Shown: positions 1-32,396 of the stretch, one piece after another | Position numbering within the stretch: the stretch's first letter is position 1 | Layout: each line of letters opens with the position of its first letter | DNA from: a virus | Length of the DNA stretch: 32,396 nt | Virus record (IMG/VR): IMGVR_UViG_3300020463_000004 | Coordinates: 1-32,396 of that record | Direction: 5' to 3' (one strand) | Position numbers and translations under genes: made by a program | Notes under the pieces: generated by a model | Databases searched by the model: none | Told to the model about the DNA's origin: nothing | Seen by the model: the letters and a program-made list of their open reading frames with translations, nothing else

Positions 1-77
1 CCGTGCATTTACGGTTGACACAATGGCGATTTGTGTTAATATATTAATATAATCCTACCGTTCTGACCAAATTATCA
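1..77. repeat. Terminal direct repeat, left copy (circular overlap)
   Basis: These 77 bases are identical to 32320-32396. Tandem sigma70 promoter elements lie inside, and the transcription unit they start continues into the gene at 115, so the sequence reads sensibly across the junction. The repeat length of 77 equals a common assembler k-mer size, so it is most likely an assembly overlap proving a circular or circularly permuted molecule rather than a biological terminal repeat. Confidence 0.9.
15..42 (+). promoter_or_regulatory. Sigma70-type promoter P1
   Basis: TTGACA at 15-20, a 16-base spacer ending in TGT, and a -10 of TAATAT at 37-42. It is the upstream member of a tandem pair with P2, 67 bases apart, both firing into the gene at 115. 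A perfect TATAAT also sits at 48-53 but has no -35 at the right distance. The right-hand overlap copy of the same promoter is at 32334-32361. Confidence 0.6.
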
Positions 78-81
78 CCAG

Positions 82-109
82 TTGACACCTTTTACCAATG
101 TGCTATACT
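82..109 (+). promoter_or_regulatory. Sigma70-type promoter P2, leaderless arrangement
   Basis: TTGACA at 82-87, 16-base spacer ending in TGC (extended -10), and TATACT at 104-109. Transcription should begin near 115-116, which is the A of the ATG at 115-117, so this transcript would have no 5' leader and no Shine-Dalgarno site. Confidence 0.7.
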
Positions 110-114
110 ATAGA

Positions 115-423
115 ATGAAACAGATAACACAACAAGACAAATTGGAAACATTACTAACCAAGATGTCAGAGGGATTGATACAAATACACAAAGAGACTTG
201 GCCAGACAAAGAGATGATCAAAGTGTACGCCAACAGACGATGGGGCAACAGATATCACAGAGGCTATAGGTTCAGTTGGATGATCACACACAAGGAAGCA
301 CCAATGGGTTATTGGCAGGACATCACCCTGTTGAGAAGAGAGGATCTGATCCAGGCCAACCAGACAATGATGAAGTTGGGATTTGAATTTAAGTCTACGC
401 CTTGGGTGGGACCTAACGGTTGA
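115..423 (+). CDS. Hypothetical early protein, 102 aa
   Basis: I do not recognise this protein. It is basic and rich in aromatic residues, with a dense middle (NRRWGNRYHRGYRFSW) that could bind nucleic acid; no catalytic motif or membrane segment is visible. An in-frame TTG at 82 is rejected as start because it is the first triplet of the P2 -35 box; ATG 115 coincides with the predicted transcription start, so the mRNA from P2 would be leaderless, while the longer transcript from P1 also lacks a Shine-Dalgarno site. The TGA stop (421-423) is embedded in the -35 box of the next promoter. Codon use (many ACA, CAG, AGA) matches the rest of the genome, which supports real coding. Confidence 0.65.
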   Translation: MKQITQQDKLETLLTKMSEGLIQIHKETWPDKEMIKVYANRRWGNRYHRGYRFSWMITHKEAPMGYWQDITLLRREDLIQANQTMMKLGFEFKSTPWVGPNG

Positions 424-448
424 CAGCCTGGCGAGGGTGTAGTATAAT
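420..448 (+). promoter_or_regulatory. Perfect-consensus sigma70 promoter P3
   Basis: TTGACA at 420-425, 17-base spacer, TATAAT at 443-448. All twelve consensus bases are present. The -35 box overlaps the stop codon of the upstream gene. No start codon with a usable RBS follows before the next promoter at 559, so the product is probably an RNA. Confidence 0.85.
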
Positions 449-453
449 ATAGG

Positions 454-540
454 CAGGGGACGGTTGTCTACCGTGGCCAATATCCAGATGGCCGTCCCCT
501 GAATTCAGGCTGGCGTGGTGCCCTAGTTCAATTGCAAAAA
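454..540 (+). ncRNA. Candidate structured small RNA 1
   Basis: Directly after promoter P3 comes a perfect 10-bp stem, CAGGGGACGG at 454-463 with CCGTCCCCTG at 492-501, enclosing 28 bases. A second short GGC/GCC pairing follows at 507-525. There is no convincing ORF between 424 and 782. The transcript begins with CAGGGG close behind the -10, a feature shared with the other candidate RNAs at about 595, 30940 and 32200. The 3' end is not defined: I see no strong terminator before the next promoter. It resembles no RNA family I know. Confidence 0.5.
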
Positions 541-558
541 TATCCAAATCATAGGGGG

Positions 559-586
559 TTGACAAGAACCAGATCCCTGTTATAAT
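559..586 (+). promoter_or_regulatory. Perfect-consensus sigma70 promoter P4
   Basis: TTGACA at 559-564, 16-base spacer ending in TGT (extended -10), TATAAT at 581-586. Like P3 it is followed by a non-coding stretch rather than a gene. Confidence 0.85.
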
Positions 587-592
587 CGTACT

Positions 593-676
593 GACAGGGC
601 AAGGTGCGGACCTTTGTCCAGTCTCTTTACAAGGGGGTGCATCAGGTTCATACCCGTGCCAGGTGCACCTTTTCAA
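593..676 (+). ncRNA. Candidate structured small RNA 2
   Basis: The stretch after promoter P4 can close on itself: AAGGTGC at 601-607 pairs with GCACCTT at 665-671, followed by TTTTC. Inside lie a GGAC/GTCC hairpin (608-619) and, as an alternative to the closing stem, GGTGCA (636-641) with TGCACC (664-669). The overall shape is a multibranch RNA of tRNA-like size, and GGTTCATACC resembles a tRNA T-arm at first sight, but no T-stem can be formed next to the acceptor-like stem, so it is not called a tRNA. No ORF occupies the stretch. Confidence 0.45.
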
Positions 677-681
677 ATCTA

Positions 682-740
682 ACGCAAATTTGCTTGACGC
701 AAAAAAACGCAAAAAAACCAGCAAAACGCAGGTTGACGCA
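682..740 (+). repeat. ACGCA repeats and phased A-tracts upstream of P5
   Basis: ACGCA occurs at 682, 697, 707, 726 and 736. Two copies of ACGCAAAAAA stand exactly 10 bases apart (697-706 and 707-716), so the A-tracts are in helical phase and should bend the DNA, and a perfect palindrome GCAAATTTGC lies at 684-693. The block ends in the promoter of the gene at 783. It could be an UP-like activating element, an operator, or iterons of a replication origin; the sequence does not decide. Confidence 0.55.
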
Positions 741-760
741 TTTCCAATCCGTGCTATAAT
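733..760 (+). promoter_or_regulatory. Sigma70-type promoter P5
   Basis: TTGACG at 733-738, 16-base spacer ending in TGC (extended -10), TATAAT at 755-760. It lies directly downstream of the A-tract block and 22 bases upstream of the ATG at 783, with AAAGGAGC between. Confidence 0.85.
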
Positions 761-782
761 TTACTATAACAAAAGGAGCACA

Positions 783-1760
783 ATGACGGAAAAGATAACA
801 AAAAAAGAGGCAAAGAGATTCGTAAGGGAACTGCCTAGCAAATTAGGTCATCTCGCACAGGTGTATGACGCACACGACGAAGCCACAGAGCACCACGTTG
901 AAACAACACCAACCACATACAGGACTGAATTCCAAAAGGTAAGGGGTGTCAATATTGTGGTACACACGGACACACAGATACCTGATGCTGTCAGCGACAA
1001 CATACAGGACGACCTGTTTGACCAGATTGACATACTGAATCCTCAACCACAGAAGGGCCTTTTCCTGCTGAGGGTCAGGGTGGTAGATAATGAAATGGAC
1101 AACGCGGCCGCGGCCTATGTACCGTGGGTATCAAACAAACAATTTTGGCGGGCACTGCCTGAAGGCACATTGAGGGCGGGTATCGTACAGGTGCCCAGAA
1201 CAACCATTGACGATGACACGGATACAGAGATCCAGAGGGCGATGAGGCACGAACTATGGCACGCGATTGATGACATATTCAGATGCACACCAGAGATGCA
1301 GGATGAGAAGTCAGAAGATATCGTGGACGATGACGGTATGTACGACCTGGTGAAAGAATTGATGGTAGAAAAGATCAAAGAACTGGGTCGTGAGCAGTGG
1401 CTGAAATCAGGCATCATCCAAAGTGTGTATGAGGGTATGAAGCAGTATCTTGAAGTGGCTCCAGAGGACTTCGTGCATAGGATGATGGCGAAGCAGTATG
1501 GTGTTGAACCATACACGGATACCGCGTATCACTTGTCACACCAATTGCACACCAACATCGCGATAAATGGCATCCAGATGTTGAAAAATATAGACCAGGT
1601 TATGAGGGACGAAACGGGCGGTGACAAAATGCACAAACATTATTTCAAAACTTTCGCTGGAGCAGTATTGGCCAGCATTGATAACACGAATGGATACAGA
1701 CCACAACTGGTGAAAGAATTGAGGTCGTTGCCAGGCTGGGTTGGAAAGTATTTTAGGTAG
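783..1760 (+). CDS. Early HExxH metallopeptidase-like protein, 325 aa
   Basis: The protein carries HELWHAIDD at residues 156-164, the zinc-binding HExxH motif of metallopeptidases followed by an acidic pair. A possible third ligand is Glu228 in APEDFVHRMMA, the position where anthrax-lethal-factor-like and related gluzincins place their downstream glutamate. The N-terminal 50 residues are charged and no signal peptide is seen, so it should act in the cytoplasm. The start is ATG 783, with AGGAG about five bases upstream and a strong promoter (733-760); the open frame runs further upstream, but that part crosses the promoter. As the largest protein of the non-structural arc it is a candidate host-takeover protease. 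HExxH also occurs by chance, so the enzyme class is an inference. Confidence 0.75.
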   Translation: MTEKITKKEAKRFVRELPSKLGHLAQVYDAHDEATEHHVETTPTTYRTEFQKVRGVNIVVHTDTQIPDAVSDNIQDDLFDQIDILNPQPQKGLFLLRVRVVDNEMDNAAAAYVPWVSNKQFWRALPEGTLRAGIVQVPRTTIDDDTDTEIQRAMRHELWHAIDDIFRCTPEMQDEKSEDIVDDDGMYDLVKELMVEKIKELGREQWLKSGIIQSVYEGMKQYLEVAPEDFVHRMMAKQYGVEPYTDTAYHLSHQLHTNIAINGIQMLKNIDQVMRDETGGDKMHKHYFKTFAGAVLASIDNTNGYRPQLVKELRSLPGWVGKYFR

Positions 1761-1771
1761 AAAGGGGGATT

Positions 1772-1894
1772 ATGACAGCACTGACAACAACATTGAACAC
1801 ATTGTCACTACCGCAGGAAGAACAACAGAAGGCAAAAAAGGCCCTGTTGCACTATGCCTGCTACATCGCTTTGACGAATGCCTTGAAAAAATAG
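1772..1894 (+). CDS. Small hypothetical protein, 40 aa
   Basis: A 40-codon frame starting at ATG 1772 behind a purine-rich Shine-Dalgarno stretch (AAAGGGGG, 1761-1768), 11 bases after the stop of the metallopeptidase-like gene and presumably co-transcribed with it. The sequence is Leu/Thr/Lys rich with one likely amphipathic helix (EEQQKAKKALLHYACYIAL). It is preferred over an overlapping 66-codon frame (1741-1941) that would need a TTG start inside the upstream gene and has no RBS. A hairpin follows directly. Function unknown. Confidence 0.5.
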   Translation: MTALTTTLNTLSLPQEEQQKAKKALLHYACYIALTNALKK

Positions 1895-1901
1895 GCACAG
1901 G

Positions 1902-1930
1902 GTGGCGGAGAGTGCTCCTTCGCCACTTTA
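1902..1930 (+). terminator. Terminator-like hairpin
   Basis: GTGGCG at 1902-1907 pairs with CGCCAC at 1921-1926, with a GAG/CTC inner pairing, followed only by TTTA. The weak T-run suggests partial termination at the end of the 783-1894 transcription unit. Confidence 0.4.
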
Positions 1931-1943
1931 CCAAGATTTAGGA

Positions 1944-1972
1944 TTGACAAAAACGTCTATCGTAAATATAAT
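1944..1972 (+). promoter_or_regulatory. Perfect-consensus sigma70 promoter P6
   Basis: TTGACA at 1944-1949, 17-base spacer, TATAAT at 1967-1972. It serves the gene at 2000, and its transcript would read on into the endonuclease-like gene at 2433, because no terminator separates them. Confidence 0.85.
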
Positions 1973-1999
1973 AATAGAGCATACAAGGAGAAAACAAAA

Positions 2000-2380
2000 A
2001 TGTACACAGAATTAGAAATAGAACAAGACAATTTGTTGTTGTTGGACAACATTATTGAGAGATTCAACAGCCACGAAGAAGAATTTGATCAACCTCAACG
2101 TAATGATCGTGAAATATGGAAATGGGTTGACAAGATCAACAAGAAAACATTCGCCATAATCATTGAAGCGGCCATAAAACACACGGATTTCACCAAGGAT
2201 CACCAACAATGGTCAGAGAAGGTGTTGCAACGCAATCCTTTCCAATTACGACCTTACACAAAACGATTCAGAAGTGCCATTGACAACAAAATGACCTGGC
2301 ATATGCTGATGATGTTGAGAGAAAGAGTGAAGAACACTCCAAACAAAACCACTAATCTATTCCAAACACTTTTCAACTAA
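2000..2380 (+). CDS. Hypothetical early protein, 126 aa
   Basis: I do not recognise this protein. It is predicted to be mainly helical, with an acidic N-terminal third (residues 4-33, DNLLLLDNIIERFNSHEEEF) and a basic C-terminal half (RPYTKRFRSA, MLRERVKNTPNK). It has no cysteine pairs, membrane segment or catalytic motif that I can see. ATG 2000 follows AAGGAG at 1985-1990 and promoter P6. It is the last gene before the switch to late-type promoter motifs. A small regulator or nucleic-acid-binding protein is possible, but nothing in it resembles the T4 sigma gp55 or co-activator gp33. Confidence 0.75.
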   Translation: MYTELEIEQDNLLLLDNIIERFNSHEEEFDQPQRNDREIWKWVDKINKKTFAIIIEAAIKHTDFTKDHQQWSEKVLQRNPFQLRPYTKRFRSAIDNKMTWHMLMMLRERVKNTPNKTTNLFQTLFN

Positions 2381-2399
2381 AAAAAATAGGTCCCAACAC

Positions 2400-2437
2400 G
2401 GCATAATAAATACTCCAAACAAGGAGATTATTATGCC
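2400..2437 (+). promoter_or_regulatory. Hairpin hiding the RBS and start codon of the 2433 gene
   Basis: GGCATAATAA (2400-2409) pairs with TTATTATGCC (2428-2437), and CTCC (2413-2416) with GGAG (2423-2426), leaving a six-base loop AAACAA. Both the Shine-Dalgarno GGAG and the ATG (2433-2435) are in the 3' strand. Transcripts arriving from P6 would fold this way and be translated poorly. The late-type motif AATAAATA (2405-2412) lies in the 5' strand, with its expected transcription start (about 2418) in the loop, so a late transcript would lack the 5' strand and be free for translation. Confidence 0.7.
2405..2412 (+). promoter_or_regulatory. T4-type late promoter motif L1 (AATAAATA)
   Basis: AATAAATACTCC matches seven of eight bases of the T4 late promoter TATAAATA and continues like many T4 late start regions. 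It ends 20 bases before the ATG at 2433. No -35 box is present, as expected for this promoter class. Confidence 0.55.
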
Positions 2438-2900
2438 ATTCAAGAACGGAAACAAACCCTGGAACAAAGGACTCAAGGGCGACCCCAGGAACGGCTGGAC
2501 TGACGAGAGGCGTGCAGAGATGAGCCGCAGGATGACAGAGAAGTACAAGGATATGGGTGAACAACCACACCGTTGGCTGTTTCCAGAACATCTGCGACAA
2601 CACAGATACAGATTCCTTCGTGCCAAGGCACAGGCCAAGTATTGGTGCCAACCCTGGACAATCACCTGGGCGGAATATGTGAAGTTATTTGATGAGTGTG
2701 AAGGTACGTGGGGCAGGAACAATGAATCAAAGAATCAACTGGGCAAGGACACACACATAAACCTGGTAAGGATCAACACACTGAAAGGTTGGCAGATGGA
2801 CAATGTGAAACTTATGCAGAGAGACACCGCGATGCGTAGGCCAAGACCCAAGGATGAACAGGGAAATTTTATAAAACGTGTTAGGCGTAATAGTCAGTAA
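2433..2900 (+). CDS. NUMOD3-containing homing-endonuclease-like protein, 155 aa
   Basis: Residues 4-16 (KNGNKPWNKGLKG) match the NUMOD3 DNA-binding motif of phage homing endonucleases. The C-terminal half (LVRINTLKGWQMDNVKLMQR, about residues 113-132) resembles the tail of HNH-type phage endonucleases (R-D/N-KGY-x-x-DNV-x-L), but I cannot identify the two catalytic histidines of a full HNH motif, so activity is doubtful. The protein is strongly basic throughout. ATG 2433 with AGGAG is sequestered in a hairpin that also contains a late-type promoter. T4 controls I-TevI, a homing endonuclease, in the same way. The gene sits at the boundary between the early arc and the fibre cluster, a typical free-standing site for such genes. 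Confidence 0.65.
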   Translation: MPFKNGNKPWNKGLKGDPRNGWTDERRAEMSRRMTEKYKDMGEQPHRWLFPEHLRQHRYRFLRAKAQAKYWCQPWTITWAEYVKLFDECEGTWGRNNESKNQLGKDTHINLVRINTLKGWQMDNVKLMQRDTAMRRPRPKDEQGNFIKRVRRNSQ

Positions 2901-2903
2901 ATA
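2896..2903 (+). promoter_or_regulatory. T4-type late promoter motif L2 (AGTAAATA)
   Basis: AGTAAATA overlaps the stop codon of the upstream gene and ends 19 bases before ATG 2923; CGGAG lies between. It is a weaker match to TATAAATA (6 of 8). Confidence 0.4.
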
Positions 2904-2922
2904 ACAACAACGGAGATTGCCA

Positions 2923-3540
2923 ATGCCAAAAGCAAAACTAGTCACGAGATCAGGTACAACAGCCAACTCAACAGAAAACATACCAAAAAATTCAGGACTC
3001 ACAAACGCAGAGTTGGATGGTAATTTTATTGGTGTGCGAGATCAAGGATTCAGGATCAGAGCAGATGATTCAACACAACACACAGTCAACGCAGACACAC
3101 AGGTTAATTTTCCAAATGCCACTATAACCGTAGATGCCAATGGCGACCTTGAGATTTCAGTACCAACCACATCAACCAGTGCCAGTATTTTCACATCTTT
3201 ACAAGTTTCAACTACAGGTGCTTCAGGCACTGACATTGGTAACCTGATGCGTGTGAACAAGTCACAGATAGATTTCAATCACCAAGGTTCAGTTGACTCA
3301 ACAGCCACCTTTTGTGTTTTTGGAAATGATGCACAACAGGCCACAGGAAATCGTCCATTGTGCATAAACCTTGATGGCGTTCACGAAGGTTGTGAAGTGG
3401 GGTTGGCACCTTACAATTCAGGTTCATTGCCAACGACACACACGCCAGGTCTTCTCATAGCCATATCAAACAATGGACACAAGCCTGCCTATTATGATGG
3501 TTCCAATTGGAGATATGTAAGCGACAACTCTACCGTTTAA
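2923..3540 (+). CDS. Tail fibre / receptor-binding-type protein, 205 aa
   Basis: The first 60 residues (KLVTRSGTTANST...LTNAELDGNF...RDQGFRIRADDST) are clearly paralogous to the N-terminus of the next gene (3578), with VTR, RD and the ADDST block conserved. This suggests a shared domain that docks onto the tail. The remaining 140 residues are rich in Gly, Ser, Thr and Asn, and end in PAYYDGSNWRYVSD, the kind of short C-terminal tip found on many phage fibres. ATG 2923 with CGGAG is chosen over an in-frame TTG at 2917. It opens the appendage cluster that runs to 14.5 kb. Confidence 0.75.
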   Translation: MPKAKLVTRSGTTANSTENIPKNSGLTNAELDGNFIGVRDQGFRIRADDSTQHTVNADTQVNFPNATITVDANGDLEISVPTTSTSASIFTSLQVSTTGASGTDIGNLMRVNKSQIDFNHQGSVDSTATFCVFGNDAQQATGNRPLCINLDGVHEGCEVGLAPYNSGSLPTTHTPGLLIAISNNGHKPAYYDGSNWRYVSDNSTV

Positions 3541-3542
3541 CA

Positions 3543-3550
3543 AATAAATA
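3543..3550 (+). promoter_or_regulatory. T4-type late promoter motif L3 with leader hairpin
   Basis: AATAAATA at 3543-3550, followed three bases later by the perfect palindrome TTGTAATTACAA (3554-3565) and then AAAGGAG, with ATG at 3578. The expected transcript would start at or in the palindrome. Motif L5 at 11860 has the same motif-palindrome-SD order. Confidence 0.55.
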
Positions 3551-3577
3551 TCATTGTAATTACAAAGGAGATCCTGG

Positions 3578-3919
3578 ATGCCAACAAAGGCCGCTATTGT
3601 CACAAGAGGACAATCTACAAGTACCATATCAAGTAATAATCTCAACAAAGGTGCCGCTCTAAGTTTTGAAGATATTGACTCAACACTGATCAATCTTCGT
3701 GATGCCACTTTTGGCATACAAGCGGATGATTCAACCACACAGAACATTTCACAAGGCGATACCATAATCGTCAAAGGTGGCACAGGGGTCACAACTTCAA
3801 CATCAGGTTCAACTGTGACTATAAACTCCACGGCAGACGCCGCAATAAATATTGACGGTGGAGATGCCGCCAGCACATATGGTGGACTTACAAGCATAAA
3901 CGGAGGAGACGCAACATAA
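3578..3919 (+). CDS. Short tail-fibre N-terminal-domain protein, 113 aa
   Basis: Residues 1-55 repeat the docking-type domain of the 2923 gene (AIVTRGQSTSTISS...LSFEDIDSTLINLRDATFGIQADDST). After that the chain runs through Gly/Thr-rich strands (VKGGTGVTTSTSGSTVTI) and stops after INGGDAT, so it has an attachment domain but almost no shaft. Its TAA overlaps the ATG of the giant fibre at 3919, which points to translational coupling. It may be an adaptor for the 3919 fibre, or a fibre gene cut short by rearrangement. AAGGAG precedes ATG 3578. Confidence 0.75.
   Translation: MPTKAAIVTRGQSTSTISSNNLNKGAALSFEDIDSTLINLRDATFGIQADDSTTQNISQGDTIIVKGGTGVTTSTSGSTVTINSTADAAINIDGGDAASTYGGLTSINGGDAT
3844..3851 (+). 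promoter_or_regulatory. Intragenic AATAAATA, possible late promoter for the giant fibre
   Basis: The motif lies inside the coding sequence of the 3578 gene, 67 bases before the fibre start at 3919. It may be functional or simply an Asn-Ile codon pair; it has no leader hairpin. Confidence 0.25.
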
Positions 3920-6900
3920 TGCCAACACAGATTCAATTAAGAAGAGACACAGCCGCAGATTGGACATCCAACAACCCCACACTAGCACAGGGTGAGTTTG
4001 GTTGGGAGTCAGACACAAACAGATTCAAGATAGGTGACGGTTCCAGCAACTGGCAAAGCCTTGCCTATGCTTCAGATGGCGACACAGCAGGCATAACTTT
4101 CGTTGGTGATGATTCATCAGGAACAACAGTAAGTCAAAACGAAACATTCAAGATAGCAGGCACACAGAACATTTCAGCGGCAGTAAGTGGTGACACACTG
4201 ACCCTAACTGGTCCTGATCTATCAACATACCTTACAGCGTCAAGTTCTACAACACTGACGAACAAGAGCATAGACGCAGACAACAACACAATTTCAAACA
4301 TAGAAGTTGACAATCTTAAATCAGGTGTACTAGACACAGACATAAGTTCAGTGGCTGGCACGGACACCACTCTGGCATCAGCCAAGGCGATCAAGACATA
4401 CGTTGATGCACAGATACAGACCAAAGACAACACAGACGAGATCACAGAAGGATCTTCAAATTTATATTACACAGATGCAAGAGCACAGGCAGTTTCAATA
4501 AACAATCTTTCTGAAGACACAACACCGCAACTGGGTGGCAATCTTGACCTTAACGGCAATGACATAGTCACGACTTCAAATGCTGACATTGAGTTGGCGG
4601 CAAATGGAACAGGTAAGGTTTTAGTAAAAGGAAACACCAATCCAGGCACAATAGTTTTAAATTGTGAAAGCAACTCACACGGACAGACAATTAAATCACA
4701 ACCACATAGTGCTTCTGTCACAAACACATTAACACTGCCAGCAGGTGGTGACCAAGAGATTGTTGGAACAGCGGCAACACAGACATTCACAAACAAGACA
4801 TTTGATGCTGAAGGCACAGGCAATGCCCTATCAAATGTGGATGTGGCAAATTTAAAATCAGGTGTGTTGGACACTGACATCAGTTCAGTATCAGGCAGTG
4901 ACGACACAATCGCTTCTGCAAAAGCAATCAAGACCTATGTAGATGCACAAATAGCCACAAAAGATAATTCAGATGAGATAACAGAAGGTTCTACCAACCT
5001 ATATTTCACAAACGCAAGAGCGGATGCGAGAATAACAAACGCATTGAAAGATGAAGACACTATGTCTTCAGACAGTGCCACTCACGTGCCATCACAACAG
5101 TCTGTGAAAGCATACGTAGACGCACAGGATGCCGCGATAGCATCAGACACATTGACATTGACGAACAAAACCATAGATGCCAATGGTACAGGAAACAGTA
5201 TCACAAATTTAGAAGTGGCAGACCTTGCTTCTGGTGTGTTGGACACAGACATATCAAGTGTTTCAGCATCAGACAACACCATTGCTTCTGCAAAAGCAAT
5301 CAAAACTTATGTAGATGCACAGATAGCCACAAAAGACGCATTAAGCGAATTGAGTGGTGACACAGATGACGTCAGCGAAGGGTCAAGCAATCTTTATTTC
5401 ACAAATGCAAGGGCAGACGCTAGGATAACAAATGCTCTAGTTGATGAAGACAATATGTCTTCTAACTCAGCAACACAGATTCCATCACAGCAGTCAGTGA
5501 AAGCATATGTTGACGCAGAGGTGGCAGGCGTTGTTGACTCAGCACCAAGTGCCTTGAACACATTGAATGAACTGGCGGCGGCATTGGGAGATGACTCAAA
5601 CTTCGCCACAACAACTTCAACATCATTGGGCAACAGATTAAGAATAGATGTCAACAACCAAGGATTGACTTCTACACAGAAAACAAATGCCGCGACAAAC
5701 CTAGGTTTGAACACAGTGGCAACTTCAGGTGCATATTCAGACCTTTCTGGAACACCAACCATACCAAGCAACAACAACCAACTGACAAATGGTGCAGGTT
5801 TCATAACAGATTCAAACATAACGGTTGTTGGTGATGATTCATCTGGTGTCACATTCAGCACAAAGAACAATGACAACTTGAAGATAGCAGGTGGTACTAA
5901 CATAACAACTGCGGTATCAGGAGACACAGTGACGATCACTGGTCCTGACACATCAGGTTTCATAACAGCAAGTTCAACAACCACATTGACCAACAAAACA
6001 TTTGATGTTGAAGGTACTGGCAACAGTATATCAAACATTGATGTGGCGGACCTAAAGTCAGGTGTGTTGGACACAGACATTTCAAGTGTCAGTGGCAGTG
6101 ATGACACAATAGCATCAGCCAAAGCGATTAAAACATACGTTGATGCACAGATAGCCACAAAAGATAATTCAGACGAGATAACAGAAGGATCAACGAACTT
6201 ATATTTCACGAATGCAAGGGCAGATGCGAGAATCACGAATGCACTCAAAGACGAAGATAATTTTGCTTCAGACAGTGCAACTCACGTGCCATCACAGCAA
6301 TCAGTCAAGGCCTATGTGGATGCACAAGATGCCAACATAGCCAGTGACACCCTAACATTCACAAACAAAACATTTGATGTAGAGGCAACAGGAAACAGTA
6401 TTTCAAACATAGATGTTGCTGATCTAAAATCAGGTGTACTAGACACAGATATTTCAAGTGTGGCTGGTACAGATACTACACTTGCTTCTGCAAAAGCGAT
6501 CAAGACCTATGTAGATGCACAAATAGCCACAAAAGATAATTCAGATGAAATCACAGAAGGTTCATCTAACCTTTACTTCACAAACACAAGGGCAGATGCT
6601 AGGATCACTGCGGCGTTGATTGACGAAGATGATATGTCATCCAACAGTGCAACTAGATTACCTAGTCAACAGAGTGTCAAGGCATACGTTGACGCAGGTG
6701 ACCTAAGTCTTATTGATGAAGACAATTTCTCAACAGACTCAGCAACTAGACCACCATCACAGCAATCAGTCAAGGCTTATATTGCGACACAGATAGCAAC
6801 CAAAGACAACACAGATGAAATAACAGAAGGTTCATCAAATCTATACTACACAGATGCGAGGGCACAGGCAGTATCCATAAACAACCTTTCTGAAGACTCA

Positions 6901-8706
6901 TCACCACAACTGGGTGGCGACCTTGATGTCAACGGACAAGACATTGTCACAACATCAAATGCCAACATAGAACTTGCTCCAAACGGAACAGGTAAGACAG
7001 TTTTAAAAGGAAACACGAATCCAGGAACATTGATATTCAACTGTGAAAACAACTCACACGGACAGACGGTGATAGCACAACCACACAGTGCTTCAGTCAC
7101 TAACACACTGACGTTGCCAGCAGGTGGAGATCAAGAGATTGTTGGAACCACAGCAACACAAACATTTACAAACAAAACTTTGACATCACCAGTGTTGAAC
7201 ACAGGTGTTTCAGGAACAGCAATACTAGACGAAGACAATATGGCCAGCAACAGTGCCACACAACTTGCAACACAGCAATCTATCAAAGCATATGTTGATT
7301 CAGAAGTTTCAGGTTCAGGTGGCGGTGCCGCAAACGCATTCAAAACAATATCAGTATCAGGACAAGATGATGTAGTGGCAGATTCAGCAACAGACACGTT
7401 GACTCTTGTTGCAGGTTCTAATATGACAATCACAACCAGTGCGTCAGGTGACACAATCACATTGGCCGCTTCTGGAGGAGGCAGTGGAATCACAGTACAG
7501 GAAGAGGGTTCATCACTGTCCACAGCAGGAACTACCCTTAACTTTGTTGGTTCAGGCGTCACAGCATCAGGAACAGGTGCCACAAAAACTATCACTATCA
7601 GTGGTGGCGGTGGCGGATCCACAGGTGACCTTGCCATAACAGGTTCAACAATCAGTTCACCTTCAAATGGTGACCTTACTCTTGAAACATCAGGCACAGG
7701 TGGCATAGTGCTCAACCCTGCAGGCACATTTGCAGATTACAGAGAAGATGGGTATATGTCTGCCGCAACCACGGCAACAAGAAATGCAGGTATGACCAGG
7801 ATTGCAGATTACAAAGAGCAAACCAACGGTGAAAGAGCATATAGAAATAATTCAATGTACATAAAACTGACAGGATCAGATTCCAGCAGTTCAAATTGTA
7901 GATGGAGAAACCAATTCAACGCACAGGTTGACCAAAACGGTCTTGACTCAACGAACACAGGAACCAGTCGTGGTATAGGACATTTCTTCAACACAGCCAC
8001 ACTTAACACTTCTAGTCACGGTGTACAAGTTGGAACACACAACGGTATTAGTTTATGGTCAGAGGTTGGTGGATACAGCACTGATCTGCAGAATGGTGAC
8101 ATCACGCAAACAAATCAATTTGGTGGTAGATTTGCCATAGTGCAATCAGCACCATCAGGCAAGACAACAACAGTCACTAACGCCTATGGTATGCACGTTC
8201 GTGGTAGCACTGATGGTAGTGGAACAAAAAATCTTACAAACGAATACCTTTTCTATGCAGATAAAGGTGGCATCACACCAAGTGGTGAAAACTACAACTT
8301 CTATTCAGAAGATGAAAGTGCCAATGAACGGTTTGGTGCAATAAAGAAATTCAATGAAGGTGCATACACGGCATCACATTCAGGCAACGGCACATACACA
8401 GTGGACTTTGACAACGGAAACTTACAGATTGTGACCCTTGGTGCCAACATAACAAGTTTCACGATGAGCAACTTCCCAACCAGCACAACACAGTCAGTTG
8501 GTGTCACTCTCTATCTTGTGCAAGACGGCACAGGTTCAAGAACAATGACATTTTCACCAGGCAGTAGTGAGACATTCAAGTTCGCAAACGGTGCCAATTC
8601 AAGTTCAGTAAGTAGTGCAAATGACATACAGACGGTTTACATATTTTCAAGATACAACGGATCAAGCAACACTTACTATTGGACACTTGGTCCAGTTTAT
8701 AGTTAA
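3919..8706 (+). CDS. Giant repetitive tail fibre, 1595 aa
   Basis: The N-terminus (IQLRRDTAADWTSNNPTLAQ, then GEFGWESDTNRFKIGDG and NWQSLAY) matches the N-terminal domain of the Bordetella phage major tropism determinant (Mtd), which attaches fibres to tails. Residues of about 130-1120 are built from repeated modules: SGVLDTDISSV, ASAKAIKTYVDAQI, DEITEGSSNLYFTNARADAR and PSQQSVKAYVDA, a shaft of short beta segments typical of trimeric fibres. The C-terminal part from about residue 1270 is different, with a last domain (LQIVTLGANITSFTMSNFP...VQDGTGSRTMTF) also seen at the end of the 10379 protein. It is the longest gene of the genome and the likely main host-recognition fibre. Its start overlaps the upstream stop (TAATG). 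Confidence 0.85.
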   Translation: MPTQIQLRRDTAADWTSNNPTLAQGEFGWESDTNRFKIGDGSSNWQSLAYASDGDTAGITFVGDDSSGTTVSQNETFKIAGTQNISAAVSGDTLTLTGPDLSTYLTASSSTTLTNKSIDADNNTISNIEVDNLKSGVLDTDISSVAGTDTTLASAKAIKTYVDAQIQTKDNTDEITEGSSNLYYTDARAQAVSINNLSEDTTPQLGGNLDLNGNDIVTTSNADIELAANGTGKVLVKGNTNPGTIVLNCESNSHGQTIKSQPHSASVTNTLTLPAGGDQEIVGTAATQTFTNKTFDAEGTGNALSNVDVANLKSGVLDTDISSVSGSDDTIASAKAIKTYVDAQIATKDNSDEITEGSTNLYFTNARADARITNALKDEDTMSSDSATHVPSQQSVKAYVDAQDAAIASDTLTLTNKTIDANGTGNSITNLEVADLASGVLDTDISSVSASDNTIASAKAIKTYVDAQIATKDALSELSGDTDDVSEGSSNLYFTNARADARITNALVDEDNMSSNSATQIPSQQSVKAYVDAEVAGVVDSAPSALNTLNELAAALGDDSNFATTTSTSLGNRLRIDVNNQGLTSTQKTNAATNLGLNTVATSGAYSDLSGTPTIPSNNNQLTNGAGFITDSNITVVGDDSSGVTFSTKNNDNLKIAGGTNITTAVSGDTVTITGPDTSGFITASSTTTLTNKTFDVEGTGNSISNIDVADLKSGVLDTDISSVSGSDDTIASAKAIKTYVDAQIATKDNSDEITEGSTNLYFTNARADARITNALKDEDNFASDSATHVPSQQSVKAYVDAQDANIASDTLTFTNKTFDVEATGNSISNIDVADLKSGVLDTDISSVAGTDTTLASAKAIKTYVDAQIATKDNSDEITEGSSNLYFTNTRADARITAALIDEDDMSSNSATRLPSQQSVKAYVDAGDLSLIDEDNFSTDSATRPPSQQSVKAYIATQIATKDNTDEITEGSSNLYYTDARAQAVSINNLSEDSSPQLGGDLDVNGQDIVTTSNANIELAPNGTGKTVLKGNTNPGTLIFNCENNSHGQTVIAQPHSASVTNTLTLPAGGDQEIVGTTATQTFTNKTLTSPVLNTGVSGTAILDEDNMASNSATQLATQQSIKAYVDSEVSGSGGGAANAFKTISVSGQDDVVADSATDTLTLVAGSNMTITTSASGDTITLAASGGGSGITVQEEGSSLSTAGTTLNFVGSGVTASGTGATKTITISGGGGGSTGDLAITGSTISSPSNGDLTLETSGTGGIVLNPAGTFADYREDGYMSAATTATRNAGMTRIADYKEQTNGERAYRNNSMYIKLTGSDSSSSNCRWRNQFNAQVDQNGLDSTNTGTSRGIGHFFNTATLNTSSHGVQVGTHNGISLWSEVGGYSTDLQNGDITQTNQFGGRFAIVQSAPSGKTTTVTNAYGMHVRGSTDGSGTKNLTNEYLFYADKGGITPSGENYNFYSEDESANERFGAIKKFNEGAYTASHSGNGTYTVDFDNGNLQIVTLGANITSFTMSNFPTSTTQSVGVTLYLVQDGTGSRTMTFSPGSSETFKFANGANSSSVSSANDIQTVYIFSRYNGSSNTYYWTLGPVYS
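4318..7280 (+). repeat. In-frame repeat array coding the fibre shaft
   Basis: A unit beginning TCAGGTGT[A/G][C/T]T[A/G]GACAC[A/T]GA recurs at about 4321, 4858, 5229, 6058 and 6428. Blocks encoding ATKDNSDEITEGS and SQQSVKAYVDA recur between and beyond them, some nearly identical at DNA level. The irregular spacing (about 370 to 830 bases) suggests growth by unequal exchange of one or two modules. The repeats keep the reading frame throughout. Confidence 0.85.
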
Positions 8707-8715
8707 GGAGTACGA

Positions 8716-10350
8716 ATGACATTTCCTGGAGTAGGAAGAGCAGTTTTTATAGGCGGCTCACTGGGTGGAGGCACAGGCAGGACTACGGATTGGAGCACAT
8801 ACAACGGCACCAATGACACAGCCTGGCAACAGTGGATCAAGGATGATTCATCAGCATTGGGAACCACATATCAAGCCATAAAAGGATTCAAGAAAGTTGG
8901 TCTGTCCAGTTCAGGCAGTTTCTTTATGGGTGTGGACAACAATGGCACACAGACCATAGCCAAGTTCGTGCCAGACACGGATGATGCCACAGCAGGACAT
9001 TTCACATTGGGTTCATTCCACAACCTTGGCACCAACAAGGTGCAGATGGTCAACAACGGTGCGGAGATGGTGTTGACCAGTAATGTTGACAGCGGAACCA
9101 TAGTGGTTTTCAATCAGGAGTTATCAGATTCAGGCAAGATATCAGGACTGGCCTCAAATCTGCCAAACGACAACTGGGACTGCACGGTTTATGAGACCAC
9201 CGCTTCATCAGGTGGCTCAAGTTCACCAAGCGGCACCTACAATTACACTGAACACTTCTGGCACTCTCACGCAGATATGATTGTTTGGTATATGCACGAC
9301 GCCCCAGATAACGAACTTAAAGGCGCGGCACACGTGTGGCTTAAAGGCAATTATTCATTCAGACACAACACAGCCAACGATAGCAACAGTGGCGGTTCAG
9401 GCCTTGCAGGCTTGCTCACATCGCCCAGCACACAGCCAAACTATGGCGGTGAACACGATTCTGTAGACAGACGTGGTGACACCTATTACAACAGCGGATC
9501 AATGGGTAACAAGGACAATTTTATACCACACATCCACAGGATGAGAAAACACCTGGAACCTGATGACAACATCACAGACTTCAGCGGCTTGATTGGACAG
9601 AGACAGACTGAGAGGCTGTTTATGTCATTGAACATATTTGACAATGATGGCACAACATCAGACAACGTGTTCAAGATGGGTTTGCTTGACCACTACGCCA
9701 ATAACGGTGGTGGTGGATATGGTGGTACAGGCCTATCTTTCACCTTGCACAATGAAAACAGTTATAGATCAAATTCTGATGTCAAATATTACACACCCAC
9801 TGGACGTAGTTCAAACAACACCAACCCAGACAACAATGTCAGTATGGTTAAAAACGACAGTATGGTGCAGGTGTATGGTGATGAGACAGGCACCAACGGC
9901 GGAACACTGTACGTCACAGCAATGAGTGACACCACAGAGACCGCAAGTTCACAATACAATCCTACTGCCCACGACGGTGGCGTGGCAGAGATGTTTAGAT
10001 TTGATGAAGTCACAGCAAACAACACACACAGCACCAATGCCAAGATTGTTTCAAGCACTACCACAAGTGACAGTTCAAACACAGGCTTTGATGCAGAAGA
10101 TGTGTGCATAGGCGACCTACACGGCGATTACTTTGGCGTGGCCTGGAGACAGGGCACAACAGCATACGTCAGTGTTTTTGAATTACAGGAACAGACTTCT
10201 GATATGCCCTTGATAACAAGGGTGGCAGACTCAATCAATTTAGGAACAGTGCCCAACGCAGGCAGGATGGCATTGGCACGATTAGGTAATGGTGTGGCAG
10301 TTTTAACCTGTGGCAACTATTATAGGATTATAAAGACCAACACAGTTTAA
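8716..10350 (+). CDS. Large appendage protein of unknown fold, 544 aa
   Basis: No family is recognised. The sequence is Gly/Asn/Ser/Thr rich and low in charge, with strand-turn patterns throughout (GSSSPSGTYNYTEHFWHSH, NNGGGGYGGTGLSFTLHNEN) and a C-terminus (GVAVLTCGNYYRIIKT) that could close a beta-propeller or jelly-roll domain. It starts 9 bases after the giant fibre with AAGGAG at 8705-8710, so it is read from the same transcript. The position suggests a fibre tip, a carbohydrate-binding decoration or a receptor-binding partner. The cluster HFWHSHADMIVWYMHD has several His, Trp and Asp residues that might bind metal; no known enzyme motif is seen. Confidence 0.7.
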   Translation: MTFPGVGRAVFIGGSLGGGTGRTTDWSTYNGTNDTAWQQWIKDDSSALGTTYQAIKGFKKVGLSSSGSFFMGVDNNGTQTIAKFVPDTDDATAGHFTLGSFHNLGTNKVQMVNNGAEMVLTSNVDSGTIVVFNQELSDSGKISGLASNLPNDNWDCTVYETTASSGGSSSPSGTYNYTEHFWHSHADMIVWYMHDAPDNELKGAAHVWLKGNYSFRHNTANDSNSGGSGLAGLLTSPSTQPNYGGEHDSVDRRGDTYYNSGSMGNKDNFIPHIHRMRKHLEPDDNITDFSGLIGQRQTERLFMSLNIFDNDGTTSDNVFKMGLLDHYANNGGGGYGGTGLSFTLHNENSYRSNSDVKYYTPTGRSSNNTNPDNNVSMVKNDSMVQVYGDETGTNGGTLYVTAMSDTTETASSQYNPTAHDGGVAEMFRFDEVTANNTHSTNAKIVSSTTTSDSSNTGFDAEDVCIGDLHGDYFGVAWRQGTTAYVSVFELQEQTSDMPLITRVADSINLGTVPNAGRMALARLGNGVAVLTCGNYYRIIKTNTV

Positions 10351-10357
10351 GTAAATA
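10350..10357 (+). promoter_or_regulatory. T4-type late promoter motif L4 (AGTAAATA)
   Basis: AGTAAATATAC begins at the last base of the upstream stop codon and ends 21 bases before ATG 10379; AAAAAGGAG lies between. No leader hairpin. Confidence 0.4.
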
Positions 10358-10378
10358 TACAAAAAGGAGACTAACACA

Positions 10379-11290
10379 ATGGCAACTTGGCCCGCAGGAA
10401 CAAAAGCAGGAACAACAAATTTAGACGCAGGTACAGATTCACCTAGACTGGCAAGACCAGACATCAAACAGAATGTTGACAACGTCAATGCGATCATTGA
10501 TATGTTCAACATAGATTCTCCTTCAGCAAACCAGATTTTAAAATACAATTCAGGCAACGCAAGATTTGAATTGGCCTCTGATGCCACAGGCACATCAACA
10601 GGCATAACATTTTCAGGTGATGACTCAGCAGGCATCGCCATAGCAGATGGTGGTGGCCTATACATACGGGGTGGCACGAACATCACGACATCAACTAATT
10701 CAGATGGCACACTGACAATCACAGGTGCCGCAATTCCAACCAACACCAATGCTCTTACAAACGGTGCTGGGTTCATAACAGCATCAAGTTCAGACACACT
10801 GACCAACAAGTCAGGTGCTGTATCAATGTTCACAAACGACGCAGGCTACATCACAAGCAATGGCAACGGTGACCTTACATTCACAGGGTCAACTATAACA
10901 TCACCTTCAAACGCAGACATAACACTGGATCCTGCAGGCACAGGTGACATAAACCTAAACGCAACAGCAAGATTCAATGTTGGCTACAAGGAAGACATCA
11001 ACGCATTGACAAGTTCAACAGGTATAACAGTTGATGCCGCTTTGGCGAGTGTACACACAGTGACACTGGCACACAGCACTACATTCACAATTTCAAACCT
11101 ACCAACAGGTGGTAGCGTCACAATAATCATCACACAGGATGGCACAGGTTCAAGGACAGGTGCTTTCGCTTCTACCAAGTTCGCGGGAGGCACACCAGCA
11201 CTATCAACTGGCGCCAATGACATTGATGTTGTCACGATATTCAATGATGGCACAAACCAAATAGCAACAATAGCCAAAGACTTCGCGTAG
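10379..11290 (+). CDS. Tail fibre protein, 303 aa
   Basis: The N-terminus (MATWPAGTKAGTTNLDAG, then SPRLARPDIKQNVDNVN) is a common start of fibre proteins in marine phages. The middle repeats segments of the giant fibre (GITFSGDDSAGIAIADGG, ALTNGAGFITASSSDTLTNK, GDLTFTGSTITSPSNADITL), and the C-terminal domain (VTLAHSTTFTISNLPTGG...TQDGTGSRTGAF) is paralogous to the end of the giant fibre. It is a second, shorter fibre built from the same parts with a different attachment domain. AAGGAG precedes ATG 10379. Confidence 0.8.
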   Translation: MATWPAGTKAGTTNLDAGTDSPRLARPDIKQNVDNVNAIIDMFNIDSPSANQILKYNSGNARFELASDATGTSTGITFSGDDSAGIAIADGGGLYIRGGTNITTSTNSDGTLTITGAAIPTNTNALTNGAGFITASSSDTLTNKSGAVSMFTNDAGYITSNGNGDLTFTGSTITSPSNADITLDPAGTGDINLNATARFNVGYKEDINALTSSTGITVDAALASVHTVTLAHSTTFTISNLPTGGSVTIIITQDGTGSRTGAFASTKFAGGTPALSTGANDIDVVTIFNDGTNQIATIAKDFA

Positions 11291-11297
11291 GAGAACT

Positions 11298-11858
11298 ATG
11301 CCAATAGGATTCGCCAAAAGCATTTTAACCACAGGCACAACTGGACCAGCCGTCACCATAATTGAAGTTGACTCAGCGAGTACAACTTCCAGTTATAACC
11401 ATCTATTTTCAAGAAGTTATACCACCATACAGGATCCGCTTGGGATAGTGGGCACGGCCACCACAGACAATCAGACCAATTCATTTGGCAAATATCTACC
11501 AATAGCCAATGGCACATACACTGTGGAACTTACGGCCATCAACGGCATACCACAATCAAGTGCTGGTCCAAACTTCACAGCAACTTTCAGCATATCAATT
11601 GGACGTATCAGTTCTTCAAGTGGCGTCCTCACTGGCCACGCAGTATACGGCGTTGGCCCAAATGTGACCAAATCAAACAACGGTGATGAGACAATAGGTG
11701 ATCCTGGCCTGCCTTACAATCTTTCAGGCGTGGATGGCGACACGGTGACTTTTGATTCATCAGGCAACGTAAAAGGAGTGTTCACAAAGTTCGCGGCACC
11801 ATATGGTGGCCACACTGCGGCCATTCCAAGTGTAAGGATACAGTTCACGGCAACTTAA
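11298..11858 (+). CDS. Appendage protein, 186 aa
   Basis: Not recognised as a family. It is small, beta-rich and Ser/Thr/Gly rich (TYTVELTAINGIPQSSAG, TFSISIGRISSSSGVLTGH) and ends with IPSVRIQFTAT, a likely terminal strand. It starts 7 bases after the 10379 fibre with GGAG, so the two are cotranscribed and may assemble together, for example as fibre and cap. No signal peptide or enzymatic motif is visible. Confidence 0.65.
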   Translation: MPIGFAKSILTTGTTGPAVTIIEVDSASTTSSYNHLFSRSYTTIQDPLGIVGTATTDNQTNSFGKYLPIANGTYTVELTAINGIPQSSAGPNFTATFSISIGRISSSSGVLTGHAVYGVGPNVTKSNNGDETIGDPGLPYNLSGVDGDTVTFDSSGNVKGVFTKFAAPYGGHTAAIPSVRIQFTAT

Positions 11859-11859
11859 C

Positions 11860-11867
11860 AATAAATA
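11860..11867 (+). promoter_or_regulatory. T4-type late promoter motif L5 with leader hairpin
   Basis: AATAAATA at 11860-11867, then the perfect 14-base palindrome TTGTTATATAACAA (11871-11884), then AAGGAG and ATG 11899. The expected transcript starts within the palindrome's first half. The organisation copies that of L3 at 3543. Confidence 0.55.
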
Positions 11868-11898
11868 TGTTTGTTATATAACAAAGGAGAAAACAACA

Positions 11899-12381
11899 AT
11901 GACAGCGGCAAGCGATTATTTAGAAAATAAATTATTAGATCACGTCTTGAGACAGACCGCAGGTAATTTCAGTGCACCAGGAACAGTGTATGTTGCCCTA
12001 TTCACAACGGCAAACTCTACACAGGTGACTAATTTAGCGGCGGCTCTTGAGTCAAACACATCAGGTACAGATGCGACAAGCAAATTTGGCTACTACGAAA
12101 TCAACGCAGGTTCATATGCGAGACAGTCAATAGCATTTGGAAACGCAGGTGCGTCAACAGATGGCACAATCAGTTCCAACGCAACAGTTTCATTTCCAGT
12201 GGCGACAGCCAACTATCAGTCAGCAGGATCTACAGGAAACATTGTGACACACATAGCGATTATGGATGCGAGTTCAAGTGGCAACGTGTTGTTCTATGGT
12301 GCTTTGACAACTTCAAAAACTGTATCAAGTGGTGACCAATTCACAATATCATCTGGAAATTTAAGCGTATCTCTTGCGTAA
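11899..12381 (+). CDS. Phage tail fibre-like protein of a widespread small family, 160 aa
   Basis: The whole chain fits a frequent tailed-phage family: an N-terminal helix (ASDYLENKLLDHVLRQT), then APGTVYVALFTT, GSYARQSIAFGNA, a central strand set, THIAIMDASSSGNVLFYGALT, and a final strand-turn-strand (SGDQFTISSGNLSVSLA). Members sit beside fibre genes and are thought to be tail appendage components; the biochemical role is not established. AAGGAG and a late-type motif with palindromic leader precede ATG 11899. Confidence 0.75.
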   Translation: MTAASDYLENKLLDHVLRQTAGNFSAPGTVYVALFTTANSTQVTNLAAALESNTSGTDATSKFGYYEINAGSYARQSIAFGNAGASTDGTISSNATVSFPVATANYQSAGSTGNIVTHIAIMDASSSGNVLFYGALTTSKTVSSGDQFTISSGNLSVSLA

Positions 12382-12383
12382 TC

Positions 12384-12396
12384 AAGGAGGTGATCT
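12384..12396 (+). promoter_or_regulatory. Near full-length anti-Shine-Dalgarno match before a GTG start
   Basis: AAGGAGGTGATCT at 12384-12396 can pair with nearly the entire 3' end of bacterial 16S rRNA (usually GGATCACCTCCTT). It precedes GTG 12400 at normal spacing from the AGGAGG core and fixes that start. Most other late genes have only AAGGAG. Confidence 0.75.
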
Positions 12397-12399
12397 CCC

Positions 12400-14541
12400 G
12401 TGGCTACCAACAGAACAGTACGATATATTAAATTCGCCAGTAGCAATAGTTCTACCCACAATGGTCCAAGTGGTGTCAACAGCGATGGCGATGTAGGTTC
12501 TTACCAAAAACCAACCTTTAGACCCTATGACAGGAGGTCATTGGGCACAGGTGTGGCTTGGAACGTAGGCTCACAGAAAGTCACGCTCACACACGACAAT
12601 CCAACTTCTCAAACACTTTCAATTAGATTAACAAATGACAATGATGGCAAGGCCATAGGTGCACCAGACTACGGAGGTGGCACTCCTGTCAGTATGTTGA
12701 TACCATACAGGGGTGTTCCTACCAGCCGTTGTGCGGCTTATGTGCAGACCATTGTGTACTATGTGCAGACTATGATACCCAGTGGTAGTTGCACATCTTA
12801 TAATATCAATGTAAAGGCAGGACCAGGTAATTGGGATGGTGGACCACCCAGCATCAATCCTGAAGAATTCAATTTCACACAGATCAACAGTTCAGGAAAT
12901 GGTTTCCGTGGCGAGAAGATCATACCAAAAGGCAGGGGCACACTGTATCATTCAGGAAGTGATTTTGACTTTGACGGACATATAAATCCATTCCTAGTAT
13001 CAAACATTGGGGACTTCAATTTTTTCAGTCCGCCAGGTTTTGGTTTCAGTGATTGGATACCAACATTTGACAACAGCACGGCCCTAGTTGGTGATGGTAC
13101 ATCAACGGTAGACATAAAAATAACAGCAAATTTTGGTGGTGGCTCAGGTAGTGTCACTTTCTATGCCAATCCAGAACAGGAATTTGACATTAATCAACCA
13201 ACTACTAGCACGGTTCTACACTATCAAGCATTAGACATCATAATGGATGGCAGTGACAGCGATCACACCATCCCAACAATGACGACAACCAGTACGATGG
13301 CTGTGGTCGCCAACCAAGAATTTTTTTTAGATAACCTAACACTTGCAACAACATCAAGTTTCAGTGAAGACAGCGTCAACAAAAAGATATGTCCGCAGAC
13401 TGATTTAGCAACTACATCAAGTCTGGCAGTGACACCTAGTTTCAAACTTGGTTTCACAAAAACACTAGATGCCACTTCATTGTTCCTGGTATCAACTGCC
13501 AATTTAACATTGTTAGACAATGAAACTTTGACTGCCAGCACCAGCCTGTCAGCCACACCAAGTTTCAAGATTGGCACATTAGAAACACTGACAGCCAGCA
13601 CCAGCACCGCCACAGAGGCTGGTATCAAATTTGATATCACAGGTGATTACATATGGGATTCATTCAATCTAAACACATACTTTGAAGTAGGATACGCCGC
13701 TGACAATTTTGCACTTGAAGAAGGTGAATACACTTGGGACTTCTTGGCCACAACAGCCTGGGATGACTGGCCTGTGTCAACTTGGCTTGGTAATGAACAG
13801 ACCTGGGACAACTGGCCAGATGATGTTTGGGAGACACCGTATGTGTTGAAAACCAATTCTAGTATCACACTTTCACCAACTTTCAAACTTGGTGATGTTG
13901 TCACATACACAGGTGCTTTCACATTAGCAGAAGATGTAGCATTGAATCAACCAGCACAGGCCAGTGTTAGTGCAACAACGACATTTGAAGCGACTGCACA
14001 AGGATTGTTAGAAGCCAGTGCGGCATTGACAGGTGCATTCACACCTACCTTGTCTGTTGGTTTAAAATTTGCACTTGATGACACACCTATTGCCATAACA
14101 GGAGCATTCAACACAATATTGACGGCGAGTGCCATCACAGATACATTCGCTGACATTGATGTTTCTTCATCAATATCAATAACGCCAACTTTCAAACCTG
14201 CTGGATTTAGTGACTTCACAGTCACTACAACTACTGCATTAATTCCTTTGTTCAAACCAGGAGGTTTGGCGGCGTTGACTGCATTTGCCAGCACACTACA
14301 GGTTGGCAGACTGTTTTTCCAAGCAGATCCTTTCAACACAATCAAGGTTGATGCGGAAACAAGGACGATCGTATTGCCTGTGGAAAATAGACAAACATTG
14401 GTAATGGCAGAAAATAGAGTAAATATCGTTAGTGCAGAAACAAGGGCACACCTTGTTCCGCAAGAAACACGGAGTTTAAAATTGAATATACCACCAATGA
14501 CAAACGCATTTTCAACACCAAGAGTTAGGAGCAATCATTAA
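12400..14541 (+). CDS. Large structural appendage protein, 713 aa
   Basis: The GTG start is fixed by the strong Shine-Dalgarno site at 12384. Residues 1-280 form a separate Gly/Asn-rich region. Residues of about 300-420 and 495-640 contain imperfect repeats around S-A/I-T-P-S/T-F-K-L/I-G, followed each time by a Thr/Ser-rich strand. Between them lies a Trp-rich stretch (TWDFLATTAWDDWP, TWDNWPDDVWET, about residues 447-485) with short repeats of its own. The last 70 residues carry tandem ETR/ENR motifs (AETRTIVLPVENRQTLVMAE, then ETRAHLVPQETRSLKL). It ends with TAATG overlapping the 14541 gene. Probably a fibre or baseplate-like decoration; no family is assigned. Confidence 0.75.
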   Translation: MATNRTVRYIKFASSNSSTHNGPSGVNSDGDVGSYQKPTFRPYDRRSLGTGVAWNVGSQKVTLTHDNPTSQTLSIRLTNDNDGKAIGAPDYGGGTPVSMLIPYRGVPTSRCAAYVQTIVYYVQTMIPSGSCTSYNINVKAGPGNWDGGPPSINPEEFNFTQINSSGNGFRGEKIIPKGRGTLYHSGSDFDFDGHINPFLVSNIGDFNFFSPPGFGFSDWIPTFDNSTALVGDGTSTVDIKITANFGGGSGSVTFYANPEQEFDINQPTTSTVLHYQALDIIMDGSDSDHTIPTMTTTSTMAVVANQEFFLDNLTLATTSSFSEDSVNKKICPQTDLATTSSLAVTPSFKLGFTKTLDATSLFLVSTANLTLLDNETLTASTSLSATPSFKIGTLETLTASTSTATEAGIKFDITGDYIWDSFNLNTYFEVGYAADNFALEEGEYTWDFLATTAWDDWPVSTWLGNEQTWDNWPDDVWETPYVLKTNSSITLSPTFKLGDVVTYTGAFTLAEDVALNQPAQASVSATTTFEATAQGLLEASAALTGAFTPTLSVGLKFALDDTPIAITGAFNTILTASAITDTFADIDVSSSISITPTFKPAGFSDFTVTTTTALIPLFKPGGLAALTAFASTLQVGRLFFQADPFNTIKVDAETRTIVLPVENRQTLVMAENRVNIVSAETRAHLVPQETRSLKLNIPPMTNAFSTPRVRSNH

Positions 14542-14891
14542 TGGCAAATTTAACAGGATTCAAAAAAGACAACGATGGTCTTTTCATAACAAAAGATCCA
14601 GAGTCAAACATCCAATATGGTCTTGACTTCACGGATTATCTCACATCAGGAGACAGCATTACTGGTACGCCAACGGTGACAATAACAGCACCAACTGGTG
14701 ACGCAGATCCTTTGGTTCATCCTACCAACGCATCAACGGACATCACAGTCACAGGTGGCAAGTTGGTCAACATAAGATTACAGGGTGGCACCGCTGGCAA
14801 TGTGTATAACATCCGTTGCAAGATTGTCACAAACAATGGTGACACTGACGCAAGACATTTTAGAATAATATGCGAGGATAAAAGTTTATAA
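14541..14891 (+). CDS. Ig-like phage structural protein next to terminase, 116 aa
   Basis: The layout FITKDPESNIQYGLDFTDYL, then a Thr-rich strand region, GGKLVNIRLQGGTAGNVYNI, and a final RHFRIICEDKSL, fits a frequent small family located beside terminase genes. In it, a lone Ig-like beta sandwich ends in the TAG-Y-T/N-I-RCKI strand. Members are thought to be neck or head-surface components, but the role is not settled. It overlaps both neighbours by TAATG-type stop/start pairs, which ties the fibre cluster to the packaging genes. Confidence 0.65.
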   Translation: MANLTGFKKDNDGLFITKDPESNIQYGLDFTDYLTSGDSITGTPTVTITAPTGDADPLVHPTNASTDITVTGGKLVNIRLQGGTAGNVYNIRCKIVTNNGDTDARHFRIICEDKSL

Positions 14892-15199
14892 TGGACGCAC
14901 AGAAGAAATCATACAAATTAGATCACGATTTAATTTTTAAATTGGCGTCAATGCACTGCACCTATGAAGAGATAGCAGACTGCGTTGGCACTTCAGTGAC
15001 CACACTACAGAAGAGATTCAAGAACCTTATAGAGAAGGGCAAGGCTGAAGGTAAGAAAAGTTTGAGAAGAGCACAGTTTGAAAAGGCATTGGCGGGCGAT
15101 GCTCGTATGCTTATGTTTTTGGGAAAAAATTGGCTTGGCCAACAGGATTCACCAACAGACGAAGAGTCAACGGCACCATTACCGTGGGAAGACAAATAG
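14891..15199 (+). CDS. terS: Terminase small subunit-like protein, 102 aa
   Basis: A helix-turn-helix (FKLASMHCTYEEIADCVGTS, then TTLQKRF) occupies residues of about 15-45, followed by a helical segment ending in LRRAQFEKALAGDARMLMFL and GKNWLGQQD. That ending is a hallmark of small DNA-recognition proteins encoded just before the large terminase. It would bind the packaging site and present DNA to the motor. It is short for the family and lacks a clear separate oligomerisation domain. ATG 14891 overlaps the previous stop. Confidence 0.8.
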   Translation: MDAQKKSYKLDHDLIFKLASMHCTYEEIADCVGTSVTTLQKRFKNLIEKGKAEGKKSLRRAQFEKALAGDARMLMFLGKNWLGQQDSPTDEESTAPLPWEDK

Positions 15200-15219
15200 T
15201 CACCATATAATTACAATAT

Positions 15220-16464
15220 ATGAAATTATCAACACCGCAACGCAAGGTAGCGGATGATCAAGCCAGATTCAGGGTATTGGTCACTGGCAGAAGATTTGGT
15301 AAGACTACTTTGGCAATCAGAGAACTTTGTTATTATGCACGAGAGCCAGAAAAATTAGTGTGGATGATTTGCCCCTCATACAGACAGGCAAAACAAATTG
15401 CTTGGGTCAAACTCAAACAGATATTGAAAGACCTACGTTGGGTCAAAAAAATCAACGAAGCAGAACTAACAATAGAACTTAAAAATCAATCTAGGATATG
15501 TTTAAGAGGTGCTGACAACAAGGACTCATTGAGGGGTGTTGGTATTGATTTTATGGTGTTAGATGAATGTGCTGATATTGATGAAACAGCCTGGACAGAA
15601 GTTTTGAGACCTACACTATCAGACACCAAAGGCAGTGCGGTGTTCTGTGGCACACCAAAAGGTATGAATTGGTTTCACGACCTATACCAGAGGGGACAGG
15701 ATACAACTGAAAAAGAATGGAGCAGTTATCAGTTCACAACCATTGATGGTGGTTTTGTTGATGCTGGCGAGATTGAACAGGCCAAGAGAGATCTAGATAC
15801 CAAAACATTTAGGCAAGAATACCAAGCAACCTGGGAGACATATTCAGGAATAATATACTACGGTTTCTCAATGAGTGAGAACGTCAAACACTTTGATGAA
15901 CCGCTTGACAACAACGTACTTCATATAGGAATGGACTTCAACCTTGATCCTATGAGTGCTGTTGTGGCACACATAAAAAACGGCGTGGTTTATGTGCTTG
16001 ATGAAATAACGATATGGAGTTCAAACACAGACGAACTGTGCCAAGAGATACATCGTAGATATCCTGGCAAGAAGATATTTGTGTATCCAGATCCTGCATC
16101 AAGGCAGAGAAAAACTTCAGCAGGTGGTAGAACAGATTTAAGCATTCTGCAAAATGCAGGCTTCATCTGTAAGGTACCACCAAGGCATATGGCAATCAGA
16201 GATCGTGTAAATTCAGTCAATGCCAAGTTATGTTCCGCGTCAGACGAGCGACAAGTATTCATACATCCTTCCTGTAAGAATCTGTTAAATAGTGTTAGCA
16301 AACACACATATAAAGAGGGAACCGTGTTGCCAGACAAGACGCAAGGATTTGACCATATGAATGACGCACTAGGATATTTGATTTCATTTCTTTACCCAAT
16401 CAGGACAGCATACGAAACGGACGAACCCCAAAGGTTCAGTGTTAAAACAGGAGTTATTAGATAA
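15220..16464 (+). CDS. terL: Terminase large subunit, 414 aa
   Basis: The packaging ATPase-nuclease. Walker A is GRRFGKTT (residues 23-30), Walker B is FMVLDE (111-116), and the coupling motif GTPKGMNWFHDLYQ follows at 144-157. The nuclease half begins with GMDFNLDP (Asp239 as a likely metal ligand) and includes VYPDPAS and, near the C-terminus, FDHMNDALGYLISF, the usual last Asp-containing motif. Length is normal for small siphoviruses. The 20-base gap before ATG 15220 has no Shine-Dalgarno site but contains TATAAT (15206-15211) without a -35, so translation may be weak or depend on coupling. It ends with TAATG overlapping the portal gene. Confidence 0.95.
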   Translation: MKLSTPQRKVADDQARFRVLVTGRRFGKTTLAIRELCYYAREPEKLVWMICPSYRQAKQIAWVKLKQILKDLRWVKKINEAELTIELKNQSRICLRGADNKDSLRGVGIDFMVLDECADIDETAWTEVLRPTLSDTKGSAVFCGTPKGMNWFHDLYQRGQDTTEKEWSSYQFTTIDGGFVDAGEIEQAKRDLDTKTFRQEYQATWETYSGIIYYGFSMSENVKHFDEPLDNNVLHIGMDFNLDPMSAVVAHIKNGVVYVLDEITIWSSNTDELCQEIHRRYPGKKIFVYPDPASRQRKTSAGGRTDLSILQNAGFICKVPPRHMAIRDRVNSVNAKLCSASDERQVFIHPSCKNLLNSVSKHTYKEGTVLPDKTQGFDHMNDALGYLISFLYPIRTAYETDEPQRFSVKTGVIR

Positions 16465-18047
16465 TGGCACAAGACATATACGGTTTGACAGGCACACAAT
16501 TCACAGACGCCACAGGCAACAGCATCAAATTACCTGTACACCAAGACTATGACACATACATCAATCATTGGAAATTTTTAAAGAGAAGTTATCTTGGAGG
16601 TGCTGAATACAAGCGAGGACAATACCTCAAGAGATATCAGTACGAGAACGAAGGTGAATACCTTACAAGATTATCACACGCGGCTGAAGACAATCACTGC
16701 CGTTCAATCATTCACACATACAACGCATTCCTATACAGACAACAACCTAAAAGAGATTTTGGTTGGTTGGAAGACACACCAGAGGTAGAACAGTTCTTGA
16801 AAGACGCTGATCTTGAAGGACAGAGTTGGGAAGCCTTTATGAGAGATGTCAATGTACAGAGTTCAATATATGGACACTGCGTGGTTTTGGTTGACAGACC
16901 AGAGACCGTGGTTGGCACTCGTGCAGAAGAGTTGGCTCAGGGCATCAGACCTTTCTGTCAGATCTACACACCAGAGAACATTTTAAATTGGAAGTTTATC
17001 AGACAACCAAACGGACATTATGAGATAGCAGAACTTATGTTGTTGGAACAGGATGAGAGACCTTACCAGAGACAGGGTGAATTCTACATCCGTAAATGGA
17101 CACCAGATGCAATTGAATTATATTCTTACACAGGCGATGATGTCAAAGAACCAATGAAACAGATTGAAACAAGACCAAACAACCTTGGCAAGGTACCAGC
17201 GGTATGGTGTTATGCCAACAAAGGTCCAATCAGAGGTATTGGTGTTTCAGACATTTCAGGTGTGGCACAGAGTCAGAGATTCCTTGCCAACCTATACAGC
17301 GAAGCAGAACAATTGGTAAGTTTGACTAACCACCCTTCATTGGTTAAAACAAGATCAGTTTCAGCACAGGCAGGAGCAGGTGCAGTTATTGATATGCCAG
17401 AAGAACTAGATCCAAATTTAAAACCATACCTACTACAACCCAATGGTGGTAATCTTGAAGCCATACTAAAAACTATGGACGAGACTGTGAAGTCTATTGA
17501 CAGGATGGCACATATGGGTTCAATCAGAGCGATTGAGACAAGACAGATGTCAGGTGTGGCTATGCAATCAGAATTTTTAATGTTGGATGCCAAACTTTGT
17601 GAGAAGGCAAAGAACTTGGAACTATCAGAAGAACAAATATTTAGATTATTCAGTCTATGGCAAGGACAGGCCTGGGACGGAGAAATCAAATACCCAATGG
17701 CTTTTCATATCAGAGATAAAAACCTTGATATGGATATAATCAACAAAGCCGCTAGTGCCCAAAGAGATTCAGCCACAGCGACTCCAAATGTAAAATCTAT
17801 TATTGATCAGAAAACAATTGAATTACTTGCAAAAGATGAAGATGAGATGGAAGAGATGCAGAACCAAATAGCAGACGATGGCCAGCACGATGCAATGACC
17901 AATCCATCAGGTATGGTAGCACATATGAGAGAGATGATTGAACAGGGATTGAGCAACGAAGACATCCTAAATCTACATCCTGAGATAGCAAGATATTTTG
18001 GAGGAACAGATGGCGGAGTACCAGGGCAGGAAGATAACACTCAATAA
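16464..18047 (+). CDS. Portal protein, 527 aa
   Basis: Position directly after terL, length and sequence support the portal, the dodecameric ring at the capsid vertex. Recognisable features are the N-terminal helical part (DTYINHWKFLKRSYLGGAEY), the CVVLVDRPE strand, the QIYTPENILNWKF segment, the stem helices and a long helical C-terminus (SDISGVAQSQRFLANLYSEA; MSGVAMQSEFLMLDAKLCEK). The final 60 residues are acidic and Met rich and may be unstructured. It overlaps the terL stop by one base and the next gene by 38 bases. Confidence 0.9.
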   Translation: MAQDIYGLTGTQFTDATGNSIKLPVHQDYDTYINHWKFLKRSYLGGAEYKRGQYLKRYQYENEGEYLTRLSHAAEDNHCRSIIHTYNAFLYRQQPKRDFGWLEDTPEVEQFLKDADLEGQSWEAFMRDVNVQSSIYGHCVVLVDRPETVVGTRAEELAQGIRPFCQIYTPENILNWKFIRQPNGHYEIAELMLLEQDERPYQRQGEFYIRKWTPDAIELYSYTGDDVKEPMKQIETRPNNLGKVPAVWCYANKGPIRGIGVSDISGVAQSQRFLANLYSEAEQLVSLTNHPSLVKTRSVSAQAGAGAVIDMPEELDPNLKPYLLQPNGGNLEAILKTMDETVKSIDRMAHMGSIRAIETRQMSGVAMQSEFLMLDAKLCEKAKNLELSEEQIFRLFSLWQGQAWDGEIKYPMAFHIRDKNLDMDIINKAASAQRDSATATPNVKSIIDQKTIELLAKDEDEMEEMQNQIADDGQHDAMTNPSGMVAHMREMIEQGLSNEDILNLHPEIARYFGGTDGGVPGQEDNTQ

Positions 18048-18273
18048 ACCATTCAGGACACCAGGCAAGTCAAAGAAGTTTGGCGTGTACGTCACAAACA
18101 AATCAACAGGTCGTGTGCAGGTGGTTAGATTTGGAGATCCAAATATGCGTATCAAGAAAAACATTCCTGCAAGGAAGAAAAGTTTCTTGGCACGATTTGG
18201 AGGCATACTGAAAAAAGTCAAAGGACAGAAATCATTGAGTCCAGCATATTGGAGCATAAGAGCGTGGAGGTAA
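18010..18273 (+). CDS. Small conserved head-region protein, 87 aa
   Basis: The start MAEYQGRKITLNKPFRTPGK, then FGVYVTNKSTGRVQVVRFGD, PNMRIKKN, and the end PAYWSIRAW match a widespread phage family (usual form: EYQGRKVTLNKPFRT ... VKVNFGDPNMEIK ... ARYWSCKMW), also present in T4-like marine phages. The function is unknown. In most members a Cys-containing loop precedes the final YWSCKMW; here Cys is absent (YWSIRAW). GGAGG at 18000-18004 fixes ATG 18010, inside the end of the portal gene. Confidence 0.75.
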   Translation: MAEYQGRKITLNKPFRTPGKSKKFGVYVTNKSTGRVQVVRFGDPNMRIKKNIPARKKSFLARFGGILKKVKGQKSLSPAYWSIRAWR

Positions 18274-18276
18274 AAG

Positions 18277-18489
18277 ATGGCAGGCATAAAGTCAAGGAAG
18301 GGTCAACAGACAAATCACCAAAAGTACGAGGTGGACGGAAGACCAGTAAGACCTTGCCAAGTGTATCAGCGGAAGACCTCAGGCAATGGCTACACACGGT
18401 ACGGATCAGCGAACTTCACAGATTCAGGTGAGACCGTGCAAGACAAAAACGGTGTGGCAATACCGTGGAGACAGATTAGATTTGATTAG
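18277..18489 (+). CDS. Small hypothetical protein, 70 aa
   Basis: Not recognised. It is a basic, Gly/Gln-rich short chain (MAGIKSRKGQQTNHQKYEVD ... GYTRYGSANFTDSGETVQDK) ending PWRQIRFD. ATG 18277 lies three bases after the upstream stop with GGAGG overlapping that stop, so it is translated from the same message. Its end overlaps the next gene. The repeated short-spaced layout suggests a set of small capsid-associated proteins. Confidence 0.6.
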   Translation: MAGIKSRKGQQTNHQKYEVDGRPVRPCQVYQRKTSGNGYTRYGSANFTDSGETVQDKNGVAIPWRQIRFD

Positions 18490-18766
18490 AAAATTATACA
18501 GGATACCAGAGGAGACAGCCAGACATAGGCAGATGAAACAACTATGCCTTGACTATTTCACTCACTACGAGAAATTGATGAAGCATCCAAGCAAGACAAA
18601 TGCAACAAGGGCCAGAAAGGCCTGTGTGTTGCTGAAAAGAGTGGCACACGCCAGAGGCGTTGAACTGCTAGACTTGTATGCTCCTTCAAGAAATGAGGGA
18701 CGTCCAGAGAAGTTCCCAACCAAACACAGAAAAGGAGAGACAGATGCACAAAGGCAAGAAGCATAA
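18482..18766 (+). CDS. Small helical head-region protein, 94 aa
   Basis: The sequence LIRKLYRIPEETARHRQMKQ, then LDYFTHYEKLMKHPS, TNATRARKACVLLKRVAHAR, and LYAPSRNEGRPEK has the look of a helical phage family found near portal genes, but no function is known to me. The start is uncertain. TTG 18482 gives an 8-base overlap with the previous gene and a GGAGA at fair distance. An upstream in-frame ATG (18386) would overlap that gene by 104 bases, and ATG 18533 would remove the conserved-looking N-terminus. AAAAGGAG near its end serves the next gene. Confidence 0.6.
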   Translation: MIRKLYRIPEETARHRQMKQLCLDYFTHYEKLMKHPSKTNATRARKACVLLKRVAHARGVELLDLYAPSRNEGRPEKFPTKHRKGETDAQRQEA

Positions 18767-18833
18767 GAAAGGCTCAAAGTCAGGCAGAAAATCTCCTATG
18801 GGTGCTCGTAAGAAAAGTGGCCGTAGGAAGTAA
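18744..18833 (+). CDS. Very small, highly basic protein, 29 aa
   Basis: ATG 18744 behind AAAAGGAGAG (18730-18739) opens a 29-residue chain composed almost only of Lys, Arg, Gly, Ser and His (MHKGKKHKKGSKSGRKSPMG, then ARKKSGRRK). The strong RBS and position in the head operon suggest it is made, perhaps as a DNA-condensing or scaffold-interacting peptide carried in the head. It overlaps both neighbours in other frames. Confidence 0.6.
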   Translation: MHKGKKHKKGSKSGRKSPMGARKKSGRRK

Positions 18834-19281
18834 AGACATTGAGAAGTGGATTGGACAGGTTGTTGCTAAAAAGCATAAGGCGAGTGGAGCGGCAATCTGT
18901 CCGTTTGCAAAAAAGACTCTTGAAGATAGAAAAATCCAGATCACAATGGCAAAGAAAAATGTGTTGGATCAGATTGTGCATTGTTGTAGCCTTTTTAATA
19001 TTTTCAATCTGGACATTGTCATCCTTTATTTCACTGACAAGATAACAGAACCAAAACTAAAAAACATCTGTAAACGAGCACACCAACAGAATCCTTTGTT
19101 CGCCATAATGTATGACCACCCTGCCAATAACGGACTACATAAAGGTGTATCATTCAGTTATGGCAAAGCGCCTCTGATAATGATACAGGGAATGGCAAAA
19201 CTGAAACAAGCACAAGAAAAGTTAAAGCAGTCTGGATACTACGAGAAGTGGGACATAGACTCGTTTGAGCAGTTTTACTAA
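18802..19281 (+). CDS. Conserved phage protein of unknown function, 159 aa
   Basis: Conserved-looking features are DIEKWI near the start, GAAICPFAKKTLEDRKIQI, NLDIVILYFTDKI, and a C-terminal QGMAKLKQAQEKLKQSGYYEKWD. I know similar chains (EKWI...CPFAKK...YYEKW) from marine phages, without an assigned function. The CPFAKK cysteine could be redox active, but no partner cysteine is adjacent. The start is uncertain: GTG 18802 or GTG 18817, neither with a good Shine-Dalgarno site; family resemblance begins only at DIEKW. Its stop is followed by a late-type promoter motif. Confidence 0.6.
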   Translation: MLVRKVAVGSKDIEKWIGQVVAKKHKASGAAICPFAKKTLEDRKIQITMAKKNVLDQIVHCCSLFNIFNLDIVILYFTDKITEPKLKNICKRAHQQNPLFAIMYDHPANNGLHKGVSFSYGKAPLIMIQGMAKLKQAQEKLKQSGYYEKWDIDSFEQFY

Positions 19282-19287
19282 TAAATA
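19280..19287 (+). promoter_or_regulatory. T4-type late promoter motif L6 with leader hairpin
   Basis: AATAAATA overlaps the upstream stop codon. The expected start (about 19293) is followed by a possible hairpin, GTGGTA (19296-19301) with TGCCAC (19306-19311), then AGGAGG and ATG 19334. It would drive the scaffold-capsid operon. Confidence 0.55.
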
Positions 19288-19333
19288 AACACATAGTGGT
19301 AATCCTGCCACGCATAACAATAGGAGGACTACG

Positions 19334-20038
19334 ATGAGTCAAGAACAGACATCGCCAGACGTTCAAACTGCCACTGGGGCAACTGAAACAGTCTCTAACA
19401 CGATCCAGGACACAGCGGACAATCAACCCGCGAAAGTTTATACACAGGCAGACATTGATGCTGTGGCGGCTGAAGTAAGAAGAAAAGCAGAAGCCAAATA
19501 CACAAAGAAGTTTGAAGGTATAGACGTTGAGAAATACCAGACATTCTTGGAGAAGGAAGAAGAGCAAAAAATTTCCCAAGCCAAGGAGAAGTCAGAGTTT
19601 GAGAAACTGTTGAAGGAGAACGCAGACAAGTTCAACAACAAGATTTCAACACTGACATCTGAACTGACAAAGATCAAGGTAGATGGTGCATTGATTAATG
19701 CCGCATCAACCAAGAAGGCAATAAACCCAGACCAAGTCGCAAGGCTGGTTAGGGAGAATGTTAAAATGTCAGAAGCAGGTGAAGTTGAAGTCATTGATCC
19801 CAAGACAGGACAGACTAGATACACTGACAATGGTGATCCTCTTAACATAGATGGGTTGGTTTCAGAATTCCTAAACACCAATCCACACTTTGTTCAAGCA
19901 GGTCAACCAGGTGGTGGATCTAAATCAAACACTGGCACAGAAGGTGTTCCTCAAGTTGATGTTAATAGTCTGGATATGACAAATCCAGAACACAGAAAGA
20001 AATATGCTGAGTGGCGAAAGACACAAGGCACGTTTTAA
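19334..20038 (+). CDS. Capsid assembly scaffolding protein, 234 aa
   Basis: The chain is hydrophilic and highly charged: a Thr/Ala/Gln-rich disordered start, a long coiled coil at residues of about 33-120 (VAAEVRRKAEAKYTKKFEGI ... LEKEEEQKISQAKEKSEFEK), then a Gly/Ser-rich linker and a C-terminal MTNPEHRKKYAEWRKTQGTF. This composition, the length and the place directly before the major capsid gene are those of a GP20-type scaffold, which shapes the procapsid and is later released. No separate head protease gene is evident. ATG 19334 has AGGAGG upstream. Confidence 0.85.
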   Translation: MSQEQTSPDVQTATGATETVSNTIQDTADNQPAKVYTQADIDAVAAEVRRKAEAKYTKKFEGIDVEKYQTFLEKEEEQKISQAKEKSEFEKLLKENADKFNNKISTLTSELTKIKVDGALINAASTKKAINPDQVARLVRENVKMSEAGEVEVIDPKTGQTRYTDNGDPLNIDGLVSEFLNTNPHFVQAGQPGGGSKSNTGTEGVPQVDVNSLDMTNPEHRKKYAEWRKTQGTF

Positions 20039-20067
20039 ATTAACAACAATAAAGGAGTCATACTAAA

Positions 20068-20925
20068 ATGACAACAGCAACAACAAACACGACATCATTG
20101 AATGATCTGATTGCACCCATCGTACAAGAAGCGATGTTCGTAGCATCAGAGACTGCAATTATGCCAGGACTTGTGAAAAACTTCACAGTTCCTGCAAATG
20201 CTGGTAAGGTATTACAAGTACCATTATACGGCACACAAACAATCGCATCAGACGTAGGTGAGAACGCAGAAATATCAATGACTGCAATCTCTACTGACAA
20301 GGCTGACATCACTCTTACAGAGGCTGGTATAGCGGCGAAGGTGACTGATATGTCAAGAAATCACTCAACTTCAAATGTTATCGCAGACCTAGGTAAGTTA
20401 TTTGGTGAAGCGATTGCGAAAAGACACGACAGAGCATTAACGGCTTTGTTTGGTTCTTTCACAAATCAAATCAACGCGGCAACAGACACTCAAAGTGAAT
20501 TAACTGTGGCGGACTTACACAAAGCATACGCAACTTTAAAAGCGGCTGGTGTACCAGGTCCATACTACGGTGTGTTCACTCCACAGGCTCTGTTCGCATT
20601 GAAATCAGGTTTAACTAACACATTCAACAATCCAAGCAACGCACTTGTTGTGACTAATCAGGCAATGTCTGAAGGTTTCATAGGTAGAATTGCTGGTATT
20701 GATGTGTTTGAAACATCTAACATCGTAGAGAACTCAGCGACATCTGCCACTTGTGGTGTGTTCGCCAGAGACGCTTTAGGATTAGCGGTGGCTCAAAGAT
20801 TAAACATTGAGACTCAAAGAGACGCTTCATTAAGAGCGGAAGAAGTAGTAGCATCAACTAGATATGGTGTTTCAGTTCTTCACAACACTTATGGCGTTCA
20901 AATAGACGTAGATAACACAATCTAA
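20068..20925 (+). CDS. Major capsid protein (HK97-type), 285 aa
   Basis: Placed after the scaffold, with the composition of a short HK97-fold capsid protein: an N-arm (SLNDLIAPIVQEAMFVASET), the E-loop region (GKVLQVPLYGTQTIASDVGE), a spine helix (DLGKLFGEAIAKRHDRALTA), the P-domain (LTVADLHKAYATLKAAGVPG), and the A-domain ending in RAEEVVASTRYGVSVLHNTY. AAAGGAG precedes ATG 20068, and an intrinsic terminator follows. Codons in this gene are shifted toward GCG, GTT and TTA relative to the neighbours, as often seen in a highly expressed capsid gene. Confidence 0.9.
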   Translation: MTTATTNTTSLNDLIAPIVQEAMFVASETAIMPGLVKNFTVPANAGKVLQVPLYGTQTIASDVGENAEISMTAISTDKADITLTEAGIAAKVTDMSRNHSTSNVIADLGKLFGEAIAKRHDRALTALFGSFTNQINAATDTQSELTVADLHKAYATLKAAGVPGPYYGVFTPQALFALKSGLTNTFNNPSNALVVTNQAMSEGFIGRIAGIDVFETSNIVENSATSATCGVFARDALGLAVAQRLNIETQRDASLRAEEVVASTRYGVSVLHNTYGVQIDVDNTI

Positions 20926-20951
20926 TAAGAGGGTTTATCTTGCTCATAATT

Positions 20952-20982
20952 GGGGCCAGTGGCAACATTGGCCCCTTTTTTT
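20952..20982 (+). terminator. Intrinsic terminator after the capsid gene
   Basis: GGGGCCA (20952-20958) pairs with TGGCCCC (20969-20975) around a 10-base loop, followed by seven T residues (20976-20982). It is one of only two textbook terminators in the genome, so capsid message is probably insulated from the tail genes. Confidence 0.9.
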
Positions 20983-20988
20983 ACGACT

Positions 20989-21480
20989 ATGATTGTTTGG
21001 TTCAACGGACACAGTCAGCGACAATACCTGGACCTGCCCAAGCGAGGTTTTGAGATTGGTTGCAATTACATCAGGCGTGTTAGGCCTGTTGATTTTGTTG
21101 TGGCCTATGATCCAGATGTAATCAATAAAATTGACAGAGAACAAGGCATAGTATATTACACACGGCCTGATTATGCTGTTGGTGATCAATGGCTAAAGAT
21201 AGGTGAACAACCAGTACAAGGCTTGAACAGTGGTTGCCTTGCAGTGCTACTTGCCACAAAACTCACACACAAACCTATCTACATACTAGGTTGTGACTGG
21301 GGACTAAATTTAAAAACTGTGTTTGACTACGGCAAAGGTGAACAACGCAAATACAACAATCAACAGAAAAAATTTATAAAACAATTGGCTCAGCATCAAG
21401 AAATAGTAGTGGTTAATGATCAAAAGGTTGATGTGCCAGTGGAGATAATAACATCTTCGCAGTTCCGCAATAAATACTGA
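20989..21480 (+). CDS. DUF115 / glycosyltransferase-like protein, 163 aa
   Basis: The protein opens with IVWFNGHSQ (residues 2-10) and has FEIGCNYIRR (21-30), VDFVVAYDPDV (34-44), LNSGCLAVLLATKL (79-92) and IYILGCDWG (98-105). This order (N-G-S, N, D, NSG-x-x-A, I-x-L-G-x-D) is typical of the MptE-like/DUF115 and sialyltransferase-like nucleotide-binding fold. A sugar-transfer role on host surface or virion is therefore possible, but no substrate is indicated. The gene sits just behind the capsid terminator, starts only seven bases after its T-run, and has no Shine-Dalgarno site or promoter that I can see. It would be expressed by read-through and looks like an inserted accessory gene. Its 3' end contains the late motif of the next operon. 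Confidence 0.55.
   Translation: MIVWFNGHSQRQYLDLPKRGFEIGCNYIRRVRPVDFVVAYDPDVINKIDREQGIVYYTRPDYAVGDQWLKIGEQPVQGLNSGCLAVLLATKLTHKPIYILGCDWGLNLKTVFDYGKGEQRKYNNQQKKFIKQLAQHQEIVVVNDQKVDVPVEIITSSQFRNKY
21469..21476 (+). promoter_or_regulatory. T4-type late promoter motif L7 with leader hairpin
   Basis: AATAAATACTG lies in the last codons of the upstream gene. The expected start (about 21482) immediately precedes a perfect hairpin, ACAAGGT (21483-21489) with ACCTTGT (21493-21499), then AGAAGGAC and ATG 21526. It would drive the connector-tail operon that reaches 29.8 kb. Confidence 0.6.
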
Positions 21481-21525
21481 TACACAAGGTAGGACCTTGT
21501 AGAAACTAAAAGAAGGACTTTTACA

Positions 21526-21975
21526 ATGGCGACATTCGCAACAGATACAGACCTTTTGGAGTATGCTCCAGACATCAAGAAATACGGCATACAAGATTGG
21601 TCAGCACAGCACGAGAAAACTTACGACGACATAATCAGACTACTGAATATAAAATGGTGGCCTACAACTGGATTTTCAAGATATGATATATCAGTGCTTG
21701 GAGGTAGCGAGAAACTATCACCCAGCAGATTGAATTCAGGACAATTTACCAGGGCCGCAGTATATCACACTCTTGCATATTACATCTATCCTAAACTTTC
21801 AACATTTGAACCTGATGGAGATTCCTTCAGAGAACAGATGGGTTTTTACAAGGCAAAGTTTGAAGAGGAATTTGATTTAATATTGAAAGACGGTGTCCAC
21901 TATGACCTAGATTCATCAGGCACATTCACGGACAGTGAGAAACAAGCATTTTATAAAGGTAGATTGATTAGATAA
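21526..21975 (+). CDS. Head-tail connector / adaptor protein, 149 aa
   Basis: First gene of the connector-tail operon. A helical N-terminus (TDTDLLEYAPDIKKYGIQDW), the central RAAVYHTLAYYIYPKLSTFE helix, and a long C-terminal helix (FREQMGFYKAKFEEEFDLIL) fit a gp6/gp15-like adaptor that stacks on the portal. The assignment rests on position, size and helical pattern rather than on a diagnostic motif. Its stop overlaps the next start (TAATG). Confidence 0.65.
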   Translation: MATFATDTDLLEYAPDIKKYGIQDWSAQHEKTYDDIIRLLNIKWWPTTGFSRYDISVLGGSEKLSPSRLNSGQFTRAAVYHTLAYYIYPKLSTFEPDGDSFREQMGFYKAKFEEEFDLILKDGVHYDLDSSGTFTDSEKQAFYKGRLIR

Positions 21976-22412
21976 TGTCAGCAAGAGAAGATATAGCAAA
22001 CAACATAGTTGAACAGTTGGAGAATATGACTGACCCTGCTCCAGGCAAGGTATCAAGAGTTTTCTTTGACATTCAAAAATTAGCAATTACACAATTTCCT
22101 GCGATACTGGTTGTGACAAACAACGAGACACGAACAGATGTCAGTATGACTGCCAGAGAAGGGGTCATATCATATGAATTGAGATGCTATGTCAGGGGCA
22201 CAGAAGTTGACACCTTAAAGAATGAAATAATAGAAAGAATTGAAGAAACCTTAGAGGTATCCAGAGACAGAGATATCACTATCAGCACATCAAATATTCA
22301 CAATGTCAAAACACAGATATCAAACATAGATGTAATTGAGAGGGAACTGCCTCTTGGTGAGGTGGTTGTCACTGTGGATGTCAAATATCAATACAAAAAA
22401 GGAGTCTTATAA
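21975..22412 (+). CDS. Tail terminator / tail completion protein, 145 aa
   Basis: An N-terminal helix (REDIANNIVEQLENMTDPAP) is followed by strands (FPAILVVTNNETRTDVS), a central helix (VDTLKNEIIERIEETLE) and a final strand pair (ELPLGEVVVTVDVKYQY). That alpha-beta order and place between adaptor and tube genes are those of lambda gpU-like tail terminators, which cap the tail tube and join it to the head. No diagnostic motif exists for the family. Start and stop overlap neighbours by TAATG. Confidence 0.65.
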   Translation: MSAREDIANNIVEQLENMTDPAPGKVSRVFFDIQKLAITQFPAILVVTNNETRTDVSMTAREGVISYELRCYVRGTEVDTLKNEIIERIEETLEVSRDRDITISTSNIHNVKTQISNIDVIERELPLGEVVVTVDVKYQYKKGVL

Positions 22413-22609
22413 TGCCAACAGAAATGTATAAAGGACAAGATTCAGAACTCGTTGATGCGAAACAAATGCAACAACGACTGAAAGACGGATGGACCTTTAC
22501 TCCGTCAAACACTGCCAAAGGACGTAAAGATAAAATCAAAGCGTCTGCGGTGGTCAACAACAAACCAGATCTTGACGGTCCAAAAGATCTAACAACACAG
22601 GAGAAATAA
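22412..22609 (+). CDS. Small hypothetical protein, 65 aa
   Basis: Not recognised. A charged, probably partly disordered chain (DSELVDAKQMQQRLKDGWTF, then AKGRKDKIKASA and PDLDGPKDLTTQEK). It is locked between the tail terminator and tail tube genes by a TAATG overlap on one side and a one-base gap on the other. A tail-tube accessory or assembly factor is likely from position only. AAAAGGAG precedes ATG 22412. Confidence 0.65.
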   Translation: MPTEMYKGQDSELVDAKQMQQRLKDGWTFTPSNTAKGRKDKIKASAVVNNKPDLDGPKDLTTQEK

Positions 22610-22610
22610 G

Positions 22611-23030
22611 ATGGCAACAAATTCAGCATCTTATGATGGACAGGCTGGAGTAGTGAAGTTTGACGTATCAGGATCGCCAACGGCGGTTGCAGAAGTTAGA
22701 TCTTTTACTATAGACCAGGAAACAGCGACAGTTGAAAAAACTAAAATGGGAGACACTTCAAGAAGTTATCTGCCAAGTTTAGCACAATTCAGCGGTACGA
22801 TGTCTGTATTTCACAGAGACGATGACGCGGCTCACAATGCGATATTTTTATCAGCACAGGGCGGATCAGCGGCTACAATTGAAGTATATCCATCAGGCGA
22901 AACAACAGGTGTCAAATTATCAGGCGAGATCTTAATCACAGGTGATTCAATCACGTCTAACTTTGATTCAATGGTAGAGAGAGAAATCTCTTTCCAAGGT
23001 AATGGTGCATTAACTAAAACAAGTCTATAA
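22611..23030 (+). CDS. Major tail tube protein, 139 aa
   Basis: The chain is a compact beta protein (GVVKFDVSGSPTAVAEVRSF, TIDQETATVEKTKMGDTSR), with the K-M-G-D/N-T motif and the final strand set (LSGEILITGDSITSNFDSMV, EREISFQGNGALTKT) common to siphovirus tube proteins. It polymerises into the tail tube around the tape measure. Length and position before the gp10-like and chaperone genes agree. It has AGGAG at 22600-22604, and its stop overlaps the next ATG. Confidence 0.8.
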   Translation: MATNSASYDGQAGVVKFDVSGSPTAVAEVRSFTIDQETATVEKTKMGDTSRSYLPSLAQFSGTMSVFHRDDDAAHNAIFLSAQGGSAATIEVYPSGETTGVKLSGEILITGDSITSNFDSMVEREISFQGNGALTKTSL

Positions 23031-23335
23031 TGAAGATTAGTATTAGGGTGTCACCCCAAGCACAAAGAGTTATCTCTGGTCTTAAAACGGATTTGGCCAA
23101 GAAGGTACGCTCAATATCCAACGACCTCTTCAAATCGTTGAAGAAGTTCACACCAGTACGTTCTGGTCGTGCAAGGAATGCCTGGAAGAAAAAAGATGGT
23201 AGATTTAAATTTACCATAAGGAACAATGTTCCTTACATAGGCAGACTTGACGATGGATATTCAAACCAATCACCTAAAGGCATTACACGACCAGCCGTTA
23301 GGGAGGTTGCTAACAAATATAGGAGAAAAAGATAA
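23030..23335 (+). CDS. HK97 gp10-like / minor tail joining protein, 101 aa
   Basis: A basic protein with FTPVRSGRARNAWKKK at residues of about 41-56 and NVPYIGRLDDGYSNQSPKGI at 65-84. P-V-x-S/T-G-x-x-R/x-N-x-W followed by N-x-V-x-Y-x-x-x-L/E-x-G-x-S is the signature of gp10-like tail completion proteins. It would help close the tail end that meets the head. Its unusual place between tube and chaperone genes, rather than before the terminator gene, is a small departure from the common order. Confidence 0.75.
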   Translation: MKISIRVSPQAQRVISGLKTDLAKKVRSISNDLFKSLKKFTPVRSGRARNAWKKKDGRFKFTIRNNVPYIGRLDDGYSNQSPKGITRPAVREVANKYRRKR

Positions 23336-23700
23336 TGTCAGCAACAGACAAAATAAAAACTCACTTCCAATCAGCGATTGGCGGTGATATGCAAAAAATA
23401 AAAGTTGAAGAATGGGATATGGAGATCTATTGTAGAAAAACATACTCATTCAAAGATGAACAACGGATCATACAACTACAGAGCGAAGGCAAAATAGTTG
23501 ACAGTCTTGTTGAAAGTCTTGTGATTAAGGCCAGAGACGCAGATGGGAAAAGGATATTCACTGACGCGGACAGATTGACTTTGATGAATGAGGCTGACCC
23601 CGCGGTTATTACGAGGGTGGTAGGTCAGATCAACGGTGCAGGGCCAAGAACCCTTACGCCAGTTGAATCTGCAAAGGAATCCATTCCAACCCAGAGTTAA
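23335..23700 (+). CDS. Tail assembly chaperone, short form (gpG-like), 121 aa
   Basis: Located between tail tube and tape measure. The acidic alpha-beta chain (KVEEWDMEIYCRKTYSFKDE, then QRIIQLQSEGKIVDSLVESL, DGKRIFTDADRLTLM) fits the gpG-like chaperones that coat the tape measure during tail assembly. Just before its stop the -1 frame becomes open and encodes a second domain (23667-23855), as in the gpG/gpGT pairs of many siphoviruses. Confidence 0.8.
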   Translation: MSATDKIKTHFQSAIGGDMQKIKVEEWDMEIYCRKTYSFKDEQRIIQLQSEGKIVDSLVESLVIKARDADGKRIFTDADRLTLMNEADPAVITRVVGQINGAGPRTLTPVESAKESIPTQS

Positions 23701-23855
23701 GACTCCTTTTGGTGTTGGCGGACAGGCTCAAAAAGGGTCTGAAAGAAGTAATGGAGTTCACTACCGTTGAACTTGAATTGTGGGCAGGTTATCTTCAACT
23801 TGAAGCAGATGCAAACAAGAAGCATATGCGTGATATGAAAAGGAAGAAAAGATAA
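23667..23855 (+). CDS. Tail chaperone extension in the -1 frame (gpT-like)
   Basis: The frame is open from 23667 and stops at 23853-23855, overlapping the tape measure ATG. It encodes RLLLVLADRLKKGLKEVMEF, then TTVELELWAGYLQLEADANK and a basic tail KKHMRDMKRKKR, which resembles the T domains of gpGT fusions. It has no credible start of its own, so it should be reached by a -1 shift inside 23667-23697. The best slip site I see is A-AAG-G at 23673-23677 (AAG to AAA); it is not a perfect heptamer, so the exact site is uncertain. The span given is the accessible frame, not a separate gene. Confidence 0.65.
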   Translation: MCKGIHSNPELRLLLVLADRLKKGLKEVMEFTTVELELWAGYLQLEADANKKHMRDMKRKKR

Positions 23856-25864
23856 TGGCTGATGCAAACATAGTCTTAAAAGCGGACAGTAGGCAGGTCC
23901 AACAGGCAACTAGAAACCTTGACAAGATGAGGGGTAGCCTTGGTGGCCTAGGTACAGCGGCTAGATTAGCGGCAGGTGCCTTAGTTGGTATAGGAATAGG
24001 CAAGTTTGGCAAGAGCGTCATTGACGTTGGTAGACAGGTTGAGAACCTGCAGACCAGATTCAAATTCCTTTTTGGATCAGCAGAAGAAGGTGCCAAAGCA
24101 TTTGACACATTGAGCAAGTTCGCAGGAACGGTTCCTTTCACACTAGAAGAGATAGCGGCCGCATCAGGAAACTTGGCGGTTGTATCAAAAGACGCAGAAG
24201 CACTAGGTAAGAATTTAGAGTTGACTGCCAACGTGGCGGCCATATCAGGACTTGACTTCAGGCTTGCAGGAGAACAGATCCAGAGAGCATTGTCAGGTGG
24301 TATATCTGCCGCAGACCTTTTGAGAGAAAGAGGTATCAAGGCCTTACTTGGTTTCAAGGACGGAGTCAAGGTCACAGCAAAAGAAACACAAGAAGCCTTT
24401 GACAGGGTATTTGGACCAGACGGTGAGTTTGGTGGCGCCGCTTCAGCGTTAGCCACAAACCTAGATGGTTTACAATCAATGGTACAGGATAAGTTCTTCA
24501 ACATAAGAAAGATCATATCTGAATCAGGGCCATTTGATAGATTGAAAGCGATCGTTGGTACACTAGATAAAGCATTGACAGACAACTTTGCCAATATAGA
24601 AAAGGCCGCTCAGGGATTTGGACAGGCCATAGTAGATAATTTTGAAAAACTATTGATTGGCACAGCAGTGGCTCTTGATGCACTGAAACCAGTCACAGAC
24701 TTCCTACAGAGATCATTCAACAACATAGTCACAGCGACAAACAGCCTACCAGGCTACATCAAAGCATTAGGTGTCATTGGTTTCCTTGCACTAGGTATCA
24801 AAGGCAAATTGGTGGTTGCAGTGATTGGTGCAATATTTGACAAAGTGGTTGATATGTTCGCAGGTGTAATAGATTTCATAGCGAGACAAGGTAGCAGGAT
24901 AGCAGGTGTTATGGATGCACTTGGTATGGACGAGACAGCGGCAAAATTACAAAACAGCGTCAACAAGATGAGTTCAGCCGCAGACAAATTAAGGAAAAAA
25001 TTTAAACAGACAGGTGACACCACAGAAGACACCACTGATGAAATTGGTCTAATGATCAAGACACTTGACGAAAACGAAGATGCCTACGATGGCAATCTCA
25101 AGAAGATGTTGTTATACATCAAGTCTTTGAGAGAGATGGAGTTGGAACAGGCGGCAGTGGTCAAGAAAGTAGACGAGACAAGAGAAAAATTAAAAAAAGA
25201 AAATGAACAATTAAAAGACACAACAACAACAATACAAAAATACAGAGATGCACTTGGCAAGGTTTTTGATGAGGCACAAGAGAAGTTCAATGGCATAACT
25301 GAGGCTGTCAAATTAACAACTAATCTATTCAGCACAATGAAAAGAGGAATTGGTGATGCTTTCGCAGATGCATTGTTAGGAGCAAGAAGTCTAAAAGAAT
25401 CATTAGGTGATCTTGCAAGGAATGTTCTAAGGCAACTTATATCTGGTTTGATCCAGATAGGTTTACAGGTTTTTGTATTTGATGTGTTGGCACAAAAAAT
25501 TAGAAATGCAAGAAATGAAACAGACAAATTGACAAGTGCCCTGAAACGACAGGCATTGATCAAGGCGGCGATGAGTTTCATACCTGGAGGTAGTTTCTTT
25601 GGAGGCTTCTTCGCAGATGGAGGACGAATACAATCAAATCAATTTGGTGTCGTTGGAGAAGCAGGTCCAGAAATTGTGGCAGGACCCGCAAACGTCACAC
25701 CACTAGAAGATGTGGCAGGTGGCGGTTCAACAAACGTCACGTTCAACATCAGCACGATTGATGCCACTGACTTTGACACACTACTAACTACAAGACAAGA
25801 ACTCATACTAGGTTTGATCAATAGAGGTCTTGCTGAAAGAGGCAAAAGGAGTTTAACAGCATAA
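23855..25864 (+). CDS. Tape measure protein, 669 aa
   Basis: The longest gene of the tail operon. It has an Ala/Gly-rich N-terminal helical region (RLAAGALVGIGIGKFGKSVI), the conserved ETANVAAISGLDF-like and GISAADLLRERGI segments of tape measures, hydrophobic stretches at residues of about 300-330 (ALGVIGFLALGIKG, KLVVAVIGAIFDKV), a coiled coil near residues 415-470 (EQAAVVKKVDETREKLKKEN), and a Gly-rich C-terminal part (GGSFFGGFFADGGRI, VVGEAGPEIVAG) typical of the family. By the usual rule of about 0.15 nm per residue the tail would be near 100 nm. The ATG overlaps the chaperone stop. Confidence 0.9.
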   Translation: MADANIVLKADSRQVQQATRNLDKMRGSLGGLGTAARLAAGALVGIGIGKFGKSVIDVGRQVENLQTRFKFLFGSAEEGAKAFDTLSKFAGTVPFTLEEIAAASGNLAVVSKDAEALGKNLELTANVAAISGLDFRLAGEQIQRALSGGISAADLLRERGIKALLGFKDGVKVTAKETQEAFDRVFGPDGEFGGAASALATNLDGLQSMVQDKFFNIRKIISESGPFDRLKAIVGTLDKALTDNFANIEKAAQGFGQAIVDNFEKLLIGTAVALDALKPVTDFLQRSFNNIVTATNSLPGYIKALGVIGFLALGIKGKLVVAVIGAIFDKVVDMFAGVIDFIARQGSRIAGVMDALGMDETAAKLQNSVNKMSSAADKLRKKFKQTGDTTEDTTDEIGLMIKTLDENEDAYDGNLKKMLLYIKSLREMELEQAAVVKKVDETREKLKKENEQLKDTTTTIQKYRDALGKVFDEAQEKFNGITEAVKLTTNLFSTMKRGIGDAFADALLGARSLKESLGDLARNVLRQLISGLIQIGLQVFVFDVLAQKIRNARNETDKLTSALKRQALIKAAMSFIPGGSFFGGFFADGGRIQSNQFGVVGEAGPEIVAGPANVTPLEDVAGGGSTNVTFNISTIDATDFDTLLTTRQELILGLINRGLAERGKRSLTA

Positions 25865-26451
25865 TGTCAGGCACATTTCCACTAACAACAGGTTTCACAA
25901 CTTTAGATTTTACGAGCAACACCAACACGAGGACGTCAGTGAGCGTATCTGGCAAGACACAGAGATTACAGACTGGGTCTCAATACTGGAGTTTCAGTCT
26001 GCGGTCGCCAAAGAAAGACAGGGCAGATGCAATGGTTGATTATTCTTTCTTGGTCACACAGAATGGACAGGCAGGAAGTTTCACCATAGTACCACCTGTG
26101 GTCACAGATGCAAGAGGCACAGCGAGTGGTACACTTACAAATGATGCCACGGTTGCGGCAGGACAGAGTGCGTGTCAGACAGACGGTGGTTCAGGCACAC
26201 TGAAGAAAGGTGATCTAATAAAATTTTCAAATCACACGAAGGTGTATATGGTCATTGCAGACGCAACCATATCAGGCACAAACGATGCTATCAGTTTCTT
26301 TCCACCTTTGGTGACAGGCATAACGAATTCAACAACTATAACCTATGATGATGTACCATTCAAAGTTCATCTAACAGGTGACAACATCAAGATTGCCACA
26401 ACAACAGATGGCAAATTCCAATATGAGTTCAAAGTTAATGAGGAGATCTAA
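25864..26451 (+). CDS. Distal tail protein, 195 aa
   Basis: Directly after the tape measure. The first half (FTTLDFTSNTNTRTSVSVSG, then QRLQTGSQYWSFSLRSPKKD) and QAGSFTIVPPVV are typical of the small beta proteins at the tail end in phages with this gene order. It would form part of the ring between tube and hub. Both ends overlap neighbours by TAATG, so it is made in step with them. The specific Dit versus gpM-like role cannot be settled by eye. Confidence 0.65.
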   Translation: MSGTFPLTTGFTTLDFTSNTNTRTSVSVSGKTQRLQTGSQYWSFSLRSPKKDRADAMVDYSFLVTQNGQAGSFTIVPPVVTDARGTASGTLTNDATVAAGQSACQTDGGSGTLKKGDLIKFSNHTKVYMVIADATISGTNDAISFFPPLVTGITNSTTITYDDVPFKVHLTGDNIKIATTTDGKFQYEFKVNEEI

Positions 26452-27032
26452 TGAGCAGACAATTAGCATCTTCTTTAGAAACTAAATTAGGGGCCACAAG
26501 TGTATTTGGTGTAGATCTAATAGAACTACATCTTTCAACAAGCCTATATTTCACCAGTTCAAACATAGACATAGATTATGACAGTGCGACTGCACCTGAT
26601 TCAGGAACCAACACTTACCTTGCACAGGGACAATTCTTATATTTTGGCAACATTGTAGAAAGTTCAGACCTACGTGTGGGACAGGTTGATCTCACATTCA
26701 CAGCAGTGGACACCACAACAGTGGCATTGTTGTTGAACAACAATTATATGAACAAGAGGGTGGTGATTTATAGAGCCATTCTAGACAGTGATTACAGTTT
26801 CACTTCAGATGATGTGTTCACAGTTTTTGATGGCAGGATAATGAATTATAGTATCAGAGAAACAGAATCAACAGCAACAGTGACGATGACTGTGGCCAGC
26901 CTTTTCGCAGACTTTGAAAGAAAGAACGGCAGGAGAACAAATGATACCAGCCAACAGAGAATTTTCAGTGGCGACCTTGGTATGAACTTCTCCGCTGAGA
27001 TAGTAAAAGATATAAAATGGGGTAGGAAATAA
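26451..27032 (+). CDS. Minor tail protein, DUF2163/gpL-like, 193 aa
   Basis: Strand-rich middle (GNIVESSDLRVGQVDLTFTA, then NKRVVIYRAILDSDYSF, VFDGRIMNYSIRE) with the closing segment FERKNGRRTNDTSQQRIFSG and DIKWGRK. The FxRxxGRRtnDxSQQ-x-x-F-x-G-D pattern is seen in DUF2163-type and gpL-like proteins of tail tips and gene transfer agents. Part of the tail tip complex; no Fe-S cysteines as in lambda gpL are present. Confidence 0.75.
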   Translation: MSRQLASSLETKLGATSVFGVDLIELHLSTSLYFTSSNIDIDYDSATAPDSGTNTYLAQGQFLYFGNIVESSDLRVGQVDLTFTAVDTTTVALLLNNNYMNKRVVIYRAILDSDYSFTSDDVFTVFDGRIMNYSIRETESTATVTMTVASLFADFERKNGRRTNDTSQQRIFSGDLGMNFSAEIVKDIKWGRK

Positions 27033-27490
27033 TGGAGTTTAGAGACTTTCACATAAAAGACTTTGAAAAATTCAACCAATTGGCCTACAAGGCAGTTTTT
27101 GAACGTGGCTTTGTTGACACAGAATTTGACAAACAGAATTGGAACACACACTTGAAAAGATTGGTTGTTCTGAACAGCAACATCGTGAGATGTGTTTGGA
27201 TCAAAGATGAGTTGATTGGTTTCTATATCCTACAACTGCACAACCTACCTTGGAATCATAGAACACAATGTCTATTCACACTGATACATCTTGCAGGTGA
27301 CTACAGAACAAAAGAGATATATGCGTCTTTATTCAGAGATGCACAGGCAGTGGCACAGGCGAACAACTGTGAGAAGATCCAGACCACAGACCAAAGTATT
27401 CTGTGTGACAACAATACCAAATTAAATTTATTACACGGTCAAGACTATAACCAAATTGACTTTGTTTGGGAGAAAAAAATTAATGAATAA
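27032..27490 (+). CDS. GNAT-like acetyltransferase, 152 aa
   Basis: The pattern of an N-terminal helix pair, then VRCVWIKDELIGFYILQL (residues of about 53-70) as the beta-hairpin that often precedes the acetyl-CoA site, and FTLIHLAGDYRTKEIYASLF with AQAVAQANNCEKIQT behind it, suggests the GNAT fold. The usual Q/R-x-x-G-x-G/A loop is not clear; AGDYRTKEI may stand in its place. It occupies the position between tail tip genes where lambda-like phages carry a peptidase (gpK). Its ATG overlaps the upstream stop, and its end overlaps the HlyC-like gene by 8 bases. Confidence 0.5.
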   Translation: MEFRDFHIKDFEKFNQLAYKAVFERGFVDTEFDKQNWNTHLKRLVVLNSNIVRCVWIKDELIGFYILQLHNLPWNHRTQCLFTLIHLAGDYRTKEIYASLFRDAQAVAQANNCEKIQTTDQSILCDNNTKLNLLHGQDYNQIDFVWEKKINE

Positions 27491-27974
27491 GCAAAGGTAC
27501 CCAAAAAGTATTCTTGACCCTTATACAGGCGTCTGTGTTGGAGCAAACGCCATTAAAAGCATTACTAATGATGTGATTGAATTCTATTTGCAGTTTGATC
27601 GTTATAATCATTTGACCTATGTTGATCTATGGCAACACATTCATCCTTCAATCAAGAATGCTCAATACAAAGTTTTCCAAACCAACGGAGAGATATGGGG
27701 ATTTGCCAATTGGGCATATATGAACAATCAGGTGCTTCACAAGTTCACAACAACAGGTAAGATACACACATTGGACTGGATGACAGGTTTCAACTTATGC
27801 TATATTGATTTCGTGGCATCACGCGATGCGTTCTATGTAATGAAATGGTTGAAAAATCACAGTGTAAGAATGATGGGTGCTAACAGACCTATCTATTGGG
27901 CAAGATCTGACAAATTTAAAGTTAAAAGAATTACAAAACAACACACAAAAGGACATTGGCTATGGGCGGAGTAG
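27483..27974 (+). CDS. HlyC-like lysine acyltransferase, 163 aa
   Basis: The central block HIHPSIKNAQYKVFQTNGEI, WGFANWAYMNNQVLHKF, and TLDWMTGFNLCYIDFVASRD reproduces the toxin-activating lysine-acyltransferase family (HlyC of RTX toxins): LPAI-x-x-x-QY, SWANLS, DW-x-SG-x-x-W-x-IDW-x-AP. His43 and Asp109 (in YID) stand where the catalytic His and Asp of HlyC-type enzymes lie. The family transfers a fatty acyl chain from acyl-ACP to a protein lysine. The substrate here is unknown; a tail or host protein could be the target. ATG 27483 is chosen because it gives the 8-base overlap with the preceding gene; the frame extends to an ATG at 27456 inside that gene. Confidence 0.7.
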   Translation: MNKQRYPKSILDPYTGVCVGANAIKSITNDVIEFYLQFDRYNHLTYVDLWQHIHPSIKNAQYKVFQTNGEIWGFANWAYMNNQVLHKFTTTGKIHTLDWMTGFNLCYIDFVASRDAFYVMKWLKNHSVRMMGANRPIYWARSDKFKVKRITKQHTKGHWLWAE

Positions 27975-29833
27975 TAAGATCAGTCACAAAAGCAGTTAAG
28001 AGTGTGGTCAAGGGAGTTGGCAAGATTGTCAGCAGTGTGGTTTCAGCGGTCACTTCACCTTTTGGCGCCAGCACAGATGTACCAGACTACGACATAGGAC
28101 AAGATCAGACAGAAGCGATCCAAGGTGTTCTAATCAATGACGAGGGTGCTGTCAAAGACATTCCTATCGTGTATGGTGAGAGGCAAGTTGGTGGCACGAG
28201 GGTGTTCACATCAACAAATGGATCAACCAATCAATATCTATATGTTGCAATGGTGTTGAGTGAAGGTCAATGCAACGCAATGACCAAACTTTTCATAGAC
28301 AACAACGAAGTCACAATGAGTTCTTACGCACACGGTGTACAGGCCACAGTGGGATCAGGTAGATACAAGGACAGATTAAAAACACAATTTTTTGATGGCA
28401 GAGACGACCAGACTGTGTCAACACTTCTACAGGAAGCACCAAACTGGACAAGCAATCATAGATTGCGAGGACTGTGTTATCTCGCAGTGAGATTTGAATG
28501 GAAGAAGATTGAAACACAGGCTGACGCAGACAACAATCCTTACTCAGGAGGCATACCACAGATCAGGGTGCAATTACAAGGTAGGAAGATCCTAGATGTC
28601 ACAGGAATAAATCCTGCTTCGTACAGCACAGCCTACGCATCAGACACGGTGGCATATTCCAAGAATCCTGTCAACGTATTGGTTGACTATCTACGGAATG
28701 ACAGGTACGGCAAGGGATTGGCCAACGATGTGTTTGACTGGACCAGTTTCAAGTCAGCGGCTCAACAATGTGCCCAGACAGTGACCTACGCAGACAGTTC
28801 TTCAGGCACTGCTTTCACTTGTGATGGCGTGATAGACACAGCCAACAACATAATGAGCAACTGTAAAATCCTATTGGCAGGTTTTAGAGGCATAATGCCA
28901 TACCAACAGGGACAATATTTTTTAAAGGTAGAAAATGGTGGTGATGACACAGACATCACGGCCACACCTGCTTCACCAAGCACTGTTTTCACAGTGACCA
29001 ATGATCACATCATTGGCGGTATGCAGATAGAGGGCGAATCCAAACAACACAAATGCAACAGGTGTATCGTGACCTACATTGACGCCACAGCAAACTTTGA
29101 ACCCAACGAGGTGTCTTTTCCTGCGGCAGGTAGCAGTGATGACAGCACATTCCTCACACAGGACAACAACATAAGATTGGAGAAGAGGGTCACACTGCCT
29201 ACGATAGCAGACAGAAAGATAGCAGAGCAGTATGCTCGTGTGTTCGTGAGGAGATCACGTTCAGAGAAGTTGGTCAGTTTCGCCACCAACCTGGCAACAT
29301 CAAACACAGCGGTTGGAGATCTCATAACGGTACAGAATTCAAACTTGAGCCTTGACGCAGTGTTCAGGATTATGGATATGCGTATCAACACAGCAGGCAA
29401 CATTGAGATCACAGCATTGGAACACCAATCAGGTGCCTATGCAATAGATGCCTCTGGCACAGACTACACAAGGCCCACAACCAGCCTACCTGACCCATTC
29501 ACAGTGGCGGCACCATCAGGTCTCGCACTGGCTTCAGGTTCAGCACAAAATTTAAATGTCAACAGCGGCGGATACACCACATCAAACAGCACGGTGGTAC
29601 GACTCAAGGCCAGTTGGACAGCATCCACTGATCCTTTCACAACAGAATACATCGTGCAGTTCAAGTTGAGTTCAGATTCTACATTTACCACAGCAGGCAT
29701 AACCAATGACACAGAGTTTTTCATACAAGGTGTCCTAGTAGGTAGCAACTACGACGTGAGGGTTGCCGCGAGAAATGAGTTAGACAGAAGGTCAAATTTT
29801 GTAGCAGTCACTGGACACACCATAGCCACATAA
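27962..29833 (+). CDS. Central tail hub / J-like tail tip protein, 623 aa
   Basis: An N-terminal amphipathic stretch (GVVRSVTKAVKSVVKGVGKI, residues 3-22) is followed by AIQGVLINDEGAVKDIPIVY and the gpJ-like core (YGERQVGGTRVF, LFIDNNEV, YLAVRFEW, PVNVLVDYLRNDRYGKGL), and by a fibronectin type III-like C-terminal domain (SGLALASGSAQNLNVNSG, then DVRVAARNEL; about residues 515-620). It would form the tip that initiates injection. It is much shorter than lambda gpJ (over 1100 residues), so receptor binding probably lies with the separate fibre genes. ATG 27962 with AAAGGA is chosen over TTG 27956. Confidence 0.85.
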   Translation: MGGVVRSVTKAVKSVVKGVGKIVSSVVSAVTSPFGASTDVPDYDIGQDQTEAIQGVLINDEGAVKDIPIVYGERQVGGTRVFTSTNGSTNQYLYVAMVLSEGQCNAMTKLFIDNNEVTMSSYAHGVQATVGSGRYKDRLKTQFFDGRDDQTVSTLLQEAPNWTSNHRLRGLCYLAVRFEWKKIETQADADNNPYSGGIPQIRVQLQGRKILDVTGINPASYSTAYASDTVAYSKNPVNVLVDYLRNDRYGKGLANDVFDWTSFKSAAQQCAQTVTYADSSSGTAFTCDGVIDTANNIMSNCKILLAGFRGIMPYQQGQYFLKVENGGDDTDITATPASPSTVFTVTNDHIIGGMQIEGESKQHKCNRCIVTYIDATANFEPNEVSFPAAGSSDDSTFLTQDNNIRLEKRVTLPTIADRKIAEQYARVFVRRSRSEKLVSFATNLATSNTAVGDLITVQNSNLSLDAVFRIMDMRINTAGNIEITALEHQSGAYAIDASGTDYTRPTTSLPDPFTVAAPSGLALASGSAQNLNVNSGGYTTSNSTVVRLKASWTASTDPFTTEYIVQFKLSSDSTFTTAGITNDTEFFIQGVLVGSNYDVRVAARNELDRRSNFVAVTGHTIAT

Positions 29834-30027
29834 TGCAACAGATCAAGTTCCTTGATCGTGTACGACAATTTGGCTATTGGCGTTGTGATCATCAAAACCC
29901 AGCAGGCAAAGGCAATCCAAAATGTCCTGGTGATCCCTGGCACAGTTGCACCTGGTTCTACCATCACAACCATCGTGTGAAGACACACAAATTGGAAATC
30001 AAAAAGACCATTAGGCAGTTTTGGTGA
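29833..30027 (+). CDS. Small Cys/His-rich protein, 64 aa
   Basis: Its ATG overlaps the stop of the tail hub gene (TAATG). The chain is basic with three Cys and five His in the middle (WRCDHQNPAGKGNPKCPGDP, then WHSCTWFYHHNHRVKTHK), which could hold a zinc ion. Not recognised. The position at the end of the tail operon could suit a lysis or host-effector gene, but it has no hydrophobic segment, so it is not a holin. Confidence 0.6.
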   Translation: MQQIKFLDRVRQFGYWRCDHQNPAGKGNPKCPGDPWHSCTWFYHHNHRVKTHKLEIKKTIRQFW

Positions 30028-30085
30028 TTTTGGTGCGTTGACAACCAAACCGCAGACCAAACCTTACCAACCAAACCAATAACCG

Positions 30086-30113
30086 TTGACATTTCAGGTG
30101 TTTAGCATATATA
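30086..30113 (+). promoter_or_regulatory. Sigma70-type promoter P7
   Basis: TTGACA at 30086-30091, 16-base spacer, TATATA at 30108-30113 (or TATACT at 30110-30115 with an 18-base spacer). It opens a 0.5-kb region with little convincing coding. Confidence 0.65.
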
Positions 30114-30120
30114 CTTGTGA

Positions 30121-30434
30121 ATATGGCAAGACAATTACAGCCACGGCACACATAATTTCCCAAACTGGAGATCATAATGGCAAGGGTCTCCCACCAGCGA
30201 CAAAGTTGTATCCTGTCGCACAAACGGTGGCAAACGATACCTGAAGGCACGGTGACATAGGCAAGCGGTCCGTGAAAAGTAGGTGGATGCAATTCTTGTG
30301 GGACTAATCAAGTCGCAGGAGGACGGCGTAGGACAACGAGAGAAGTCCTATTGCCGTTCTTGTGAGTTCAAAATCAAGACGAAGTCAATGAAGATGAGCA
30401 CAGCGAATCTTCAGGTGGCGACTGCCGCCTTTAT
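30121..30434 (+). ncRNA. Candidate 300-nt structured RNA
   Basis: Downstream of promoter P7 several strong hairpins follow one another: CCACC (30191-30195) with GGTGG (30226-30230) around GCGACA (30197-30202) with TGTCGC (30214-30219); ACGGC-GT-AGGAC (30323-30334) with GTCCT-ATT-GCCGT (30345-30357); and GGTGGC (30414-30419) with GCCGCC (30424-30429) followed by TTTAT, a weak terminator. Only a 27-codon frame (30177-30260, CTGGAG before it) and a 69-codon GTG-started frame (30283-30492) lie here. The density of compensating stems suggests an RNA gene, but small-peptide coding cannot be excluded. Confidence 0.45.
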
Positions 30435-30492
30435 AAATACGAGTGCGTTGGGGTGTTGTCTTTACACTCCTTGCAGAATGTTTGACTTATAA
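30283..30492 (+). CDS. Doubtful small Cys-containing protein, 69 aa
   Basis: A GTG-started frame encoding REKSYCRSCEFKIKTKSMKM, a pattern reminiscent of small zinc-ribbon proteins (YCxxC), and ending GCCLYTPCRMFDL. Against it: no Shine-Dalgarno site at usable distance, the region folds into strong hairpins, the frame contains an exact TATAAATA, and codon use departs from that of the neighbouring phage genes. Kept as a possible gene only. Confidence 0.25.
   Translation: MDAILVGLIKSQEDGVGQREKSYCRSCEFKIKTKSMKMSTANLQVATAAFINTSALGCCLYTPCRMFDL
30432..30439 (+). promoter_or_regulatory. Exact T4-type late promoter L8 (TATAAATA)
   Basis: The only perfect TATAAATA I found in the genome. With T4 spacing transcription would start at about 30445, exactly the first base of the stem GCGTTGGGGTG (30445-30455). 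No protein gene with an RBS follows it, so it would produce a structured RNA. Confidence 0.55.
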
Positions 30493-30600
30493 GTCACCCA
30501 AACGCAGTTCGTTCTAATGACATTTAGAACCCCTAGGCGTGGAGAGGTTCCATTCAACATATTGCCATATTTTGATCCCCTCTCCACACCTCTCAAAGTA
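30445..30600 (+). ncRNA. Hairpin-dense non-coding block; candidate late RNA, packaging site or origin
   Basis: The block holds, in order: GCGTTGGGGTG (30445-30455) with CACCCAAACGC (30495-30505), one mismatch; the palindrome GACTTATAAGTC (30484-30495); GTTCTAA (30511-30517) with TTAGAAC (30524-30530), perfect; and GTGGAGAGG (30539-30547) with CCTCTCCAC (30579-30587), perfect. Four inverted repeats in 145 bases in the largest gene-poor stretch fit a structured RNA, a packaging signal or an origin of replication. A frame at 30517-30777 crosses the hairpins and has no RBS. Confidence 0.5.
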
Positions 30601-30630
30601 GATCTAAACCACACGTTGTATCGCACCAGG

Positions 30631-30658
30631 TTGACTAGGTTGATATGTGTGCTACAAT
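30631..30658 (+). promoter_or_regulatory. Sigma70-type promoter P8, leaderless arrangement
   Basis: CAGG-TTGACT at 30631-30636, 16-base spacer ending in TGC, TACAAT at 30653-30658. The expected start is 30665, the A of an ATG, as for promoter P2. Confidence 0.65.
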
Positions 30659-30664
30659 CATACA

Positions 30665-30895
30665 ATGAAGAATTACAAGTTAGCCCCCGTGAAAAGTCTA
30701 AAAAATATGTATGCGTCCGTTCACGGACAAGGCTTCCCCAAGCAACAAAAGGCGGACACATACAGATCAGCGAGTAGTATGTGGGAGGAAAGTGATGGTG
30801 GCAACCAGGCACTAGAAATGAGGACGCGATCATATCAATGGGCCCCCTGCATACGAAACCTGATAGAAAAACCCCCATATTATGCGACTTTTTAG
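30665..30895 (+). CDS. Possible leaderless early protein, 76 aa
   Basis: ATG 30665 falls exactly on the expected start of the P8 transcript, so any product would be translated without a leader. The chain is basic and Ser/Tyr rich (MKNYKLAPVKSLKNMYASVH, later RTRSYQWAPCIRNLIEKPPY), with no recognisable domain. Doubts: CCC, GCC and other codons rare elsewhere are frequent, a GTCCG/CGGAC hairpin lies within (30715-30728), and the last codons coincide with the element TTATGCGACTTTTT that precedes promoter P9. It may instead be another RNA gene. Confidence 0.4.
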   Translation: MKNYKLAPVKSLKNMYASVHGQGFPKQQKADTYRSASSMWEESDGGNQALEMRTRSYQWAPCIRNLIEKPPYYATF

Positions 30896-30927
30896 GAGGT
30901 TGACACATATAGATCCTGTGTTATTAT
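30880..30927 (+). promoter_or_regulatory. Sigma70-type promoter P9 with upstream element
   Basis: TTGACA at 30900-30905, 16-base spacer ending in TGT, TATTAT at 30922-30927. The 14-base element TTATGCGACTTTTT (30880-30893) stands six bases before the -35; the same element at the same distance precedes P10 (31042-31055). Confidence 0.75.
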
Positions 30928-30933
30928 TAAAAC

Positions 30934-31034
30934 TTATGCAGGGGAGTGCTAATCCGCTTTGATCCTGTAGATAAAACTTTTTCATATAGTTTTATCTTCT
31001 TTCGCAGGGCCCCCTTAATTGGGGGCTTTTTTTT
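30934..31034 (+). ncRNA. Stand-alone small RNA gene with promoter and terminator
   Basis: A complete transcription unit of about 100 bases with no ORF: promoter P9, then CAGGGG (30939-30944) able to pair with CCTG (30964-30967), a perfect nine-bp hairpin GATAAAACT (30970-30978) with AGTTTTATC (30988-30996), and a strong terminator at 31009-31034. The unpaired AGTGCTAATCCGC between the first arms is a candidate target-binding loop. Not a known family to me, and no tRNA fold is possible. Confidence 0.75.
31009..31034 (+). terminator. Intrinsic terminator of the small RNA
   Basis: GCCCCC (31009-31014), loop TTAATT, GGGGGC (31021-31026), then eight T residues (31027-31034). The clearest terminator in the window. 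Confidence 0.92.
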
Positions 31035-31041
31035 GCCCATT

Positions 31042-31089
31042 TTATGCGACTTTTTGCCAGGTTGACGCTATCCTATGCCGTGTTATAAT
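31042..31089 (+). promoter_or_regulatory. Sigma70-type promoter P10 with upstream element
   Basis: TTATGCGACTTTTT at 31042-31055, TTGACG at 31062-31067, 16-base spacer ending in TGT, TATAAT at 31084-31089. The leader up to the ATG at 31137 is largely repeated at P11. Confidence 0.85.
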
Positions 31090-31136
31090 GAAGTATGTTT
31101 AACCAGATATCAACACTAACAAAAGGGAGGATATAG

Positions 31137-31316
31137 ATGGGACAGGCAAAGAGAAAAATACCTTTCCTGAAGAAATTGGCAGAGAAATTGTATCGTGAAA
31201 GACGAGCGACAGCAACAGGCGTTGGCGTTGAAGATCTACGAGAGATAGGCCTGCCAGAAGATGAATGGCAATGGATCAAGCAAGAAATAATGAGATTAGA
31301 CAAGGAGCCAGCATAA
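31137..31316 (+). CDS. Small early protein with MGQAKR N-terminus, 59 aa
   Basis: ATG 31137 with GGGAGG at 31125-31130 opens a 59-residue chain: a basic start (MGQAKRKIPFLKKLAEKLYR, then ERRATATG) and an acidic end (EDLREIGLPEDEWQWIKQEI). The first six residues, the RBS, the leader and the promoter are shared with the gene at 31430, so the two genes have arisen by a partial duplication or share a mobile expression cassette. The rest of the protein does not resemble its partner. Function unknown; a small helical host-interaction factor is possible. Confidence 0.75.
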   Translation: MGQAKRKIPFLKKLAEKLYRERRATATGVGVEDLREIGLPEDEWQWIKQEIMRLDKEPA

Positions 31317-31325
31317 TGCCAGAAA

Positions 31326-31345
31326 GTGTTGTATTTTTACAACAC
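31326..31345 (+). terminator. Hairpin between the two MGQAKR genes
   Basis: GTGTTGTA (31326-31333) pairs perfectly with TACAACAC (31338-31345) around four T residues. No T-run follows, so it is a weak terminator or an mRNA-stabilising hairpin. Confidence 0.4.
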
Positions 31346-31354
31346 CTGGCCAGG

Positions 31355-31382
31355 TTGACGCAGTTGGAACCTGTGTTATAAT
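31355..31382 (+). promoter_or_regulatory. Sigma70-type promoter P11
   Basis: TTGACG at 31355-31360, 16-base spacer ending in CCTGTGT, TATAAT at 31377-31382, followed by GAAGTATGTTTAA as at P10. Confidence 0.85.
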
Positions 31383-31429
31383 GAAGTATGTTTAATTTAA
31401 TAAAACTTATACAAAAAGGGAGGATATAG

Positions 31430-32116
31430 ATGGGACAGGCAAAGAGAAGAGGCAGTTTAGAAGACAGGATACGACAGGCAACAATGCCCAGTTTCCACAG
31501 GGAACTGAAGACCAAAGTCACGGCAGGTGCATTGAAGATCACATATGATCGTTCAGGTCTAACAGATCAACAATGTAAATTCGCAGACGACGGCATCGCA
31601 GGCTTGATGCCGCAACAACACAAATGGGGTGACTTTAAACATCTACGAGGCACGGTGCATTTTGGCACCGCCAAAGACTGTGGCGCTATGATGGTGGAAT
31701 TGACGAAGAAGCAGTTGAAGGAGTGGCCAGCACTGGTACAGGAATACAAGGATATGTTCTTGTCGCAGTATTGGGCGACCACAAATCAACCAGTGCATAT
31801 CAGCAAAACCTATTTGGACAAGATCATCAAAGGCACGGCACCACAACCAATTGGCGCTAAATTGTCAGATGTGCCAGCGAATCCATACACCAATTTCGCG
31901 GTAGCAGTGGCCTACACACATAGATCAATGCAGGTAGCGAAGCAGAGTATTGGTGACCTATGTCCGCCAGAAGCAACGCCAGGCAACAGCCTATACAACA
32001 CTGAATTCATCGCAAAGGTCAAAGAAGCATTGTCATATCTGGGCACCTATGTCAAATGTGATTGGCAACCTGGTAAGATGATCACAACCAGATTAGAGAA
32101 AGCAGATCTACAATAA
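31430..32116 (+). CDS. Early protein with MGQAKRR N-terminus, 228 aa
   Basis: ATG 31430 with GGGAGG at 31418-31423. The start MGQAKRRGSLEDRIRQATMP is a form I associate with several phage and plasmid proteins of unknown role. The rest has a globular alpha-beta look (GALKITYDRSGLTDQQCKFA, HLRGTVHFGTAKDCGAMMVE, LTKKQLKEWPALVQEYKDMF) and a basic C-terminus. I see no helicase, nuclease, polymerase or HTH motif. It is the longest gene of its arc besides the metallopeptidase-like one and has its own near-perfect promoter, so an important early function is likely but cannot be named. Confidence 0.8.
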   Translation: MGQAKRRGSLEDRIRQATMPSFHRELKTKVTAGALKITYDRSGLTDQQCKFADDGIAGLMPQQHKWGDFKHLRGTVHFGTAKDCGAMMVELTKKQLKEWPALVQEYKDMFLSQYWATTNQPVHISKTYLDKIIKGTAPQPIGAKLSDVPANPYTNFAVAVAYTHRSMQVAKQSIGDLCPPEATPGNSLYNTEFIAKVKEALSYLGTYVKCDWQPGKMITTRLEKADLQ

Positions 32117-32319
32117 TTGACGACAGATAGACCCAGGTTGCGACAGCAGTTGCGTAAACGGTTGTAAGGATTGAAAGTGTGTTGTGGCACCATATATGGC
32201 AGGGTTTAGGCATCGTATGACACGGTGAAGGCCGCCCCTGGAAATCAATCTGTAAAAACCAATTTACCAAGCCAATCTGGTCCATATGGTGTGCATCCAC
32301 CGTTCTCACCGCTCTTTTA
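32117..32319 (+). other. Non-coding stretch before the circle junction; possible fourth small RNA
   Basis: No ORF with an RBS is seen. A weak promoter (TTGAAA 32171-32176, 16-base spacer, TATATG 32193-32198) is followed at once by GGCAGGG (32197-32203), with GCCCCTGG at 32234-32241 able to close a CAGGG/CCCTG stem. This is similar in order to candidate RNA 1 at 454-501. Palindromes CCATATATGG (32190-32199) and CCATATGG (32282-32289) are also present. It may be an RNA gene or part of an origin. Confidence 0.3.
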
Positions 32320-32396
32320 CCGTGCATTTACGGTTGACACAATGGCGATTTGTGTTAATATATTAATATAATCCTACCGTTCTGACCAAATTATCA
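32320..32396. repeat. Terminal direct repeat, right copy
   Basis: Identical to bases 1-77 and ending inside the region between promoters P1 and P2. It closes the genome to a 32,319-bp circle and should not be counted twice. Confidence 0.9.

Follow-up and report, generated by a model that had tools for sequence, protein, structure and literature searches.

The locus considered here lies in a viral DNA of 32,396 nucleotides, IMG/VR record IMGVR_UViG_3300020463_000004, hereafter called the window. On its plus strand, the ribosome-binding site and the start codon of an endonuclease-like gene at 2433 are buried in a hairpin whose 5' strand carries a box resembling the late promoters of phage T4. 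It raises the question of whether a small phage uses the device known from T4 e and I-TevI, in which a late promoter is combined with a hairpin sequestering the ribosome-binding site; the use of this device in T4, as stated in the initial annotation, agrees with the literature (PMC2988022, PMC3014915). A translational switch of the T4 e/I-TevI type with a late-type promoter inside it, operating in a new phage group with a late factor not yet recognised, is probably the correct reading of this locus.

The hairpin at 2400-2437 (GGCATAATAAATACTCCAAACAAGGAGATTATTATGCC) comprises 14 base pairs, 10 in an outer and four in an inner stem, with a 3x1 internal loop and a 6-nt terminal loop, AAACAA (2417-2422). 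Its outer 5' arm GGCATAATAA (2400-2409) pairs with the outer 3' arm TTATTATGCC (2428-2437), which contains the ATG at 2433, while the inner 5' arm CTCC (2413-2416) pairs with the Shine-Dalgarno sequence GGAG (2423-2426). Both translation signals are paired within the structure, and the 14-pair stem described in the initial annotation is found again in the sequence and by folding. When 81 nt are folded, the minimum free energy is -18.5 kcal/mol, compared with a mean of -6.96 (sd 2.32) for shuffled sequences (z = -4.97), none of 200 shuffles being as stable. Among the 29 gene-start leaders of the window, that of the nuclease gene is the most stable, at -17.8 kcal/mol, the next one reaching -12.1. 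The hairpin is confirmed as real. An intrinsic terminator was considered and rejected, no run of T following the hairpin on either strand, and Rfam and tRNA scans gave no match. Elsewhere in the window, the leader of the scaffolding gene (19289-19336) can also pair its Shine-Dalgarno sequence and AUG (-12.1 kcal/mol), with a 5' arm that is located no further upstream than the predicted late start and would therefore be part of the late RNA as well.

Opening of the hairpin was computed for two RNAs. For the AUG, the probability of being unpaired is 0.00 when a read-through RNA of about 150 nt is folded and 0.88 when the RNA starts at 2418; that of GGAG passes from 0.20 to 0.52, so that GGAG is freed only partly. 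Translation of the two RNAs would presumably differ. Applied to T4 e, the same calculation gives 0.04-0.05 for the AUG in the long form versus 0.41-0.72 in the short forms, and 0.00 versus 0.30-0.69 for the Shine-Dalgarno sequence; the test is crude because T4 soc and I-TevI hardly open in it. In its in silico behaviour, the hairpin at 2400-2437 resembles that of T4 e. Among the other boxes of the window examined by folding, none combines an AUG fully hidden in the long RNA with an AUG free in the short one, a behaviour found only at 2405.

This leader recurs in two further genomes of IMG/VR, L001 and L003, so that the hairpin sub-lineage there consists of three genomes including the window. 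All 14 pairs are kept in L001 and L003 alike. Across the 38 nt, the window and L001 differ only at 2405 and 2432, which are pairing partners: the A-U pair of the window is replaced by U-A in L001 and L003, the box thereby becoming TATAAATA. The changed base at 2405 is the first one of the box and corresponds to the variable -13 position of T4. Shuffled sequence and compensatory changes in relatives had been put forward earlier as the checks to which this stem should be submitted, and the double change with all 14 pairs retained answers the second as the folding energies answer the first. Conservation of the pairing was computed in several ways. When the partner is slid out of register, pairing falls from 100% to 38-55% in the window, L001 and L003. 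The chance that two random changes hit partners and restore the pair is 0.002-0.009, and the neutral probability that all pairs are kept at the silent-site divergence between the window and L003 (0.26-0.44), computed at sites not fixed by the box, the Shine-Dalgarno sequence or the start codons, is about 0.001-0.02. A covariation shuffle control gave 168/500, a value without power as only three sequences are involved. In IMG/VR, a broad hairpin pattern occurs at 24 places, with a stem over the Shine-Dalgarno sequence also in L039, L043, L050, L044, L055, and L049, and without such a stem at the remaining ones; at the DNA level, the region matched none of the named phages searched.

That such a hairpin arose by chance and is devoid of function seems very improbable. 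Only three genomes carry it, and its arms are short and AT-rich, but its z value of -4.97, its first rank among the 29 leaders and the conservation of its pairing through a double change all speak against accident. As the paired replacement at 2405/2432 would likewise preserve the half-site symmetry of a DNA element, the inverted repeat might act as DNA, namely as an operator with two-fold symmetry that covers the promoter and is recognised by the nuclease or by some other regulator, the RNA fold being a by-product. Autorepression of I-TevI through an operator overlapping its late promoter is indeed established (PMC2988022). This interpretation is nevertheless unlikely, and it is weakened by L003, because two changes of this leader keep the RNA pairing and not the DNA symmetry: in the inner stem, a C-G pair has become U-G (CTTC opposite GGAG), which pairs in RNA but breaks the symmetry of the DNA, and one base inserted in the 3' arm lengthens the RNA stem but shifts the spacing of the half-sites. 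The arms, moreover, include exactly GGAG and ATG.

The box in the 5' strand, AATAAATA (2405-2412; TATAAATA in L001 and L003), can be positioned according to T4 numbering, in which the first base of the late box is -13 and the last one -6 (PMC2988020). Because this rule puts the first box base at -13, transcription is predicted to start at 2418, in the loop, as the initial annotation had placed it. The A found at -13 in the window is present at nine T4 late-promoter sites (PMC2988020). The core TAAATA occurs at 12 sites on the coding strand of the window and at two on the other strand. Eight of the 12 plus-strand sites stand 12-60 nt before gene starts, a zone covering 5.6% of positions. In leaders, the core is counted eight times, while shuffling yields 1.6, and 6 at most over 400 shuffles. 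Boxes of the AATAAATA form precede genes 3578 (3543-3550), 11899 (11860-11867) and 21526 (21469-21476) as well as the scaffolding gene 19334 (19280-19287), and the AGTAAATA form precedes gene 10379 (10350-10357) and the structural gene 2923 (2896-2903), all on the plus strand.

Conservation of the box was computed from a search with this neighbouring structural gene, which yielded 29 loci, i.e., 30 leaders including the window. TAAATA is located 17-39 nt before the structural-gene start in 30/30 leaders, for an expectation of 0.69 and with two controls giving 0, while no conservation of a -35 region is seen in a non-redundant set of 20 of these leaders. Before structural genes, the box thus has six bases that do not vary and stands at a distance suitable for a promoter, and NNTAAATA is a genuine group-wide promoter-like element of this phage group. 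We infer that it serves as a promoter, and as a late one; as far as the sequence goes, a box with a -10 element only has the layout of T4-type late promoters. Both box sequence and -10-only layout are shared with the late promoters of cyanophage S-PM2, with the variant NATAAATA, and of Aeh1, with (a/g)CTAAATA (PMC2988020), phages that all have gp55. An archaeal TATA box was rejected, the 17-39 nt separating box and ATG leaving no room for the usual start and a Shine-Dalgarno sequence.

Some of the boxes have peculiar surroundings. Palindromes after or around them overlap the predicted start and are possible operators or 5' hairpins, as for TTGTAATTACAA and TTTGTTATATAACAAA (window 3543-3570 and 11860-11890); such palindromes also stand before the structural gene in L078-L085, with CTCCAATAAATATGTTTGGAG in L085. 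At 30432-30500 of the window, a TATAAATA-type box is followed by a conserved stretch, GTGCGTTGGGGTGTTGTC...TTGCAG...GACTTATAAGTC, also found in G001 (3746), G002 (30574) and G003 (3534). No convincing gene is present there for about 1 kb and Rfam gives no match; a non-coding RNA or a packaging site is possible.

The other component expected of a switch is an upstream transcript. An early promoter reading toward the 2433 gene had been postulated, and the sequence offers a good candidate in P6, a predicted sigma-70 promoter TTGACA-17-TATAAT (1944-1972, plus strand) with 12/12 matches, whose -10 side is overlapped by CGTAAATA (1961-1968). No terminator-like site was found on the plus strand between P6 and 2400, and P6 is proposed as the source of read-through RNA. 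The first gene behind it, g2000 (2000-2380, plus strand), is a small conserved gene of the group encoding 126 aa; the possibility that it is a hidden gp55 was rejected (hhalign probability 0.2%). P6 is followed by g2000 and then by the nuclease gene, with box and hairpin, in the window, L001 and L003, while the order of the nuclease gene relative to g2000 varies among relatives.

Under the proposed mechanism, read-through RNA initiated at P6 and passing through g2000 would hold both arms, fold, and hide GGAG and the AUG, so that the nuclease would not be made. RNA made from the NNTAAATA promoter, which lies within the 5' arm, would start at about 2418 and lack this arm, leaving GGAG and the AUG free for translation. 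This short nuclease RNA would be expected late in infection because the same box precedes structural genes.

The gene concerned (2433-2900, plus strand) encodes a 155-aa HNH/NUMOD3-type endonuclease-like protein belonging to a conserved family of the group. Alone, the window protein has no convincing family match in Pfam and PHROGs. Single members of the family weakly match the HNH endonuclease (2.2e-5) and endonuclease VII (2.7e-4) of PHROGs, and a weak NUMOD3 signal appears in 3 of 21 members (best 2.7e-4). A profile of the family compared with HNH_3 proteins gives a weak hhalign match of 92.8%, and the bacterial genomes searched contain only distant Pseudomonas HNH_3 proteins. AlphaFold reaches a pLDDT of 76 with 21 sequences and performs poorly with four (pLDDT 50); the best match of the predicted structure is the HNH enzyme PacI, with a weak Z of 6.1, Cap5, colicin, and Cascade-HNH chains also being among the matches. 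Individually weak, these signals together favour a predicted HNH fold for the family. The initial annotation had noted that this gene looks like a homing endonuclease, and the weak HNH and NUMOD3 signals of the family go in that direction, while the distribution does not: a sporadic, invasive pattern with empty sites was not observed across the 28 loci of relatives, and the family looks resident here rather than a sporadic invader because it is present beside the same genes in 20 of them.

The arrangement before the nuclease gene differs among relatives. In many of them, the gene lies directly behind its own sigma-70-like promoter without a hairpin, the box being kept at nearly the same distance from the gene, and in L002, L007, L061, L074, and L075 the TATAAT continues into the box (TATAATAAATAC). 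A sigma-70 -10 element fused or adjacent to TAAATA is seen before the nuclease genes of these relatives and of L066, L065, and L076. Overlapping early and late promoters have been described in RB49 and S-PM2, and the fusions of the relatives resemble them. The hairpin itself occurs where the nuclease gene sits behind g2000 and P6 without a sigma-70 promoter of its own. Most simply, it is a derived feature that arose together with exposure to read-through RNA, which fits a device silencing such RNA. Since many relatives have the gene behind a sigma-70-like promoter without a hairpin, silencing the nuclease gene early is not a requirement conserved in general, and the switch belongs to the sub-lineage where this gene lies behind g2000 and lacks its own sigma-70 promoter.

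The hairpin-free relatives bear on a simpler possibility, in which the hairpin would just lower the translation of whatever transcript contains it, or act as a sensor of temperature or of a protein, and no transcription would start from the box in its arm. The fold alone would suffice for such an effect, and the overlap of box and stem could have been inherited, as the box stands at nearly the same place in relatives without a stem. This is quite unlikely, however, as the box is intact, and even nearer to the T4 consensus after the pair change, and, by the start rule, transcription of each of the three leaders would begin immediately after the 5' arm.

The switch reading can be compared with the systems in which the device was described. 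T4 I-TevI (in the td intron), I-TevII, I-TevIII, segB, and Aeh1 mobE have in common with the present locus a hairpin over the ribosome-binding site of read-through RNA, a late promoter in its 5' arm, and an endonuclease gene (PMC2988022). In T4 I-TevI, the sequence AATAAATACTTCT is close to TATAAATACTTCT of L003, and the box bases AAATAC pair with GTATTT; unlike in I-TevI, the outer arm here runs through the ATG and is parted by an internal loop from the CTCC-GGAG stem. T4 e, soc, and 49 share late promoters TATAAATA inside a start-hiding hairpin, and lysozyme synthesis from the long RNA is reduced 100-fold in T4 (PMC3014915); they differ from the present case by the type of gene, and T4 is a 169-kb myovirus with its own late sigma factor.

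A nearly identical hairpin is found in two marine T4-like contigs, L043 and L050, as TATAAATACTCC-N6-GGAG-AT(T)TATAATG before a gene starting with MQSFKNHL, the form in L050 being TATAAATACTCC-N6-GGAG-ATTTATAATG. L050 encodes gp55. These contigs differ from the window by their T4-like genome and by the gene concerned, and the nuclease family is not encoded in either of them. The likeness of L050 supports the view of one and the same device, to which either descent or convergence may have led. The locus lies at 7692-8111 in L043 and on the minus strand in L050. Among named phages, the closest TerL proteins (51-53% identity) are those of DSL-LC06 (OR003941.1) and of the Pelagibacter phages HTVC111P, 112P, 202P, and 026P, with genomes of 30-32 kb. 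DSL-LC06, which is complete at 29.8 kb (TerL 53%), has six [AGT]ATAAATA sites on the coding strand and none on the other, while the four pelagiphages display no coding-strand bias of the box; the hairpin was not found in any of these five phages.

T4-related phages encode gp55, gp33, and gp45, of which gp55 and gp45 are not recognisable here. This absence gains weight from the state of the record: positions 1-77 and 32320-32396 of the window form an exact 77-base terminal overlap, and in the relatives G001 and G003 the sequence continues over the junction of the window ends, for which reasons the simplest view of the record is that of a circular genome, complete with 32,319 bp, though not so labelled. 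It has a complete complement of head and tail genes; among those of its proteins that were scanned, none could be assigned to replication or transcription, and none clearly to lysis. Profiles of gp55 (phrog_234), Sigma70_r2, and the T4 clamp (phrog_223) gave no match in the window, G002 (31.9 kb), and DSL-LC06, with T4 as positive control at 2.5e-70 for gp55 and 3.4e-86 for the clamp. The gp55 profile also found nothing in fifteen further records of the group, several of them fragments (17 relatives in all), nor did that of the gp45-type clamp, phrog_223, in seven genomes. These searches leave room for a strongly diverged gp55-type factor. True T4-type late transcription, for which the initial annotation expected strong support, is unproven here, since neither gp55 nor a T4-type clamp was recognised in an apparently complete genome; its DNA and RNA grammar is present, and a gp55-type reader was not recognised.

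Such results could suggest a host sigma factor as the reader of NNTAAATA, or a role of this box in marking RNA processing, the layout being T4-like without constituting a phage-late switch, all the more so as the box overlaps the sigma-70 -10 elements before the nuclease genes of several relatives (TATAATAAATAC). We regard this as unlikely: the lack of -35 conservation and the six invariant bases before structural genes fit the T4-late class, the variants NATAAATA and (a/g)CTAAATA are known in S-PM2 and Aeh1, and overlapping early and late promoters are described in RB49 and S-PM2 too.

In the cited literature, the switch in which a late promoter is enclosed in a hairpin is described only for T4-related phages having gp55. 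That small phages without a recognisable gp55 show this layout, with its pairing conserved, raises the question of what reads these promoters, and a new late sigma factor, a host factor, and a helper phage each predict different things. As a tentative proposal, which we hold to be possible rather than probable, a structurally complete, siphovirus-like lineage of 32 kb may run its late genes through T4-type late promoters and a hairpin switch without gp55 or the clamp, relying on an unrecognised class of late sigma factors or on the machinery of a co-infecting T4-like phage. If the late machinery of a helper is truly borrowed, the lineage would be a capsid-encoding dependent virus.

Follow-up and report, generated by a model that had tools for sequence, protein, structure and literature searches.

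Phage-encoded regulatory small RNAs (sRNAs) that have been described include OOP of lambda, sar of P22, ipeX, and CfrI of the cyanophage S-PM2 (PMC12197685), and the RNA anti-CRISPRs (Racrs) look like solitary repeat units behind a predicted promoter (PMC10651486). Little is known about phage small RNAs beyond the model coliphages, and the pelagiphage-related phages of aquatic habitats are abundant. We describe here an element at positions 30934-31034 of a 32,396-base virus record (IMGVR_UViG_3300020463_000004, G+C 43%), the whole of which we refer to as the window. The element is like OOP, sar, ipeX, and CfrI in being a short phage transcript, here a predicted one, without a protein product. 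However, it differs from all four in having a fixed hairpin core within exchangeable scaffolds and no Rfam match, and from sar and CfrI in that no antisense phage target was found for it. A search of the whole window against Rfam gave no match at the gathering score, and a relaxed search (E up to 10) gave nothing convincing, the best match reaching 25.8 bits where 50 are needed; narrow literature searches found no description of this RNA. Because neither source holds it, the family is apparently undescribed, and it appears to be a real sRNA family of a phage lineage related to the pelagiphages.

The window ends in a direct repeat of 77 bases (1-77 is repeated at 32320-32396), and the record therefore probably represents a single complete genome, closed into a circle, of about 32.3 kb. 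It encodes a terminase, a portal, a tape measure, and a lambda J-like tail protein, and no replication gene was found among the 22 different window proteins, a subset of the genes, that were put to PHROGs and/or Pfam. The closest annotated relatives are the metagenome-assembled phage DSL-LC06 (52.9% for TerL), for which the name 'Nanhuiviridae' and a Pseudomonadota host have been proposed (PMC10611076), and the Pelagibacter phages HTVC112P, HTVC202P, HTVC111P, and HTVC026P (51-52% for TerL and 32-34% for the J-like protein). We also note a 1595-residue protein (3919-8706) with an N-terminal Mtd_N (major tropism determinant) domain, whose gene has many internal repeats at the DNA level.

Anatomy of the small RNA gene

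The initial annotation described a promoter, hairpins, and a terminator at 30934-31034, and all of these are borne out (Table 1). The promoter, TTGACA-16 nt-TATTAT, scores 11/12 against the sigma-70 type and has TG preceding its second hexamer. From its position the transcript is predicted to start at about 30934, just a few bases ahead of the first stem (P1), and to terminate within the T run near 31034. This interval folds into three hairpins, including the intrinsic terminator, with a predicted energy of -35.2 kcal/mol (z = -3.81) that none of 200 shuffles equalled, and the terminator stem (31006-31029) has nine pairs followed by the T run. A scan of the region yielded 14 promoter-like sites where shuffled sequences gave 8.3 (sd 2.6), four of the 14 scoring 11/12; the terminator count in the region is by itself not above that of shuffles (4 against 3.6, sd 2.1).

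Table 1. Positions of the small RNA gene and associated features in the window
Feature	Position	Strand	Remarks
Promoter box	30874-30927	+	Upstream element CCCATATTATGCGACTTTTT (shared), -35 TTGACA 30900-30905, -10 TATTAT 30922-30927
Small RNA, predicted	30934-31034	+	Start inferred from the -10 motif, end from the terminator
Core hairpin (P1 + P2)	30937-30969	+	Same fold in 3/3 homologues
Invariant 23 nt GGGAGTGCTAATCCGCTTTGATC	30942-30964	+	Identical in 3/3 phages
Stem 2	30969-30997	+	10-bp AU-rich hairpin
Intrinsic terminator	31006-31034	+	AGGGCCCCC TTAATT GGGGGCTTT, then T run
Promoter of next gene (59-aa ORF 31137-31316)	31062-31089	+	From promoter scan

A direct repeat of 57 nt, 74% identical, relates the sRNA promoter box to the promoter of the next gene at 31036-31092, and we read the two promoters as diverged copies of a single box. 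Similar promoter boxes recur, by reading, ahead of small genes in relatives, and this recurrence, together with the next gene having its own promoter, marks the sRNA element as one putative cassette within a row of promoter cassettes.

The statement that the locus has no open reading frame is nearly correct, as the plus strand has no frame of at least 40 codons at 30934-31034. Plus-strand frames of 39 codons (GTG, 30946-31065), 26 codons (ATG, 30882-30962), and 27 codons (TTG, 31019-31102) overlap the sRNA, as do minus-strand frames of 51 and 37 codons. In the two homologues described below the 39-codon GTG frame stops after 20 codons (L007) and 13 codons (G001), and the peptides differ past the core; because the frame across the core stops at different points and diverges outside it, a peptide product is unlikely, and we rejected a hidden reading frame. 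A QGSANPL-stop frame common to the homologues was likewise set aside, as it follows from the identical bases and its ATG is absent in L007 and, by reading, in G001.

The core hairpin and its homologues

Homologues of the element were found in two other phages. The tail protein brought in 40 loci, of which 32 are listed with sequence beyond the gene, 23 of these being at least 1.2 kb by our own count, and among them the close relative L007 alone has the element (5092-5269 aligned, promoter included, 78%), with the same layout as the window and with CCCCCTTRATTGGGGG of the terminator retained. At the matching place in L003, L004, and L006 there is, by reading, a promoter box with a small gene directly after it. 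The other homologue came from an exact 16-nt scan of IMG/VR, one of whose three stretches (L043, minus strand) is part of G001, a record of 25,785 bases; a further stretch (L044) was rejected as chance. G001 is a distant relative in which shared proteins are mostly about 30-56% identical and similarly ordered, identity being higher only in short pieces of fibre and terminase. Its core lies in the same tail-to-fibre region and on the same strand, behind TTGACA-16-TATACT, and is preceded by a long extra 5' hairpin and followed by an unrelated terminator. All three phages have their own promoter and terminator at the element, and the three folds (z = -3.8, -5.5, and -9.0) contain the same core hairpin.

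The initial annotation had suggested a search with a covariance model; over 47 sources (413 kb) the model R1 gave three matches, at 58.8-60.2 bits, and nothing else above 17.5 bits; a 17.5-bit match inside an annotated HTVC202P gene was taken as chance. When R1 was run on 14 records searched whole, G001 was the only match. Many of the relatives' records are fragments, in which absence of the element is partly uninformative. The core is absent from most relatives that reach far enough past the tail gene, and is therefore dispensable to the lineage.

Wider scans retained only the three known phages. An exact 20-nt pattern had no match in IMG/VR because the first bases vary, and a degenerate 19-nt pattern gave two stretches. 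A 15-nt scan gave 14 stretches, of which 12 were rejected with differing contexts, and a scan in which all five pairs of the second stem (P2) were free to vary gave 12 stretches and no P2 variant of the hairpin; ten of these were rejected, and look like one conserved, probably coding family that folds differently. The sole 19-nt match in a genome collection of 84,980 species (L046, a MAG contig) was discarded for its four core mismatches and unlike surroundings, and 35-nt searches of plasmids and E. coli gave no match. The whole 181-nt element matched 265 phage records, and the 20 of them listed match only the part with stem 2 and the terminator, which we took as chance.

The core is about 38 nt and comprises two stems. 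P1 pairs 30937-30943 with 30963-30969, its outermost pair forming only when the core is folded alone, and P2 pairs 30944-30948 with 30955-30959, leaving a loop, CUAAUC (30949-30954), and a bulge, UGA (30960-30962). A run of 30 nt (30939-30968) is identical between the window and G001 and is the longest exact match of the two genomes, the next, of 21 nt, being in a fibre gene. Across the three sequences all 36 pair cells of P1 and P2 are standard. Four of the seven P1 pairs are invariant, one is changed on one side, two are changed on both sides, and none is broken; this covariation, weak alone with three sequences, was matched in 58 of 500 shuffles, and slid registers score worse. All five P2 pairs are invariant, including G-U pairs that Watson-Crick pairs could replace, and the loop and bulge are invariant too. 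Outside the core, the sequence of stem 2 is rewritten in L007 with its 10 bp retained, and G001 does not have stem 2 in that form, such that the core is found in two different scaffolds, one in the window and L007 and the other in G001. The sequence-invariant hairpin is thus likely to be the working part of the sRNA, although recent transfer between the phages, and not constraint, could also explain why the core is identical.

An earlier proposal that the loop region AGTGCTAATCCGC is free for base pairing is not supported, as in the predicted fold of all three homologues P2 takes up seven of the 13 bases, leaving CUAAUC alone unpaired. Loss of the stems, or conservation of a hidden reading frame only, had been named as outcomes that would count against an sRNA; the stems are kept and no frame is conserved. 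The autonomous sRNA gene of the initial annotation is well supported. The element is framed by a promoter and a terminator, the next gene is served by another promoter, two other phages have homologues, the stems show compensatory changes, and no frame is conserved; on these grounds we consider it very probable that this is a real and free-standing phage sRNA gene.

Possible roles of the hairpin

Building on the gene anatomy, the homology, the core identity, and the exchange of scaffolds, we tentatively favor a model in which the RNA acts in trans, its hairpin titrating a host factor. Transcription of the sRNA gene would be by the host sigma-70 RNA polymerase, the promoter being of the same type as those of the neighboring small, probably early, genes. 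The 38-nt hairpin would be the working part, in which P1 tolerates compensatory change and P2, the six-base loop, and the three-base bulge are fixed, and stem 2, the 5' hairpin of G001, and the terminator would be replaceable scaffold that protects and ends the RNA. A host RNA-binding protein or nuclease may recognize the hairpin by shape and sequence together, as suggested by the conservation of both stem strands, the G-U pairs that are never replaced, and the differing scaffolds, and the RNA, if abundant, would titrate this factor during infection. Fixation on both stem strands is, we infer, more usual for an element recognized by a protein or ligand than for a short antisense seed. A hairpin of 38 nt held exactly across distant phages, with scaffold and neighbors changing, would offer a testable bait for the targeted host factor. 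The main rival in our weighing, possible but rather unlikely, is a base-pairing sRNA whose loop CUAAUC, or else its linear core, would pair with conserved host mRNAs (one or more), perhaps aided by a chaperone on the terminal U run. In its size, promoter, intrinsic terminator, and U tail the RNA resembles the classical trans sRNAs, and the invariant stretch would be accounted for by a conserved host target. There are also several sRNA models among the below-threshold Rfam matches, although this says little. However, the entire stem is fixed and not a seed alone, the predicted free stretch is only 6 nt, and complementarity of the core is that of shuffled cores. Against the window and G001 genomes the best duplex energy falls within the range of 15 shuffled cores, for which reason we also rejected an antisense RNA to a phage gene, and against E. 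coli 16S and 23S rRNA complementarity is no better than chance. With complementarity at chance in the two phage genomes and in E. coli rRNA, these comparisons do not bear out the suggestion that the RNA regulates host or helper transcripts.

The core could instead imitate the anticodon arm of tRNA-Ser(GCU), occupying a host anticodon nuclease or tRNA-modifying enzyme and protecting translation during infection. We hold this to be improbable; if true, such a decoy would be a new, RNA-only route of counter-defence against phage defences that attack tRNAs. A 35-nt blastn query against 50,697 phage records matched six, three of Synechococcus phage S-PM2 and one each of Synechococcus phage S-CREM1 and the Serratia phages Slocum and Kamaji. 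Four of the six matches are annotated as tRNA-Ser, and the other two are S-PM2 records unannotated there. The two sites that were read, in Slocum and S-PM2, are both tRNA-Ser(GCU) with the match being the anticodon arm, in register at each site. In Slocum GGAGTGCTAATCCG (14 nt) is exact, and the loop GUGCUAA, including U33, GCU, and A37, is in register. Of two shuffled queries run as controls, one gave no match and the other a single match, which is not in a tRNA, and the 64-nt second RNA described below matched six records as a query, none of them a tRNA. However, the E-value of 4 is alone at chance level, the six records represent few and similar tRNAs, and matches of 14 nt to one tRNA or another are, by a rough estimate, not rare. 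The anticodon-arm fold is 3.7 kcal/mol worse than the predicted fold in all three homologues, and outside the anticodon arm nothing is tRNA-like, the window core differing from the tRNAs of S-PM2 and Slocum in its lack of acceptor, D, and T arms and in mismatches within the would-be anticodon stem. ARAGORN detected no tRNA genes in the window or in any of 42 relatives' loci, and found the tRNA controls L047 and L048; a genome scan with the 19-nt core found no tRNA carrying it. A tRNA-like sequence is typical of attachment sites, and this likeness, with the extreme identity over a short stretch, would fit a DNA element (a recombination or attachment site, or a protein-binding site) and not an RNA. 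This is very improbable, however, as attP sites normally carry the 3' half of a tRNA, which is absent here, P1 and stem 2 change with their pairing kept, and promoter and terminator frame the core in all three phages. Improbable to much the same degree as the tRNA decoy is a leader or attenuator, with the RNA forming the 5' part of a downstream mRNA and the terminator conditionally read through. A small same-strand gene does follow in all three phages, but the following genes differ, the terminator is strong, and the promoter of the next gene lies directly past the terminator in both the window and G001 (L043:58-30); that separate promoter argues that the sRNA is not simply the leader of the 59-aa ORF. 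The least probable reading is a Racr, which would be a solitary CRISPR-repeat mimic behind a strong promoter, causing mis-assembly of Cas proteins. The core is about the size of a repeat and, like a Racr, it is short and structured and stands alone behind a promoter in a phage genome, but the genome scan with the 19-nt core pattern revealed no matching CRISPR repeat; its one match in the genome collection, for the exact pattern only, is not in an array.

Other RNA-like elements and cassettes

A second element, at window 420-512, has a 12/12 promoter (420-448) followed by a long stem, and the window seems to hold a second small RNA here. It is present in five phages including G001, being found elsewhere at L003:7437-7500, L006:6468-6532, L019:9788-9852, and L049 (minus strand, 10425-10370), and its apical TGGCCAATRT is invariant in all five. 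RNAalifold on the five sequences indicates little covariation, with two of 17 pairs changed on both sides and several broken, perhaps partly through misalignment.

At window 30086-30620 a promoter-like site precedes a stretch of roughly 500 nt that lacks a convincing gene and in which hairpins recur (e.g. GAAGATGAGCACAGCGAATCTTC). L006 retains the segment at 89%, and L003, L004, and L007 retain parts of it; it has no Rfam match and is possibly a larger structured RNA. Downstream of the sRNA gene, a 115-nt direct repeat (31041-31155 and 31334-31448, 77%) covers the promoter, 5' UTR, and first codons (MGQAKR) of two small proteins that are otherwise dissimilar, and resembles a cassette duplication. 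At a contig end in L004 (9690-9830), a promoter-like site precedes a long hairpin, GCAACAGCACACACA...TGTGTGCTGTTGC; by reading, no gene is evident there, and this hairpin resembles the 5' hairpin ahead of the G001 core.
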